Assembly: GCA_020161845.1 (NCBI GenBank)
Contig: JAIUNK010000010.1
Location: 1-64,000 of the forward strand
DNA length: 64,000 bases
Reading direction: 5' to 3'
From: Actinomycetota bacterium
GTDB lineage: Bacteria; Actinomycetota; Actinomycetes; Actinomycetales; Dermatophilaceae
Shown: positions 1 through 64,000 of the stretch, one piece after another
Numbering within the stretch: the first letter of the stretch is position 1
How the letters are laid out: each line of letters opens with the position of its first letter
Program-made: the position numbers and the translations under genes
The notes under the pieces: generated by a model
What the model was told of the DNA's origin: nothing
The model's input: only the letters and a program-made list of their open reading frames with translations
Database searches by the model: none

Positions 1-734
1 GCAAGCACCAGGTTGACCGTGTCGATGGCGCGCTGCTCGACGAAGGACACGAACGCCTCGGGCCGCCCAGCATCGGCGGCCGACAGTGCATCGAGATAGG
101 CGGGGGTCTGGTCGGCGAAGATCACCAACGGGATGCCGGGACGGCGGTACAGGAATACCGAGGCCAGCGCCCGCGCCACCCGCCCGTTCCCGTCCGCGAA
201 CGGGTGAACGCACACGAAGGCGTAGTGCGCATAGGCGGCTTGCACGACCGGGTGTGCAGCGGCGAACGCGTCGGACCCCAGCTCCGACACCAGGCGCGCC
301 ATCTCGGCGGGCGTGTCCTCGACGTACACGGTGTAGCTCTCCTGGGAGGCGCACAACACCTCGTGCAGTTGCCGGATCCAGGACTGCGTGATCGGAACCC
401 GCCCGGTGACGGCATCGAGCACGAACTCGTAGCCCGCGAGTGCGTCCCGGATGTGATGCTCGGCCTCAGGGTGGGCGGCGAGCGTCGCCTCCCAGTTGAC
501 CGACCTCTGCGCGATGGTGCGGGTGAATCCGCGGTTAGTCGTGTACAGGCCTTCGATGGCGCCCGTGTCGATCGCGGCGTACCGCGTCGCCACCTCGGTC
601 GCCCGGGCGGCCGCGGCGTCGCCGTACTCCCGCCGAGCCGACTCCAGCTGCGCGGCGAACTCGTCGACCAGCGAACCGTCGAACGAACCCACCCAGTCCG
701 CGAGGGCCGGGAAGGGGACGTACGCCGCCCTCAT
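1..734 (-). CDS. Fic/DOC family protein (C-terminus beyond left edge)
   Basis: Fic enzymes transfer AMP or another phosphate-containing group from a nucleotide to target hydroxyls. The translated minus strand reads MRAAYVPFPALADW at the start and carries the Fic signature HPFADGNGR, with the catalytic His, the phosphate-binding GNGR and the Asp in place. About 244 residues are visible and the end is cut off by the window. The ATG at 734 lies 7 bases after the proS stop, so it is probably co-transcribed with proS; an in-frame TTG slightly upstream, inside proS, is an alternative start. The stretch between YTVYV and DTPAEM, which in similar actinobacterial Fic proteins holds the flap-containing segment, is very short here. 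The target is unknown. Confidence 0.88.
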   Translation of the reverse strand, partial: MRAAYVPFPALADWVGSFDGSLVDEFAAQLESARREYGDAAAARATEVATRYAAIDTGAIEGLYTTNRGFTRTIAQRSVNWEATLAAHPEAEHHIRDALAGYEFVLDAVTGRVPITQSWIRQLHEVLCASQESYTVYVEDTPAEMARLVSELGSDAFAAAHPVVQAAYAHYAFVCVHPFADGNGRVARALASVFLYRRPGIPLVIFADQTPAYLDALSAADAGRPEAFVSFVEQRAIDTVNLVL

Positions 735-741
735 CGCGGAC

Positions 742-2532
742 TCAGCCGCCGCGAACTTCTGCAAGCACCTCGTTCACCAGCGCATCGACGGCGACCTCGC
801 GGCGCTGCCCGGAGCGGCGGTCCTTGATCTCGGCCACCGGCGGGTTCGCCTCCAGACCCTTGCCGACCACCACGATCGTCGGCACGCCAATCAGCTCCGC
901 GTCCTTGAACTTCACGCCAGGACTGACCTTGACCCGGTCGTCGAACAGCACGTCGAGCCCCTGCGCGGCCATCGCCGCGACCAGCTCGCCGGCCTTCTCG
1001 AACACCGCCGCGTCCTTGCCGGTGGCCACGACGTGCACGTCCGCCGGTGCCAGCGCCCGCGGCCAGCACAGGCCCAGCTCGTCCAGGGTCCCCTCGGCCA
1101 CCGCGGCCACGGCCCGGGACACCCCGATCCCGTACGACCCCATCGTCACCGTGACCAACTTGCCGTGCTCGTCGAGCACCTTGAGACCGAGCGCGTCGGC
1201 GTACTTGCGGCCGAGCTGGAAGATGTGACCCATTTCGATGCCGCGTGCCGTGCGCAACTCCCCCGCGCCGTCCGGGCTCGGGTCGCCGTCGCGCACCTCG
1301 GCGGCCTGGATGATGCCGTCGGCAGAGAAGTCGCGGCCGTGCACCAGATTGACGACGTGCACGCCGGGCGTGTTCGCGCCGGTCGCCCACGCCGAGCCCT
1401 CGGCGACCGAGGGGTCCAGCAGGTAGCGGACGCGCCGCGGGTCCTCCTGCGCCAGCCCCGAGTTGGGGCCCAGCGCCGCCGGGCCGATGTAGCCGCGGAC
1501 CAGCCCCGGCCAGGCCGCGAAGTCCGCCTCGGTGAAGTCGTCGAGTTCCTCGGGCGCGACCTGCGCCTCCAGCCGCTTCTCGTCCACCTGCCGGTCCCCG
1601 GGCAGGCCCACCACCAACGGCGTACGGGTTCCGTCCCCCGCCTTCAGCATCAGCACGACGTTCTTCAGGGTGTCCGCGGCGGTCCACGGCCGGCCGTCGT
1701 GGCGGGGATGCCGCTCGTTGAGCACCGCCACGAGCGTGTCGATCGTCGGGGTGTCGGGGGTGTCGACCTCGACCGCGGCCGGAGTCGCCGCGACGACCTC
1801 GGCCTCGACCGGCGGCGCCTGCGGGACGACGACGGCCTCGACGTTCGCCGCATAACCGCTGGCGTCGCAGCGCACGAAGGTGTCCTCGCCGTTGGGGTCG
1901 ATGGCGAGGAACTCCTCGCTGGCCGAGCCGCCCATCGCCCCGGACATGGCCTGGACGATCACGTAGTCGAAGCCGAGCCGGTCGAAGATGCGGATATAGG
2001 CCGCGCGGTGCGCGTCATAGCTGGCCTGCAGCCCGGCGTCGGAGACGTCGAAGCTGTAGGAGTCCTTCATCACGAACTCCCGGCCCCGCAGCAGCCCGGC
2101 CCGCGGACGCGCCTCGTCCCGGTATTTCGTCTGGATCTGGTAGAGCGCCAGCGGCAGGTCCTTGTAGGAGGAATACAGGTCCTTGACGGCGAGGGTGAAC
2201 ATCTCCTCGTGGGTCGGGCCCAGCAACATGTCGGCGTGCTTGCGGTCGGTCAGCCGGAACAGGTTGTCGCCGTAGTCGGTCCAGCGGCCGGTCGCCTCAT
2301 ACGGCTCACGGGGCAGCAGCGCGGGGAACAGCAACTCCTGGGCCCCGATCGCGTCCATCTCCTCGCGGACGACGACCTCGACCTTGCGCAGGACGCGCAG
2401 CCCCAGCGGCAGCCAGGAATAGACGCCGGGGGCCGCGCGGCGGATGTAACCGGCCCGGACCAGCAGGCGGTGCCCGGGCAGCTCGGCGTCGGCCGGGTCC
2501 TCGCGCAGGGTCCGCAGGAACAGGCTGGACAT
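742..2532 (-). CDS. proS: Prolyl-tRNA synthetase, bacterial type
   Basis: Class IIa aminoacyl-tRNA synthetase charging tRNA-Pro in the cytoplasm. The 596-residue product has the N-terminal class II core ([19 protein letters not shown]; motif 2 around [10 protein letters not shown]), a central insertion of roughly 180 residues as in the bacterial ProRS editing domain, motif 3 ([14 protein letters not shown]) and the anticodon-binding domain. The start was set at the ATG for [12 protein letters not shown]; upstream in-frame codons read as low-quality sequence and lack family similarity. The Fic gene follows within a few bases. No T-box-like leader was seen in the 133 bases upstream. Confidence 0.98.
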
Positions 2533-2572
2533 GCGCAGGACGGTCACCGGTTCTCCTCGAAGGTCGCGCGTC

Positions 2573-2590
2573 GCACGCCGTACGTCGTGC
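2573..2590. repeat. Copy of dispersed CGTACG-centred near-palindrome
   Basis: GCACGCCGTACGTCGTGC lies between proS and the next gene. It is one of a family of intergenic near-palindromes centred on CGTACG that recurs across this window (about 22199-22280, 26067, 27616, 29794, 31112, 43287, 54017, 61472). Function is not known. Confidence 0.5.
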
Positions 2591-2665
2591 TCGGGTGCCC
2601 GCACAGGATATCGGCCCACCTGGCACCCGCCGTACCGGCTATTTCATCCCCCGCGGCCCCCGCCG

Positions 2666-3100
2666 TCAGCGAGCCAGTGACTCGATCGCGGCGCCCAGCC
2701 GAGGCAGCGACTCGGCGACCTGGGAGCGGGCCTTGGGCCGCAACGCCGCGTAGATCTTGGCCAGCGCCGCGTGGTTCGGGTTCTGCAGGCGCGCGTCGGT
2801 CACGCCGAGCAGGGCATCGGACACCGGCTCGCTGTGCCCCTGCAGGTAGGCGCCGAAGGGCTGCTCACCGCGCTGCTGCCAGTACGGGTCGAGACGCTCG
2901 GCGAACTCCGGCAGCATCTTGTCGATCGCGTGCGGGACCAGGTCGGGGCGCATCTTGGCCGCCGCCGCGAAGCCCGCCTTGAGGGCCATTCCCCCGACGC
3001 CGGACTTGCGGCGGACCTCGTCCTCGACGACGTCGGCGAGGGCCCGCACCGCGGCGGGTCGGCCCACGGAGCTGGTCAGGATCTCGGGCAAGGTGGACAC
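2666..3100 (-). CDS. Conserved actinobacterial protein, DUF6918-like
   Basis: A 144-residue, mostly helical soluble protein with no signal peptide or membrane segment. The sequence (STLPEILTSS near the start, then DEVRRKSGVGG, WQQRGEQPFGAYL, DALLGVTDAR and SLPRLGAAIE) matches my memory of a small family restricted to actinobacteria, which I believe is DUF6918. No enzymatic motif is visible. The GTG start at 3100 has an AAAGG ribosome-binding site six bases upstream. It sits between proS and a divergent serine hydrolase; no function can be assigned. Confidence 0.8.
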   Translation of the reverse strand: MSTLPEILTSSVGRPAAVRALADVVEDEVRRKSGVGGMALKAGFAAAAKMRPDLVPHAIDKMLPEFAERLDPYWQQRGEQPFGAYLQGHSEPVSDALLGVTDARLQNPNHAALAKIYAALRPKARSQVAESLPRLGAAIESLAR

Positions 3101-3266
3101 GGCGGACCTTTCGAACGGGAGCGACACGGGCGAGGGCGGTTCGGCCAGGGCCCACCGCGCCCCCAAGATTATCGACACCCGCGGCCCGCACGACGCGCTC
3201 CGCTCTGCGATGTCGGTGCCCGATGGCAGGCTGGAACCGCGAACCGTCGAGGAGAGGACGCAGGAC

Positions 3267-4409
3267 ATGTCGGGGGACGTGCGGACAATGCTGGAGCGCG
3301 CCGTCGCGGACCGGGTGATGCCGGGCGCGGTGGCGCTGGTGGACCGGGGCGGGGCGGTGGACCGGTACGCCGTGGGCTCGTGGGCGCCGGGCGGCCCACC
3401 GGCTGATGACACGGCCATCGTCCGGATCCAGTCGATGACCAAGCCGATCACGGCGGCGGCGACCTTGCGGCTCGTGCAGGCCGGCCGCCTTGCGCTGGAC
3501 GATCCCGTGCAGCGGTGGCTGCCCGAGCTCGCCGACCGACAGGTGCTGCGCGGCTATGACGCCGACCTGGACGACGTCGTGCCCGCGGATCGGCCGATCC
3601 AGGTCCGCGACCTGCTGGTCTGTGGGTCGGGCTATGGCATGGACGCGAGCGGGGCGACCCCGTACGCGCAGGCGTTGCGGGCTGCCGGGGTCGAGGCGGG
3701 GCCCGACCCGGTGACGATCGACGCCGCGGACTGGCTGGGGCGGCTGGCCGGGCTGCCGCTGGCCCACCAGCCGGGTCGCGGCTTCCGCTACCACCACTCG
3801 TTCGCGATCCTGGGGATCCTGCTGAGCCGGGTCGTGGGCATGCGGCTGCAGGAGCACCTGGCGGCCGACGTCTTCGGCCCGCTGGGGATGGTGGACACCG
3901 GCTTCTGGGTGCCGACCGAGCAGGCCCACCGGCTGCCGCCCGCCTATCGGCACGGCGACGACGACGGACTGGTCGAGACCGAGCCGGCCGCGGGCGGCGG
4001 GATCTGGGTCGGCGAGCCCGCGATCGACGTCGCCCACAACGAGCTGGTCTCGACCCTGGCCGACGTGCACCGGTTCGCGGTCATGCTGCGCGACGGCGGG
4101 CGACGTCCCGACGGTACGCCGTGGCTGTCGCAGGATTCGGTGCGCGCGATGACCAGCGACCAGGTGGCGCCCGAGGCGAAGACCCCCGAGAGCTTCTTTC
4201 CCGGATTCTGGGCGGGCACCGGCTGGGGATACGGGGTGTGCGTGCGGACCGAGCCCCCGCACGAGGGGCGATTCGGCTGGTCGGGCGGCCAGGGCACCGA
4301 CTTCTTCGTGGACCCCCAGACCGGGACGATCGCGATCCTGCTGTCCCAGGTGGAACTGGGCAGACCGATGTGGGAGCTCATCAACGCTTTTCAGGAGGCA
4401 GCATCATGA
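3267..4409 (+). CDS. Serine hydrolase, beta-lactamase/PBP class C family
   Basis: A 380-residue protein of the serine beta-lactamase-like superfamily (esterases, D-aminopeptidases, carboxypeptidases). The catalytic SxxK tetrad is SMTK at residues 56-59, within IQSMTKPITAAATL. A YHHS in FRYHHSFAILG occupies the place of the class C Tyr-x-Asn, and a glycine-rich GWSGGQGTDFF lies near the C-terminus at the KTG-equivalent position. There is no signal peptide, so it is probably cytoplasmic and more likely an esterase or peptidase than a resistance enzyme. The ATG at 3267 was chosen for its GGAGAGG upstream. Its stop overlaps the ATG of the AAA ATPase (ATGA), implying translational coupling. Confidence 0.9.
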   Translation: MSGDVRTMLERAVADRVMPGAVALVDRGGAVDRYAVGSWAPGGPPADDTAIVRIQSMTKPITAAATLRLVQAGRLALDDPVQRWLPELADRQVLRGYDADLDDVVPADRPIQVRDLLVCGSGYGMDASGATPYAQALRAAGVEAGPDPVTIDAADWLGRLAGLPLAHQPGRGFRYHHSFAILGILLSRVVGMRLQEHLAADVFGPLGMVDTGFWVPTEQAHRLPPAYRHGDDDGLVETEPAAGGGIWVGEPAIDVAHNELVSTLADVHRFAVMLRDGGRRPDGTPWLSQDSVRAMTSDQVAPEAKTPESFFPGFWAGTGWGYGVCVRTEPPHEGRFGWSGGQGTDFFVDPQTGTIAILLSQVELGRPMWELINAFQEAAS

Positions 4410-5914
4410 CCAGCCGCGACGCCGTACCGCGGGCCATCGGTCCCGACACCGCGAGTCCCGACACCGCGGGTCCCGACACCGCGGGTCCCGACACCGCGAC
4501 CCGGCTGCTGCAAGGACTGCGCGAGCTGCTCGACGTGGTTCAGCAGCTGCCGGCGGCGCACGGCGGCCCCACCCTGGCCGCCGTCCTGGGCGAACACCTG
4601 GGCACGAACGCGGCCGAACTTGCCGTGACCCGCGAGGAGGTGCCCGGGCACCGCTTCGTGGACATCGACATCGCCCTGGCCGCGCTGGCCGACCGGGACC
4701 CGCAGGCGCGGGTCGTCGGCGTCGGCGGTGGGGACAGGCGCTACCACCACTCCCTCGGCGACCTCGTCGCGCGATCGCTGTTCGGCAGCTCCGGCGTGCC
4801 GATCGGCCAGGTCGACTACCAGAACCTCGCCGTCGGGCCGGACCAGGAGCGCGCGGTGGTCGCCTTCGGCGTGCGGCTGTTCCGGTACGACGACAGCCCG
4901 GTGGCCGTGCTGCAGCGCCGGGCCAGCCCGCGGTACGGACAGAACATGGGCGCGGTCGAGGTCATCGCCGCCGATCCCGCGGTCGTCGCGCCGCTGCTGG
5001 ACGAACTGCGCCGGCTGGCCCTGGACCTCAGCGTGGTGCGCGGCCAGATCGTGGGCCTGACCGCCTCGGGCTTCGAACCCTCCGTAGAGGGGCTGACCTT
5101 CCACGAACGGCCCGACCTGACCAGCGCCGACGTGATCCTGCCCGAGGGCACGCTGGACCGGGTCGCCGATCACGTGATCGGCGTGGCGGAGCGCAGCGCG
5201 GCCCTGCGGGGATACGGCCAGCACCTCAAGCGGGGGGTGCTGCTCTACGGTCCGCCCGGCACCGGCAAGACCCACACCGTGCGCTACCTGCTCGGCGCCA
5301 CCCCGCGGCACACCGTGGTGCTGCTGGCGGGGATGAGCCTGCGGTTCGTCGGGTTCGCCACCCAGCTGGCCCGGGCTTTGCAGCCGGCCATCGTGGTGCT
5401 CGAGGACTGCGACCTGGTCGCCGAGGACCGCGGGATGCACCCGGGCGCCAAGCCGCTGCTGTTCGAGGTGCTCGACGCGATGGACGGCCTGGCCGCCGAC
5501 GCGGACGTGACCTTCCTGCTGACCACCAACCGGGTGGAAGCCTTGGAACGGGCGCTGAGTCAGCGCCCGGGCCGGGTTGATCTCGCCGTGGAGATCCCGC
5601 TGCCGGACCTCGATGGACGGCGCCGCCTGCTCGACCTGTACGCCCCGCCAGGGGCCTTCTCCGCGGCCGTGGTGGACGACGTCGCGCGGCGTACCGAGGG
5701 GACGCCGGCCGCCTTCGCGAAGGAACTCGTGCGCCGGTCGGTGCTCGCGGCGACGTTGACCGGTGCGGAACCGGGCGATGCCCACCTGGCCGAGGCCACC
5801 GAGCAGTTGCTGTCCGACGCCGAGGCGCTGTCGAGGCGGCTGCTGGGCACCGGCGCCGACCCCGGGCAGGGGGGCGCCGTAGCCGGCTGGTCCGGCTGCG
5901 CGCCAGGATTCTGA
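4406..5914 (+). CDS. AAA-family ATPase
   Basis: A 502-residue protein with one C-terminal AAA module: Walker A GPPGTGKT, Walker B IVVLEDCDLV, sensor 1 region FLLTTNR and an arginine-finger-like RPGRVD. The N-terminal 260 residues have no recognised domain and may bind substrate. The C-terminal ATPase resembles the AAA proteins of the cell-division-cycle-48/spastin type, which act as protein unfoldases. Residues about 12-32 are a low-complexity run of PDTAG repeats. It begins inside the stop of the serine hydrolase behind an AGGAGG, so the two are made together and may act together; the partner substrate is unknown. Confidence 0.9.
   Translation: MTSRDAVPRAIGPDTASPDTAGPDTAGPDTATRLLQGLRELLDVVQQLPAAHGGPTLAAVLGEHLGTNAAELAVTREEVPGHRFVDIDIALAALADRDPQARVVGVGGGDRRYHHSLGDLVARSLFGSSGVPIGQVDYQNLAVGPDQERAVVAFGVRLFRYDDSPVAVLQRRASPRYGQNMGAVEVIAADPAVVAPLLDELRRLALDLSVVRGQIVGLTASGFEPSVEGLTFHERPDLTSADVILPEGTLDRVADHVIGVAERSAALRGYGQHLKRGVLLYGPPGTGKTHTVRYLLGATPRHTVVLLAGMSLRFVGFATQLARALQPAIVVLEDCDLVAEDRGMHPGAKPLLFEVLDAMDGLAADADVTFLLTTNRVEALERALSQRPGRVDLAVEIPLPDLDGRRRLLDLYAPPGAFSAAVVDDVARRTEGTPAAFAKELVRRSVLAATLTGAEPGDAHLAEATEQLLSDAEALSRRLLGTGADPGQGGAVAGWSGCAPGF
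4441..4500 (+). repeat. 15-bp in-frame tandem repeat, four units
   Basis: Four consecutive 15-base units of the form TCCCGACACCGCGNN encode the PDTAG/PDTAS repeats near the N-terminus of the AAA ATPase. Because the unit length is a multiple of three, copy-number change would keep the frame. Confidence 0.9.
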
Positions 5915-5918
5915 GCGG

Positions 5919-5942
5919 ACCCCCTGCCGCGCCCAGCGGGGT
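5919..5942. terminator. Possible bidirectional terminator
   Basis: An imperfect hairpin (ACCCCCTG pairing with CAGCGGGGT, loop of about 7) lies in the 32-base gap between the convergent AAA ATPase and GNAT genes. There is no T-tract. Confidence 0.4.
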
Positions 5943-5946
5943 TGGC

Positions 5947-6792
5947 TCAGAACAGGATGGTCGCGAACAGGCCGACCTCGGTGAAGCCGACCCGTCGATA
6001 GGTGCGCAGCGCCGCGGTGTTGTAGTCGTTGACGTAGAGGCTGACCCAGTCGACCTCGCGGCGGGCCAGTTCGACGGCGCGCGCCATCGCCGGGGCGGCC
6101 AGTCCCTGGCCGCGATACGCCGGGTCCACCCAGACACCCTGAATCTGGCCGGCGCCGACCCCGACCGAGCCCAGGTCGGCCTTGAACAGGATGCGGCCCT
6201 CGTCGATGAGCACGTAGGCCCGCTGTCGCGCGATCAACCCGCGGACCCCATTGCGATAACCGATCTCGCTGCCGCGATCGCCGTACGGCGGGTAGCCGAT
6301 CTCCTCGGTGAACATGGCGGATGCCGCGGGCACCAGCTGATCCAGCTCGCCGGGTTCGGCCGCCCGGACCCGGAGGTCCGCCCGCACCCCGATCGCATCG
6401 TGGGGGCCGATGGCCAGCAGGGGCTGCCGGGCCCGCACTTCCAGCGGCCGACGCCAGACCTGCGAGAGGTCTTCCCAGAGCAGGGCCACCTGCAGCGCGG
6501 GCCCGAAGATCGAGGAGAACTGGTGTTGTTGCCGGCGCAACCGTTCGGCGAAGGCGCGCGCCGCATCCGGCCCGCACTCGACCGGGATGACATTCGCCGT
6601 CGCCCAGCACAGGGCCTCGAGTCGCCCGCCCCGATAGTGACCCAGCAACGAGCGAGACCGATCCAGGTCGACCTCGGCGATCCTGGCGGCCACATAGCAG
6701 TTCGCGAGCGGGTCCCGGGCGCACAGGTCGAGTGCCGCCGCCCGGTCGGCCTCGCCCACGGCCCGGACGCCGCGTCCGACGAATGGGTTCAC
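5947..6792 (-). CDS. GNAT acetyltransferase with N-terminal DUF4081-type domain
   Basis: A 281-residue protein. The N-terminal half (residues about 1-125) resembles the DUF4081 domain. The C-terminal half is a GNAT fold with the acetyl-CoA-binding loop in VDPAYRGQGLAAPAM and the terminal VSLYVNDYNTAALRTYRRVGF. It corresponds in place and architecture to the gene found beside ispG in mycobacteria (Rv2867c). Here too it lies 28 bases downstream of ispG on the same strand. The substrate is unknown. Confidence 0.92.
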   Translation of the reverse strand: MNPFVGRGVRAVGEADRAAALDLCARDPLANCYVAARIAEVDLDRSRSLLGHYRGGRLEALCWATANVIPVECGPDAARAFAERLRRQQHQFSSIFGPALQVALLWEDLSQVWRRPLEVRARQPLLAIGPHDAIGVRADLRVRAAEPGELDQLVPAASAMFTEEIGYPPYGDRGSEIGYRNGVRGLIARQRAYVLIDEGRILFKADLGSVGVGAGQIQGVWVDPAYRGQGLAAPAMARAVELARREVDWVSLYVNDYNTAALRTYRRVGFTEVGLFATILF

Positions 6793-6820
6793 GCTCGCCC
6801 CCGGGATCGCGGGGGGCGCG

Positions 6821-8014
6821 TCACCCGACCGTCACCGTGGGGCCGGTGGTGGCGCGGACACCGGCCTCGGCTCCCTCCGCAGGGCCCCCGGCCTCGCCGT
6901 CGACGCCCATCTCCTCGGCGAGGCGCATCGCCTCCTCGATGAGCGTCTCGACGATCTCGCTCTCGGGCACGGTCTTGACCACCTCACCGCGCACGAAGAT
7001 CTGGCCCTTGCCGTTGCCGGAGGCGACCCCGAGGTCGGCCTCGCGGGCCTCGCCCGGACCGTTCACGACGCACCCCATCACGGCGACCCGCAGCGGCACC
7101 GTCATGCCCTCCAGACCCGCGGTGACCTGCTCGGCGAGGGTGTAGACGTCGACTTGGGCGCGGCCGCAGCTCGGGCACGACACGATTTCCAGCTTGCGCG
7201 GCTTCAACCCGAGCGACTGCAGGATCTGGTTGCCGACCTTGACCTCCTCGACCGGCGGCGCCGACAGGGAGACCCGAATGGTGTCGCCGATCCCCTTGGC
7301 CAGCAGGTGCCCGAAGGCGATGGAGGACTTGATGGTGCCCTGGAACGCCGGCCCGGCCTCGGTGACGCCGAGGTGCAACGGCCAGTCGCCCTTGGCCGCG
7401 AGCAGTTCGTAGGCCCGGATCATCGTCACCACGTCGTGGTGCTTCACCGAGATCTTGAAGTCGTGGAAGTCGTGCTCCTCGAACAGCCCCGCCTCCCACA
7501 CCGCGGACTCGACCAGGGCTTGCGGCGTCGGCCCGCCGTATTTCGCGTAGAGCCGCTTGTCCAGGCTTCCCGCGTTGACGCCGATGCGCAGGGAGGTGCC
7601 GTGGTCCTTGGCCGCCTGCGCGATCTCCTTCACCTTGTCGTCGAATTCGCGGATGTTGCCGGGGTTGACCCGCACCGCCGCGCAGCCGGCCTCGATGGCC
7701 GCGAAGACGTACTTGGGCTGGAAGTGGATGTCGGCGATGACCGGGATCTGACTGTGCGTGGCGATCGCCGCGAGGGCGTCGGCGTCGTCCTGGCTCGGGC
7801 AGGCGACCCGCACGATGTCACAACCGGCGGCGGTCAACTCGGCGATCTGCTGCAGGGTGGCGTTCACATCCGACGTCAGCGTCGTGGTCATCGACTGCAC
7901 GGACACCGGTGCGTCGCCGCCCACCTCGACCGACCCGACGCGGATCTTGCGCGAGGGTCGACGGGGCGCCAGCGGCGTGGCCGGCGCGGTGGGCATACCC
8001 AGCTCAACAGTCAT
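6821..8014 (-). CDS. ispG: 4-hydroxy-3-methylbut-2-en-1-yl diphosphate synthase
   Basis: Penultimate step of the MEP isoprenoid pathway: reductive conversion of MEcPP to HMBPP by a [4Fe-4S] enzyme. The 397-residue protein has the TIM-barrel start ([22 protein letters not shown]), VRVNPGNI, and the cluster-binding cysteines in SCPSCGR and GCVVNGPGE. The ATG at 8014 gives a start (MTVELGMP) typical of actinobacterial IspG; the longer open frame upstream lies in antisense of rip1. dxr, from the same pathway, lies just upstream with rip1 in between, so this is probably one operon. Confidence 0.98.
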
Positions 8015-8091
8015 GCCGGTCAGTATTCCAGCGAAAACTGGCAGCGCGCTGGCCGGGGGCGGCGTTGATGATCCGTGCCCGGGCGGACCGC

Positions 8092-9453
8092 TCAGAGTCG
8101 GATGGGCTTGACCAGATCCGCGTAGATGAGCAGCACCGACATGCCGATCAGCAGCGTCGCGACGGCGTACGCGATCGGCAGCCCCTTGGCGACGTCCACG
8201 TATCCGGGGTCGGGAGCCCCGCGGACCCGGGCGACCGTACGCCGCAGCCCCTCCCACAAGGCCCCGGCGACGTGCCCTCCGTCGAGCGGCATGAGCGGGA
8301 TCAGGTTGAACACGAACAGCGCGATGTTGAGGCTGGCCAGCAGCATCAGCAGGATCACCGCCAGATCGCCCGGGCCGGCGAGCCGGACCCCCATGAAGGT
8401 CATCGTGCTCGCGGTGTCGCCGGCCACCCGGCCCACGCCGACCACCGACATCGGGCTGTCCACGGGCCGCTCCCCGGCCCCGAAGGCCGCCTGCCCGACC
8501 GCGACGATCTTCTCCGGGAGCCGCAGCACGACGCCGGCCGTCTGCGCGACGCCGTCGCCCACGATGGCCGGCACGGCGGTGATGCTCTGCCGCTGAAGCA
8601 CCGTGTTCTGGCCGGTCGAGGTGCCGATGTAGCCCGCGGTCGTCATGACGAAGGCACCGTCGGCGGCCCGCTGCGGCGTACCGTCCGGGGCCAGCTCGGG
8701 CACCTGGTTCGCGATCGGGGTGATGCTCAACGCAACCCGCTCGCCCCCGCGATCCACGACGATCGGGATGGTCTTGCCGGCGTTGGGACGCACCAGCCGC
8801 GAGACGTCGCTCGCCTGGCGCACCGGGGCGCCTGCGATCTCGACGATGACGTCCTCGGGTCGCAGTCCGGCGGCGGCGGCGGGCGACGGGCGGTCCGCGG
8901 CGGTGCAGGCACTGGCCTCGGTGCCGGTCGTCGTCACCGGCCGCACGCATTGGACCACCGTGCCGATGCGTGCCCCGTCGGCCTCCACCTGCCGGCCGTA
9001 CAGCGTGACGATGCCCGTGATGAGCAGCGTGGCGATCAGCAGATTCATGAGCGGTCCGCCGAGCATCACGGCCAGCTTGCGCGGGGTCGAGAGCCGGTAG
9101 AAGACGCGGTGCTGATCGGCCGGGCCGACCTCCTCCAGGGACTGGGTCCGCGCGTCGTCGATCATGGCCGACCAGCGTCCGGTGCTGGACCGGGGCACCG
9201 TGCCGGCGGGATCGCCCGGCTTGGGCGGGAACATCCCGATCATCTTGACGTAGCCGCCGAGCGGGATGGCCTTGATGCCGTATTCCGTCTCGCCGACCCG
9301 TCGCCGCCACAGCGTCGGCCCGAATCCGATCATGTACTGAGGGCACTTGACGCCGAACCGTTTGGCCGGGACGAGGTGGCCCACCTCGTGCAACGCGATG
9401 GACGCGCCGATGCCGAGGGCGATGACGAGCACCCCGAGGACATACATGAGCAC
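8092..9453 (-). CDS. rip1: Site-2 intramembrane zinc metalloprotease (Rip1/RseP family)
   Basis: Membrane protease of regulated intramembrane proteolysis; in mycobacteria Rip1 cleaves anti-sigma factors. The product has the zinc motif HEVGH in the first membrane helix ([16 protein letters not shown]), then a PDZ-like stretch ([16 protein letters not shown]), and the third zinc ligand motif in [12 protein letters not shown]. About four hydrophobic segments are visible. GTG at 9453 sits nine bases from AGGAAGGGG and is preferred over the ATG six bases later. The order dxr-rip1-ispG matches other actinobacteria. The ECF sigma factor near 52 kb could be a client, but nothing here shows that. Confidence 0.96.
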
Positions 9454-9469
9454 GGGCGATGGCCCCTTC

Positions 9470-10699
9470 CTACGGCGTGGGCGGGCGGGTCCCCGCGACG
9501 ACCTCGTGGGCCCGCCGCCGGGCCCAGGCATCCGCGGACAGCACCTGGTCAACGTCAAGGGTGCCCGATTCACTCCCGGTGCCGACAGCGGACTCAGACG
9601 CATCGGCCCACTGCGCCACGACGGCGTCGATCACGTCGACGATCTCGGGGAATCGGATCGCCCCGGCGTGGAAGGCATCGACACAGACCTCGTTCGCCGC
9701 GTTATAGACCGCCGGGAAAGTGCCGCCCGCGGCACCGCACTGGCGCGCCAACCCCACCGCGGGAAAGGCCTCGGTGTCCAGCGGCTCGAAGTCCCAGGAC
9801 TGGGCCTGCGTCCAGTCGCAGGCCGGCGCGGCGTCCGGCACCCGGTCGGGCCAGCCCAGCCCCAGCGCGATGGGGATCAGCATGGACGGCGGGCTCGCTT
9901 GCGCCAGCGTCGAACCGTCGGTGAACTCGACCATCGAGTGCACGATCGACTGCGGATGCACGACGACCTCGATCGATTCGAAGCCGATGTCGAAGAGCAG
10001 GTGCGCCTCGATGACCTCGAGCCCCTTGTTGACCAGGGTGGCGGAGTTCGTCGTGACGACGCGGCCCATGTCCCAGGTGGGGTGCGCCAGCGCCTGCTCG
10101 GGCGTGACGTCGTACAGCTCCGCCCTGGACCGGCCCCGGAACGGGCCCCCCGAGGCGGTGACCACCAGGCGTCGTACCTCCTGTGCCCGCCCGCCCCGCA
10201 GGCACTGCGCCAGCGCGGAGTGCTCGGAGTCCACCGGAACGATCTGGTCGGGCCGGGCCTGCGCCTTGACCACCGGACCCCCGACGATGAGCGATTCCTT
10301 GTTCGCCAGGGCCAGCGTGGCCCCGGCGCGCAGTGCCGCCAGCGTGGGCAGCAGCCCGATCGAGCCGGTGATGCCGTTGAGCACGACATCGCAGGCCGCC
10401 CCCGCCAGGTCGGTGGCCGCCCCGTCCCCGACGACGAGTTCCGGCGCGTAGTGCTCCATTCCGGCCTCCCGGGCCATCGCGGCGATCGCCGCGGCGACCA
10501 CGTCGTGGCTGCCCTGGGCGACGCCGATCAGGGGCACCTCGAAGGCGACGGCCTGGCGCGCAAGCAGGTCGAGGTTGCCGCCCCCGGCGGCGAGGGCGAC
10601 GACGCGGAACCGATCGGGGTTGCGCCCGATGACGTCGAGCGCCTGGGTGCCGATCGAGCCGGTCGAACCGAGGACGACGACCTCGCGTGGGGTGCTCAC
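9470..10699 (-). CDS. dxr: 1-deoxy-D-xylulose-5-phosphate reductoisomerase
   Basis: First committed MEP-pathway enzyme, NADPH-dependent. The 409-residue protein starts with the dinucleotide-binding [17 protein letters not shown]. It has NKESLIVGG, the flexible-loop motif ASGGPFRG, and the substrate region around [12 protein letters not shown]. The GTG start at 10699 overlaps the stop of the EspG-like gene upstream (GTGA), so translation appears coupled to the ESX-like cassette. Confidence 0.98.
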
Positions 10700-11517
10700 G
10701 CGCTCGATTCTCGCCTACCCCGCTGCGGTCCGGTGAGCAGGGCGGCGGCCCACTCCCCGAGCCCGGCCGGGTCGCGCCGAGCGAGCCGCGCGGCCCGCGG
10801 ATCGGACAGGGGGGCGGGGCCGAGGTAGGCGACGTGCGGATAGACGTACGCCGTGTGGGTGTGCGAAACGGGCGTGTCGTCGAGGCGGACCACGATCTCG
10901 GCGATGATGTGCACCCCCGCCAGCAGGGCCGCCCCATCCCGGTGCGGGACCACCTCGGGCGGCCAGCTCGAGTCTTCGCCCGCGGCGCCCGGAGTCGGAT
11001 CGGGGGCGGCCTGGAGGAAGGTCTGCATCAGCTCCGGTAGCGCCTCGATCTCGGCCGTGGCGAAGCGGTGGATCCCGGAACTCGACACGTCCTCGATCAG
11101 CACCAGGTCACCCGAGCGGTGCACGTAGCGCATGAGGGCCTCGGGTCCGGACGGCGCGCCGGCCAGCCGCTGGGCAGCCAGCAGCCCCTCAGGAGCGCGC
11201 CGGATCGCGAGGATGTCGGCCAGGTCGGCCGCCACCTCGACCGTGCGCTCCCCCGGCGCCGGGGCGCGGCCCGCCGCGTCAACGGCGGCCCGCGAGAAGC
11301 GCAGCAGCCCCCGGGCGAACAGGACGCGCAGCGCCGTCGACCGGGCCATCTCCCGGGCGTCCTCGTCGTCGATGCGGTCCAGATAGGGCAGCGACACGAC
11401 GCCCTGATCCGGGCCGTCCACGGCGAGGAGTTCCTCATCGGTCAGGTCGAGCAGCTCCCGCACGGTCGCCGACGTCGTGGCCGCCGCGCCGACACCCTCC
11501 GACCGCGCCTTGCTCAC
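10696..11517 (-). CDS. Possible EspG-like type VII secretion chaperone
   Basis: A 273-residue soluble protein with no recognised catalytic motif. The layout loosely recalls EspG chaperones of ESX systems: a helical N-terminal part ([17 protein letters not shown]), a middle segment [19 protein letters not shown], a beta-rich [22 protein letters not shown], then [10 protein letters not shown]. This is a fold-level impression, not a firm match. Context supports it: the start overlaps the stop of a WXG-domain protein, which itself overlaps a WXG100-like gene. GTG at 11517 was chosen (an adjacent GTG at 11520 is equally possible). Its stop overlaps the dxr start. Confidence 0.5.
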
Positions 11518-12821
11518 CACCCGAACCTCGGGGCCTGCACGAGCCGGGAGAACCCGGCCGCCAGACCCTCGCGAACCTCGTTCGCCTTCTCCCGGGCGGC
11601 GTTCCCGGCCTCGCTCAGGGCACCGGAGACCGCCTCCTTGGCCGTTTCGACCCGCTCGGTCACCGCCTCCTTCGCTGCCTCGACCCGCTCGGTCACCGCC
11701 TCCTTGGCCGCCTCGACGGCCGGCGCGACCCGCTGCCAGGCCTGCGTGGCGACGCGCTTGATGTCCTCCCGGTGGTCGTAGATCCACGTCCCGGCCTTGT
11801 AGGCGCCATACGCCGTGACCAGAGTCATCCCCACGGGATTGGTGGCCGACACCAGCAGCATCCCGGCACCGATGGCACCGCCCGCCCCAGCCACGCGCGT
11901 CGTGACATCCCGGAATCCGGGGTGATCCGGGTCGCCGTTCCAAGCGTCGAGGACGCCCTCCTTCGCGGTCATGGCCAGGTTGACGCGTCCCAGCGCGCCC
12001 TTGACCAGAGCCGACGATTGCGCGACGCCACCCCGAGTCAGGGGCGCCGCCTTCTCGCCGGTGAAGGTCTTCGCGGCGGAGTCGAGGGATTTCTTGGCCG
12101 CGGCCAGTTCCTTCGCGGTCGCGCGATCAGGCAGTTCCGGCAGCCGCTCGATGCGTTCGATCGTGGCCCGCGCCCGGAACGCGTTCGTGGTCGCGCGGGC
12201 CTGCGCAACCACCTTCTTGCGCTTTTTCAGCTCGCTCAGTGTGGCGCCGTCAGGGGTGGCGATGCCGACGATGGGCCAGCCGGAGGTCACCGGTGGGGGC
12301 GCGGTCAGGGCGGCCTCGAAGGCGGCCTTGTCGAGATCGTGCCGGCGGGCCGCCTCCTGCGCCGCCGCGCTGACGCGGGCCCGCTGGGCGCCCATCTCCT
12401 CGATCTGGGCCGCGGCGGCGCGTCCGCCCAGGTCGAGATCCGCGCCCGGCACCAGGGCGGCGACCTGCTCCGCCGGGCGGACGGCGGCGGCCTTGACCCG
12501 CAGCGCCAGCTCCTGCGCGCCGAGCTCCGCCTCACGACGCGCCAGGGTCGCCAGCTCCTCCTGGGTGGCCTGCAGGCGGTCGGCGTACCGTCGGCTCGCC
12601 TCGGCGATCTCGGCGAGCCGCTCCGCACTGCTGCGGCAGGCCGTGGCCGCGCCCTCGGCCGCACCGTCGAACGCGACCGCCGCCGGCCCGGCCCAGCCAC
12701 CGGCCGTGGCGCCGGGGGCCAACCCGAGGGTGGTGGCGCTGCGGCTCAGTTGGTCGCTCACCTCGGCCAGCCGGGTCGCGCCGCCCCGGATCAGCTCGGG
12801 CGAGCCCAGGACGGCCTTCAT
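11514..12821 (-). CDS. Large WXG-domain protein, candidate ESX substrate/effector
   Basis: A 435-residue protein. Residues 1-100 form a WXG100-like helical hairpin with the turn GGWAGPAAVAF, followed by long alpha-helical, Ala/Glu-rich segments. Around residues 325-370 is a glycine-rich hydrophobic stretch (GAGGAIGAGMLLVSATNPVG, then AYGAYKAGTWIYDH). The C-terminal 75 residues hold an 11-residue repeat (EAAKEAVTERV, twice, then a diverged third), probably coiled coil. No toxin catalytic motif was found. It overlaps its upstream (99-residue) and downstream (EspG-like) neighbours by 4 bases. A secreted ESX-type protein is the best reading, but no ESX ATPase or membrane gene is in the window. 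Confidence 0.65.
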   Translation of the reverse strand: MKAVLGSPELIRGGATRLAEVSDQLSRSATTLGLAPGATAGGWAGPAAVAFDGAAEGAATACRSSAERLAEIAEASRRYADRLQATQEELATLARREAELGAQELALRVKAAAVRPAEQVAALVPGADLDLGGRAAAAQIEEMGAQRARVSAAAQEAARRHDLDKAAFEAALTAPPPVTSGWPIVGIATPDGATLSELKKRKKVVAQARATTNAFRARATIERIERLPELPDRATAKELAAAKKSLDSAAKTFTGEKAAPLTRGGVAQSSALVKGALGRVNLAMTAKEGVLDAWNGDPDHPGFRDVTTRVAGAGGAIGAGMLLVSATNPVGMTLVTAYGAYKAGTWIYDHREDIKRVATQAWQRVAPAVEAAKEAVTERVEAAKEAVTERVETAKEAVSGALSEAGNAAREKANEVREGLAAGFSRLVQAPRFGW

Positions 12822-13117
12822 GCCGACCGGGCGAACGACGCCGTGGCGGTCCGCTCGGCGGCGTCGTACTGCGATTCGGCGACCTCGAGGGCCAGGCCCA
12901 CCGCCTCGGCCGCGCCCGCACAGATCGCCACGCTCCGAGCCCACTGACCGACCGCCGACCGGGCGGCGGAGGCCAGCGCGCCGTCGCCGACGCCGCCCGC
13001 CATCTGCCCCAGCCCGGCGCTGACCTGGACTACGCCGCCCGCGCAGTCGCGGCCGGAGCTCGCCACCCGCCGCGCCGCGGTCCCGATGACCGATGTGTCC
13101 ACCCGTGCCGACACCAT
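12818..13117 (-). CDS. WXG100/EspC-like small helical protein
   Basis: A 99-residue all-helical protein without signal peptide, of the size and composition of ESAT-6-like or EspC-like partners. The expected turn is QWARS rather than a strict WXG, so the call is tentative. An AGGAGAA lies upstream of the ATG at 13117, and its stop overlaps the start of the 435-residue WXG-domain protein. It would be the dimer partner in an ESX-like cassette and heads the run of overlapping genes that ends in dxr. Confidence 0.6.
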   Translation of the reverse strand: MVSARVDTSVIGTAARRVASSGRDCAGGVVQVSAGLGQMAGGVGDGALASAARSAVGQWARSVAICAGAAEAVGLALEVAESQYDAAERTATASFARSA

Positions 13118-13398
13118 GACCCGTTCTCCTTCTCGCCGGCCGGGACGGTCGGCGTCGAGCGCCAGGACACCAGGCCCGACCGGTAGCTCGGATGCTCGCC
13201 GCGGGAAGCTGTGGACAATCCCTCGGCGGGGCGAGGGTGTGGACGAGCACACCGAGCAGCAGGCGCGGCAGTGGTGCCCCCGGGGGTATCCTTGGACAAG
13301 CGCGTGAACGTCCGAACACTTCTGCTCGGCCACCCGCGCCCGATCGAAAGCAGCACTGCGGCCGGCCAGGTCGCCGCGACCGACGGATGGGACCACAG

Positions 13399-13572
13399 AT
13401 GAGCAGCGACGGACTGAGCCTGGGCTACCGAATCGGCTGGCGACTGCGCAAGATCGCGATGACCTTCTTCGGACCCGCGCAGTTGGGTTCGGAGGACCCG
13501 ACCCGCAAGCTGCACGCCGAGCGCGAGGCGAAGATCGCCGAGGCCCGGGCGAAGAAGTCCGGGCAGGGCTGA
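13399..13572 (+). CDS. Small conserved actinobacterial protein
   Basis: A 57-residue protein (SLGYRIGWRLRK, then MTFFGPAQLG, then charged AEREAKIAEARAKK). Similar short proteins recur in actinobacterial genomes as I recall them; function unknown. The N-terminal half is amphipathic and basic and could contact membrane or nucleic acid. An in-frame ATG at 13387 is an alternative start. Confidence 0.7.
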   Translation: MSSDGLSLGYRIGWRLRKIAMTFFGPAQLGSEDPTRKLHAEREAKIAEARAKKSGQG

Positions 13573-13596
13573 GGTCTTCTCGCGGACGGCCAGTCA

Positions 13597-13626
13597 CCGG
13601 CGGACCGGGACGGAGGAGTCCGCCGG
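13597..13626. terminator. Hairpin between convergent genes
   Basis: A 9-bp perfect inverted repeat (CCGGCGGAC / GTCCGCCGG, 12-base loop) separates the convergent 57-residue gene and the HAAS-like gene. There is no T-run, as is usual for high-GC terminators. Confidence 0.55.
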
Positions 13627-13631
13627 GCGAC

Positions 13632-14366
13632 TCACCGACCAGGGGCGACCAGCCACTGGGCGGCCAGCATCCCGAGGATGATCACGGGGAGAAACCACGC
13701 CGTGGCCAGCGCGATGGCGCGAGCGCTCCGCCGGCGGTGCGCTTCGGGCCGCACGACGTCATCGGGCGCGGCGGTCAGCGCGCGGGGCGTCTGCGCGAGG
13801 GCCGGCCCGAGCAGGAGCACCAGGCCCGCGGCAAAGGTCAGACCCGCCGGCACGTGGGCGAGCATCGGACCGCCCCAGAGGAACAGTGCGAGACTGGCCG
13901 CGAGCTGTAGACCGAAGGCGGCGCTGGCCCACCCGATGTGCCGCAGAATCCAGTCCAGCCGCCGGTACGCCACCCAGGCCAGCGTCAGCACCAGGACGGT
14001 CACCAGCACCTCCGCCACCCGGATCTGCACCCGCTGCCCCTCGATCAGCGCCGTGCCTGCCCATGTCGTGACGCCGGCACCGACCAGCGAGGCCGCGAGT
14101 CCCGCCAGCGTCGAGGGTGTGACGCGCTCCTTACTGCGCTGCTGCCCGGGGAAATCCAGGCTGGCGGCGTAGTCGCCGGCCGGGCCGAAGACCTGGCTGG
14201 CCGGCGCGCCGGCCTGCTCGCAGTGGGCGTCGGCCTCGGCGAGGATCTCCCCGATCCGGGCGCCGCTGACCTCGCGGACCCGCAGGCAGATCATCATCTC
14301 TTCGGCCCAGGTCGGGTCGAGGTTCGGATAGTCCTGGCTCATCTGGCGCCGAAGGCTGGTCATCAT
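13632..14366 (-). CDS. Membrane protein with N-terminal HAAS-like domain
   Basis: 244 residues. The first about 75 are soluble and helical (MMICLRVREVSGARIGEILA, then EADAHCEQAGAPASQVFG), like the HAAS signalling domain that commonly accompanies PadR regulators. Four to five hydrophobic helices follow (for example AALALFLW-type segments and a final VIILGMLAAQWLV). It follows the padR gene by 38 bases on the same strand and probably reports or transduces a membrane signal controlled by PadR. Start taken at the first of two adjacent ATGs, behind AAAGGAC. Confidence 0.75.
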   Translation of the reverse strand: MMTSLRRQMSQDYPNLDPTWAEEMMICLRVREVSGARIGEILAEADAHCEQAGAPASQVFGPAGDYAASLDFPGQQRSKERVTPSTLAGLAASLVGAGVTTWAGTALIEGQRVQIRVAEVLVTVLVLTLAWVAYRRLDWILRHIGWASAAFGLQLAASLALFLWGGPMLAHVPAGLTFAAGLVLLLGPALAQTPRALTAAPDDVVRPEAHRRRSARAIALATAWFLPVIILGMLAAQWLVAPGR

Positions 14367-14404
14367 GTCGGGTCCTTTCCGCGAGATTTTGGGAAGCAGT
14401 GGGC

Positions 14405-14866
14405 TCACCGGTTCACCGGTCGCTCCCGCGCCGGCTCTTCAGAGGGTTGTTGTTGCGCGCTCAGGCGGCGGGTCACCGTCGTGAATTCCTGCCATTGCGC
14501 GCTCCGACGAGCCAGCATGTCCTGCCCGGCCGCGTTGAGCGCGTAATACTTGCGGCCCGGCCCCGACTCCCCCGCGCGCCACTCGACGTCCACCAGCCCG
14601 GCGGCCTCGAGACGGCCCAGCAACGGATAGAGCGTGCCGCCCTTGACCACACCGAGCCCCGCGTCCTCCAGGGCCGCGGCGATGGCATAGCCGTAGGTCG
14701 GGCCGCGATCCAGGACGCCGAGAACACAGACCTCCAGGGCGCCCCGCAGCCACTCGGCGGGCCACGGCTCGACCTCTGCGACCTCCGTGGGCTCCAGGGG
14801 CTTCCTCGGCTCCGTGGGCTCCGTGGGCTCCGTCGGGTGTTGCCGCGAGAGCCGTAGCGAAACCAT
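14405..14866 (-). CDS. PadR family transcriptional regulator
   Basis: A 153-residue repressor-type protein. The winged helix has the PadR pattern LGVLDRGPTYGYAIAAALEDAG, KGGTLYPLLGRLEAAGLV, and SGPGRKYYALNAAG. The N-terminal 30 residues are a low-complexity run of EPTEP repeats absent from typical family members. It is followed by the HAAS-like membrane gene. Four ATCTAGT half-sites immediately upstream of the start make autoregulation very likely. Confidence 0.93.
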   Translation of the reverse strand: MVSLRLSRQHPTEPTEPTEPRKPLEPTEVAEVEPWPAEWLRGALEVCVLGVLDRGPTYGYAIAAALEDAGLGVVKGGTLYPLLGRLEAAGLVDVEWRAGESGPGRKYYALNAAGQDMLARRSAQWQEFTTVTRRLSAQQQPSEEPARERPVNR

Positions 14867-14925
14867 GACTAGATCGTACGGCCATCTAGTCAGGATGTCT
14901 ATCTAGTTGGCGCGCCAATCTAGTT
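14867..14925 (-). promoter_or_regulatory. Operator array upstream of padR
   Basis: Directly upstream of the padR ATG is an 8-bp perfect inverted repeat, GACTAGAT (14867-14874) and ATCTAGTC (14884-14891). It is followed by two direct copies of ATCTAGTT at 14901 and 14918 spaced by GGCGCGCCA. The 17-base periodicity of the half-sites fits binding of PadR dimers on one face of the helix. Regulation itself is inferred. Confidence 0.7.
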
Positions 14926-14954
14926 TGGGCACCGACGCCCCGCCGGACACAGGC

Positions 14955-14991
14955 GAAGGGCCGGTACGACGACTCGTCGTACCGGCCCTTC
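14955..14991. terminator. Strong rho-independent-type hairpin
   Basis: An 18-bp perfect palindrome with a single central base (GAAGGGCCGGTACGACGA and its complement) lies 74 bases past the stop of the propionyl-CoA synthetase gene, before padR. It would terminate the synthetase transcript. Confidence 0.85.
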
Positions 14992-15064
14992 CCCTCCTCC
15001 TCAGCCGCCGCGCCCACGCACCGCGGCCGAGTGACTCACTGCATGGAACTCAGCGCTCCAAAAG

Positions 15065-16981
15065 TCACTCCACGCTGCCTTGACCCGGGCGGAGCACCGG
15101 GCGCAGCCGGTCGAGCACGCTGGCGTCCTCGATCGTGCTCGGCACCTGAGCCTCCTGCCCGTCCGCGATCTGCCGCATCGTCTTGCGCAGGATCTTGCCG
15201 GAGCGGGTCTTCGGCAGCGCCATCACCACGTCGACCATCTTCAGGGCGGCGACCGCGCCGACCTCGTCACGCACGCGCTGGACCAGCTCGGACTTGAGCT
15301 TGTCGGCAACGGCCGGGTCGCCGACGTCGACGCCCGACTTGACCACGACGAAGGCCCGCGGCACCTGCCCCTTCATCTGGTCCGCGACACCGATGACCGC
15401 ACACTCGGCGACCTGGGGGTGCCCCGCCAACGCCGCCTCGATGGCCCCGGTGGACAGCCGGTGGCCAGCCACGTTGAGGACGTCGTCGGTGCGCCCCATG
15501 ACGTAGACGTAGCCGTCCTCGTCGATGTAGCCGCCGTCGCCGGTGAGGTAGTAGCCCTCGTACGCCGAGAGGTAGCTGCTGACATAGCGGGCGTCGTCCT
15601 GCCACAGGGTGGGCAGCGTGCCGGGCGGCATGGGCAACTTGATGGCGATGGAACCCTCGGTGCCCGCGGGGACCTGCTCACCCTTCTCGTCCAGAACCTG
15701 TACGTCGTAGCCCGGCGTGGGCACCGACGGCGAGCCGGGCTTCACCGGCAGTTCCTCGACACCTACCGGGTTCGTCGCGATCGGCCAGCCGGTCTCCGTC
15801 TGCCACCAGTTGTCGATGACCGGGACGCCGAGGATCTCCCGCGCCCAGTGGTAGGTGTCGGGGTCGAGCCGCTCGCCGGCCAGGAAGAGCCGACGCATCG
15901 AGCTGATGTCATGGCCCTTGAGCAACTCGGCGTTGGGGTCTTCCTTCTTGATGGCCCGGAACGCGGTGGGCGCCGTGAACAGCGAGGCGACCTTGCACTT
16001 CTCGATGACGCGCCAGAAGGCGGCGGCGTCGGGGGTGCCGACCGGCTTGCCCTCGAACATCACCGTGGTCGCGCCCGCCAGCAGGGGCGAGTAGACGATG
16101 TAGCTGTGCCCGACCACCCAGCCGACGTCGCTGGCGGCCCAGAAGGTCTCGCCCGCGCCCACGCCGTACAGGTTGGGCAGCGACCAGGCCATCGCGACGG
16201 CGTGGCCACCGTTGTCGCGCACGATGCCCTTCGGCTTCCCGGTGGTCCCGGAGGTGTAGAGGATGTACAGCGGATCCGTGGCCGCCACCTCGACGCACTC
16301 GGCGGGCTCGATCGCGTCGCTGGCCATCAGCTCCGTGAAGTCGAGGTCCCGCTCGCCCATCTCGGCCGGCAGCTGCTCGCGCTGCAGCATCACGACGTGA
16401 TCCGGCTTGTGCGTGCTGCGCTCGACGGCCTGGTCCAGGAACGGCTTGTACGGGATGACCCGGTTCGGCTCGATGCCGCAGCTGGCCGCGACGATGACCT
16501 TCGGCGTCGCATCCTCGATCCGAGCCGCCAACTCGGCCGGGGCGAACCCGCCGAAAACGACCGAGTGGATGGCGCCGATGCGAGCACAGGCCAGCATCGC
16601 GATCATCGCCTCGGGAACCATGGGCATGTAGATGACCACCCGGTCGCCCTTGGTGACACCCAGCGAGGTCAGGACGCCGGCGAACTTGGCGACCTTCTCC
16701 AGGAGCTGGGCGTAGCTGTATTGCGCCGAGTTCCCGGTGACCGGGCTCTCGTAGTAGACCGCCACCTGGTCGCCACGACCATTGATGACGTGCCGGTCGA
16801 GGGCGTTGTAGCAGGTATTCAGCGTGCCATCGGCGAACCACCGATAGAACGGGGGGCGGGAATCGTCGAGAACTATGGTGGGCTTCTTGATCCAGTCGAC
16901 GACCTCGGCGGCCTTGCTCCAGAAGGCGGCCGGGTCGGATGCACTGGAGGAATGGATCTGTGCATAAGCGCCGGTAGTCAT
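15065..16981 (-). CDS. prpE: Propionyl-CoA synthetase (PrpE-like acyl-CoA ligase)
   Basis: ATP-dependent CoA ligase of the ANL superfamily, forming propionyl-CoA (or a similar short acyl-CoA) via an acyl-adenylate. The 638-residue protein has the P-loop motif YTSGTTGKPKG, the core motif YYLTGDGGY and RTDDVLNVAGHRLSTG. The C-terminal lysine region TRSGKILRKTMR is present. PrpE-specific stretches include SCGIEPNRVIPYKP and GIVRDNGGHAVAM. The ATG for MTTGAYAQIH was chosen; its ribosome-binding site is weak. A strong hairpin follows the stop. The exact acyl chain cannot be fixed from sequence. Confidence 0.93.
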   Translation of the reverse strand: MTTGAYAQIHSSSASDPAAFWSKAAEVVDWIKKPTIVLDDSRPPFYRWFADGTLNTCYNALDRHVINGRGDQVAVYYESPVTGNSAQYSYAQLLEKVAKFAGVLTSLGVTKGDRVVIYMPMVPEAMIAMLACARIGAIHSVVFGGFAPAELAARIEDATPKVIVAASCGIEPNRVIPYKPFLDQAVERSTHKPDHVVMLQREQLPAEMGERDLDFTELMASDAIEPAECVEVAATDPLYILYTSGTTGKPKGIVRDNGGHAVAMAWSLPNLYGVGAGETFWAASDVGWVVGHSYIVYSPLLAGATTVMFEGKPVGTPDAAAFWRVIEKCKVASLFTAPTAFRAIKKEDPNAELLKGHDISSMRRLFLAGERLDPDTYHWAREILGVPVIDNWWQTETGWPIATNPVGVEELPVKPGSPSVPTPGYDVQVLDEKGEQVPAGTEGSIAIKLPMPPGTLPTLWQDDARYVSSYLSAYEGYYLTGDGGYIDEDGYVYVMGRTDDVLNVAGHRLSTGAIEAALAGHPQVAECAVIGVADQMKGQVPRAFVVVKSGVDVGDPAVADKLKSELVQRVRDEVGAVAALKMVDVVMALPKTRSGKILRKTMRQIADGQEAQVPSTIEDASVLDRLRPVLRPGQGSVE

Positions 16982-17588
16982 GGACGAATGATGTCGGAGT
17001 GGACGACGGGCGTCGTGTGATGTGTGCCACGAATCTGCTCCCGAGGATCGTCGCTTCGGCGGACGGTCGCTGCGGGCGACGGATGGACGTTCACTCGCTC
17101 GAGGCGGCCCGATCCGCACGAACCGGACAGACCGCGCCGGCGCGGGCCCCTACAACCCGCGCCGGCGCTTCCCCTGTGCACGCCGAGACCGCTTGCCGGT
17201 TGCACCCACGGGGCGGGCTTCGCCGACCCCCTACAGTCGACGGACGGCCCCATGGCGGTCGGCTCGTGGCCATGCCACGGCGCCGCCCCATTGTCACAAA
17301 TCACCCCTGCGACACAGATCACGAAAGCGACACAGGACGGATACGACTTCGCCGCCGCGCTGTCCCGGGCGCCGGCGCGCCCGCCGACCGATCTCCCTCG
17401 GACTCAGCCGATTTCCCGCCCTGGTCAGACGTGCGTCCGCACAGATTCGATGGAGGAGCCTGTGACATGGGTTACTCGGACTGCATGTCGGGACTGAAGT
17501 CCGGGGTCTTCCGTAGTTGAAGATTGCAGCATGAGGCATCGCATCCCGGCACCACCCCGGCCGGGACGAAGGATCCAAGGAGTCGCTC
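16982..17588. other. 607-base intergenic region between divergent genes
   Basis: Non-coding apart from one possible 17-codon frame near its right end. It must hold the divergent promoters for the propionyl-CoA synthetase and for the two-helix membrane protein. CRP-like half-sites (TGTGAC, TCACAAATCAC) occur but no full palindrome was found, so no regulator is called. Confidence 0.5.
17467..17520 (+). CDS. Possible 17-residue upstream ORF
   Basis: ATG at 17467 follows GGAGGAG with 8-base spacing and opens a frame reading MGYSDCMSGLKSGVFRS before a TGA, 68 bases ahead of the membrane-protein gene. It could be a leader peptide or chance; there is no attenuator-like hairpin after it that I can recognise. 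Confidence 0.25.
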   Translation: MGYSDCMSGLKSGVFRS

Positions 17589-18152
17589 ATGTCACGCAAG
17601 ACCCTCGACACGCTTCTGTCCAGCACCGGCGCCATCCTGGCGATCGTGCTGCTCATCGCGGGCGGCCTGCTCGCGTGGGCGGCGAACTTCGCCAACGGCA
17701 CCGTCGGCGATCAACTCTCCGCCCAGCGGATCACGATGCCCCAAGGGGCCGCCATCGACAGCCTGGAGAAGGAGGCCGACAAGGCCGCCCTGCGACCCTT
17801 CGCTGGTCAGCCGCTGGACAACGGTCCGGCGGCCAAGGCCTATGCCGACCACTACATCCTGGCGCACATGAACAAGTCCTCGGGCGGCAAGACCTACAGC
17901 GAGGTCTCCGCGGCGCAGTCCGCCGCCGCCAAGGATCCGGCCAAGGCCGAGGAGGCCAAGAAGCTGCTCGACCTGAAGCAGTCGCTGTTCCAGGGTGACG
18001 CGCTGCGCAGCATGCTGCTCACGGCGTACGCCTTCGGCACCATCGGGATGATCGCCCAGATCGCCTCCGTGGTGGCGTTCGTCGGCGGCGCGGTGCTGCT
18101 CCTGCTGGCGCTGCTCGGCTTCAACCACTCCCGCAAGGTCGCCGCGTCCTAG
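17589..18152 (+). CDS. Two-helix membrane protein of unknown function
   Basis: 187 residues: a membrane helix at about 12-35 (TGAILAIVLLIAGGLLAWAA), an extracytoplasmic Ala/Lys-rich domain of about 105 residues, and a second helix at about 155-180 (IASVVAFVGGAVLLLLALLG). No catalytic motif. AAGGAG lies upstream of the ATG. Small proteins of this two-helix plan are frequent in actinobacteria, but I do not recognise a named family. Its stop overlaps by four bases the convergent oxidase gene. Confidence 0.75.
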   Translation: MSRKTLDTLLSSTGAILAIVLLIAGGLLAWAANFANGTVGDQLSAQRITMPQGAAIDSLEKEADKAALRPFAGQPLDNGPAAKAYADHYILAHMNKSSGGKTYSEVSAAQSAAAKDPAKAEEAKKLLDLKQSLFQGDALRSMLLTAYAFGTIGMIAQIASVVAFVGGAVLLLLALLGFNHSRKVAAS

Positions 18153-21052
18153 CGGGTGACCTCCTCCAGCACCTCCAAGACGTGCCGGTACGTCGCCCCG
18201 GTCGCCCGGGTCATCCCGATCTCACAGGTGCGATTCGTCGACACGTAGGCCTCGGCCGGCTGGGTCGACACCTCGCGTGCCTCCGCGCGGGTGGCCGACG
18301 CGGTCAGCTCGGGGTGCAGCATCCCGCGGTCGCCGGCGAACCCGCAGCAGCCGGCATCGGTGGGGACCACGACCGTGCTCGCGCAGCGGTGGGCGACCGC
18401 GACGATCGCCTCGAGGTCGCCGGCGTGCCGGTCCGAGCATGTGGGGTGCACCACCATCGACGTCACGGGGCGACCCACCGGGAGCCGGTCGAGCACGTGG
18501 TCGGCCACATAGCGCACCGCGTCCATGGTGCGCACCCGGGCGAGCCGATCGGCGAGGGCATCCTCGCCGAAGCTGCGCAGGTCGCCGACGAGTTCGTGCA
18601 GGCCGTGGCTGCACGAACTGGCCTCGGTGACCACGGGCAGGGCACCCTCCTGGCTGGCCTCCAGCAGGGTGTGGGCGGTGTCGACCGCCATGACGTGTAG
18701 GCCGGTCCGCAGCCCCTTGCTGCGCCACACCGTGCCGCAGCAGCGTCCCTCGACCCCGCGCGGCAAGGTCACCGCCACCCCGGCGCGGTCGCACAGGGCC
18801 AGGAACGCGAACGCCGCGCCGCCCCGGCTCGGCCGCCCGTGCGCCCCGTCGCCGGCGGGGCCGAACAGCTCGCCCATGCAGGACGGGAACAGGACGACGT
18901 CGCCCGGTTCGTGCCGCGCCGCCGTCCGACGCGTCAGGCCCGGCCCCGGCAGGTCGTCGCCGACCAGGGGGACGAGGTCGGTGGGCAGGACGGTGCGCGC
19001 CGCGCCGGTCGCGGCGGTCAGGATCGCGGGCGGTACGGCGTCCGCGACGCCCACCCCCCCGCGGAGCAGGCGCAGGGCCCGATCCCAGTTGGCGGCGAGC
19101 AGCCGGCCGACCTCCTGCGCGGCCGCAGGCTGGCGGGCATAGCGCTGGGTCTTCATCAGCTTGCCGGTGTCGATCGCGACCGGGCAGTTGAGCAGGCACA
19201 GCGAGTCGACGGCGCAGGTGTCGACGGCGTCGTAGCCGAAGTCCGCCGCGATCGCGGCCCGCTCGGCCGGGCCGGCGGCGGCCATGTCCCGCATCAGCGC
19301 GATCCGCTGCCGTGGCGTCGTGGTCACGTCTCGGCTCGGGCAGACCGGCTCGCAGTAGCCGCACTCCACGCACTTGTCGACATTCGGCGCCTCCTGCGGG
19401 GACACCCCGACGGGCGCGCTGACCTTGAGGTTCTTCAGGTGGGCCTGGTCGTCGGTGCCGATGATGACGCCCGGGTTGAGGGTCATCCCCGGGTCCACGA
19501 GCCGCTTGAGCTCCACCATCACGGCGTACAGCTCCTCGCCGTATTGACGGCGCACGTAAGGCGCCATGATCCGGCCCGTCCCGTGCTCGGCCTTCAGCGA
19601 CCCGTCGGCGGTCAGCACGAGGTCGACCATGTCCTCGGTGAAGGCGGCGAAGCGGTCCACCTCGCGCGGCTCCGCCAGGTCGGCGGTGATCATGAAGTGC
19701 AGATTGGCATCGCGGGCGTGGCCGAAAATGACGGACTCGGCATAGCCGTGGCGGGTGCATAGCTCCGCCAGGTTGCGCACCGTGTCGGTGAGGGCGGGCA
19801 TCGGCACCACTAGGTCCTCGAGCATCGCGGTGGTGCCGGTCGGCCGGGCCCCCGCGACCGCGGTGTAGAGGCCCTTGCGCACGTGCCAGGCCACGGCCCG
19901 CTCGGCGGCGTCGGTGGTGAAAACGGCCGGGGCGGCCAGGCCCCCGAGGTCCCGGACCAGGGGGTCGACCACGGCACGGCGTGCGTCGAGCTCGTCCCGC
20001 CGTTCCTCCTGCAGCTCCACGAGGAGCGCCGTGTGGGCCAGGACGTCCAGGCCGACGAGCTGCGGAACGACGGTGCTGCCGGCCTGGGCGACCCGCAGGC
20101 TGGCGGCGTCCATGAGTTCGGCGGTGCGCGCTCCGGCGTCGATGAGCGCCGGCAGGGCATCGGTCGCGCGCGCGATCTCGTCGAACACCAGCAGCGCGGT
20201 GGCGGCGTGCGGGTAGATCGGCACGGTGCGGAAGGTCGCGGCGATGATGAACCCCAGCGTGCCCTCGGAGCCGACCATCAGGTGCGCGAGGATCTGGGCC
20301 GGGTCGTCGTGGTCGAGAAAGCTGTTGAGCCCGTAGCCCATCGTGTTCTTCATCGAGAACTGGTGCCGAATCCGACGCACGGAGTCGGCGTTGCCACGGA
20401 TGCGATCCCGCAGCCGCGCCAGGCCCTCCCACAGCGCCGGTTCGTCGTGCTTGAGCCGGGCATCGGCGTCCGGCTCGCCGGTGTCCACGACGGTGCCGCT
20501 GAGCAGCGCGAACCGCAGCGCGTCCAGCGTTCGGTAGGTGTTCGCGGTGGTCCCGCAGGCCATCCCGGAGGAGTTGTTCGCGACCACACCGCCGATGGTG
20601 CAGGCCACCTCGGAGGCGGGGTCCGGTCCGAGCGCGCGTTGGTAGGGCGCCAGCCGCGCATTGACCGCGCGGACCGTGGCACCCGGTTGACAGCGCACCC
20701 GGGCCCCACCGTCGAGGACCTGGATGCCCCGGAAGTTCATCCGGGTGTCCAGGAGGATGCCGTCGGTGCCGGCCTGTCCGGACAGGCTCGTCCCACCGGA
20801 ACGGAAGGTGACCGGTACGCCGTGCCGGGCGGCGACCTTCAGCGTGGTCGCGACGTCGTCGCCGTGCCGGGCGACCACCACGGCCTGCGGGCGCAGCAGG
20901 AAGTGGCTCGCGTCGTGGCTCATCCGGGCCAGGTCCAGGGGCCGGGTCTTGACCTGCGCCTCCCCCAGGATCTGCCGCAGTTCGCTGGCGACAGCGACCT
21001 CGATGGGCGTGCGGGCGTGGGCACTGCTCTGGCGGGAACTGGTAGCGGTCAC
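18149..21052 (-). CDS. FAD-linked D-lactate dehydrogenase-type oxidase fused to Fe-S/CCG domains
   Basis: 967 residues in three parts. The N-terminal FAD-binding domain (residues about 45-260) has VTFRSGGTSLSGQA and GGVVANNSSGMACG. A C-terminal FAD-oxidase domain follows to about 530 (HARDANLHFMI, EHGTGRIMAPYV). A 4Fe-4S module (CVECGYCEPVCPS about 585, then CAVDSLCLLNCPV) precedes two CCG-type heterodisulfide-reductase-like repeats (GRCCGTVWRSKG; DAGCCGFAGDRG). This is the single-chain LldEFG/Dld arrangement that oxidises D-lactate or a similar 2-hydroxyacid and passes electrons to the membrane pool. GTG at 21052 follows AGGAGG at five bases. Confidence 0.92.
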   Translation of the reverse strand: MTATSSRQSSAHARTPIEVAVASELRQILGEAQVKTRPLDLARMSHDASHFLLRPQAVVVARHGDDVATTLKVAARHGVPVTFRSGGTSLSGQAGTDGILLDTRMNFRGIQVLDGGARVRCQPGATVRAVNARLAPYQRALGPDPASEVACTIGGVVANNSSGMACGTTANTYRTLDALRFALLSGTVVDTGEPDADARLKHDEPALWEGLARLRDRIRGNADSVRRIRHQFSMKNTMGYGLNSFLDHDDPAQILAHLMVGSEGTLGFIIAATFRTVPIYPHAATALLVFDEIARATDALPALIDAGARTAELMDAASLRVAQAGSTVVPQLVGLDVLAHTALLVELQEERRDELDARRAVVDPLVRDLGGLAAPAVFTTDAAERAVAWHVRKGLYTAVAGARPTGTTAMLEDLVVPMPALTDTVRNLAELCTRHGYAESVIFGHARDANLHFMITADLAEPREVDRFAAFTEDMVDLVLTADGSLKAEHGTGRIMAPYVRRQYGEELYAVMVELKRLVDPGMTLNPGVIIGTDDQAHLKNLKVSAPVGVSPQEAPNVDKCVECGYCEPVCPSRDVTTTPRQRIALMRDMAAAGPAERAAIAADFGYDAVDTCAVDSLCLLNCPVAIDTGKLMKTQRYARQPAAAQEVGRLLAANWDRALRLLRGGVGVADAVPPAILTAATGAARTVLPTDLVPLVGDDLPGPGLTRRTAARHEPGDVVLFPSCMGELFGPAGDGAHGRPSRGGAAFAFLALCDRAGVAVTLPRGVEGRCCGTVWRSKGLRTGLHVMAVDTAHTLLEASQEGALPVVTEASSCSHGLHELVGDLRSFGEDALADRLARVRTMDAVRYVADHVLDRLPVGRPVTSMVVHPTCSDRHAGDLEAIVAVAHRCASTVVVPTDAGCCGFAGDRGMLHPELTASATRAEAREVSTQPAEAYVSTNRTCEIGMTRATGATYRHVLEVLEEVTR

Positions 21053-21243
21053 AACGCCCTCCTGAAGACGGAGTGGGTTCGTGGCGACGGCATCGACGCC
21101 TCGGGAGGCGGCCAGCCTAGCGCCGCTGGTCAACCCCCGCCCGGCCACGCGAGGCCGCCTGGGCCGCCTGGCCGGCTGCCACGAAACGGTCCAACACCGC
21201 GCGGACGACCGATCGTTCGACGCGGTCGCGCCGCGCGGGCAGG

Positions 21244-22179
21244 TCAGTCTGATGCGCCCTTGCCGTCCGTGCCGTCGCGGCGGTCGGGCGCAACAGGCAA
21301 GTGCTCGTGGGCGGGGATCACGTAATAGGCCCCGCTCAACGCCACCGTGTAGCGCGTGAGCTCGTCGCGGGGCTCCCCGCCGATGCCCGCCATCCGGTGC
21401 AGCATGTCCGCCAGCGGCTGTTGGCTGTGACAGAACCCGACGAACACCGTGCCGTGGTCGGAGACGGTGCCATAAGGCGTATTACGCCGAAAGATTTGGC
21501 CGACCTCGTCCTGATCGGTGCGGGCCACGTGGGACGTCGGCGGCAGCGGCTTGAGCTCGACGCTGTCCGGCTTCGTGCGCCCCATGGCGTCCTGCTGGCC
21601 CGGCACGCCGAGCTCGCTCCAGGCCGCCCAGTCGTGCCGCCACCGCTGCAGCAACAGCACGCTGCCGCCCTCGCCCGGCTGGCCCGACGCGGCGATGGCG
21701 ACCTGCGTGGCCTCCACGAGGGGCGGGTTTTTCGTCCCGTCGATGAAACCGGTCAGATCGCGGTCGTGCTGATAGATCCAGCCCCGGGTCTCCTCCGCCA
21801 ACACGGCCACCGGGGCCAACGCGTCGGCCACGCCGGCCGTCTGGTCGAACACGGTGTCATAGCGGCCCGCCGCGATCCAGACGAAGACGTCGTGCTGGGT
21901 GGCCGGCATGGTGAAGCCGTCGTCCCCGACGATGGGCTCGGCGAAGTCGGTGGCCTCCGGACAGGCAGCCGGCGACGGCACCACCCGCCGCCACAGGCTG
22001 GGTCGGAAACCGATGACCACGGAGGACCCCTGGCCGGTGACCCGGGCCCTGGCGACCGCCCCGACCGAGCTCACGACCGCGGCCGGCTCAACCCCGGCGA
22101 GGACGTCAAATTCGAGGTAGGCGTGGGCGGTTGTCCCCAGTGCGAAGATCCCCGCCTGCGGCGTCAGCTGGCTCGACAT
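21244..22179 (-). CDS. DyP-type peroxidase
   Basis: A 311-residue dye-decolorizing heme peroxidase. It carries the family signature GFIDGTKNP (the GxxDG motif with catalytic Asp), the proximal heme His in PTSHVARTDQDE, and the Arg of FRRNTPYG. There is no Tat signal, so this is the cytoplasmic class that is often encapsulin cargo, but no encapsulin gene lies in the window. Start ATG at 22179 (MSSQLTPQAGIFALG) matches family beginnings. It is on the same strand downstream of rlmN, separated by the CGTACG repeat cluster. Confidence 0.95.
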   Translation of the reverse strand: MSSQLTPQAGIFALGTTAHAYLEFDVLAGVEPAAVVSSVGAVARARVTGQGSSVVIGFRPSLWRRVVPSPAACPEATDFAEPIVGDDGFTMPATQHDVFVWIAAGRYDTVFDQTAGVADALAPVAVLAEETRGWIYQHDRDLTGFIDGTKNPPLVEATQVAIAASGQPGEGGSVLLLQRWRHDWAAWSELGVPGQQDAMGRTKPDSVELKPLPPTSHVARTDQDEVGQIFRRNTPYGTVSDHGTVFVGFCHSQQPLADMLHRMAGIGGEPRDELTRYTVALSGAYYVIPAHEHLPVAPDRRDGTDGKGASD

Positions 22180-22198
22180 GGCCCCGAGCCTATCCACG

Positions 22199-22280
22199 GC
22201 GTACGACGGACGTCCCACGACGTACGGCGTACGGCGCAGGACGTACGGCGTACGGCGTACGGCGCAGGACGTACGGCGCC
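22199..22280. repeat. Cluster of CGTACGGCG repeats between rlmN and DyP gene
   Basis: About 80 bases composed largely of overlapping CGTACGGCGTACGGCG and GCAGGACGTACGGCG units. It is the densest occurrence of the CGTACG-centred motif that is scattered through other intergenic gaps of this window. It may form alternative hairpins in either transcript. Confidence 0.75.
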
Positions 22281-22282
22281 CG

Positions 22283-23491
22283 TCAGGCGGTCGTCGCCGC
22301 CAACTGACCGCACGCCCCGTCGATCTCGCTGCCTCGGGTGTCTCGCACGGTCGTCGGGATCCCCTGCGCCCGCAGCCGCTCGACGAACTGCTGCGCCACC
22401 CCGGGCCGGGAGGCCGTCCACACCGACCCGGGCGTCGGGTTGAGCGGAATCGGGTTCACGTGCACCCAGCCGGCTCCCCGGGCGGTGAGTTCCCGGCCAA
22501 GCAGGTCCGCGCGCCAGGCCTGGTCGTTGATGTCGCGGATCAGGGCGTACTCGATGCTGACGCGCCGTCCGGTCGCCTCGAAATAGCGGCGGGCGGCGTC
22601 CAGCGCGGCGCCGACCGGATAGCGCAGGTTGATCGGGACCAGGCTGTCGCGCAGTTCGTCGTCCGGCGCATGCAGCGACAGCGCCAAGGTCACCGGCAGG
22701 CCCTCGCCGGCGAGCCGGTCGATGCCGGGCACCAGCCCCACCGTGGACATCGTGATCCCGCGAGCGGACATGCCGAGCCCGTCGGGGGCAGGATCGACGA
22801 GTCGGCGGATCGCCGCCACGGAGCGGCGATAGTTCGCCAGGGCCTCCCCCATCCCCATGAAGACGACATTGCTGACCCGCAGCGCGGCGGCGGTGTCGCC
22901 CTCCCCGTCGGCCGCGCCGCCCCCACCGCCACCGAGTTCCCCGGCCCGGAGCATGCGCGCACCGGCCACGACCTGTTCGACGATCTCGGCCGTGGACAGG
23001 TTGCGCAGCAGGCCCTGCTGGCCGGTGGCACAGAACGGGCAGTTCATCCCGCAGCCCGCCTGGCTGGAGATGCACATCGTCACCCGACTCGGGTAGCGCA
23101 TCAGCACCGACTCCACCAGCGCGCCGTCGTGCAGCCGCCACACCAGCTTGCGGGTCGCGCCCGCGTCGGCGCTCAGCGTCCGCACCGGCGTCAGGAGCTG
23201 CGGCAACAGCGCCCGCACCAGCTGGGCGCGGCTCGCCTTGGGCAGGTCGGTCATCGCCTCGGGATCCGTGACCAGGTGGGCGAAGTAGTGCACGGCCAGT
23301 TGCCGGGCGCGGAACCCGCGCTCACCCAGCTCCAACACGGCGGCCACCCGCTCGGCAGGGTCCAGGTCCGCCAGATGCCGCGGCGCCATCGGGGTGCCGG
23401 GGCCCGAGCCGGCAAAGGTCGCGCGGCCGGGCGTGGGAGGGCGCGAACGCGGCGGACTGGCGGGTCCGGCTGAGGAAGGGGCAGAGGACAT
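22283..23491 (-). CDS. rlmN: 23S rRNA (A2503-C2)/tRNA methyltransferase RlmN
   Basis: Radical-SAM dual-specificity methyltransferase modifying A2503 of 23S rRNA and A37 of tRNA. The 402-residue protein has the radical SAM cysteines in [14 protein letters not shown], the glycine-rich [13 protein letters not shown], and the conserved C-terminal catalytic Cys region ([11 protein letters not shown]). A glycine-only insertion (GELGGGGGG) sits after the SAM motif. It precedes the cytidylyltransferase-frr-pyrH block, as in other actinobacteria. Confidence 0.97.
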
Positions 23492-23558
23492 GATGCCGTC
23501 CAGTCTGTCAGGGCGAGTCGGGGGCGCCTATTGTGGGCGCCAGGGCGAGAGGGGGGAC

Positions 23559-24392
23559 ATGGGCCTGCGGGATTTCCTGCGTCGCGCATTCGCTTCGGGC
23601 GACGACGACCACGAGCACGAGAGCACCCGCGGCGACGGCGGAATCACCCGCGCCGACGGGGACGCCGTCGCGTCCTCGGCCGATGGCACGCCGCCGGCCC
23701 ACCCGAACCCCGCCGGCGGCCCACCACTACCCCGGACTGCGCGCACGCCGCTGCCCCGAGGGGACGACGCCGTACGCGCCGCGCTTCGGTTGCGACTGCT
23801 CGCTGTCGACGCACTGCCGACGGTGGAGGGCCTGCCCCACCTGCGGGCCATCGCACCAGGCGTCGTGGAGGTGCTCACCGTGGACCTCCCCGACCGGGCG
23901 GTCGTGCCGCCCACGGAGCAGGTCGCGCGGCTCGGCACCCCGGCGGAGTTGGTGAGCCTGGGGCGCGACCACCTGCGCGAGCTGGTCGGTCCCGGCCTGG
24001 AGCGCCGCGAGATCCGCGCCGAGGACGGCCTGCGATTCTGCTTCGCCCACGGCGCGGAGCATTCGACGGCCAGCCTGGCACTGGTCCTGCCGGAGGTCCT
24101 GGCCTACCTGGAGGCCCCGGCCGATCCGCGCCGCGGCGTGGCGGTCGCGGTGCCCGACGCCCAGCATCTGGCCTACCGAACTATCGAGGGCCTGGAATCG
24201 GTGATGGCGCTGGGCCCCATGGCGGCCTTCGCGCGCAATGGGTACGACGACAACGCCGGGGCGATCAGCCCCGAGGTCTACTGGGCCCGAGGGCCACGCC
24301 TGGACCAGTGGGAACAGCTGACCCGACAGTCCGCCGAAGGCATCGAGATCCACGTGCCCGCCGCCCTGACCGCCCTGGTCGAGGAGGACTGA
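23559..24392 (+). CDS. Uncharacterised protein, weakly DUF1444/YtpQ-like
   Basis: 277 residues, soluble. The first about 70 are low-complexity (acidic-His, then Pro-rich) and probably disordered. The remainder contains LGTPAELVSLGRDHLRELVG, RRGVAVAVPDAQHLAYRTIE and ALGPMAAFARNGYDDNAGAIS, a pattern that weakly recalls DUF1444 (YtpQ) proteins. No catalytic residues can be named. It is divergent from rlmN and convergent with cdsA. GGGGGG precedes the ATG. Confidence 0.75.
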   Translation: MGLRDFLRRAFASGDDDHEHESTRGDGGITRADGDAVASSADGTPPAHPNPAGGPPLPRTARTPLPRGDDAVRAALRLRLLAVDALPTVEGLPHLRAIAPGVVEVLTVDLPDRAVVPPTEQVARLGTPAELVSLGRDHLRELVGPGLERREIRAEDGLRFCFAHGAEHSTASLALVLPEVLAYLEAPADPRRGVAVAVPDAQHLAYRTIEGLESVMALGPMAAFARNGYDDNAGAISPEVYWARGPRLDQWEQLTRQSAEGIEIHVPAALTALVEED

Positions 24393-24436
24393 CCGTCCTG
24401 GTCGCGGAGGAACTGACCGGCGGTGCGCCAGTCGGG

Positions 24437-25315
24437 TCAGGTCACCGGCGAGGCCGGCACCAGGTGGGTGAACATGAGCCAGGCCATCGGCGCCACGACG
24501 AGCAGGCTGTCGATGCGATCGAGGATGCCCCCATGTCCGGGCAGGATCCGGCCCAGATCCTTCACGCCCAGGTCGCGCTTGATCATGGATTCGACCAGGT
24601 CACCGAGCGTGGCGAGCCAGACCACGACGAAGCCGATGATGGCGCCCGCCCACCACGTACCGGCCAGGAACACCGGCACCGTGATCGCCCCGACGAGGAC
24701 GCACGTCGCGGTGGAGCCCACGAAGCCCTCCCACGATTTCTTGGGGCTCACCGACGGTGCCATCGGGTGCTTGCCGGCCAACACCCCCACCGCGTAGCCG
24801 CCGATGTCGCTCGCGATGGTGATCATGACGAAGACCAGGATGCGGGTCGGGCCGTTGCCCGCATCGTGCAACATCAAGGCGGTGAACGCCGCCTGGAAGG
24901 GGGCGTAACCGACGGTGAAGGCCCCCGCACTGACGTCACGCGCGGCCCCGTCCAGGCCACGCGCGGCCCGCCACAGCACCAACAGCAGCAGCGTGCCCGC
25001 CATGGTGAGCAGCAGCGCCCCCGCGCCCCCGAGATAAGCCGCCGGTCCCATGACCGCGGTCGCCAACAGGCAGGGAATGTAGGGCAGGGCGACCCGGCTC
25101 TCGGCGAACCCCCGCCGCAGTTCGAACACCCCCACCATCAGGGCGACGGTGTACAGCAACACCCAACCCCACCGGACCAGGAACAGGCTGGCCAGGATCA
25201 GGCCGCCGAGGAAGAGCCCGACGCCGATCGCGACGGGCAGATTTCGACCGGCCCGCGTGGGCGGTGCGCTCGCTGCCGTGGACTTGGGCATGGGGACGAC
25301 GGAGGGACTGGGCAT
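24437..25315 (-). CDS. cdsA: Phosphatidate cytidylyltransferase (CDP-diacylglycerol synthase)
   Basis: Integral membrane enzyme making CDP-diacylglycerol from phosphatidate and CTP, the branch point for phospholipid synthesis. The 292-residue protein has about eight hydrophobic segments and ends with the CdsA signature: SMIKRDLGVKDLGRILPGHG followed by GILDRIDS. It sits directly after frr (25 bases), the usual frr-cdsA pair. Confidence 0.97.
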   Translation of the reverse strand: MPSPSVVPMPKSTAASAPPTRAGRNLPVAIGVGLFLGGLILASLFLVRWGWVLLYTVALMVGVFELRRGFAESRVALPYIPCLLATAVMGPAAYLGGAGALLLTMAGTLLLLVLWRAARGLDGAARDVSAGAFTVGYAPFQAAFTALMLHDAGNGPTRILVFVMITIASDIGGYAVGVLAGKHPMAPSVSPKKSWEGFVGSTATCVLVGAITVPVFLAGTWWAGAIIGFVVVWLATLGDLVESMIKRDLGVKDLGRILPGHGGILDRIDSLLVVAPMAWLMFTHLVPASPVT

Positions 25316-25340
25316 CGGGGGTCCGGAAGCGGCGAGTTCC

Positions 25341-25898
25341 TCAGACCTCGAGGAGCTCGGCCTCCTTGCCCTTGAGGAGGGTGTCCACGAGATCGGTCTG
25401 CCGCCTGGTCAGCGCGTCGAGTTCCTTCTCGTGGCGCGCGCCGTCGTCCTCGCCGACATCGCCGTCCTTGACGAGCTTGTCGATGGCGTCTTTGGCGTGC
25501 CGCCGGATGTTGCGGATGGCGACCTTGGCCTCCTCGCCCTTGCGATGCGCCATCTTGATGTATTCCTTGCGACGCTCCTGGGTCAGCTCCGGGAACACAC
25601 ACCGGATGGAGTTGCCGTCGTTGCTGGGGTTGACGCCGAGATCGGAGTCGCGAATGGCCTTCTCGATGTTGTGCATCGAGCCCTTGTCGAAGGGGGTGAT
25701 GAGCATGGTGCGCGCCTCGGAGGCCGTGAAGCTCGCCAGCTGTTGCATCGGCGTCGGCGCCCCGTAGTAGTCGACCAACAGCTTGGTGAACATGCCCGCG
25801 GTGGCCCGGCCGGTGCGGATCCCGGCGAAGTCCTCTTTGGCGACCTCGATGGCCTTGTCCATCTTCTCCTCGGCCTCGAACATGATCTCGTCCAGCAT
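25341..25898 (-). CDS. frr: Ribosome recycling factor
   Basis: 185-residue factor that, with EF-G, splits post-termination ribosomes. Recognised by FAGIRTGRATAGMF, DYYGAPTPMQQLASF, NDGNSIRCVFPELTQERR and the C-terminal helix. Length is standard. It is followed by cdsA and preceded by pyrH on the same strand; the 188-base gap to pyrH contains a CGTACG palindrome copy near 26067. Confidence 0.98.
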   Translation of the reverse strand: MLDEIMFEAEEKMDKAIEVAKEDFAGIRTGRATAGMFTKLLVDYYGAPTPMQQLASFTASEARTMLITPFDKGSMHNIEKAIRDSDLGVNPSNDGNSIRCVFPELTQERRKEYIKMAHRKGEEAKVAIRNIRRHAKDAIDKLVKDGDVGEDDGARHEKELDALTRRQTDLVDTLLKGKEAELLEV

Positions 25899-26066
25899 GA
25901 CTGCTCCTTGAATCGCTCCTCAACCGCGGTCCCGGCCGGGGTGCGCCGGGCGCGCGGGGCCCCACCCGGCCGTGCCGAGGGGGGTGGCCTCATCGTGTCA
26001 GAGAATGCCGCTTCGGGCGGCCGGTGTCGGGCGGCCGGGTCCCGCTCCCGCCGGGCGCGGGCCTGC

Positions 26067-26083
26067 TGCGCCGTACGGCGTGG
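26067..26083. repeat. Copy of dispersed CGTACG near-palindrome
   Basis: TGCGCCGTACGGCGTGG in the frr-pyrH gap, 3 bases past the pyrH stop. The core GCGCCGTACGGCG is nearly symmetric. Confidence 0.5.
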
Positions 26084-26086
26084 CCG

Positions 26087-26833
<747 letters not shown>

Positions 26834-26937
26834 AAAGCCTCCCTTAGGGGGTGAACGCGGTCAGTGGGAATCCTCGCATAACCGACGACGGCGACACGAA
26901 GCGGGCGGATGCGGCCAGTTCACGCCGCTGTGCTCGG

Positions 26938-27345
26938 CTACGGACGGAGGGTGAACGCGGCGACATGACGGGGGCGAACCACCGCGAAGTGGCGTCGGTC
27001 CACCGTGGCGACGTCGGCTACCCCGAGACGCTCCGCGGCCGCGACAACCGAGGCGTCGACCGTGCCCAGGGGCAGGTCGCGGTACCGGTAGACCAGCTCG
27101 GCGATGCGCAGCCAGTCGGCCGCTGCCACCGGCTCCACCCGGAACGCCCCCGCCGCGAGATCGCCGAGGAAGCGCACCTCGGGCTCAGGACCGAGGCGAG
27201 TGCCCAGCAGATAGGTGACCTCCGTGATGACGAGGGTAGGCACGATGAGCGGCCCGGGATGGCTCTCCAGGAGTTCCAGGGCCGCGTGGTGGTGGGCATC
27301 GTCGGCGTCGACATAGGCGTAGAGGGGGCCGGCGTCGATGACCAA
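26938..27345 (-). CDS. vapC: PIN-domain toxin (VapC family)
   Basis: 135-residue PIN-domain ribonuclease of a type II toxin-antitoxin pair. The acidic active-site residues are visible in VIDAGPLYAYVDADD, ITEVTYLL, GTVDASVVAAAERLG and VATVDRRHF. The start appears to be TTG at 27345, five bases after the antitoxin stop. It interrupts the tsf-pyrH linkage, suggesting acquisition, although its GC content is not distinct. Confidence 0.9.
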   Translation of the reverse strand: MVIDAGPLYAYVDADDAHHHAALELLESHPGPLIVPTLVITEVTYLLGTRLGPEPEVRFLGDLAAGAFRVEPVAAADWLRIAELVYRYRDLPLGTVDASVVAAAERLGVADVATVDRRHFAVVRPRHVAAFTLRP

Positions 27346-27350
27346 CGCGG

Positions 27351-27578
27351 CTATCGCGCCACCTCCGCGGCCAGGATCTCCTCGATCCGCTCGGAGACGT
27401 CGCTGCGTCCGCTGCGCCCGGCGCCCGCGGCCCCCAGGTGCCGCCGGACCTGCCCGACGCCCAGGTAGGCCTCCAGCGCCAAGCGGCTGATCTCGGCGAT
27501 GGTGACCCCGCGGCGCTGCGCCTCGTGCCGAAGACGCGCATCCAGATCATCGGGGATCTTCACGGTTGTGCGCTTCAT
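27351..27578 (-). CDS. vapB: VapB-type antitoxin
   Basis: 75-residue antitoxin with an N-terminal ribbon-helix-helix (MKRTTVKIPDDLDARLRHEA, then GVTIAEISRLALEAYLG) and a C-terminal toxin-binding tail. It directly precedes the PIN-domain toxin. ATG at 27578 was chosen; an ATG four codons upstream is possible. Both proteins would normally repress their own promoter. A CGTACG near-palindrome copy lies about 40 bases upstream (27616). Confidence 0.88.
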   Translation of the reverse strand: MKRTTVKIPDDLDARLRHEAQRRGVTIAEISRLALEAYLGVGQVRRHLGAAGAGRSGRSDVSERIEEILAAEVAR

Positions 27579-27615
27579 GGATGCCAGCATACCTAGCCCG
27601 CCTCGGAGCGCGGCG

Positions 27616-27634
27616 GACGCCGTACGACGTGAGG
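27616..27634. repeat. Copy of dispersed CGTACG near-palindrome
   Basis: GACGCCGTACGACGTGAGG between the tsf terminator and vapB. Same core as the copies near 2573, 31112 and 43287. Confidence 0.5.
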
Positions 27635-27668
27635 GGGAGCCATCCCCGGCATACGACATCTGACGCGG

Positions 27669-27705
27669 CGGAGCCCGCCGCCCCCCTCAGGGGCGACGGG
27701 CTCCG
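27669..27705 (-). terminator. Terminator hairpin after tsf
   Basis: CGGAGCCCG pairs with CGGGCTCCG, continued by CGCCCC/GGGGCG after one mismatch, loop of about 5. It lies 20 bases past the tsf stop and would isolate rpsB-tsf from vapBC-pyrH. Confidence 0.8.
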
Positions 27706-27724
27706 GCGTTTTGGCGCGGGCGGC

Positions 27725-28552
27725 TCAGCTCTGGCCCACGCGCAGTCGCGCGAACGCCGTCACCTGCGTGCCGGCGTCCTTCAGGATCTGCTGCACGGTC
27801 TTCTTCTGGTCCTTGGCGAACTTCTGCTCCAGCAGCACGTTCTCGGCGAAGAAGCCGTTGACGCGGCCCTCGACGATCTTCGGAAGGGCGGCCTCAGGCT
27901 TGCCCTCCTCCTTCGCGGTGGCCTCGGCGATGCGCCGCTCGTTCTCGACCGTCTCGGCGGGGATCTCCTCGCGCGTGAGCACGGTCGGGGAGAACGCGGC
28001 GATGTGCATCGCGACGTCCTTGGCGGCGGCCTCGTCACCCTCGTACGCGACCACCACCCCGATCTGCGCCGGCAGGTCGGGGCTGGTCTTGTGCAGGTAG
28101 CTGACGACCTTGGAGCCTTCAACGCGCGCCATATGGCGGACCTCGATCTTCTCCCCGATCGTCGCATTGGCCTCGTCGAGGACGTCCTTGACGGGCTTGC
28201 CGCCGATCTGCGCAGCCAGCAGCTCCTCGCCGGTGGCGGCCTTGCTGGCGACGGCGGCGTCCAGGACCTCGCCGGCCAGCTCGATGAACTTCGCGCCCTT
28301 GGCGACGAAGTCCGTCTCGCAGTTCACCTCGACCAGCGTGCCGACGCCACCGTCCACGTGGGCGGTGACCAGGCCGTTGCTCGCGGAGCGGCCCTCGCGC
28401 TTGGTGACGCCCTTGAGGCCCTTGACGCGCAGGATCTCGGTGGCCTTGGCCGCGTCGCCGTCCGCCTCCTCGAGAGCCTTCTTGACGTCCATCATGCCGG
28501 CACCGGTGGCCTCGCGAAGGGCCTTGATGTCGGCGGCGGTGTAGTTCGCCAT
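27725..28552 (-). CDS. tsf: Elongation factor Ts
   Basis: Guanine nucleotide exchange factor for EF-Tu. The 275-residue protein starts MANYTAADIKALREATGAGM and contains MDVKKALEEADGD, the EF-Tu-contacting VNCETDFVAKG, and the core and dimerisation subdomains at normal length. It follows rpsB by 55 bases, the universal rpsB-tsf pair, and ends before a strong hairpin. Confidence 0.98.
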   Translation of the reverse strand: MANYTAADIKALREATGAGMMDVKKALEEADGDAAKATEILRVKGLKGVTKREGRSASNGLVTAHVDGGVGTLVEVNCETDFVAKGAKFIELAGEVLDAAVASKAATGEELLAAQIGGKPVKDVLDEANATIGEKIEVRHMARVEGSKVVSYLHKTSPDLPAQIGVVVAYEGDEAAAKDVAMHIAAFSPTVLTREEIPAETVENERRIAEATAKEEGKPEAALPKIVEGRVNGFFAENVLLEQKFAKDQKKTVQQILKDAGTQVTAFARLRVGQS

Positions 28553-28607
28553 GCGAATTGTCCCTATCTGTTCGATGTCGAAAGTCTGGGCCGGTCCACG
28601 AGCCCCG

Positions 28608-29588
28608 TCAGGCCTGCGGGGTCGACTCGGCGCCGGCCTCGCCGGCTGCCGGCTCGTCGGTCGCGGCCTCGCCCGTCGCGATCTCGGCTGCGGCGATCTC
28701 GGTCGCCTCGGCGATCGCCGACTGCTCGGCCGGGTCGACGACGTCCGCAGCGGCCGTCTCCTGCGCCGCCTGCTCCACCGAGGTGGGGCCCGTCTGGACG
28801 TCGGTCGCCTCGGCGGCCGCCTCGCCCGCCAGCAACTCCCGCTCCCACTCGGCCATCGGCTCGGCCGTGGCGGCCGCCTCGCCCGTGGAACCGCCCTGGT
28901 GGCGCGCCATGAGGCCCTCGGCGACGGCGTCGGCGATCACTCGGGTCAGCAGGGTGACCGAACGGATCGCGTCGTCGTTGCCGGGGATCTTGTAGTCGAC
29001 CTCGTCGGGATCGCAGTTCGTGTCGAGGATGGCGATGACCGGCAGGCGCAGCTTGCGCGCCTCGGTGACGGCCAGGTGCTCCTTCTTGGTGTCGACGACC
29101 CACACGGCCGAGGGCACCTTGCTCATGTCCCGGATGCCGCCGAGGGTGCGCTCCAGCTTCTCCTTCTCCCGCCGTAGGACCAGGAGCTCCTTCTTCGTGC
29201 GGCCGCTGCCGGCCACGTCGTCGAAGTCGATCTCCTCGAGCTCCTTCAAGCGCGACAGGCGCTTGTGCACCGTGTTGAAGTTGGTGAGCATGCCACCCAA
29301 CCAGCGGTGGTTCACATACGGCATCCCGACCCGGGTCGCCTGCTCGGCGATCGGCTCCTGGGCCTGCTTCTTGGTGCCGACGAAGAGCACCGAGCCACCG
29401 TGCGCGACGGTCGCCTTGACGAACTCGAACGCGTCGTTGATGTAGGTCAGCGACTGCTGCAGGTCGATGATGTAGATCCCGTTGCGCTCCGCCATGATGA
29501 AGCGCTTCATCTTCGGGTTCCACCGGCGGGTCTGATGCCCGAAGTGGACGCCGCTCTCCAGGAGCTGGCGCATGGTGACGACGGCCAT
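28608..29588 (-). CDS. rpsB: 30S ribosomal protein S2
   Basis: The S2 core spans residues about 1-230 ([52 protein letters not shown]). A roughly 95-residue Ala/Glu/Thr-rich acidic C-terminal extension follows, giving 326 residues against about 240-300 in most bacteria. Such tails occur in several actinobacteria. The ATG at 29588 begins [10 protein letters not shown]. The gene is divergent from the aminotransferase; the 284-base gap must hold its promoter and includes a CGTACG copy at 29794. Confidence 0.97.
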
Positions 29589-29872
29589 GCCGAGGTCTGC
29601 CTCTCGATCGGTCCAGTTGACGGCGCCGGCACGGGTGTGCGGCGCCCCTGGTGCCCGCGACGCGCAGCCACCGATGCGCGGGGATCCCGAGCATCGGACT
29701 GCGGCGACGCGCCCCCGGATTCGGAGGATTCCCTCGTCATGCGGGCAGGCGGACACGCGAATTCCGCCACGGCGAGCCGCGGCGGTGCTCCCCATCGTAC
29801 GGCGTGGGCTGGCTGGGCGACGAATCGCCGCCACCGGCGCCGTTCGGCCGGCAGCCCCTATCGTGGGGCGAC

Positions 29873-31051
29873 ATGGAGCCGGTGCTGGTGGGACGGATGC
29901 GCGAGTTCGGGACCACGATCTTCTCGGTGATGAGCCGGCTGGCTCAGGAGCACGACGCGGTGAATCTGGGACAGGGCTTCCCGGACGAGGACGGCCCGGC
30001 CCCCGTGCTCGCCGAGGCGGTCCGGGCGATCGAGACCGGCCGCAACCAATACCCCCCGCTGTTCGGAGCCCCGGTCCTTCGCGAGGCGATCGCCGAGCAC
30101 CAGCGCCGGTTCTACGGGCTCAGCCTCGATCCCGATCGCGAGGTGCTCGTGACCGCCGGGGCGACGGAGGCCCTGGCCGTCAGCCTGCTCGCCCTGTGCG
30201 AGCCCGGGGATGAGGTGGTGCTCATCGAGCCGGCCTATGACGCCTACGCCGCGGCGGTGGCCATGGCCGGCGCCGTACGCCGTACGGTCTCGTTGTCGTT
30301 CCCCGACCTGCGCCTCGACGTCGCCGCCCTGCGCGCCGCCGTCGGGCCGCGGACTCGCGCCATCGTGCTGAACAGCCCGCACAACCCCACCGGCACCGTG
30401 TTCACCCGTGCCGAGCTGGTCCAGATCGGACGGATCGCGCTGGCGGCCGGCTGCTGGGTGATCTGCGACGAGGTCTATGAGCACCTGACGTACGACGAGC
30501 CGCACCTGCCGCTGGCCGCCCTGGCCCGCACCGAGCCCGAATTGGCCGGGCTCGCCGACCGCGTGCTGACGATCTCCTCGGCCGGCAAGACGTTCTCGGT
30601 GACCGGGTGGAAGGTGGGCTGGGTCAGCGGACCCCAGGAGGGGGTCGCGGCGGTCGCGACCGTGAAGCAATATCTGTCGTTCACCGGCGGCGCTCCCTTC
30701 CAGCCGGCCGTGGCCGTCGGGCTGCGGCAGAGCGACGCGGACTACGCCCGGCTGACCGACTCGCTGCGGCACCGGCGGGACCTGCTCGCGAAGGGGCTGC
30801 GGTCGGTGGGCCTGGAGGTGCTCGGCGGCGCCGGCACGTACTTCCTGTTGGCCGACGCCACCCCCCTCGGCGGGGCCGATGCCGAGGCGTTCTGCCGCGC
30901 GCTGCCCGCGCGGTGCGGGGTGGCGGCGATCCCGGTCTCGGCGTTCTGCGACGACGCCGCGGCCGTGCGACCGCTGGTGCGGTTCGCCTATTGCAAGCAG
31001 GTCCCGGTGCTGACCGAGGCCCTGCGACGACTGGCCGGGTTGGGCGGCTGA
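29873..31051 (+). CDS. Class I/II pyridoxal-phosphate aminotransferase
   Basis: A 392-residue fold-type I aminotransferase. Visible residues are the N-terminal [13 protein letters not shown], the substrate NSPHNPTG, the cofactor-contacting CDEVYEHL, and the PLP Lys in [16 protein letters not shown]. This subgroup includes methionine/kynurenine aminotransferases and actinobacterial N-succinyldiaminopimelate aminotransferase (DapC-like); the sequence alone does not decide between them. It is divergent from rpsB and followed by a peptidoglycan peptidase. Confidence 0.92.
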
Positions 31052-31111
31052 GCCGTCCACACCCTGCTCGCCGCGGCCGACCGTCCACAGGCGCCGGGCT
31101 GGGTGCGCCGG

Positions 31112-31128
31112 GACGCCGTACGTCGAGG
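31112..31128. repeat. Copy of dispersed CGTACG near-palindrome
   Basis: GACGCCGTACGTCGAGG in the 91-base gap before the M23 peptidase gene; same core as the other copies. Confidence 0.45.
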
Positions 31129-31142
31129 GCAGGCTGACCCGC

Positions 31143-31793
31143 ATGACGCGCTGGGCCGGCCTGGGGGTATTTCTCGCGACGGCGGCAGCGGCGCCGGCGC
31201 TATGGTGGGCCGGCACCGGAGGAGACCAGCAGGGCACGGTCGGGTCGGCGACGCCCCCGACCCGACAGGTGGCGGACTCCCCCGTCGCCGCGGTCACGCA
31301 GAAGCGAGCGGATCCCGGGACCGGTCCGGGGGCCGGTCCGGGTGCTGGTCCGGGGGCCGACTCTGGAGTCGACACTGGGGGGTCGCGGCGGTGGGCCTGG
31401 CCGCTGGCCCCGCGCCCGCGGGTGGTCCGGCCGTTCGACAATCCGCCGCAGCCGTGGCTGGCCGGACACCGCGGCGTGGATCTGGCGGCGCCCCCGGCGA
31501 CCGACGTGCGGGCGCCCGCGGACGGGGTGGTGGCCTTCCGGGGCATGGTGGCGGGCCGGCCCGTCCTCTCGATCGATCACGCCGGCGGCGTGCGCTCGAC
31601 GTACGAGCCGGTGAGCTCCGAACTCTCGGTCGGCGAGGCCGTGCGGCGCGGGCAGGTGGTGGGCCGGCTCCTCGCCGGGCATCAGTGTCCGGCGCCCAGC
31701 TGCCTGCACTGGGGCGCCCGCCGCGGCGAGACCTACCTGGACCCGATCACGCTGACCGGCGACGGCCCGCCGGTGCTGCTGCCCCTGCGCTGA
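31143..31793 (+). CDS. Secreted M23-family peptidase (LytM/peptidoglycan endopeptidase)
   Basis: 216 residues. An N-terminal signal or anchor (FLATAAAAPALWWAG) is followed by a Gly/Pro/Ala repeat linker (PGAGPGAGPGADSG) and a C-terminal M23 domain with zinc ligands in AGHRGVDLAAP and CLHWGAR. It probably cleaves cross-linked stem peptides outside the membrane. The same kind of peptidase gene stands next to rpsB in mycobacteria. The normally strict HxH near the end reads LHW, so only one His of that pair is present and catalysis is uncertain. Confidence 0.88.
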   Translation: MTRWAGLGVFLATAAAAPALWWAGTGGDQQGTVGSATPPTRQVADSPVAAVTQKRADPGTGPGAGPGAGPGADSGVDTGGSRRWAWPLAPRPRVVRPFDNPPQPWLAGHRGVDLAAPPATDVRAPADGVVAFRGMVAGRPVLSIDHAGGVRSTYEPVSSELSVGEAVRRGQVVGRLLAGHQCPAPSCLHWGARRGETYLDPITLTGDGPPVLLPLR

Positions 31794-31801
31794 GCCGCCG
31801 G

Positions 31802-32701
31802 TCAGCGATCCTGGCCCGGCACCGGCCACGGATAGTTGGTGCACCCCTGCAGTCCCAGCGTCTGCTGCAGCATCACCGGGGCGGCCCGCCCCGGCGCGGG
31901 ACAGGATTCATGGTCGTGACCGATGGCATGACCGACCTCGTGATTGACCAGATAGATCCGGTAGTGCAGGAGGTCGTCGGGGTAATACGGCACCCCTTGC
32001 GTCCAACGCACGGAGTTGAGCGCGACCCGGTCACCGTTGTTGCAGCTGACCTGACCCTCCGTCGTCAGGGGCGCGCACATCCGGTCCACCGTGTCCGGGC
32101 TGGCCAGGGTGATCCGGACGTCGACCGGATCACCGGCCGTCGCCCGGTCCGGCGGGACGTTGACGAAATGCACCCCGTCCTTGGTCTCCCAACCTCGCCG
32201 GTCGGTGAGCACCTCCCGCACGATCCTGGCGTATTCGCCCTCGTCGACCCCGGCGCCGTCCTCGACCTCCACGGTGTAGCGCACCGTGCGGCCGGCCGCG
32301 CCGGAGTCGGCGCCCGGCACGGCGAGCACCCGGGTCGTGCCCGAGGCGCGGGTCGGCACCGCGGCCACCGGCTGGGACATCGCCGTGGCGGAGGCGGTCC
32401 GGGCGTCGGCCCCGTTCGGTGCGCTCGGCGACGTCGCCGAACCGTCCCCGCGCGGCGTTGCGGTCGCGCTGCTCGCCGTCGCGGCGGATGAGGCGACCGG
32501 GGCGACCCGGGCGGATGCGGACCCGCCATCCGTGGCGTTGGCATGGGTCAGTGCCGGGGCCACCAGCGCGACCGCGGTCAGCCCCAGCGCAGCCACGCCG
32601 AGCCCCCGGCCCGGCGTCCACGGTCCGACGGCGCGTCGGCGCTCGACCAGGCCGGCGCGCAGGAGCGCCAAGCGCTCAGGCGCGCGGGTGGGCTTGCTCA
32701 T
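31802..32701 (-). CDS. DUF3152 secreted/membrane-anchored zinc metalloprotease-like protein
   Basis: 299 residues: a short cytoplasmic N-terminus, one hydrophobic segment (GVAALGLTAVALVAPAL), an Ala/Ser/Thr-rich linker of about 90 residues, then the DUF3152 domain with the metzincin-like motif HEVGHAIGHDH and several cysteines (MCAP, VSCNN, ESCPAPG, GCTNYP). The motif predicts a zinc peptidase acting outside the membrane; substrate unknown. The ATG follows GAGGAG, which lies inside the 3' end of xerC; the genes overlap by 26 bases. Confidence 0.88.
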   Translation of the reverse strand: MSKPTRAPERLALLRAGLVERRRAVGPWTPGRGLGVAALGLTAVALVAPALTHANATDGGSASARVAPVASSAATASSATATPRGDGSATSPSAPNGADARTASATAMSQPVAAVPTRASGTTRVLAVPGADSGAAGRTVRYTVEVEDGAGVDEGEYARIVREVLTDRRGWETKDGVHFVNVPPDRATAGDPVDVRITLASPDTVDRMCAPLTTEGQVSCNNGDRVALNSVRWTQGVPYYPDDLLHYRIYLVNHEVGHAIGHDHESCPAPGRAAPVMLQQTLGLQGCTNYPWPVPGQDR

Positions 32702-33653
32702 AGGAGCTCCTCAGTCGTTCCGCCGAGACGTGCGTGTAGATCTGCGTCGTGCCCAGGCTCGCGTGCCCCAACAGTTCCTGCACGGACCGCAGGTCGGCAC
32801 CCCCCTCCAGCAGGTGGGTCGCGGCGCTGTGACGCAGCCCGTGCGGACCCAGATCCGGGGCGTCGGGCACGTGCGCCACCATGGCGTGCACCACCCGGCG
32901 TACCTCGCGCGGGTCGACCCGCGCCCCGCGCCGGCCCAGGAAGGCCGCCGGGCCGGAGGCGGACCCGGACAGCCGCGGCCGACCGCGGCGCAGCCAGTCC
33001 CGGACCGCGTCGCGCGCCGGGATCCCATAGGGCACGGTCCGCTCCTTCCCGCCCTTGCCGAGCACGCGCATCAGTCGCTGGTCGAGGTCGAGGTCATCGA
33101 CGTCCAGCGCCACGAGCTCGCCGACCCGGATCGCGGAGCCGTAGAGGAGTTCGAGAATCGCCAGATTACGCAGCCGCACGGGATCGTCGTCATCGGCCGC
33201 CACCTGCGCGATCCCCAGCATGGCGCCCGCCTGGTCGGCCTTCAACACCCCCGGCAGGGTCCGCTGCCGGCGCGGCGCAGCCAGCCGCACCGCCGGGTCA
33301 TCGACGACCCGCCCGGTGCGCCGCGCCCACGCGTAGAAGGCTCGGATCGAGGCGGTTCGCCGCGCCAGGGTACCCCGCGCGGCTCCCCGCGCGGACTGTT
33401 CCCCGAGCCAGGCCCGCAGGTCCCGGACGGTGATCGACGCCGGCGCGGACAGCCCCACGGCGTCCGCGTAGGCGGCCAGGGCGAGCAGGTCACCCCGGTA
33501 GGCCCGCACCGTGTGCGCCGAGGCATTGCGCGCCAATTCCAGGTGGCGACAGAACTCGGCGATCTCGCCGGCCCACGCCGCAGAGCAGGACGCCTCTCGC
33601 GTCACAAGCTCCGGGTCCGCCACTGCCTCAGCCACGGTCCCACCGTCGCCCAT
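32676..33653 (-). CDS. xerC: Tyrosine recombinase XerC
   Basis: Site-specific recombinase that with XerD resolves chromosome dimers at dif. The 325-residue protein has an N-terminal SAM-like domain (LARNASAHTVRAYRGDLLAL). Its catalytic residues are visible: Arg in LYGSAIRVGEL, HxxR in HGLRHSAATHLLEGG, His in LLGHASLGTTQ, and the nucleophile in IYTHVS. ATG at 33653 behind AGGGTCC is preferred; a GTG at 33707 would start inside a 25-bp duplication. It follows dprA, as in many actinobacteria. Confidence 0.95.
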   Translation of the reverse strand: MGDGGTVAEAVADPELVTREASCSAAWAGEIAEFCRHLELARNASAHTVRAYRGDLLALAAYADAVGLSAPASITVRDLRAWLGEQSARGAARGTLARRTASIRAFYAWARRTGRVVDDPAVRLAAPRRQRTLPGVLKADQAGAMLGIAQVAADDDDPVRLRNLAILELLYGSAIRVGELVALDVDDLDLDQRLMRVLGKGGKERTVPYGIPARDAVRDWLRRGRPRLSGSASGPAAFLGRRGARVDPREVRRVVHAMVAHVPDAPDLGPHGLRHSAATHLLEGGADLRSVQELLGHASLGTTQIYTHVSAERLRSSYEQAHPRA

Positions 33654-33690
33654 GCGGACCCTGCGAGCAAGCGCACGCGCCGGGCACCGG

Positions 33691-33740
33691 GTCAGCTCCC
33701 GCGACACCAGCCCGGGTCAGCTCCCGCGACACCAGCCCGG
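33691..33740. repeat. 25-bp perfect tandem duplication at the dprA/xerC junction
   Basis: GTCAGCTCCCGCGACACCAG plus 5 further bases is repeated exactly with period 25. The right copy encodes the last residues of DprA (GWCRGS); the left copy lies just past the stop. Confidence 0.95.
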
Positions 33741-34817
33741 GCCGTCCCTGCGGGCCAGCCCCACGATCTCGAGGCGACCCAACGCCGCGCGGACCTCGCT
33801 CGCGGCCAGGCCGGCGACCTCGGCGAGGCGCGGCACCGGACTGCCGCGCTGGGCGGGCAGGGCGTCCAGGACGCGCAACGACACCTCGTCCAGGCCGTCG
33901 GTCGGCCGCTGCGGACCCCGCCGAACGGGGGCCAGCTCCAGGCCCATCGCCGACACCAGCTCGGCGACCTCATCGGCGTCGGTGACGAGACTGGCCAGCC
34001 CGCACCGGATCATCTCGTGGCAGCCGGCGGAGGACATCGAGGTCACCGGTCCCGGCACGGCCATGACGATCCGGCACAGCTCGGCGGCCGTGCCCGCCGT
34101 GTTCCGCGATCCCGACCGCAGCCCCGCCTCGACGACCACGGTCCCGGCGGTCATCGCGGCGATCAACCGGTTGCGTTGCAGGAAACGCTGTTTCATCGGC
34201 GCCGCACCCGGCGGGGCCTCACTGACGACGATCCCCTGCGCCGCGATCTGAGCCAGCAGCCGGGCGTGCGCGGCGGGATACGGCCGGTCCACCCCGCCGG
34301 CCAACACCGCGATCGTGGCGGCCTGGACGGCGAGCGCACCCCGGTGGGCCGCCGCGTCGATGCCGAAGGCGGCGCCGCTGACCACGGCGTACCCGCGGCT
34401 GCCCAGGGCGGCCGCCAACTCCGCCGCCACGGACTCGCCGTATCCGGTGGCCGCCCGGGCGCCCACGATCGCCACGCTGCGGGCGGTCACGGCGCCCAGC
34501 TCCAGCGGGCCGCGGACCCACAGGGCGATCGGCGGGATCGGCAGATCGTCGACCCCGGCCGGCCACTCGGGGTCGGCGGGCGTGAGCAGGCGGGCGCCGA
34601 TCGCCGCCGCGCGCTGGAGGTCTTGCGCGACGTCCAGCCCCGGCCAGCGGGCGCCGAAGCGGCCCCGCGGCCCGCCCTCCGGCAGCGTCGGGAGCCGGCG
34701 CAGCGCCGCCTCGACCCCGTGCTCGGCGATGAGCCGCGCGGCCACCGGATCGCCCGGCTCGGCGAGGCGGGACCATGCGGCGCGAGCCCACCGCTCCCCG
34801 TTCGGCACGGCCGTCAT
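33717..34817 (-). CDS. dprA: DNA-processing protein DprA/Smf
   Basis: Single-strand DNA-binding RecA loader of natural transformation, also present in non-competent bacteria. The 366-residue protein has the Rossmann-like core: SVAIVGARAATGYGE, VVSGAAFGIDAAAHRGAL, GGVDRPYPAAHARLL, and LIAAMTAGTVVVEAGLRSGS. A C-terminal winged helix follows (LRVLDALPAQRGSPVPRLAEV). The ATG overlaps the comM stop (ATGA). Confidence 0.97.
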   Translation of the reverse strand: MTAVPNGERWARAAWSRLAEPGDPVAARLIAEHGVEAALRRLPTLPEGGPRGRFGARWPGLDVAQDLQRAAAIGARLLTPADPEWPAGVDDLPIPPIALWVRGPLELGAVTARSVAIVGARAATGYGESVAAELAAALGSRGYAVVSGAAFGIDAAAHRGALAVQAATIAVLAGGVDRPYPAAHARLLAQIAAQGIVVSEAPPGAAPMKQRFLQRNRLIAAMTAGTVVVEAGLRSGSRNTAGTAAELCRIVMAVPGPVTSMSSAGCHEMIRCGLASLVTDADEVAELVSAMGLELAPVRRGPQRPTDGLDEVSLRVLDALPAQRGSPVPRLAEVAGLAASEVRAALGRLEIVGLARRDGPGWCRGS

Positions 34818-36379
34818 GCCGCCACCGTCCCGGGCGAGCGCAACGTCAGCGCCTGACCGATGTCGTCCCGCGTGGGTGGACCACCACCGGCGAGGTCGCG
34901 CAGGGTCTGGGCCAGGCGCAGCACCCGGTCGTAGCCCCGCAGCGTCAGCGTGCCCCGCTCCAGGGCTCGATCCAGGTCGACGCGGACGGCGGCGGAGGGT
35001 GCCCACCGGCCCTGGCGCAGGACCGCCCCCGGGAGTGCGGCATTGAGTGCCCAGGGCGCCCCGGCGTACCGTTCCCGCTGCACCGCCCGCGCCGCCAGCA
35101 CGCGGGCCGCGACCACCGCGCTGGCCTCACCGCGCCCGCGGCCCAACGCCGCCAGCGAAACCGCCGGCACCTGCAGCTGCACGTCCACCCGGTCCAGCAG
35201 CGGACCGGCCAGCCGGGCCGGATATTCCCGGCGGGCGCGCGGCGAGCAGGAGCACTCGCGACCCTTGCCATGGCCCTTCCCGCACGGACACGGGTTCGCG
35301 GCCATGACGAGCTGAAATCGGGCCGGAAAGCGCACCGAGGCGCGGGCCCGGGCGACGACGACCGTGCCCGACTCCAACGGTTGCCGCAGCGCCTGCAGAA
35401 CCTGCGGGCGGAACTCGGGGGCCTCGTCGAGGAAGAGCACCCCGCAATGGGCTTGGGAGATCAGGCCCGGCCGGACGGCGCCGCTGCCGCCACCGATGAC
35501 CGCCGCCATCGAGGCGCCGTGGTGCGGGGCGACGAAGGGCGCTCGACGGACCAGGACCCCGGGCGGCAACGCCCCCAGGATGGATTGGATCGAGGTGACG
35601 GCGAGCGCCTCCGCGGCGGACAGCGGCGGCAGCAGGGACGGCAGCCGCTCGGCGAGCATCGTCTTGCCGGCCCCCGGCGGGCCGAGCAGGAAGACATGGT
35701 GCCCACCGGCCGCGGCCACCTCGAGGGCGAGGCGCGCTTCGTCCTGGCCGACGACGTCGGCGAGATCGGCCGTCGGGGTCGGCTCCGGCACCGCGCGTCC
35801 GACCCCGAGCACCGGGCCGGCCCCGGGCATCGGGCCGCTCCACTCCGGCGGCGGCCGGTCCGCGGCGCGCGCCTCGTGCAGTGCCGTGAGCTGCCCGAGG
35901 GTGTGCGCCGGGTATACCTGGACGCCGGGCACCAGCTGGGCCTCGGCCACATTGGCGGCCGGCACCACGACGGTGCGCACCCCGCTGCGCGCCGCGGCCA
36001 GCACCAGCGGCAACACCCCCGGCACCGGCCGGACCGTGCCGTCCAACCCGAGCTCGCCGATGTGCACCACGTCGGCCACCACCGCGCCCGGCAGCTTCCG
36101 GGCCGCCACGAGCACCGCGACGCCGATCGCCAGGTCCAGCGCGGCGCCGGTCTTCGGCAGCGATGCGGGCGAGAGGTTGACGACGAATCGTCGGTCCGGC
36201 AGGCGCAGCTCGGAGTTGGCGGCGGCGGCGCGGATCCGGTCGGCGGCCTGGCGGCAGGCCGTGTCGGGCAGCCCGACGATGAGAAAGGTCGGCAGGCCCA
36301 TCGAGGAATCGGCCTCCACGTCGACCAGCGCCCCTTCGATCCCGACGAGCACCACGGCCCGGGTCCGCCCCAGGTTCAC
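34814..36379 (-). CDS. comM: ComM/YifB family Mg-chelatase-like AAA ATPase
   Basis: 521-residue hexameric helicase of the ComM family, implicated in branch migration during transformation. It has an N-terminal Lon-like fold (GLPTFLIVGLPDTACRQAADRIR), Walker A LLGPPGAGKT, Walker B VLFLDEAPEF, and the YifB cysteines NPCPCGKG and CSCSPRARREY. A GTG start overlaps the yraN stop. The run yraN-comM-dprA-xerC is the standard competence-like block. Confidence 0.96.
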   Translation of the reverse strand: MNLGRTRAVVLVGIEGALVDVEADSSMGLPTFLIVGLPDTACRQAADRIRAAAANSELRLPDRRFVVNLSPASLPKTGAALDLAIGVAVLVAARKLPGAVVADVVHIGELGLDGTVRPVPGVLPLVLAAARSGVRTVVVPAANVAEAQLVPGVQVYPAHTLGQLTALHEARAADRPPPEWSGPMPGAGPVLGVGRAVPEPTPTADLADVVGQDEARLALEVAAAGGHHVFLLGPPGAGKTMLAERLPSLLPPLSAAEALAVTSIQSILGALPPGVLVRRAPFVAPHHGASMAAVIGGGSGAVRPGLISQAHCGVLFLDEAPEFRPQVLQALRQPLESGTVVVARARASVRFPARFQLVMAANPCPCGKGHGKGRECSCSPRARREYPARLAGPLLDRVDVQLQVPAVSLAALGRGRGEASAVVAARVLAARAVQRERYAGAPWALNAALPGAVLRQGRWAPSAAVRVDLDRALERGTLTLRGYDRVLRLAQTLRDLAGGGPPTRDDIGQALTLRSPGTVAA

Positions 36380-36768
36380 GACAGCACCCCGATCAGGTGC
36401 GAGAGCTGCGGCCCTCCGCCGTACGGCAGGATCACCCCGACCACGTCGACCCGCACCGACCGGGTCGCCCGGGTGAGGTCGGGATGCTCTTGGATCCAGA
36501 ACCCCGCCAGGAGCCGCAACCGGGCGGCCTTGCGCCAGGTGATCGACTCCAGGGGTGAGCCGTAGGCCAGGCTGCGGCGCGTCTTGACCTCGCAGACCAC
36601 CAGACAGTCGCCGTCGCGGGCCACGATGTCGAGTTCACCCTCGCGGCGCCGCCAGTTGCGGTCGAGGATCTCCAGGCCCTGCGCGTGCAAGTAATCGGCC
36701 GCCGCGCGCTCGCCGTATGCGCCCAGCGCCTGTCGTCGCCGGTCCACCGGCGCCCCGCCCTTGGTCAT
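36376..36768 (-). CDS. YraN/UPF0102 family nuclease-like protein
   Basis: About 130 residues with the PD-(D/E)xK nuclease-like signature of UPF0102: GAYGERAAADYLHAQGLEILDRN, then GELDIVARDGDCLVVCEVKTRR. Role unknown, though it always keeps company with comM and rnhB. An in-frame ATG four codons further upstream (36780) is an alternative start. Confidence 0.92.
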   Translation of the reverse strand: MTKGGAPVDRRRQALGAYGERAAADYLHAQGLEILDRNWRRREGELDIVARDGDCLVVCEVKTRRSLAYGSPLESITWRKAARLRLLAGFWIQEHPDLTRATRSVRVDVVGVILPYGGGPQLSHLIGVLS

Positions 36769-36875
36769 GCCGGGCAGCATCGCGCACGGCCCGGATTGGG
36801 CGGCGCCGCGCGGTCTGGGGCTGTGGACGCCGCCGCAGGTGTGGGGGGGTGTGGACGAGCCTCAACCGGAGGTCG

Positions 36876-37199
36876 TCAGCGCCCGAACTGCTCGTCCTCC
36901 GGGACCTCCAGGTCGGACTTGGCGAGCTCCTCGATGTTGACGTCCTTGAAGGTCACCACGCGGACGTTCTTGACGAACCGGGCGGGCCGGTAGACGTCCC
37001 AGACCCAGGCATCCGACATCGACACGTCGAAGTAGACCTCGCCGCCGTCGCTGCGCACCTTCACGTCCACCGAGTTGCACAGGTAGAAGCGTCGCTCGGT
37101 CTCGACGACATGGCTGAACAGCCCGACCACGTCCCGGTATTCGCGATAGAGCTGCAGCTCCATCTCGGTCTCGTATTTCTCCAGGTCCTCAGCGCCCAT
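36876..37199 (-). CDS. DUF2469 family protein
   Basis: 107-residue conserved actinobacterial protein ([64 protein letters not shown]). Function is unknown; the gene is conserved between rnhB and yraN in mycobacteria (Rv2901c) and Streptomyces. It overlaps the 3' end of rnhB by 11 bases. Confidence 0.95.
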
Positions 37200-38049
37200 C
37201 GAAGCCCACCTCCTGCAGGACATCATGGACCATCACCGGGGTGCCGTCGGACAGCGACTCGGCCACCTCGTCGGGGGATCCGCCCGGACCCTCGGCGGGC
37301 CCCGCCGCGACGCCCGCCGCCACGCCCGCCGCCACGCCCTCCCCCAGGCTCAGCGGCCCGGTCAGATTCCACGACCGCCGATGCAGCTCGCAGGGTCCCA
37401 GCGCGGCCAGGGCGGCGCGGTGCCCGGGGGCGGCGTAGCCCTTGTTGATCTCCCATTGGTACGCCGGGAACGCGGGCGCATGGCGCACCATCAGCGCATC
37501 CCGTTCGACCTTGGCGAGCACGCTGGCCGCGGCGACCGAGGAGCAACTGAGGTCGGCCTTAATACGGGTCCGCACCGGCGGCGGCGGGTCGGCCGCGGCG
37601 GTCAGCGCCAGCAGCCCCACCTCGGCCGGATCGGTCAGCCAGTCGTGGTTGCCGTCGAGGATGACCAGGTCGGGGACGATGCCGCAGGCCGCCAGGGCGC
37701 GGCGGCCGGCCAGTCGCAGCGCCCGCATGATGCCGATCTCGTCGATCTCCGCCGGGCTGGCGTGGCCGACTCCCCAGGCCAGGGCCCAGCGCCGGACCGG
37801 GCGCACCAGCGCCTCGCGCCGGGCCGCGGTCAGCAGCTTGGAGTCGCGCACGCCGGTGGGCGCCGACCGGCAGGTCTCGTCGATGCAGACGACGCCGACG
37901 GTCACGGGACCGGCGAGAGCTCCGCGGCCGACCTCGTCCATGCCGGCCAAGACCCGGTAGCCGGCCCGCTGGTAGGCCCGCTCGACACGCAGGCTGGGCG
38001 CGCCGGCGCGGGCGCTGGGCGCGCTGGCGCGGGCGCTCGTGGCGGTCAC
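37189..38049 (-). CDS. rnhB: Ribonuclease HII
   Basis: Endonuclease removing ribonucleotides and RNA-DNA hybrids. The 286-residue protein has the RNase HII catalytic acidic residues in [23 protein letters not shown] and [11 protein letters not shown]. Both ends are extended by low-complexity repeats: [14 protein letters not shown] at the N-terminus and [17 protein letters not shown] near the C-terminus. The GTG start overlaps the upstream lepB stop. Confidence 0.96.
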
Positions 38050-38960
38050 GGGGAGCCGGCCGCGACCGGCCCGACCCGGGCCTGCTGCGCGGCCGCCCGG
38101 GTGGGCGCCGGCACCCCCGAGAACGCGTCCTCCCCACCGAGCCCGGTCACCCGCCCCAACGGCCAGACGATGCCCAGGGCCTTCCCGACGAGCCGGTCGA
38201 TGGGAACGCTGCCGTAGTAGCCGGTGTGATCGCGCGCATCGCCCGTCGCCTCGGTGCCGGGCAGGCCGGGCGCACCGCCCGGGGTGTCCGGTCCGGTGTC
38301 GTTGTAGCGGCTGTCCCGCGAGTTCGAGCGATGGTCCCCCATCACCCACACCTTGCCCTCGGGCACGCGGATGTCGAACGGGATCGTGCTGGGCTTGTCC
38401 CCGGGGAACAGGTATGGCTCGGTGACCGCGGTGCCGTTGACTTCCAGGCGGCCGTCGACCGAGCAGCACCGCACGTGATCCCCAGGAAGGCCGATGACCC
38501 GCTTGATCAGGTGGTTGTCCTCCCGGCTGGGCAGGATGCCGACCCAGGACAGGCCGTCCTTGATGGTGGCCACGGGTCCGGTCTCGGTGGGCGGCGGTAC
38601 GACGTCGCCGAGCCACTGCCCGGGGTCCTCGAAGACCACGACGTCACCGCGCGCCACGTCGAAGGGTCCGGGGGTCAGCTTGCTCACCACCACCCGGTCG
38701 TCCCGGATCAGCGTGTCGTTCATCGAGTCCGAGGGGATCCAGAACGGCTGGATGAGGAAGGTCTTGACCAGGGCCGACAGGACAAGCGCGAGGACGAGGA
38801 CGAGGACGGTCTCGCGAAGGAGATCGAAGACCCGACGACCGAGGCTCCGCGGAGGGTCGGCGGCCGGCTCACCCGTCGCGGCGGTGCCGGATCCGGGGCG
38901 ACCGTCCTCGTCGTCGGCCGTCCGAGGCGGGTCGCCGGCCGTCGGATCCTGCTCGTGCAT
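38046..38960 (-). CDS. lepB: Signal peptidase I (first of two)
   Basis: 304-residue membrane serine protease removing Sec signal peptides. A Pro/Asp-rich N-terminus precedes a membrane helix ([21 protein letters not shown]). The catalytic Ser lies in [10 protein letters not shown] and the general-base Lys in [25 protein letters not shown] completes the family boxes. It lies between the second lepB and rnhB. Confidence 0.95.
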
Positions 38961-39014
38961 GTGCCGTCCTGACGTCGTTCGAGGGCCGGCGTCGCCTTCA
39001 CCGGCTCGGCGGCC

Positions 39015-39662
39015 CTAGCCGCGGGAGTCCAACGACCCGATCCGCGACGGGGGCCAGTATCGGAAGAGTACGGGACCGATGACGTCGTCCACGCCCACCG
39101 TGCCACCGCCCGGCGAGCCGAGGTGCCACCGGGAATCGGCTGAGCGCGAACGATGGTCGCCCATCAGCCAGACCCGCCCGGCGGGCACGAGCACGTCGAA
39201 GCGTGTGTCGCTGGGGGCGTCGCCAGGGTAGACGTAGGGCTCCTGGAGGGCGGTGCCGTTGAGGGTCACCCGGCCCTGGGCGTCGCAGCAGGCGACCCGG
39301 TCTCCGCCCACCCCGATGACCCGCTTGACGTAGACATTGGCCGGATCGTGGCCCTCCATCGCGCCGACGGCGCGTTCCAGGGCGTTGGGCGCCACCCCGG
39401 TCACCGAACCCCAGGTGGTCCCGCCGTCGAAGACGACGACGTCGCCGCGGTGCACGTCACCGCCGCGCCACTTCGCGACGGCCACCCGGTCGCCGAGGCC
39501 GAGGGTGTTCTCCATGGATCCGGTCGGGATCGCATAGATGCCGAGCACGAGCACCCGGATCAGCACGCTGACGAGCAGCGCGATCAGCACGACGAGCCAG
39601 GTCGGCAGGTGGCGACGCGGCGTACGTTCCTGCGCGGCGGCCTGGTCGGCTGCCTCGGACAC
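39015..39662 (-). CDS. lepB: Signal peptidase I (second)
   Basis: 215-residue paralogue of the adjacent signal peptidase, with one N-terminal helix (LPTWLVVLIALLVSVLIRVLV). The catalytic Ser is in IPTGSMENTL, the Lys in VYVKRVIGVGGD, and GDHRSRSADSRW follows. Two adjacent type I signal peptidases between rplS and rnhB are common in actinobacteria and may differ in substrate preference. Confidence 0.95.
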   Translation of the reverse strand: MSEAADQAAAQERTPRRHLPTWLVVLIALLVSVLIRVLVLGIYAIPTGSMENTLGLGDRVAVAKWRGGDVHRGDVVVFDGGTTWGSVTGVAPNALERAVGAMEGHDPANVYVKRVIGVGGDRVACCDAQGRVTLNGTALQEPYVYPGDAPSDTRFDVLVPAGRVWLMGDHRSRSADSRWHLGSPGGGTVGVDDVIGPVLFRYWPPSRIGSLDSRG

Positions 39663-39677
39663 GGCGACCGGCTACGG

Positions 39678-40034
39678 TCAGCGGGTCGTGGTCTCGCGCT
39701 TCTCGCGGATCTTGGCGGCCTTGCCGCGCAGGTCGCGCAGGTAGTAGAGCTTCGCCCGACGGACGTCACCGCGGGTGACGATCTCGATCTTGTCGACCAC
39801 CGGGGAGTGCACCGGGAAGGTGCGCTCGACGCCGACCCCGAAGCTGACCTTGCGGACCGTGTACGTCTCGCCGACGCCACGCCCGTGCCGGCGGATGACG
39901 ACGCCCTGGAAGATCTGGATCCGGCTGCGGGTGCCTTCCACGACCTTGACGTGCACCTTCACGGTGTCGCCGGCGCGGAACGGCGGGATGTCGGAGCGGA
40001 GGCTGGCGGCGTCGACGGCGTCGAGCTTGTGCAT
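39678..40034 (-). CDS. rplS: 50S ribosomal protein L19
   Basis: 118-residue L19 located at the 30S-50S interface ([63 protein letters not shown]). Standard length. It has its own promoter-like motif 160 bases upstream, so it can be expressed apart from trmD. Confidence 0.98.
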
Positions 40035-40193
40035 GGTGGAGTCACTTTCTCGGCGGTGCCACGGGTCACCCCGGGATGTCGATCTCGGGTCGCGCCGGCC
40101 ATTTCAGCCGCATGCGCCGACGCCCTAGCTTCTAGGCCGAACGGCTGCACATCCCCCCGTGGTAGGGGCCATCCAACGGGACCGGACGCGAGG

Positions 40194-40208
40194 ACCCATT
40201 GTGCCAGA
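40194..40208 (-). promoter_or_regulatory. Promoter motif upstream of rplS, identical to one upstream of rpsP
   Basis: On the minus strand TCTGGCACAATGGGT contains a -10-like CACAAT. The same 15 bases occur at 43254-43268 upstream of rpsP. No convincing -35 hexamer was found. The leader that follows contains a short CCTAG/CTAGG hairpin. Confidence 0.55.
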
Positions 40209-40255
40209 GCCCCCGCAACGCTCGGAAATCCCCTCGCAGTTGGGCGCCCCGCAGC

Positions 40256-41518
40256 TCACCCACGGGGCAGACGGGCCAGCATCTCGACGGTGCCCGGGTA
40301 GCGCGCCTCCCCGGGCAGCACCCGGAACCCCGCCTTGCGATACAGCCGCTGGTTGCGGACGCTGCGCGCGCCGGTGATGAGCCACGCGCGGCTGGCGGCC
40401 GGGTCCGCGTCGGCCAGACAGTGCGCCAACAGCGCCCTGCCGATGCCGCGCCCGACGAGGTCCGGGGCGACCACGAGCCGACCGACCTCCCAGGTGGCCG
40501 GCGCGTCCGCGGGATCCTCTCGCCACGCGACGAGCCGCCCGCGCACCGACCCCACCAGTCGATGGCTGACCGGGTCGCGCACCACCCAGGTGCGCCACGA
40601 CGCGCCCGGCGCCAGCGAGGTCTGCACCTGCGCCAGGGTCTCCACCAGCGGCGGGATCGTCAGGTCGTTGTTCGCCTGCGCCTCTACCACCCAACCCGCC
40701 CGCATCAGCGTGAACAGTTCCCCCGCGTCGCCGGGGATCGCGGGGCGCAGCGGCAGCGCCGGGGCGTCGGGACCGCCGCGCAGTACGGCGCTGGGCGCCA
40801 GGAGGTCGGGGCGCCGGGCCGCCGTACGGATCCGGCGTTGCTCCTCCCGCCACGCCGCGATGCCGCCGTGGTCGCCCGAGCGGAGCACGGGCGGTACGTC
40901 GTGCCCGCGCCAGCTCGGCGGCTTGGTGTAGACCGGATATTCCAACAGCCCGTCCGTGTGCGACTCCTCGGCCAGCGAGGCCTCGTTGCCGATCACGCCC
41001 GGGCGCAGTCGCGCGATCGCCTCGACCATGGCCAGGACCGCGACCTCGCCGCCGTTGAGCACATAGTCCCCCAGCGAGAGCACCCGCACCCGCCCCGGGC
41101 CGAGGCGCCCGCGGTACTCGTCGTACACCCGCTCGTCGATCCCCTCATACCGTCCGCACGCGAAGATCAGGTGCTCGGCTCGGGCCAACTGGTACGCCGT
41201 GGCTTGGGTGAACGGTTCCCCCCCGGGACTCGGCACGACCAGGACGGGACCGACGTCGGCGTCGGCGGCGTCGGGCACGGCAAGCGTCGACTCGGCGAGG
41301 ATCGCGTCCAGGGCCTCGCCCCACGGCTCCGGCCGCATGACCATGCCGGCCCCGCCGCCGTACGGAGTGTCGTCCACGGTCCGGTGCCGGTCGTGGGTGT
41401 GCGTGCGCAGGTCGTGCACCCGTACGTCGAGCAGGCCGTCGGCTCGGGCCTTCCCGATCAACGAGAGCTCCAGGGGGGCCAGATACTCCGGGAAGATCGT
41501 GACCACGTCGATGCGCAT
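40256..41518 (-). CDS. trmD: tRNA (guanine37-N1)-methyltransferase TrmD fused to a GNAT domain
   Basis: 420 residues. Residues 1-240 are TrmD (SPOUT trefoil-knot m1G37 methyltransferase): [51 protein letters not shown]-type end. Residues about 255-420 form a GNAT acetyltransferase domain with the acetyl-CoA loop at about 350-364 ([16 protein letters not shown]) and the C-terminal [13 protein letters not shown]. TrmD alone is about 240-280 residues, so the second domain is an in-frame fusion. The substrate of the acetyltransferase is unknown. Upstream is rimM (14 bases). Confidence 0.95.
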
Positions 41519-41532
41519 CCGACCCGCGCCCC

Positions 41533-42117
41533 TCAGCCGCGGCTGTCGAGGTCGAACAGCCCGTCCGGGGCGTCGATGACGACGCATCCGCCGGCGACGT
41601 CCAGCACCGGCACGAGCGCCTCGACGAAGGGCACCAGACCGGTCCGGCCGTCGGTCAGGGCCACCTCGAGCCGATCCTGCGCCGCGCCGATCTGCAGCCC
41701 GGTCACCGTGCCGACGCGCGCGCCGCTCGGGTCGAAGACGGCCAGCCCGACGAGTTCGGACTCGTACCAACCGTCGGTCTCGTCCTGCGGCGACGCCATC
41801 AGCAGCCGGCCGCCACGCAGGGATTCGGCGGCGCTGCGGTCGGCGTAGCCCGCGAAGGCCAGCAGCCAGGTGCCGTTGTGCACCCGGACGGTCTCGATCG
41901 TCAGCTCGCTCGGCGCGGGTTGGTCGGTCTGGCCGGGTTGGCCGGGTTGGCGGGGTTGGCCGGGTCCCTCGGCGGGCCCGGGCCGATGCGGCAGGCCCGC
42001 CACGGCGTACGTCGCGCCGGACACGAGCCGCTCCTGCGGATTGTCCGTGTGCAACTGCACGGTCACCTCACCGCGCAGGCCGTGCGCCCGCCCGATCCGC
42101 GCCACCACCGTGTCCAC
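41533..42117 (-). CDS. rimM: Ribosome maturation factor RimM
   Basis: 194-residue 16S processing factor binding S19. The RimM N-terminal barrel ([22 protein letters not shown]) and PRC-barrel C-terminal half ([26 protein letters not shown]) are clear. Between them is a Pro/Gln/Gly linker built from a 9-base tandem repeat around 41931-41968. The GTG start follows AGGAGG. It lies between khpA and trmD. Confidence 0.95.
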
Positions 42118-42194
42118 CAGGCCTCCTCATGCGGCGAGGGGGTCCGACGGCGCGCGTCGTACCCCCTCGTCCCGCGTGCGGGCCGACCGGCCGC

Positions 42195-42437
42195 TCAACG
42201 CATCCGGTCGGTGTCGACGATGTCGACGCGCACGGACTTGCCGCCCGCGAGCGCCGTCATCACGGTTCGCAGCGCGCTGGCCGTCCGGCCGGACCGGCCG
42301 ATGACGCGGCCAAGGTCGTCCGGGTGCACTCGCACCTCGAGCACGTCGCCGCGGCGCAGTTCGCGGTGCCGGACGGCGACCTCCTCGTCGTGTTCGACGA
42401 TGCCTTTGACCAGATGCTCGAGGGCCTCCTCGAGCAC
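42195..42437 (-). CDS. khpA: KH-domain RNA-binding protein KhpA
   Basis: 80-residue single KH domain with the GxxG loop in VIGRSGRTASALRTVM. It is conserved between rpsP and rimM in Gram-positive bacteria and thought to act with KhpB/Jag on RNA. The start lies 2 bases after the rpsP stop, so the two are translationally coupled. Confidence 0.95.
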   Translation of the reverse strand: MLEEALEHLVKGIVEHDEEVAVRHRELRRGDVLEVRVHPDDLGRVIGRSGRTASALRTVMTALAGGKSVRVDIVDTDRMR

Positions 42438-42439
42438 GA

Positions 42440-43081
42440 TCAGGCCTCGCTCTTCTCGGCCGCCTCGGCGGCGGGAGCCTCGTCGGCCGGAGCCGGCTCA
42501 GCCGGAGTCTCCACCGCAGCAGCCTCGGCGCCGGGCGCGGCGACCTCGACCGTCGCGGTGCCCTCGGCGTCGTCGGCAGTGGCCTGCTCAACGACGTCGG
42601 CGGCGGCCGGCTGGGCGTCGGCCTCGGGCGCGCTGGCCTTCGGCTCCTCAGCCTTGGGCTCCTCGGCCTTGGGCTCCTCGGCCTTGGCGGCCTTCTTGCG
42701 GGTCGCCGGGCCCTGCTTGGCGTAGTCGTCGTCGGCCTTGCCCGCCGCGGCCATGGCCGCCTCGTAGAGATCCTTCTTGGACGGCTTGGTCGGCTGCGGC
42801 TTCAAGGTGCCCTCGGCACCCGGCTCGCCCTTGAACTTCTGCCAGTCGCCGGTCACCTTCAGCAGGGCTTGGACCTGCTCGGTGGGCTGAGCGCCGACGC
42901 CGAGCCAGTACTGCGCGCGCTCACTGTTGATGTCGATGACGCTGGGTTCGGCGGTGGGGTGGTACTTGCCGATCTCCTCGATGGCCCGGCCGTCCCGCTT
43001 GGTGCGGGAGTCCATGACGACGACGCGGTAGAACGGTGCGCGGATCTTGCCCATCCGCTTGAGGCGAATCTTGACGGCCAC
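42440..43081 (-). CDS. rpsP: 30S ribosomal protein S16 with long C-terminal extension
   Basis: Residues 1-85 are canonical S16 ([40 protein letters not shown]). About 130 further residues form a Lys/Ala/Glu-rich tail with a KAEEP repeat (three times) and then an acidic Ala-rich end. Total is 213 against about 85-160 in most bacteria. GTG at 43081 was chosen because it gives the family start MAVKIRL; a GTG four codons upstream overlaps the ribosome-binding site. It heads the rpsP-khpA-rimM-trmD operon. Confidence 0.96.
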
Positions 43082-43268
43082 GGGTGTGGTCACTCCTTGT
43101 ACGGTTCGTGAGGCACGGCGAGACCGGCAAAGACGTCAGACGACGTGGGCCGGGGTGCCGCAACTCGGGGTGTAGGCGCCCGAGATCCCGGCTGCGACGC
43201 ACATCGCTGCAGTTCACTGCAGGAGGCGGGCCACGGTCCGGGCGGGTACAGCCACCCATTGTGCCAGA
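43082..43268 (-). promoter_or_regulatory. rpsP promoter and leader
   Basis: The -10-like motif at 43254-43268 (TCTGGCACAATGGGT on the minus strand) is identical to that of rplS. The leader contains a 7-bp perfect inverted repeat, CTGCAGT/ACTGCAG, at 43207-43222. Confidence 0.55.
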
Positions 43269-43286
43269 CCCGCCGGCGCCGCCCGA

Positions 43287-43306
43287 CCACGCCGTACGTC
43301 GTGGGC
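43287..43306. repeat. Copy of dispersed CGTACG near-palindrome
   Basis: CCACGCCGTACGTCGTGGGC, upstream of the rpsP promoter and adjoining the hexamer array. Arms CCACG and CGTGG pair around CCGTACGT. Confidence 0.55.
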
Positions 43307-43313
43307 CGCTCAG

Positions 43314-43398
43314 CCCCACGCCCACGCCCCACGCCCACGCCCACGCCCACGCCCACCCACGCCCACGCCCACGCCCACGCCCACGCCCACGCCCACGC
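43314..43398. repeat. CCCACG hexamer array (G-quadruplex-prone on the minus strand)
   Basis: About 14 units of CCCACG with occasional CCCCACG or CCCA slips. The complementary strand reads GGGCGTGGGCGTGGG repeatedly, that is, G-triplets separated by three bases, the classic pattern for a G-quadruplex. It lies about 45 bases upstream of the rpsP promoter motif. After a GACACCTGACCGGACCGG segment the 72-bp elements begin. Confidence 0.9.
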
Positions 43399-43434
43399 GA
43401 CACCTGACCGGACCGGACCGCGGTCGCCACACGA

Positions 43435-43506
43435 GAGGCGCCTCTCCTTAAGCCGAGAGAACTCTCATCCAGACGAGAGCTCTCCCGCACCAACAGGAGG
43501 CGCCTC
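43435..43506. repeat. 72-bp palindrome-bounded element, copy A
   Basis: Begins and ends with the 10-bp palindrome GAGGCGCCTC. Inside is a hairpin with CTCTC and GAGAG arms around the loop ATCCAGAC, and outer arms CCGAGAG/CTCTCCCG. Copies C, D and F have exactly the same 72-base length. Confidence 0.9.
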
Positions 43507-43565
43507 GCCCCTGCGACGTCCCGCCCCTGCGACCGCCTGCTCCACGCTCACGCCGTACCGAACGA

Positions 43566-43637
43566 GAGGCGCCTCTCCTGCGGCCGGAGTCGTCACACGG
43601 TGAGGCGCCTCCCCTGCGGCCGGAGTCGTCACACGGT
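43566..43637. repeat. 36-bp tandem repeat, two units
   Basis: Two 36-base units, each starting with GAGGCGCCTC and continuing CTGCGGCCGGAGTCGTCACA, run directly into 72-bp copy C. The two units differ by one base. 36 is exactly half of 72, so the terminal palindrome keeps register across the cluster. Confidence 0.9.
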
Positions 43638-43709
43638 GAGGCGCCTCTCCTTAAACCGGGAGGACTCTCATCCAGACAAGAGCTCTCCCGAACCAACAGG
43701 AGGTGCCTC
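43638..43709. repeat. 72-bp palindrome-bounded element, copy C
   Basis: Near-identical to copy D; the right terminal palindrome has one change (GAGGTGCCTC). Contains GGGAG...CTCT, loop ATCCAGAC, AGAG...CTCCC arms. Confidence 0.9.
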
Positions 43710-43794
43710 GCCCCGGCGACGCCCCACGCCCACGCCAACGCCCTCGCGACACCTGACCGGACCGGACCGGACCGGACCGCGATCGCCGCAGGGT

Positions 43795-43866
43795 GAGGCG
43801 CCTCTCCTTAAACCGGGAGGACTCTCATCCAGACAAGAGCTCTCCCGAACCAACAGGAGGCGCCTC
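43795..43866. repeat. 72-bp palindrome-bounded element, copy D
   Basis: Identical to copy C except for one base. Preceded, like copy A, by a GACACCTGACCGGACCGG segment and followed by a CACGCTCACGCCGTACCG segment that also follows copy A. The repeated unit is therefore larger than 72 bases and has been shuffled. Confidence 0.9.
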
Positions 43867-43935
43867 ACCTCTGCGACGTCCGGCCCCGGCGACGTCCCGG
43901 CCCACGCTCACGCCGTACCGAACGAGAGGCGCCTC

Positions 43936-43971
43936 CGGTCGAGGTGTCGGGGTAGCCCGACACCTCGACCG
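43936..43971. terminator. Perfect 16-bp hairpin upstream of the histidine kinase gene
   Basis: CGGTCGAGGTGTCGGG and its exact complement flank the loop GTAG. It directly follows a fifth GAGGCGCCTC (43926-43935) and ends 51 bases before the kinase ATG. It could insulate the two-component operon from the repeat cluster or act in its leader; there is no T-tract. Confidence 0.7.
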
Positions 43972-44022
43972 GCCAGGCTGCGGGATAGTGTGACCCACCT
44001 GCCGATTCCTAGCGTTGACGCC

Positions 44023-45360
44023 ATGACCAGCACCATCGTCCCGGCCCCGCCGGAGGTAGCCATGTCCCGCGACCGCCTGCGTGCCCTGTTGCGACGCACC
44101 CTGCGCGAATCGGGATACCTCCTGGCCAGCTGGCCGATCCTGATGGCCGCGTTCGTCGTCGTGATCACCCTGTTCTCGATGGGGATCGGCATGGTGATCA
44201 TCTGGATCGGCGTGCCCCTCCTGATCGCCACCGTCGGCGCGGCGCGAGCCTTCGCCGTGGCCGAGCGCGGCCTCCAGCGGCACCTGCTCGGTCAGGACCC
44301 TGCCCCGGGGAGTTACCGGCGCCGCGGCCCGGACGAATCGTTCGTCCGGCACGCCCTGGGCCTGTTCACCCATCCGCAGTCCTGGATCGACGTCGGGTTC
44401 AGCCTCTTCGCCTGGTGCGTGGCCGTCATCACCTGGTCGCTGACCATCGCCTGGTGGTCGGCGGCCGTGGGCGGGATCACCGCGCCGATCTGGGCGCTGT
44501 TCACCGACCAGCGCATCCGCTTCTGGGGGATCCCGACCGACTTTGGCCCGGGCGACTGGCTCCTGGAGATCCTCGCCCATCTGTGCATCGGACTCGTGGC
44601 CCTGGTCACCCTGCCCTGGGTGGTGCACGCCCTGGCGACGCTGCAGTCTTCGCTGTTCGGCGCCGTATTGGGCGCCCGGGGACTGCAGGAGCAGGTCGAG
44701 CACCTGCAGACCAGCCGCACCGCGGCCCGGGATGCCGAGGCCGCCTCGCTGCGCAAGCTGGAGCGCGACCTGCACGACGGCCCCCAGCAGCGCCTCGTCC
44801 GCCTCCAGATGGACCTCGGCCGCGCCCTGCACCAGGTCGACGAGGACCCCGCCAAGGCCCGCGCCGCGATGGAGTCCTCGCTGGACCAGGCCCACCAAAC
44901 CCTGGAGGAGCTGCGCAACCTCTCCCGCGGGATCGCCCCGCCGATCCTCATCGACCGCGGTCTCGTCGCCGCCCTGGAGGAGCTGACCACGCGCAGCGCC
45001 ATCCCGGTCACGTTCGCGACGAACCTGCCGCGCGACCGGCGCTCCGAGGAGATCCCGGCCCGCGTCCAGGACGGCGCCTTCTACGTCGTCTCCGAGGCCT
45101 TGACCAACGCGGCCAAGCACTCCGGCGCGGCCCACGCCGAGGTCGAGGTGCACTTCGGCGAGGGCATTCTGCGGGTCACCGTGCGCGACGACGGCCGCGG
45201 CGGCGCGGCGTACGGCGGGAGCGCCTCCGCCCTCGCCCACCCGGGGGGAACCGGGCTGCTCGGCCTGCGCGACCGCCTCGCCGGTCTCGACGGGAGCCTG
45301 GACGTGTACTCCCCTGTCGGCGGCCCCACGGTGCTCACCGCGATCCTGCCCTGCGAGTGA
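44023..45360 (+). CDS. NarL-type sensor histidine kinase
   Basis: 445 residues. The N-terminal sensor is a membrane domain with four hydrophobic stretches (WPILMAAFVVVITLFSMGIG; MVIIWIGVPLLIATVG; FAWCVAVITWSLTIAWW; LCIGLVALVTLP), like the PF13796-type sensor found in actinobacterial kinases. The HisKA_3 phosphoacceptor is in LERDLHDGPQQRLVRLQ; the ATPase N-box is VVSEALTNAAKHSGA, with VRDDGRGG and GTGLLGLRDRL. The ligand is unknown. The response regulator follows 19 bases later. Confidence 0.95.
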   Translation: MTSTIVPAPPEVAMSRDRLRALLRRTLRESGYLLASWPILMAAFVVVITLFSMGIGMVIIWIGVPLLIATVGAARAFAVAERGLQRHLLGQDPAPGSYRRRGPDESFVRHALGLFTHPQSWIDVGFSLFAWCVAVITWSLTIAWWSAAVGGITAPIWALFTDQRIRFWGIPTDFGPGDWLLEILAHLCIGLVALVTLPWVVHALATLQSSLFGAVLGARGLQEQVEHLQTSRTAARDAEAASLRKLERDLHDGPQQRLVRLQMDLGRALHQVDEDPAKARAAMESSLDQAHQTLEELRNLSRGIAPPILIDRGLVAALEELTTRSAIPVTFATNLPRDRRSEEIPARVQDGAFYVVSEALTNAAKHSGAAHAEVEVHFGEGILRVTVRDDGRGGAAYGGSASALAHPGGTGLLGLRDRLAGLDGSLDVYSPVGGPTVLTAILPCE

Positions 45361-45379
45361 ATCGGGCAGGATCGGGGAC

Positions 45380-46021
45380 ATGAGCCTGCGCATCGTCCTC
45401 GCCGACGACTCGGTGCTGCTGCGGGAGGGTCTGGAACTGATCCTGACCGACGCGGGGCACCGGGTGGTCGGCCGGGCCGCGGACGGCCCGAGCGCCATCG
45501 CGACCGTCCTCGCCGAACGCCCCGACCTGGCCATCCTGGACGTACGGATGCCGCCCAGCCATCGGGACGAGGGCATGCGCGCGGCCGCCGCCATTCGCGC
45601 GCAGTGGGCGGCGGCGCCGCTGCTGATCCTGAGCCAGTACGTCGAACGAAGCTACGCCCGCGACCTCGTGGGGCCGGCGTTCGGTTATCTGCTCAAGGAC
45701 CGCGTCAGTGACATCCCCGCGTTCCTGACCGCGGTGCAGACGGTCGCCACCGGGGGCACGGTGATCGACCCCCAGGTGGTCGCCCAGTTCCTGGCGAGCC
45801 CGGCCGCCTCGCCGGTGGACGCGCTGACCCCCCGGGAGCGGGAGGTGCTGGGGCTGATGGCGCAGGGTCTCGGCAACGCCGCCATCGCCGCCCGCCTGGT
45901 CCTTACCGAGGGCGCCATCGAGAAGCACACCCAGCGCATCTTCGCCAAGCTTGCCCTGGATCCCGGCTCCGACCAGCACCGCCGCGTGGTCGCCGTGCTG
46001 GCCTACCTGGACCAGGGCTAG
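45380..46021 (+). CDS. NarL/LuxR-type response regulator
   Basis: 213 residues: a receiver domain with acidic pair ADDS, phosphoacceptor Asp in LAILDVRMPP, and Lys in YLLKDRV; then a LuxR-type helix-turn-helix (LTPREREVLGLMAQGLGNAAIAARL, TEGAIEKHTQRIFAKL). It is the cognate partner of the upstream kinase. A second, truncated regulator gene whose 3' end closely resembles this one lies at 49941-50090. Confidence 0.96.
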   Translation: MSLRIVLADDSVLLREGLELILTDAGHRVVGRAADGPSAIATVLAERPDLAILDVRMPPSHRDEGMRAAAAIRAQWAAAPLLILSQYVERSYARDLVGPAFGYLLKDRVSDIPAFLTAVQTVATGGTVIDPQVVAQFLASPAASPVDALTPREREVLGLMAQGLGNAAIAARLVLTEGAIEKHTQRIFAKLALDPGSDQHRRVVAVLAYLDQG

Positions 46022-46030
46022 GGCTGGGGA

Positions 46031-46102
46031 GAGGCGCCTCCTGCGGGGCCGAGACGACTCTCATTCACACGAGAGTTCTCCCGGGCGGACGAGAGGCGCC
46101 TC
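46031..46102. repeat. 72-bp palindrome-bounded element, copy F
   Basis: More diverged copy, 9 bases after the response-regulator stop. Same length and both GAGGCGCCTC ends; inner hairpin CTCTC-ATTCACAC-GAGAG. The loop differs from A/C/D (ATCCAGAC) while the stem bases are kept, which suggests structure matters. Elements therefore lie on both sides of the two-component system. Confidence 0.88.
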
Positions 46103-46217
46103 CCCTTGCAGCACAGCAGCGCACCTCCCAGGGCACCTCGCACCGCCCCCATGCCAGCACAATGCCCACCGCACACGGCGTACCGGCTGGTTGCACCCAA
46201 CAATCTGCGCCCGCGGC

Positions 46218-47240
46218 GGCGGCCGGGTCGAGGAGCTCTATACCCCGGCCGCCCTGGACATGACCAGCGCCCACCCGTTCAAGGGCAACCTGGATCTCGG
46301 CCGGCTGCGCGACCTGATCGCTCAGGTGGGGGTCGAGCACATCCCGTTCGTGCGGCTCGAGACCGGCACCAACCTGATTGGCGGACAGCCGCATTCCCTG
46401 GCCAACCTGCGCGAGCTGCGCGCCGTCTGCGATGAGCATGGCCTGCTCCTGGTCATGGATGCCTCCCTGCTCAGCGACAACCTGTGGTTCATCGCCGAGC
46501 GCGAGGAGGCCGAGCAGGGGCGCACGATCGCCCAGATCGCCCGCGACATCGCCGACCTGTGCGACATCGTCTACTTCTCGGCGCGCAAGATCACCTGCGC
46601 CCGCGGCGGCGGCATCCTCATTCGCGACGAAGAGGTCTACAAGCGGATGCGCGGGCTGGTGCCGCTGTATGAGGGCTTCCTGACGTACGGCGGCATGAGC
46701 GTGCGCGAAATGGAGGCCATGACCGTCGGCCTCGACGAGCTGCTGGACATCGACAACATCTGCCAGGGGCCGCAGTTCATCGCCCACATGGTCGCGGAGC
46801 TGGCCGACCGCGGCGTACCGGTCATCACCCCGCCCGGCGGCCTCGGCTGCCACGTCAACGCCCGCGAGTTCCTGCCGCACCTGGACCCGCGGCAATACCC
46901 CGCCGGCGCGTTGGCGGCCGCCATCTATCTGACCTCCGGGGTGCGCGGAATGGAGCGCGGCACCTTGTCCGAGCAGCGCGACGAAAAGGGCGTCGAGCCG
47001 ATCGCGGAGATGGAGCTGGTGCGGCTCGCGATGCCGCGCCGCGTCTTCACGTTGTCGCAGGTCAACTACGCCGTCGACCGGATCTCCTGGCTGTATTCCA
47101 AGCGGCACCTGATCGGCGGACTGCGATGGATTGAGGAGCCGGAGGTGCTGCGCTTCTTCTACGGGCGCCTCGAGCCGATCGGGGACTGGCAGGACGCGCT
47201 GGTGGCCGAGTTCCGCGCCGACTTCGGCGACTCGCTCTAG
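46218..47240 (+). pseudogene. 5'-truncated tryptophanase-like gene
   Basis: The reading frame aligns without interruption to residues 143-482 of the intact gene at 54200, from GGRVEELYT to the identical end FGDSL. The PLP Lys region YFSARKITCARGGG is present, but the first 142 residues are missing, including the LTDSG and THQGR regions needed for the fold and cofactor. No plausible start or ribosome-binding site exists at the junction. Many third-position differences from the intact copy show it is an old paralogue rather than a recent copy. The 19 bases at the junction (46205-46223) repeat those encoding the lysine-region CARGGG at 46595-46613. Confidence 0.88.
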
Positions 47241-47246
47241 GTCGCG

Positions 47247-47513
47247 TCAGGCCCGCGCCCGCAGCGCCAGCTCGACGATCTGAGCGTCCGTGACCAGGTC
47301 GCGGGCCTGGCTCGCCGGCACCCTCACGGTGCGGTGGTGCGCCAGTCCGGCCGAAGCCAAGACGGCCGGTACGTCGAGCGCCGCGGGCGCCTGAAGCACC
47401 AGCCCGCCGCAGCCAGCCATCAGCCGGCGCCACGACGTACCGCTTGCTGCTGCAAGCAGCTGGGCCGCGGCGGCGTCGATGTAGGGCACGCCCAGCTCCC
47501 GGGCCAGGCGCTC
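47247..47513 (-). pseudogene. Truncated copy of the GNAT-associated C-terminal domain
   Basis: About 89 residues (GERLARELGVPYIDAAAAQLL... to VELALRARA) are roughly 80% identical to the C-terminal domain of the 338-residue protein encoded at 50069-51085. The GNAT part and the start of the domain are missing; beyond 47513 the similarity stops abruptly at a run of C's and the frame continues into unrelated sequence. It could still be expressed as part of a chimeric frame up to 47699, but this is unlikely. Confidence 0.75.
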
Positions 47514-47726
47514 CCCCCCAGCTGCCGCGTCACCACAGTTACACCCTCCGGCTCGGCGTGCGTTAGCACGATCTGCGCCCGCCGCACCATCCGCCGACGA
47601 CATGGGGCGCCGCACCCACCCAGACAACACCGCCCGCTCATGATCGCTCGACACCAGCGACTTCGCTGCGAGACCCGACGTACGCCCAAGTCCACCCACT
47701 GGGAAGCGAGCTAACGCCTCACGACA

Positions 47727-48317
47727 CTAGGCATTCCTTCGCACTCGAAGGGAGCCCAAGTCATTATACTCATCGCCGACATACCACTGGTCCTGAAATA
47801 CCCAGTTGCTTGCCCGGCCCGTAAAGTACGTCCCAGAATACTTTTGTGATTCATTGCATTCCCCCCATACTTTATACGAGGAGACGCCGTCATATCGGTA
47901 TCGATCCCACCACGAAATGCTGGCGATATTGCCGAATCCGTATCCCGCGTGATCACAGGTTTCCGGCCCATTGATCGTGTCCGAACCGCCGCCCCAGCCC
48001 GCATATTGGTAGACGGTCACCAGTGGCACCCCGGCCGAACGAGCGCCTACTAACCGCTCTTGTGCGCGCGCCGACAGGCGTGCGTCACGTTCCTCGATGG
48101 TCCCGCACCAGCGATCGGCAACTACTAGAATGCGAGATCCGGGCCGCTGGGGGACGGTATCGGTAATGCAATGCTGGACACCTCCGACCCTTGCCGTGTC
48201 CCCCGGCTCAGGGCCCGTCCCGGATGAGCTAGCGAGGGAGGATGCGTGTGCGGTAGCAGAACCGCAGCAAATGGTACTTAAGGCGACAACAGAAATAGCA
48301 AGGTGGTTCAGTTTCAT
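47727..48317 (-). CDS. Secreted cysteine-containing protein, possibly beta/gamma-crystallin-like
   Basis: 196 residues starting MKLNHLAISVVALSTICCG, a signal peptide that may be cleaved after ATAHA. The mature part has four cysteines (QHCITD, RWCGT, ETCDH, GECNE). Its C-terminal half is aromatic/Gly-rich (ISWWDRYRYDGVSSYKVWGEC, YSGTYFTGRASNW, VGDEYNDLGSLRV), recalling the beta/gamma-crystallin-like fold of secreted peptidase inhibitors and similar Streptomyces proteins. That resemblance is weak. GAGGAGGAG precedes the ATG. Codon use is clearly less GC-biased than the neighbours. Confidence 0.75.
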   Translation of the reverse strand: MKLNHLAISVVALSTICCGSATAHASSLASSSGTGPEPGDTARVGGVQHCITDTVPQRPGSRILVVADRWCGTIEERDARLSARAQERLVGARSAGVPLVTVYQYAGWGGGSDTINGPETCDHAGYGFGNIASISWWDRYRYDGVSSYKVWGECNESQKYSGTYFTGRASNWVFQDQWYVGDEYNDLGSLRVRRNA

Positions 48318-48587
48318 GATGCTCCTCCTCAAGACGCAAGTGGCCACACGTGGGACGTTCCCAGGCCTACTCTTCTGGGTGTTGACTATCTAACTCAGCG
48401 ACATCTCTGTTCGGAAGCGGTGCGCCTCGATTGGAGCTCGAAGCTCAGTCGGTCTTCAAGGTGCGTACCGCTGATCGCTGGACCGGCGTGACACAGATCA
48501 CTCATCGGTGACTCCTGCCCCCGACACATTTGGCGCTAAAGTCGAACCGCATTCACCAATATGTCTGTTCAAGGCTCGGGGAGAGCT

Positions 48588-48920
48588 ATGGTTACCAACG
48601 ACGAACTGTGGCTGCTTGATCGTGCTCTCGCTCCAATCCTGGTGTTAGCTGCCCTAACCAGTGGGCCCAGCTACCCCTATGAGGTCTGCTGCCGACTCCG
48701 GAAACTTGGATTCGAGCGAGGATATAGTCGGCCAGACCTGAGCCCTCTGTTCGGACGTCTCGCGGAACGCGGATACTTGGATAACAGAGGGGTTTGCGTT
48801 GTCAATAATCGGGCGCGCCACTACTATGCTTTGACAGAAAGCGGATTACTCGCTCAGCGCGCCGCTCGTGAGCGGTCGATTGTCGGAATCAACATTCTTC
48901 AGCAACTGGCCCAAGAGTGA
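48588..48920 (+). CDS. PadR-like transcriptional regulator
   Basis: 110 residues with the PadR winged-helix pattern: LAPILVLAALTSGPSYPYEVCCRLRKLG, then YSRPDLSPLFGRLAERGYL, and NNRARHYYALTESG. Start ATG at 48588 follows GGGGAG; an ATG at 48561 is in frame. It is divergent from the 196-residue secreted protein, with a 270-base shared upstream region that probably holds its operator, and convergent with a second secreted protein. Likely the local regulator of the island. Confidence 0.8.
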   Translation: MVTNDELWLLDRALAPILVLAALTSGPSYPYEVCCRLRKLGFERGYSRPDLSPLFGRLAERGYLDNRGVCVVNNRARHYYALTESGLLAQRAARERSIVGINILQQLAQE

Positions 48921-48950
48921 CCTCGTGAAAACGAAACAATTGGATAGACC

Positions 48951-49310
48951 TCAGACAGGTGCGATCGGTGAGGGGTTATTGAGCACCACCCCACGAGGGG
49001 CGCACCAAGCATACGTTCCGTTATTGTCGAGGATTCCCTCAGATGTGGCACGCCACGACGCAGTCCGTGACTGGGTGTTGTACGACATGGACATGATTGT
49101 GTTGTTATACTGCTGCATCACGATGTTGCCGTTGATGGAAATCGATACCAAGTCGTCTCCTTTCGCGGTGACAAGAACCACCTCGCCGGAGAGACAGCCT
49201 TGGTTTCCCCATTTGTGCACTGTCGCGTGGGCGGGTGCGGTCGAGAGCCCCAGGATGCTTGTGGTGGCGCACAACAGGGCGACAGCACCGGCTTGCCGAC
49301 GAACGATCAT
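48951..49310 (-). CDS. Small secreted protein of unknown function
   Basis: 119 residues with a clear signal peptide (RRQAGAVALLCATTSILGL, predicted cut after APAHA). It leaves a mature domain of about 92 residues rich in Asn, Ser and Thr, with two cysteines (QGCLSG, AWCAPR) that could form one disulfide. No family recognised. GAAAGG precedes the ATG. A/T-rich codons match the neighbouring secreted gene, suggesting common origin. Confidence 0.72.
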   Translation of the reverse strand: MIVRRQAGAVALLCATTSILGLSTAPAHATVHKWGNQGCLSGEVVLVTAKGDDLVSISINGNIVMQQYNNTIMSMSYNTQSRTASWRATSEGILDNNGTYAWCAPRGVVLNNPSPIAPV

Positions 49311-49372
49311 GGCGGACCTTTCTTTGCAGACTTGTGGACGTCCCGACGAAACAGTGATTCGGAGGTAATGGT

Positions 49373-49585
49373 ATGGGGCACAGTGAACTGGATTGGCAGG
49401 CCGAAGAGCAGTTCGTGCTGATCTGCCGCGAGCGAGCGAAGGCGTTCCTCACGTATGACGCATGTCCTACCCGCGCCACGGCGGCCGCCCATGACTCGCT
49501 ATACGAGCCCTGGATGGAGGCTGGTATCCGCTATCTTGCCGCCAGGTACGAACAAGAGCTTGCTCGACTGAGAGAACAGTTGTGA
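49373..49585 (+). CDS. 70-residue protein of unknown function
   Basis: A short helical, acidic protein (HSELDWQAEEQFVLICRERAK, then AGIRYLAARYEQELARLREQL). The start has a strong GGAGGTAA four bases upstream, which argues for a real gene. It diverges from the 119-residue secreted protein. No family recognised. Confidence 0.55.
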   Translation: MGHSELDWQAEEQFVLICRERAKAFLTYDACPTRATAAAHDSLYEPWMEAGIRYLAARYEQELARLREQL

Positions 49586-49639
49586 AATGGGGCTTGCTCG
49601 TTCCATGCCATAAGTAACTCATTCTGGCGGCGCCATCGC

Positions 49640-49925
49640 AATGCCCCGATTCCAGCGATACCAACTCCGGCAGGTATGCATCTACCCGATGGGTCGACCT
49701 GGCGACGTCCGCGCCAGGCCGGGGGTGCCCTTCGGCGTTGTAGGCCGGGCTGCCACACCAGCTCTCGGGCACGAGGTTTGTACAGCTGCGGGGTGTTCAC
49801 CGGCAGGGTCCACCCGATCGTGTACGCGACGCCACGCCGGTGCAAGAAGTGCAACACGTGACGGGTGTCGCCCGCGCCATCGGTCCTGATCATGACCTTC
49901 TTGCCGGGCCGGGAGAGGTCAATCC
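49640..49925 (-). mobile_element. IS1380-family transposase remnant
   Basis: On the minus strand, VMIRTDGAGDTRHVLHFLHR and GVAYTIGWTLPVNTPQL match the internal VRTDGAG...FLDWL...YSVGFTLP segment of actinobacterial IS1380-type transposases. The alignment continues after a frameshift as VPESWCGSPAYNAEG (compare IPEQVWTPAYDADG). Only about 95 codons survive, in two frames, with no terminal inverted repeats seen. It abuts the truncated response-regulator copy. Confidence 0.7.
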
Positions 49926-49940
49926 CCGGCGAGGGCGGCC

Positions 49941-50090
49941 AACGCCGCTATCGCTCGTCGCCTGGTCCTTACCGAGGGCGCGATCGAGAAGCACACGCAG
50001 CGGATCTTCGCCAAGCTCAGCCTTGACCCGGGCTCCGACCAGCACCGCCGCGTGGTCGCGGTGCTTGCCTACCTGGACCAGGCCCGGTGA
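49941..50090 (+). pseudogene. 3' fragment of a second NarL-type response regulator
   Basis: The 150 bases encode NAAIARRLVLTEGAIEKHTQ through VVAVLAYLDQAR and stop. They match the last 48 residues of the regulator at 45380-46021 at about 90% of residues, with most base differences synonymous. The copy was therefore once a functional paralogue. It begins abruptly beside the IS1380 remnant and lacks the receiver and half the helix-turn-helix. Confidence 0.88.
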
Positions 50091-51085
50091 CCGACTGAAC
50101 GGGCCTGTAGCGCCAGCTCGACGATTTGGACGTCCGTGACCAGGTCGCGGGCCTGGCTCGCCGGAACCCTCAGGGTGCGGTGGTGCGTCAGTCCGACGAG
50201 AGCCAGAAAACCAGGTACGTCGAGCGCGGCGTCCGCCTGAAGCACCAACCCGCCGCCGCCGACTATGAGCCGCCGCCACGACGTACCGCTTGCTGCTGCA
50301 AGCAGCTCGGCCGCAGCGGCGTCCACGTACGGCACGCCCAGCTCCCGGGCCAGGCGCTCACCCACCTCAGCGTTCGGACCCGACTCAGGAAAGCCGGACT
50401 CCAGGACGACAACGACGCCGTCTCGTTCGCCCACACCGTACGGCTCGGCCGGCCACTCGCGCGCCGTCACCCCGTAGGTCACGTGGTCGCGCCAGGCGTG
50501 GGCGCCGCTGGAGTCGGGCAGCCACAGGTAGTCGGGCCACGCGCCGCGGCGCTGGAACCCGAGCGAGCGCAGCAGCCCGGCCGACCGCACGTTGCCCGGC
50601 TGCACCGAGGCTTCGACGCGGTGCAGTCCCATCCCCCGCGGCTCCGGCGCCAGGGCCAGGTCCACCACCAGCCGCAGGCCCTCGGCGAACAGGCCACGCC
50701 CGGCGTACGGGTCGTAGGCGTCATAACCCATCGACGCCGACATCGCCCGGCCCCGCACCACATTGGTCACGTTGACCCGGCCCACGATGTCGTGCTCCCC
50801 CCAGGGCTGGCGGGCGTGCACGATGAAGGTCCGGTGCCCCGACGACTGGAACCGCAGGTGCCGCTCCAGGTCGCCGGCGTCGACCGGATTCCACGCGGCG
50901 AGCCGATCCCGGGAGGCCAGGACCGCCAGCCGATAGGGCACCAGGTCGGCCTTGGTGACTGGGGCGACCCGCACCCGCTCCCCCACGGCCGTCAACGGAT
51001 CGGCGTCCGGCGTGCCCTGCAGATGCCGCCCCGACGGCGGCGGCGCCACCCCTTCGGGACGCCGCTGCCCAGCTGCTCCGCTCAC
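50069..51085 (-). CDS. GNAT acetyltransferase fused to a C-terminal domain of unknown function
   Basis: 338 residues. Residues about 35-225 are a RimJ/RimL-type GNAT (VRVAPVTKADLVPYRLAVL, DIVGRVNVTNVVRG, YDPYAGRGLFAEGLRLVVDLAL, GLHRVEASVQPGNVRSAGLLRSLGF). Residues about 235-326 are a separate domain (GVVVVLESGFPESGP, GERLARELGVPYVDAAAAELL, VPASQARDLVTDVQIVELAL) that I do not recognise and that also occurs alone, truncated, at 47247. The GTG start overlaps the amidohydrolase stop. The last nine residues (VGHRAWSR and neighbours) are read from the antisense of the response-regulator fragment. Confidence 0.82.
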   Translation of the reverse strand: MSGAAGQRRPEGVAPPPSGRHLQGTPDADPLTAVGERVRVAPVTKADLVPYRLAVLASRDRLAAWNPVDAGDLERHLRFQSSGHRTFIVHARQPWGEHDIVGRVNVTNVVRGRAMSASMGYDAYDPYAGRGLFAEGLRLVVDLALAPEPRGMGLHRVEASVQPGNVRSAGLLRSLGFQRRGAWPDYLWLPDSSGAHAWRDHVTYGVTAREWPAEPYGVGERDGVVVVLESGFPESGPNAEVGERLARELGVPYVDAAAAELLAAASGTSWRRLIVGGGGLVLQADAALDVPGFLALVGLTHHRTLRVPASQARDLVTDVQIVELALQARSVGHRAWSR

Positions 51086-52176
51086 CGCACGGACCTGCCC
51101 CGCAACACGATTCGGTGCGGGCGGATCAGCATCCGCAGGTCGTCGCGCGGGTCGTCGAGATAGACCAGCAGGTCTGCCTCGGCGCCCTCTTCCAGCCCCG
51201 GGTAGCCCAGCCATTGCCGGGCGTTCCAGGTGGCGGCCGCCAGCGCGCCTGCCGCGCCGAGGGCTGTCTTGCCCAGCTCGATGACCTCCAGCGCGATCAG
51301 CCCGTGCGGCAGCTGGCCGCCCGCGTCCGTCCCGGCGTAGATCGGCACGCCGGCCTCGGCGGCGGCGCTGATCGTGTCGTACCGCCGGCGGTGCAGGTCG
51401 AGCATGTGCGCGGCGTAGCTGGGGAACTTCGCCCGCCCCGCCGCCGCAAAGTTCGTGAAGTTGTCGATGTTGATCAGGGTCGGCACGATCGCGATGCCCT
51501 GCCGGGCGAAGGCCTCCACGGTGTCCGGCACCAGCCCGCTGGCGTGCTCGATGCAGTCGGTGCCGGCGGCGGCGAAGTCGGCCAGGGACTGCTCCCCGAA
51601 GCAGTGCGCCGTGACGCGCGCGCCCTCCTCGTGCGCCGCCGCCACCGCGGCGGTCAGGGCGTCCACCGGCCAACACGGGGCCAGATCGCCGCGGTCCCGG
51701 TCGATCCAGTCCCCGACCAGCTTCACCCAGCCATCGCCGGCCCGGGCCTCCTGCCGCACGTAGTCGACGAGCTGGTCCGGCTCGACCTCGTGCGCCACGC
51801 CGGGGATGTAGCGCTTGGTCCGCGCGATGTGCCGGCCGGCCCGGATCAGCCGGGGCAGGTCGTCGCGGTCCTGGGCCCAGCGGTTGTCGACCGGTGACCC
51901 CGCGTCCCGAATGAGCAGGGCGCCGGCGTCCCGGTTGGCATAGCCCTGGGCCACCGCGCGATCCTCGTCGACCGGGCCGCCGGGGCCCAGTCCGAGGTGC
52001 GCGTGCGCATCGACCATGCCCGGGATGACGTGCCCCCGCACGGTCTCCACCTCGGCGGCGGAGCCGGGCGCCGGCCCGGAGAAACTGATCCGCCCGTCGA
52101 TCACCCACACCTCGTCCCGGGTCTCCTGCGGACCCACGTGAACCTGACCGACGACATGGAGAACGGGCGCGCTCAT
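51082..52176 (-). CDS. Amidohydrolase family protein
   Basis: 364-residue metal-dependent hydrolase of the imidazolonepropionase/DAN deaminase-like group. Metal ligands are visible: HxH in GMVDAHAHLGLG, Lys in DGWVKLVGD, His in GARVTAHCFGE, His in CIEHASGLV, and Asp in YAGTDAGGQL. An amidohydrolase also lies near ffh in mycobacteria (Rv2915c), so this gene belongs to the conserved backbone. Substrate unknown. It precedes the GNAT fusion with a 4-base overlap. Confidence 0.92.
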   Translation of the reverse strand: MSAPVLHVVGQVHVGPQETRDEVWVIDGRISFSGPAPGSAAEVETVRGHVIPGMVDAHAHLGLGPGGPVDEDRAVAQGYANRDAGALLIRDAGSPVDNRWAQDRDDLPRLIRAGRHIARTKRYIPGVAHEVEPDQLVDYVRQEARAGDGWVKLVGDWIDRDRGDLAPCWPVDALTAAVAAAHEEGARVTAHCFGEQSLADFAAAGTDCIEHASGLVPDTVEAFARQGIAIVPTLINIDNFTNFAAAGRAKFPSYAAHMLDLHRRRYDTISAAAEAGVPIYAGTDAGGQLPHGLIALEVIELGKTALGAAGALAAATWNARQWLGYPGLEEGAEADLLVYLDDPRDDLRMLIRPHRIVLRGRSVR

Positions 52177-52263
52177 GGCTGCGAACCTACCGCCCGCCCG
52201 GGGGCAGGTGAGCCCCGACGGCCCCGCCGGTAACGTCCCGCATCGAGCCGGGAATGAGGGGGC

Positions 52264-52850
52264 ATGACGACGGACGATGACCGCGACCGGGTCTGCTTCG
52301 AGGCGCTGGTCGAGCAGACCCAGCAGGCGCTGCGCCGCTACGCCGTACGCCGCCTTCCCCCCGACGATGTCGACGACCTGGTCGCCGAGGTCTATGCCAC
52401 CGCCTGGCGGCGGCGCGACGCGATCCCCGATCCGCCGCTGCCCTGGCTCTACCGCACCGCCGCGCACCACCTGGCCCACGCCCGCCGGGCCGAGGCCCGC
52501 AGGACCCGGCTCGCGGCACGCCTGACCGGCTCCGGCGAGCACGGCTGGGTGGCGCCGGTCGAGATCGCCGAGGCCGATCCCGACCTCGCCGCCGTCCTCG
52601 CCGCGCTGCCCGCCGCCGACGCCGAGATCCTGCGGCTGGCCGCCTGGGAGGAGCTGTCCCCCACCGAGATCGCCTATGTCCAGGGCGGTACGGCGGGTGC
52701 CGCTCGGGTCCGGCTGCATCGGGCCCGCCGGCGCGCCGCCGCCCTACTGGCCGCCGCCGAATCAGCCACCACCACCACCAGCACCGCCACCAGCCATCGC
52801 CCACCCACGGCCCGCGCCACCGCGGCCCCCAGCCCCGCCCAGGAGTTGTC

Positions 52851-52857
<7 letters not shown>
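52264..52857 (+). CDS. ECF-type RNA polymerase sigma factor
   Basis: 197 residues with sigma-2 (FEALVEQTQQALRRYAVRRL, DDVDDLVAEVYATAWRRRD) and sigma-4 (LAALPAADAEILRLAAWEELSPTEIAYVQGG, then GAARVRLHRARRR). A Thr/Ser/Ala-rich tail of about 35 residues follows. The overlapping downstream gene encodes a membrane protein of the type that accompanies such sigma factors. Divergent from the amidohydrolase. Confidence 0.92.
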
Positions 52858-53969
<1,112 letters not shown>

Positions 53970-54016
53970 CCAGGCGTGGAATGGGCTGGTAGCCCCGCAG
54001 CGCAGACTGCCCGCCG

Positions 54017-54035
54017 ACTACGCCGTACGACGGTC
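54017..54035. repeat. Copy of dispersed CGTACG near-palindrome
   Basis: ACTACGCCGTACGACGGTC in the 230-base gap upstream of the tryptophanase-like gene; otherwise that gap shows nothing recognisable. Confidence 0.45.
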
Positions 54036-54199
54036 ACGGACCGGACAATGTGACAACCGCGACCTGCGGCGATGGCGACCGTTGACCAGGGTCGGGACGT
54101 GAGTCCCGGGACGGGGCCACCCCTCGCGCCCTAATTTGACGCACGGCGTCGGCCGCGGAGCCGGCGCCGGCGGCGCGCGCGAGGAGGCGGCAACAGGCC

Positions 54200-55648
54200 A
54201 TGGCCCAGGTGAGGTTCAGCTCGGGAGAACGCATTCCGCTGGAGATGCACAAGGTTCGGATCGTGCAGAAGCTGTCCCTGCCGCCGATCGAGGACCGGGC
54301 CCGGCACATCGCCGAGGCCGGCAACAACACCTTCCTGCTGCGCAACGCCGACGTGTTCATGGACATGCTCACCGACTCCGGGGTCAACGCGATGAGCGAC
54401 CGGCAGCAGGCCGCCATGCTCACCGCGGACGACAGTTACGCCGGATCGGCGACCTACACGCGGCTCTTCGACAAGCTGCTCGACGTCTTCGGGATGCCCT
54501 ACTACCTGCCCACCCACCAGGGCCGGGCCGCCGAGCACCTGCTGGCCCGCACCCTGGTCACGGAGGGTTCCGTGGTGCCGATGAACTATCACTTCACCAC
54601 CACGAAGGCGCACATCACGCTGTGCGGCGGCCGGGTCGAGGAGCTCTACACCGACGAGGGGCTGCAGGTCACCAGCGAGCACCCCTTCAAGGGGAACATG
54701 GACATCGGCAAGCTGCGCGCCCTGATCGACGAGGTCGGCGCGGCGAACATCCCGTTCGTGCGCCTGGAGACCGGCACCAACCTGATCGGCGGACAGCCGC
54801 ACAGCCTGGCCAACCTGCGCGAGATTCGCGCGGTCTGCGACGAGCACGGCCTGCTGCTCGTCATGGACGGCAGCCTGCTCTCGGACAACCTGTGGTTCAT
54901 CAAGGAGCGCGAGGACAGCGAGAAGGACAAGTCCATCGCGCAGATCGCCCGCGACATCGCGGACCTGTGCGACGTGTTCTACTTCTCGGCCCGCAAGATC
55001 ACCTGCGCCCGCGGCGGCGGCATCCTGGTGCGCGACGAGGAACTGTACAAGCAGATGCGCGGCCTGGTGCCCCTCTATGAGGGCTTCCTGACGTACGGCG
55101 GGATGAGCGTGCGGGAGATGGAGGCCATGACGATCGGCCTCGACGAACTGCTGGACGAGGACAACATCTGCCAGGGTCCGCAGTTCATCGAGCACATGGT
55201 CACCGAGTTGGCCGACCGCGGCGTCCCGGTGATCACCCCCGCCGGGGGGCTCGGCTGCCACGTCGACGCCCGGCGCTTCCTGGATCACGTGCCGCAGGAG
55301 CAGTACCCGGCCGGCGCCCTGGCCGCCGCGATCTACTTGTGCTCCGGCGTGCGGGGCATGGAGCGCGGCACCATGTCGGAGCAACGCGAGCAGGACGGCA
55401 CCGAGCCCCTGGCCGAGATGGAGCTGGTCCGCCTCGCCATGCCGCGCCGGGTGTTCACGCTCAGCCAGGTCAGCTATGCCGTGGACCGGATCGCCTGGCT
55501 CTACACCAAGCGCCACCTGATCGGCGGCCTGCGCTGGGTCGAGGAGCCCGAGGTCCTGCGGTTCTTCTACGGGCGCCTGGAGCCCCTCGACGACTGGCAG
55601 GAGCGGTTGGTCGCCGAGTTCCGCAAGGACTTCGGCGACTCGCTCTGA
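54200..55648 (+). CDS. tnaA: Tryptophanase-like PLP beta-eliminating lyase
   Basis: 482-residue fold-type I PLP enzyme of the tryptophanase/tyrosine phenol-lyase family, which splits Trp (or Tyr) to indole (phenol), pyruvate and ammonia. Family landmarks: FLLRNADVFMDMLTDSG, PTHQGRAAEHL, VMDGSLLSDNLWF (Asp223 for the pyridine N) and YFSARKITCARGGG (PLP Lys266), with the C-terminal PEVLRFFYGRLEPL. Substrate preference cannot be settled. A 5'-truncated paralogue lies at 46218. GAGGAGG is 13 bases from the ATG. A perfect hairpin follows the stop. Confidence 0.88.
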   Translation: MAQVRFSSGERIPLEMHKVRIVQKLSLPPIEDRARHIAEAGNNTFLLRNADVFMDMLTDSGVNAMSDRQQAAMLTADDSYAGSATYTRLFDKLLDVFGMPYYLPTHQGRAAEHLLARTLVTEGSVVPMNYHFTTTKAHITLCGGRVEELYTDEGLQVTSEHPFKGNMDIGKLRALIDEVGAANIPFVRLETGTNLIGGQPHSLANLREIRAVCDEHGLLLVMDGSLLSDNLWFIKEREDSEKDKSIAQIARDIADLCDVFYFSARKITCARGGGILVRDEELYKQMRGLVPLYEGFLTYGGMSVREMEAMTIGLDELLDEDNICQGPQFIEHMVTELADRGVPVITPAGGLGCHVDARRFLDHVPQEQYPAGALAAAIYLCSGVRGMERGTMSEQREQDGTEPLAEMELVRLAMPRRVFTLSQVSYAVDRIAWLYTKRHLIGGLRWVEEPEVLRFFYGRLEPLDDWQERLVAEFRKDFGDSL

Positions 55649-55681
55649 CCCTGCTGACCCGGCTGACCCCGCCGACCCCGG

Positions 55682-55718
55682 CCTGGTCTCGGCCCGAACC
55701 GCTCAGGCCGAGACCAGG
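55682..55718. terminator. Hairpin between convergent tnaA and phaC
   Basis: CCTGGTCTCGGCC and its exact 13-base complement with an 11-base loop. The phaC stop codon lies inside the loop, so the hairpin serves tnaA and overlaps the end of phaC. Confidence 0.8.
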
Positions 55719-57370
55719 TCCCGCACGTAGCCGCCAGGCGCCTCGGCCAGGACCTTGTGGCCCGCGTCGCCCAGCCCGGTGGGGGCGTCCTGGAGTGCAC
55801 CGCTGCGCTGCGCGGCCCACTCGACCCACTCCGTCCACCAGGAGCCCATCTTCTTCGTCGAGGCCGCCCGCCACGTCTCGGCGTCGACCTCGCCGGCGTC
55901 GCCGCCGACGAAGTAGCTCGCCTTCGGATTCGACGGCGGGTTCACCAGGCTGGCGATGTGCCCCGCGTTGCTGAGCACATAGGTGATGTCGTCGCTGCCC
56001 ACCAGCTGCGTCGTACGGTAGGTGCCCTTCCACGGCGTCAGGTGGTCGGTGATCGCGCCCTGCACGAACGTCGGAACCGTGATCGTCGCGGCGTCGAAGG
56101 GGCTGCCCGCGAAGGACCGCGCGCAGGACTGGGCCAGCGGGTTGCGGTGGAAGATGTCCAGGAACTGCTTGTGCAGGTGCGCCGGCAGCCGGGTGCCGTC
56201 CGCATTCCACGCCAGGATGTCGAACGCCGGCGGGTCCTGGCCCATCAGGTAGTTGTTCACCCAGTAGTTCCACACCAGATCGTTCGGACGCAGCCAGGTG
56301 AACGCGCCGGCCATCTGCCGCGCCTCGAAGACGCCCTGCCGCGCCGACGCTGCGCCGGCCAGCGCCATCGTCGGCCCCTGCCCGAACGCCGCCATCGGAA
56401 TCTGCCCCGCCCAATCCAGCAGGGTGACCGCGAACGAGGCGGTGTTGACCTGGTCCTCGCCGAGGTCGACGAGCCGGTTCAGGGTGATGGCCTCCAGAAT
56501 GCCGCCGGCGCAGAACCCGATGAGGTTGACCTTGTCGACCCCGGTGATGGCGCGGGCCTCATCGATCGCGGCGATCACCCGCGCGACGTATTCGTCGATG
56601 CCCCAGTCGGCATGCTGCTTCTCGGGGTTGCGCCAGCTGATCAGGAACATCTGGTGGCCCTGGCTCACGGCGTATTCCACGAAGCTGCGGCCCGGCGCCA
56701 TGTCGAGGAAGTAGTAGCGACCGATCGGCGGGGGCACGACGATGGTGGGAATCTCGTGCACCTGGTCCGTGGTGGGGGTGTATTGCAGCAGTTCCGCCAC
56801 CGGGTCGCGGCTGACCACAGCCCCTGGCGTCACCGCGAGGTCGACGCCGACCGTGAAGGCGTCCCGCCGGACCATCGACGGCATGCCCCCGTTGTGCCGC
56901 AGGTCGTCGACGAAGTTCTTGCCTCCGGCCACGAGGGATTTGCCGCCGGTTTCGAAGGCCCGCTTGAGCGCGGCCGGGTTCCCGAGCAGGTAGTTGGTGG
57001 GGGCGAGCGCGCTGGTCACGATCCCGGACAGGAAGCGGACGGCCTGCGCGTGCCGGAACTCGCGCTCCTCGAGGCGGTCGTTGAGCTTGTCGACGGCGCG
57101 GGTGCCGGCGAGATAGCCCTGGGCCAAGGCGCGGTACGCCGGGTTGGTCTGCCACGTCGGGTCGGCGAACCGCTTGTCGCCCCGGTCGGGCTCGACCTCG
57201 GAGTCCCCCGTGCCGATCTTGAGCAGTTCGACCCACAGATCCACCACGTCACGACCCGTGGCGGGGGCCTGACCGGCGAGGAAGGACGCATCGTCCATCC
57301 CGGAGCGAAGGCCGCTCGTGACACCGGCGACGACGTCGCTCACCTTCTTCAACGGGTTCAGTTCGGGCAT
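55703..57370 (-). CDS. phaC: Poly(3-hydroxyalkanoate) synthase, class I-like
   Basis: 555-residue polyester synthase that polymerises hydroxyacyl-CoA into PHA granules. The lipase-like box holds the catalytic Cys in [12 protein letters not shown]. Also visible are [22 protein letters not shown], the Asp region [13 protein letters not shown] and the His in [14 protein letters not shown]. Length and the N-terminal domain fit class I. No phasin or reductase gene is adjacent. A propionyl-CoA synthetase near 15 kb could feed it, but that link is speculative. Confidence 0.95.
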
Positions 57371-57684
57371 GATGCCTTCCTCGGTGGGGGGTTCGGCGCA
57401 GCCCGGTGGTCGACCCCGAGTACGAGGCAGCCGTAGGCAACTCCGCCGCGCGACGACGCCACATTCTCACACTCACGGCATGCCCGGCCATGACGACGAG
57501 TCAGTAGCTTGCGGGGCGACCCGCAGCCAGGAACATCGGCGGGACGCCTCGCGCCGCGACCGCGCCGGTCGCGGCAGTCGCTTTTTAGATGTTCACCGGT
57601 TTTTCTGGCTCGCGCGGGGGACCGCGCCGATAAGGAGGCGCGGCCCGTCGTGGCGCCGCACTGAGTCCCCTCAGGAGCCGCCCA

Positions 57685-58293
57685 GTGTCACTCGCCCACG
57701 CCGTCGCGCCCACGGGCGTCGAGAGAACGTTCGATCCCGACGAGATCATCGTCTCCAAGACCGATCTGACCGGGCACATCACCTATGTGAACCACGTCTT
57801 CACGCGCGTCTCCGGTTATCCGGCAGAGGATCTGCTCGGGCAGCCGCACAGCATCATCCGCCACCCCGCCATGCCCGGTGGCGTGTTCAAGCTGCTCTGG
57901 GAACGGATCCAATCCGGGGCCGAGATCTATGCCTACGTGCTCAACCTGGCCGGCGACGGCGCGCACTATTGGGTGCTGGCGCACGTGACGCCGACCCGCG
58001 ACGCGAGCGGCCGGGTCGTCGGCTATCACTCCAACCGGCGTTCCCCGGCCCCGTCCGCGATCGCGGAGATCAGCGGGCTGTACGACCGGCTCCGGGCGGC
58101 CGAGGCCGATGGCTCCGGGCGGCCGGCGGCGGCGCAGCGGGGAGCCGACGAGCTGGCGGCGGCGCTGGCGGCGGTGAAGGCGACGTACGACGAGTTCATC
58201 TGGGACGTCATCGCCCGCCACGACGTCGGCCGCCACAGCGGACCAGGCCCGTGGAGCGCGGGCACCGGCGAGCGCGAGGGGGCTCGGTCGTGA
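57685..58293 (+). CDS. PAS-domain protein, Aer-like sensor half
   Basis: 202 residues with one PAS domain ([22 protein letters not shown], then [41 protein letters not shown]). This is the subtype found in the aerotaxis receptor Aer, which binds FAD and senses redox. The C-terminal helix ([13 protein letters not shown]) would be a linker. The GTG start at 57685 follows AGGAG. The stop overlaps the start of the chemotaxis-signalling gene, so the pair looks like a receptor split into two chains. Confidence 0.88.
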
Positions 58294-59258
58294 GGGCGCC
58301 CGGGCGCCGCCTCGGTCGGTCTCGGCCCGGGTCCGAACCCGCGTCGCCGCACCCGCAGGCCGAGGCATCCGGGGCGGCCCAGGCCGTCCACGCGTTGACC
58401 GAGATCGCGGAGGTCGCGGGGCGGGCGGCGGCCGGCGACCTGGACACCCGCATCCTGCACCCGTTGCCGACGGCCGACGGTCGCCGGGCCGGCGAGGCCC
58501 TCAACATGCTGCTGGACCGCATGGACGCCTACCTGCGCGACTCCGATGCCTGCCTGGCCGCCTCGGCCGGTGGCCACTTCGAGCGGTTGTTCATCGAGCG
58601 GGGTATGCCGGGCATGTTCGGCGTAGGGGCCGCCGCAGCCAACCGGGCGCACGACAAGATGCGCGACGACGACGAGGACCGGCAGGCCCAGGACGAGGCC
58701 AAGGGGCACGTGGCCGCCGCGGTGAGCGCGGTCTCGCAACAATTGAGCAGTACGGCGGCGGAGCTGGGCGACTCGGCGGAACGGTTGGATGCGGCCGCCG
58801 GGGCGGCGCGCCACGAGGCCGATCAGGCCATGGTCATCATGACCGAGCTCGGCACGGCCAGCGCCCACATCGGCGAGGCGGTCCGGCTGATCAGCCAGGT
58901 CGCGGGGCAGACCCGGTTGCTCTCGCTCAATGCGACCATCGAGGCGGCGCGCGCCGGCGAAGCGGGCAAGGGCTTCGCCGTGGTGGCCGGCGAGGTCAAG
59001 AATCTCGCCGATGAGACGTCGGCCTCCTCCGACGAGATCACCGACCAGGTGCAGGAGGCGCAGGCGGCGGCCGAACGCGCGGGCATGGCCATCGCGGCGA
59101 TCTCCGGGTCGATCCAGGAGATCGTCGACCAGGTGGGTGGCATCCGGGGGCACGTCTCGGGCCGTGGTGGGCTCACCGAGCTGGCCCGCGAGCTGCAGGG
59201 CCACATGGCCGCCTTCGCCGCCGCGACATCCTCGGCAGCCGGCACCACATCTCATTAG
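58290..59258 (+). CDS. Soluble methyl-accepting chemotaxis-type signalling protein
   Basis: 322 residues without a membrane segment. Residues about 30-60 read as a HAMP-like unit ([20 protein letters not shown]). A second linker follows ([21 protein letters not shown]), then the four-helix signalling hairpin with the highly conserved tip ([41 protein letters not shown]). The GTG start overlaps the PAS-gene stop. It would pair with CheA/CheW, but no che or flagellar gene is in the window. Confidence 0.92.
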
Positions 59259-59306
59259 CGGCCATCTCCGTCAGCCCTGGCAGCGACCCGGTGACGGCGT
59301 CGCGGC

Positions 59307-60953
59307 CTACTTCAGGAACTTGTCGAAGCCCTTGGGAAGCTGACTCGGGTCGAAGCCGCTCGGATCGAAACCGGCGCCCGGCGTACCGTCGTTCTCCCCC
59401 GCGCCCCCCGGGCCGGCCCCGAAGGCGGCACCCGGGGCAGCGAAGGCGCTCTTGGCCGCGTTGTCGCGCAGCTCCTGCTGCCGCGCCGCCAGGGCCTTCT
59501 CCTGCTCGGCCCGCTTGGCGGGGTTGCCGGACTTGCCCTTCTTCTTCTGCTGCTGCTTCTTGCGCGAGGCCGGCCCGGCCATCCCCGGCATCCCCGGGAT
59601 CCCACCGCCGCGGCGGAGCTGGCGCATCATCTTCTGCGCCTCGCCGAACCGCTCCAGCAGCTGGTTGACCTCCGAGACCTCCACCCCGGAGCCGCGCGCG
59701 ATCCGGGCTCGGCGGGAGCCGTTGATCGACTTGGGATGGGTCCGCTCGAACGGCGTCATCGAGCGGACCATCGCCTCGACCCGGTCGAACTCCTTCTCGT
59801 CCAGGGAGTCCAGCTGGTCGCGCATCTGGTTCATCCCCGGCATCATCCCGAGCAGGGCCTTCAGCGAACCCATCTTCTTGATGGCCGCCATCTGCTCCAG
59901 GAAGTCGTCGAACGTGAAGTCCTCGTCGGCCAGGAACTTGCGCGCCATCTCCTCCTGTTGGCGCTGGTCGAAGGCCCGCTGGGCCTGCTCGATGAGCGTC
60001 AGGACGTCGCCCATGTCGAGGATGCGGGAGGCCATCCGATCGGGGTGGAAGACCTCGAAGTCCTTGGTCTGCTCCCCCACCGAGGCGAACATGATGGGTC
60101 GCCCGGTCACCCCCGCGACCGACAGCGCCGCGCCGCCCCGGGCGTCGCCATCGAGCTTGGACAGGACCACGCCGGTGAAGTCGAGCTTGTCCAGGAACGC
60201 GGTCGCGGTCTCGACCGCGGCCTGGCCGATCATCGCGTCGATGACGAACAGGACCTCGTCGGGGTCGATCGCGTCGCGGATGTCCGCGGCCTGCTGCATC
60301 AGCTCCTGGTCGATGGCCAGTCGTCCGGCGGTGTCGACGATGACGACGTCGCGCTGCTCGCGCTGGGCCTGCGCCACCCCGTCGCGAGCCACGGCGATCG
60401 GGTCGCCATAACCTCGGGTGCCGACGCCGTACTCGATCGCCGCGTCGTAGCCGGCCACGTTGCCGCGCTCCGGCGCGAACACGGGCACCCCGGCCCGCTC
60501 CCCCACGACCTGCAGCTGAGTGACCGCGTTGGGGCGCTGCAGGTCAGCCGCGACCAGCAGCGGGGTGTGGCCCTGCTGCTTGAGCCAGTAGCCGAGCTTG
60601 CCGGCCAGCGTCGTCTTTCCGGAGCCCTGCAGACCGACCAGCATGATGACCGTGGGAGGCCGCTTGGCGAATTGGATGGTCCGGGTCGCCCCGCCGAGGA
60701 TCGCGATGAGCTCCTCGTGCACGATCTTGACGACCTGCTGGCCGGGGTTCAACGCCTGGTGCACCTCGACGCCGAGCGCCCGCTCCCGCACGTGGCTGGT
60801 GAACTGGCGAACCACCGGCAGCGCAACATCGGCGTCCAGCAGGGCGACACGGATGTCCCGCACGGTCGCGTTCAGGTCGCGTTCGGTGACGCGGCCCTTG
60901 CTGCGCAGGTTCTTGAAGGTCGCCGCGAGGCGATCGGACAGGCTGTTGAACAC
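59307..60953 (-). CDS. ffh: Signal recognition particle protein Ffh
   Basis: 548-residue SRP GTPase: N domain (MFNSLSDRLAATFKNLRSKG), G domain with GLQGSGKTTLAGKLGYWL, VDTAGRLAIDQELM and SKLDGDARGG, then the Met-rich M domain (LLGMMPGMNQMRDQLDSLDEKE, RIARGSGVEVSEVNQLLERF). A C-terminal tail of about 100 residues (Lys-rich, then Gly/Ala/Pro-rich) is added. GTG start. It closes the conserved rpsP...ffh interval seen in other actinobacteria. Confidence 0.98.
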   Translation of the reverse strand: MFNSLSDRLAATFKNLRSKGRVTERDLNATVRDIRVALLDADVALPVVRQFTSHVRERALGVEVHQALNPGQQVVKIVHEELIAILGGATRTIQFAKRPPTVIMLVGLQGSGKTTLAGKLGYWLKQQGHTPLLVAADLQRPNAVTQLQVVGERAGVPVFAPERGNVAGYDAAIEYGVGTRGYGDPIAVARDGVAQAQREQRDVVIVDTAGRLAIDQELMQQAADIRDAIDPDEVLFVIDAMIGQAAVETATAFLDKLDFTGVVLSKLDGDARGGAALSVAGVTGRPIMFASVGEQTKDFEVFHPDRMASRILDMGDVLTLIEQAQRAFDQRQQEEMARKFLADEDFTFDDFLEQMAAIKKMGSLKALLGMMPGMNQMRDQLDSLDEKEFDRVEAMVRSMTPFERTHPKSINGSRRARIARGSGVEVSEVNQLLERFGEAQKMMRQLRRGGGIPGMPGMAGPASRKKQQQKKKGKSGNPAKRAEQEKALAARQQELRDNAAKSAFAAPGAAFGAGPGGAGENDGTPGAGFDPSGFDPSQLPKGFDKFLK

Positions 60954-61080
60954 CTGCCAAGGCTAACGAATGCGGCTCGCCTCGAGCGCCGCCGCCCACC
61001 GCGGCCACCCCGCCCTACGTCGTGGGCGGTCCGACGCACCCCTCGCGACCGCTCGACGACGACGGACCTGCGGCGCGCAC

Positions 61081-61446
61081 CTACGGCGAGTAGGCCACCT
61101 GGAGGTCCGCGCTGGCCTCGCGCAAGCGGCGGTCCCTGGTCCACAGCGCACCGCCGGGCGTGAGCAACGCCGAGGCCAGGAGATGACCATCGACGTAGGA
61201 CAGCCCCCGAGAGTGCAGCCGCTGCCTCGTGACGAGGTCCAGCACCTCGTCGTGGCTGGCCTGTGTCGCCTTGGGCAGCGCGGTGAGCAGGCTGAGGATC
61301 TCGTCCCGATCGCGGAGCGAACCCATCGCCAACTCCCCCACGACCATCGGATGCACAGCCACCATTCCCGCGTCCAGCAGGCGCGCCAGACCCGCCTCCG
61401 ACCGATGCAGGTGATCGATCCAGATCGAGGTGTCGACGATGATCAC
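61081..61446 (-). CDS. vapC: PIN-domain toxin (VapC family, second module)
   Basis: 121-residue PIN ribonuclease: MIIVDTSIWIDHLHR, VVGELAMGSLRD, LSYVDGHLLASALL and LWTRDRRLREA give the four acidic positions. It follows the antitoxin gene by 22 bases. A GATGATCACGACGTACG direct repeat spans the intergenic gap and the start of this gene. Confidence 0.92.
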   Translation of the reverse strand: MIIVDTSIWIDHLHRSEAGLARLLDAGMVAVHPMVVGELAMGSLRDRDEILSLLTALPKATQASHDEVLDLVTRQRLHSRGLSYVDGHLLASALLTPGGALWTRDRRLREASADLQVAYSP

Positions 61447-61468
61447 GACGTACGAATTCGGGTGATGA

Positions 61469-61660
61469 TCACGACGTACGGCGCCGCGGGGAGGCCTCGG
61501 CCTTCTCGTCGGACCCGCCCAGCCGAATCAGCCGCTTAGCGCTCTCCTGCGCGATCAGCGCCTCCAACCCGCTGCGGATCAGCGTCGCCCGCTCGGCGAT
61601 GCCGGACATCTCGGCGGCCTTGGCCACGAGTTCGTCATCGAGAGTCACCGTCGTCCGCAT
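61469..61660 (-). CDS. vapB: VapB-type antitoxin (second module)
   Basis: 63-residue antitoxin with a ribbon-helix-helix N-terminus (MRTTVTLDDELVAKAAEMSG, then ERATLIRSGLEALIAQ) and a charged C-terminal tail. No Shine-Dalgarno is visible before the ATG, so it may be leaderless. An operator-like inverted repeat lies 12 bases upstream. Confidence 0.9.
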   Translation of the reverse strand: MRTTVTLDDELVAKAAEMSGIAERATLIRSGLEALIAQESAKRLIRLGGSDEKAEASPRRRTS

Positions 61661-61671
61661 GCATCAACAGT

Positions 61672-61687
61672 AGCATCTGGAGATGCT
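61672..61687 (-). promoter_or_regulatory. Operator-like inverted repeat upstream of vapB
   Basis: AGCATCT-GG-AGATGCT, a 7-bp perfect inverted repeat with a 2-base centre, ends 12 bases before the vapB ATG. Position and symmetry fit autoregulation by a ribbon-helix-helix dimer. Confidence 0.5.
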
Positions 61688-61749
61688 GTTTTCGGCATCA
61701 CGGAACCCCGGGTCGAGACGGGATTGCCGACGATGCCCCGCCCGACACG

Positions 61750-61784
61750 CAGGCCCCGACCGGCGGGATGCCGGACGGGGCCTG
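61750..61784 (-). terminator. Terminator after the sugar-binding-protein gene
   Basis: CAGGCCCCG pairs with CGGGGCCTG, with a further CGGC/GCCG inside after a 2-base mismatch. It lies 28 bases past the stop. Confidence 0.75.
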
Positions 61785-61811
61785 TGCTGGTGGCGCGGGT
61801 GACGCGAGGGA

Positions 61812-62942
61812 TCAGCCGGTGATCTTGCTCAGCGTCGGGTCGTCCTTGTAGGCCTCCTTGGCGTTGGCCTTGGTGACGATGACCGGCTCGAGCAGGTTCG
61901 CGGCCACGACCTTGACGCCGTTGTTGTATTGCTTCTCGTCGGTGACGGTCGGCTTCTGACCCTTCTGCAGCGCCTTGATCATGTCCAGGGTCGCCGCGAC
62001 CAGCTTGCGGGTGTCCTTGTTGATCGTGGAGTACTGCGCGTACGGGTCGCTGGACACGATCGACTTGACCGACTCCACCTCACTGTCCTGGCCGGTGACC
62101 ACCGGGGCCGGCTTGCCAGCCGCCTTGACCGAGGTCAGAACCGCGCGGGCCAGCGTGTCGTTCGGGGAGAGCACGCCGTCCAACGTCGCCGAGCTGTAGT
62201 TGGCCGTGAGCAGGTTGTCCATCCGCTTCTGCGCGTTCTCGGCCTTCCAGTCCTGGGTCACGACCTGCGTGAACTCCTTCTGGCCCGAGACGACCTTGAG
62301 GGTGCCGTCGTCGATCTTCGGCTTGAGCACGTCCATCGCGCCGTCGAAGAAGACCTTGGCATTCGAGTCGTCCGGGGAGCCGGCGAGGAGCTCGATGTTG
62401 TAGGGGCCGTTGGGCTTCTTGGCCTTGAGCCCATCCAGCAGCGCCTGGCCTTGGAGTTGGCCGACCTTGCGGTTGTCGAAGGCGACGTAGTAGTCCACGT
62501 TCGGGGTGTTCAGGATGAGGCGGTCGTAGGCGATCACGGTCGCGCCCGCGTCCTTGGCGGCCTTGGCCTGGCTGGCCAGCTGGCCGCCGTCGAGAGCACC
62601 GATGACGACCACCTTGGCGCCCTTGGTCACCATGGTCTGAATCTGGTTCTGCTGCTCGGCCACGCCGTTGTTGGCGAACTGCACGTCGCCCTTGAAGCCG
62701 GCGTCCGCCAGGCCCTTCTTGAAGAGGTCCTCGGCCAGCGTCCAGTTCTCGGAGGTCTTCTTGGGCAGGGCGATGCCGATGTAGGAGTCGGCCGCGAAGC
62801 CGCCGGAGCCCCCCGTGGTCGCCGAGCCGGAGCCGCCGGTGGTGGCGGTGCTCCCGGAGCCGGAGTCGGACCGGCCGCAGCCGGTCAGGGCCAGCGCACT
62901 CACAGCGGTGAGCGCGATGGCGGTCGTGGTGATCCGACGCAT
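61812..62942 (-). CDS. Sugar ABC transporter substrate-binding lipoprotein (ChvE/XylF-like)
   Basis: 376 residues. A lipoprotein signal (TAVSALALTGCGRS, lipobox Cys) and a Gly/Ser/Thr linker precede a periplasmic-binding-protein type 1 fold: YIGIALPKKTSENWTLAEDLF, VVIGALDGGQLASQ, VIAYDRLI and LLAGSPDDSNAKVFFDGAMD. This matches multiple-monosaccharide binding proteins (ChvE, XylF). It works with the permease encoded just upstream; the ATPase gene must lie beyond the window. Confidence 0.95.
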   Translation of the reverse strand: MRRITTTAIALTAVSALALTGCGRSDSGSGSTATTGGSGSATTGGSGGFAADSYIGIALPKKTSENWTLAEDLFKKGLADAGFKGDVQFANNGVAEQQNQIQTMVTKGAKVVVIGALDGGQLASQAKAAKDAGATVIAYDRLILNTPNVDYYVAFDNRKVGQLQGQALLDGLKAKKPNGPYNIELLAGSPDDSNAKVFFDGAMDVLKPKIDDGTLKVVSGQKEFTQVVTQDWKAENAQKRMDNLLTANYSSATLDGVLSPNDTLARAVLTSVKAAGKPAPVVTGQDSEVESVKSIVSSDPYAQYSTINKDTRKLVAATLDMIKALQKGQKPTVTDEKQYNNGVKVVAANLLEPVIVTKANAKEAYKDDPTLSKITG

Positions 62943-63043
62943 GGTGTCTACTTTCTGTGCGGGTTGTCCCTGGCGTGACCAGGGTCTTCTGAGGATGGCT
63001 CGGGTTCGCCGCCCGGTGCGGGAGGCGGTCGTCGGCCGGTGTG

Positions 63044-64000
63044 TCAGACGGTCTGCTGCACGGGGGTGGCCTTGCCGATATCGGCGGGGTCCTCCGTGGC
63101 GACCGTTGGGGTGGGCTTGCCCCGGGTGAGGAAGCCGATGATCGACGGCCGCCCGGCCTTCTTGTTCATGACGTCGAAGGCCACGGCAACGAGCAGGACC
63201 AGGCCCTTGATGACGTAGGTGAGGTCCGCGCCGACTCCCATCAGCTGCAAGCCGTTGTTCAGCACCGCCATCACCAAACCACCGATGATGGAGCCCACCA
63301 CCGTGCCCACGCCGCCGCTGACCGCGGCGCCACCGATGAAGACCGCCGCGATCGCGTCCAGCTCCCAGCCCAGCCCATCGCCCGGCCCCGAGGCGTTGGA
63401 GCGGGCCACGAACATCATCCCGGCCAACGAGGCCAGCACCGACATGTTCATCATGACCAGGAAGTAGGTCCGCTTGGACTTCACGCCGGACAGCTCGGCG
63501 GCGTTGCGGTTGCCCCCCACGGCATACACATGCCGGCCGATGACGGTCTTGTTGGCCAGGAAGCTGTAGATCAGGATCAGCGCGCCCAGGATGATGCCGG
63601 AGACGGGCAGCGAGGTCCCCCGCCGCCCGCTGGCCATGAGCAGGGCGATGACCATGATGGCGAGGCAGATCGCACCGAGCCGCAGCCCCAGCACCAGCGG
63701 CGCCTCCAGCTCGACGCCGATCTTGCGCTGGGCCACTCGGGTCCGCAGGCCCCCGGTAACGATGACCGCGCAGATCAGGACGCCCAGCAGCACGGTGAGA
63801 TTGTTGTAGCCGGTGTTCGGGCCGACCTCGGGCAGAAAGCCGTCGCCGATCGTGTTGAACCCCGGCGGCGTCGCCACGGTCAGCGACTTGCCGATGAGCT
63901 GATTCACGCCCCGGAAGATCATGTAGCCGGCCAGCGTGACGATGAAGCCGGGGATCCCGACGTACGCGACCCACCAGCCCTGCCAGGCCCCGATGAGCAC
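63044..64000 (-). CDS. Monosaccharide ABC transporter permease (GguB/XylH-like), N-terminus beyond right edge
   Basis: 318 visible residues of a BPD_transp_2-type permease with about eight membrane helices (WVAYVGIPGFIVTLAGYMIF; VSGIILGALILIYSFLA; FIGGAAVSGGVGTVVGSIIG). It carries the characteristic TLAGYMIFRGV and VYAVGGNRNAAELSGV segments. The C-terminal tail is cytoplasmic. The true start lies beyond base 64000. It is 101 bases upstream of the binding-protein gene on the same strand. Confidence 0.94.
   Translation of the reverse strand: MLIGAWQGWWVAYVGIPGFIVTLAGYMIFRGVNQLIGKSLTVATPPGFNTIGDGFLPEVGPNTGYNNLTVLLGVLICAVIVTGGLRTRVAQRKIGVELEAPLVLGLRLGAICLAIMVIALLMASGRRGTSLPVSGIILGALILIYSFLANKTVIGRHVYAVGGNRNAAELSGVKSKRTYFLVMMNMSVLASLAGMMFVARSNASGPGDGLGWELDAIAAVFIGGAAVSGGVGTVVGSIIGGLVMAVLNNGLQLMGVGADLTYVIKGLVLLVAVAFDVMNKKAGRPSIIGFLTRGKPTPTVATEDPADIGKATPVQQTV

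Follow-up and report, generated by a model that had tools for sequence, protein, structure and literature searches.

A family of hairpin elements of fixed length, four of them in the window (the whole analysed stretch of 64,000 nucleotides), occurs in eight copies at five sites of one 4.39-Mb genome. Each copy is 72 bp long and is bounded by a self-complementary 10-bp word that hardly varies while the enclosed sequence drifts. From sequence comparison and predicted folding, these elements probably form a lineage-specific family of terminator-like hairpins at gene 3' ends, and this reading disfavours a role as a regulator specific to the kinase gene beside which three of them lie.

Element structure and genomic copies

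All four window elements consist of the word GAGGCGCCTC (R), a 52-bp core and a second R. A sequence-only reading of this DNA had given their common length and positions, which held without change: E1 at 43435–43506, E2 at 43638–43709, E3 at 43795–43866 and E4 at 46031–46102, all assigned to the minus strand as the better-folding one. The same reading had every element begin and end with the self-complementary word; this is so for every one of the eight arms except that on the right of E2, which is GAGGTGCCTC, one change from R. The self-complementarity of R makes every element both an inverted and a direct repeat. In the 5' to 3' direction of the minus strand, the plan is R (10 nt), 10 nt, inner arm (12 nt), loop (8 nt), inner arm (12 nt), 10 nt and R (10 nt). 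E4 has the loop ATTCACAC in place of ATCCAGAC and keeps the inner CTCTC/GAGAG stem, as had been noticed from the letters.

Three further exact R words lie in the window, at 43566, 43602 and 43926. A tandem repeat at 43566–43651 (36 bp, 2.4 copies, no strand assigned) opens each copy with an R word, the final one being part of E2, and the lone word at 43926–43935 follows E3 at the distance at which an R follows E1, a local duplication. E1–E3 are themselves local duplications with their flanking sequence included (family D1), which leaves about two independent sites among the window copies.

DNA search, word-pair search and a covariance model (R1) agreed on four more copies in the genome: two tandem copies that share one R (C28:266628–266699 and C28:266690–266761) and single copies at C55:51644–51715 and C58:887–958. 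The suspicion that the repeat extends beyond the kinase–regulator locus was thus borne out. R pairs with a spacer of 38–68 nt number eleven in the genome, seven of them at exactly 52 nt, and the reversed word used as control gave none. R itself occurs 30 times, against 15 for the reversed word, with 22 occurrences at element places and 8 outside. Extra R words beside the elements have other spacings (23 and 26 bp at C55, ~18 bp at C58, 36 bp in the window). A short hairpin of ordinary kind, with AGGCGCCT as its arms, stands between convergent genes elsewhere (L111 1501–1528, G000:C19:39347–39374); R-like arms occur also in this plain terminator of the same genome.

Gene context

At four of the five sites the element is a stable GC-rich hairpin at most 200 nt downstream of the stop codon of the adjacent gene. 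E4 begins 9 nt past the stop (46021) of the response-regulator gene, as reported earlier, and the other distances are 96 nt from mmsA (C28), 157 nt from an aldehyde dehydrogenase gene (C55) and 192 nt from leuA (C58); these three names, and rpsP below, are putative assignments from translated sequence. R words lie between stop codon and element at C55 and C58. The better-folding strand is sense to the upstream gene at C28, C55 and C58 and antisense to it at E4. E1–E3 are placed otherwise, between the divergent rpsP and kinase genes. No T-run follows the stem, the adjoining 12 nt on either side holding 0–3 T, and a terminator consensus scan of 43050–47400 gave one weak site, inside E3, against 0.9 expected, which is chance level. 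The Rfam 15 covariance models had no match in the window at gathering score.

Predicted folding and sequence conservation

An end-to-end fold is predicted for all seven distinct copies, with the two R arms paired and the core closing into an inner stem round a loop of 4–8 nt, on either strand. In ten folds (seven copies on the plus strand, three also on the minus strand) z-scores against shuffles ranged from −3.8 to −9.6, those of E1–E4 lying between −3.8 and −6.1. In all seven copies the minus strand of the window orientation gives the better fold (for E1, MFE −49.3 against −36.0 on the plus strand); when cores are folded alone it does so in five of seven, C28 and C58 slightly favouring plus. 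Symmetric non-Watson–Crick cells on the minus strand of the five independent sites comprise 24 G–U and 6 A–C, a tally that is no independent statistic, since it counts related copies and these same sequences served to choose the pairs.

Pairwise divergence among the five independent copies, a set that excludes E2 with its one R change, is 0.387 (39%) for the core and 0 for either R arm, a contrast suggesting that R is either under a sequence-specific constraint or homogenised by some process. The expectation that copies are intergenic and retain the hairpin while the core drifts agrees with these data. The 33-pair structure has 86.6% of its cells paired, against 44–58% when it is slid along the alignment. 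Covariation within the 72-bp family did not exceed that of shuffles (67 of 500 had as many paired cells and 113 of 500 as high a covariation score), and the compensatory changes foreseen by the sequence-only reading did not stand out from chance in the family itself.

Comparison with congeners

Neither the word-pair search nor R1 found a family copy in three congeners (G001–G003), and the pattern R–N38–68–R occurs in this genome only among the four of the genus; the idea that relatives carry many copies, or that the genus has a similar family, did not hold there. In all three congeners rpsP is directly followed by another divergent gene, without the kinase–regulator segment, as determined by searches for kinase and regulator in the DNA and, as protein, in 20-kb stretches around rpsP. 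The congener neighbourhood differs at rpsP and at leuA, and the aldehyde dehydrogenase fragment had no match in the congeners. The sole comparable interval is that at mmsA. In G001, which has the same two neighbours, the mmsA 3' end carries an unrelated 17-pair hairpin; the hairpin of G002 is similar to that of G001, and that of G003 is different. The elements thus sit where relatives keep other hairpins. The mmsA neighbours are 0.4 kb apart in G001, 4.0 kb in G002 and 2.6 kb in G003, and the interval aligns too poorly across congeners to show an insertion edge.

Distribution in wider databases

R1 matched three of 149 genomes of the family at E ≤ 0.01 (this genome, G015 and G060) and three of 396 genomes of the order at E ≤ 0.001 (this genome, G060 and G424), both surveys being samples searched with strict filters that lose weak matches. 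Outside the congeners, and G424 apart, the look-alikes in these sets appear weak by sequence. R1 also scores hairpins picked for their R arms (up to 42.8 bits), so that its weak matches in G015, G060 and G424 reflect in part a generic signal. G060 has two related hairpins, both between convergent genes; R2, a model built from the G424 copies described below, had no match on three G060 loci, which speaks against G060 belonging to the same class. Also in G060 is a hairpin of ~80 nt in all, long and nearly perfect, whose arms are CCTGCAGG (L201 8858); neither R1 nor R2 matches it.

A scan for R–N44–60–R in genomes of 84,980 species, from which entries for this genome or for very close ones may be missing, gave 36 DNA stretches; the spacer was 52 in one of the 37 matches listed, and its core was unrelated. 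The same pattern was absent from IMG/VR viral contigs, and blastn with the 72-bp element found nothing in plasmids and phages; relatives among these were rejected on that basis.

A search with no word preset looked for self-complementary words of 8 bp that recur at a constant distance, and covered ~1.76 Mb. It recovered 7 pairs of AGGCGCCT at distance 62 in element-bearing stretches of this genome and 5 pairs of GAGGCCTC at distance 20 in 400 kb of G424, two sets chosen because they hold elements. Nothing was found in 400 kb of G060, and one Markov-shuffled copy per set contained no combination of word and distance twice. In 800 kb of G002 the only word pair found three or more times belonged to a long run of identical sequence resembling repeated coding DNA.

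A parallel family in another family of the order

In G424, a genome from a different family in the order, following up a single R1 match revealed seven copies of GAGGCCTC-N12-GAGGCCTC. The spacer is always 12 although 4–34 was allowed, and a control word gave 1. In each copy the word pair stands at the middle of a 70-nt hairpin, GGAGGA – GGGAGGCCTCCC – 8 nt – GGGAGGCCTCCC – TCCTCC, with the geometry of the 72-bp elements; some copies have one change at the arm ends. This family is the only source of clear covariation: 12 pairs are changed on both sides, a count reached by 3 of 500 shuffles, and 82.1% of cells are paired, a value reached by 6 of 500, both figures being above every slid version. 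With a refined GC-based gene call all seven copies are intergenic, 16–168 nt from a stop codon; a first, crude GC-based call had put copies Q3–Q5 within long open frames and Q6 in a gap between divergent ones. Extra GGAGG/CCTCC boxes lie directly past one element (C2, L154 3389–3446), like the R arrays beside the 72-bp elements.

R2 matches seven of the eight copies of the 72-bp family with 24–43 bits over model positions 1–70, scores each higher on the minus strand and misses one tandem C28 copy; R1 in turn matches the G424 copies. At E ≤ 1 in 162 kb of this genome, all 16 R2 matches were elements or the C58 array, and the best score in a 379-kb control was 22.7. Eleven of 12 control sources, several with long unrelated hairpins, had no R2 match at E ≤ 5, and the twelfth, L037 of G015, scored 31.5. 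On sequence comparison the two families may owe their likeness either to descent or to convergence.

Comparison with known systems

Among open-licence papers, titles and abstract openings retrieved with the word, or on such palindromic repeats or terminators, offered nothing resembling the element, and the papers containing the R word concern, by the same parts, other subjects. REP and REPIN (RAYT) sequences are like the elements in being intergenic palindromic repeats with paired arms and local arrays, often downstream of genes. They differ from the elements, which are accompanied by no Y1_Tnp, carry no GTAG or CGTC tag and occupy only five sites: PF01797 (Y1, IS200/IS605-type) had no match in this genome and was found in five of 14 control genomes, and flanks read by eye had no common GTAG or CGTC tetranucleotide at the hairpin foot. 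The proposed REP-type family with its transposase is not supported, and a REP/RAYT origin was rejected for lack of a Y1 transposase. Membership in REP fails on both features tested, as membership among classical terminators fails on the T-run. The available text of a REP survey names no Actinobacteria (PMC3733652). U-less (I-shaped) intrinsic terminators of GC-rich bacteria, at which transcripts end, resemble the elements in having a GC-rich hairpin and no T-run, according to the available part of their description (PMC8914203). Ordinary terminators vary from gene to gene, whereas the 72-bp elements are a fixed-length repeat family with an invariant self-complementary arm.

As far as the available parts of these papers go, the nearest functional parallel in the literature may be paired uptake sequences that serve as terminators, although a DNA uptake sequence (DUS) is not known to be itself self-complementary. 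Paired DUS or USS are described as Rho-independent terminators in Neisseria and Pasteurellaceae, and as in the 72-bp elements a short conserved word occurs twice, close together, the pair forming a hairpin at gene ends (PMC2397512, PMC2267715, PMC1852404). DUS serves DNA uptake and its word is reported in hundreds to thousands of copies (PMC2346458), whereas R has 30 copies, 22 of them at element places, and a structured 52-nt core between its arms. The high genome-wide over-representation of a paired uptake sequence has no counterpart in R (30 vs 15). Stem-loop repeat families from a survey of 40 genomes are likewise repeated, structured and mostly intergenic; the novel ones have 9–164 members, and the available part of that article mentions no self-complementary arms at fixed spacing (PMC2267715).

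Possible functions and origins

A 72-nt transcript of either strand would fold end to end, and since most sites lie just past a stop codon the hairpin would either terminate the transcript, with no U-tract, or shield its 3' end. Transcript ending without a U-tract has been proposed for GC-rich bacteria. Slippage between R words would give rise to tandem elements and R arrays, and R would be kept identical by a reader of the word or by slippage and conversion between R words, a process to which the tandem copies and the arrays point. A 3'-end hairpin explains the sites, the stability and the replacement of hairpins at mmsA; a terminator alone leaves the invariant R without explanation. The terminator-like reading is favoured by the eight 72-bp copies with predicted hairpins, the position past stop codons at four of five sites and the mmsA replacement, by G–U over A–C on the minus strand and the better minus folds in all seven copies, and by the parallel family in G424 and the G060 hairpins between convergent genes. 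Against it stand three of the eight copies (E1–E3), since a terminator is unexpected between divergent genes, and the antisense orientation of the better-folding strand at E4. The missing T-run, the consensus scan at chance level, the slight plus preference of the C28 and C58 cores and the covariation not above shuffles also count against it, and intergenic sequence will often lie outside divergent gaps by chance.

The elements might instead be non-autonomous mobile elements of REPIN or MITE type, with a transposase or recombinase that acts on R and copies R–core–R units, which would survive best after genes. Such an origin, which we consider unlikely, would fit the presence of several copies in one genome and none in three congeners, the exact ends and length, the C28 tandem copies with their common R, the R arrays, and a kinase–regulator segment (E3 to E4) that is missing at the same place in congeners; the genome contains no Y1_Tnp, however, in a transposase search that covered the Y1 family, and the flanks show by eye no obvious target-site duplication. 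Five sites only, with cores 39% apart, argue against a recent burst, and the R–R arms are inverted repeats trivially where the terminal repeats of a MITE are concerned. Invariance of R at five independent sites with a drifting core, single and arrayed R words beside elements, and box centres ~20–21 bp apart (counted from the alignment) could also reflect a double-stranded DNA site, at which a dimeric protein would bind the self-complementary R, together with the near-palindromic inner boxes, and the hairpin potential would be a by-product. The spacing of R arrays varies (~18, 23, 26 and 36 bp), pairing runs through variable spacers and the G424 family has compensatory changes, all of which make such a site rather improbable. 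That the elements are RNA regulators of the neighbouring two-component operon, an option of the sequence-only reading, is very improbable: four of the eight copies do adjoin that operon, but the three upstream of it are local duplications of one another, the window lacks an Rfam match, and the other four copies, at three other places, flank unrelated genes.

Beyond the terminator-like reading of this one family, we tentatively suggest, as a doubtful extension, an actinobacterial class of 3'-end hairpins in which self-complementary words stand at locked positions (~10-10-12-8-12-10-10 nt). Each lineage would have a word of its own (GAGGCGCCTC for the outer arm here, GGGAGGCCTCCC for the inner arm in G424), which a reader or a homogenising process would keep identical across sites as the remaining stem drifts, and the two families would have either diverged from a common ancestor or converged on the plan. 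A repeated 3'-end hairpin bears on the question of how high-GC bacteria end transcripts without a U-tract. A word that stays constant while the stem drifts, with a different word behaving likewise in another family of the order, makes it testable whether pairing alone matters or the word is read.

Further features around the elements

The genes at ~43100–57300 of the window are absent between rpsP and its divergent neighbour in the three congeners, and on sequence comparison this stretch is a lineage-specific segment around the elements. The open frame at 46230–47240, one of five window ORFs covered by a Pfam search, has a match to a beta-eliminating lyase (tryptophanase-like) profile that begins only at position 106 of 288, and therefore looks start-truncated. 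Directly after the R word at 43926, and ~50 nt upstream of the kinase start, lies a perfect 16-bp hairpin with the loop GTAG (43936–43971; MFE of 43936–43975, −36.3 kcal/mol), possibly a terminator, attenuator or operator. A tandem array of 14 copies of the hexamer CCCACG occupies 43315–43398 and has a 95% match in the congener G002 (C1:3556414–3556491).
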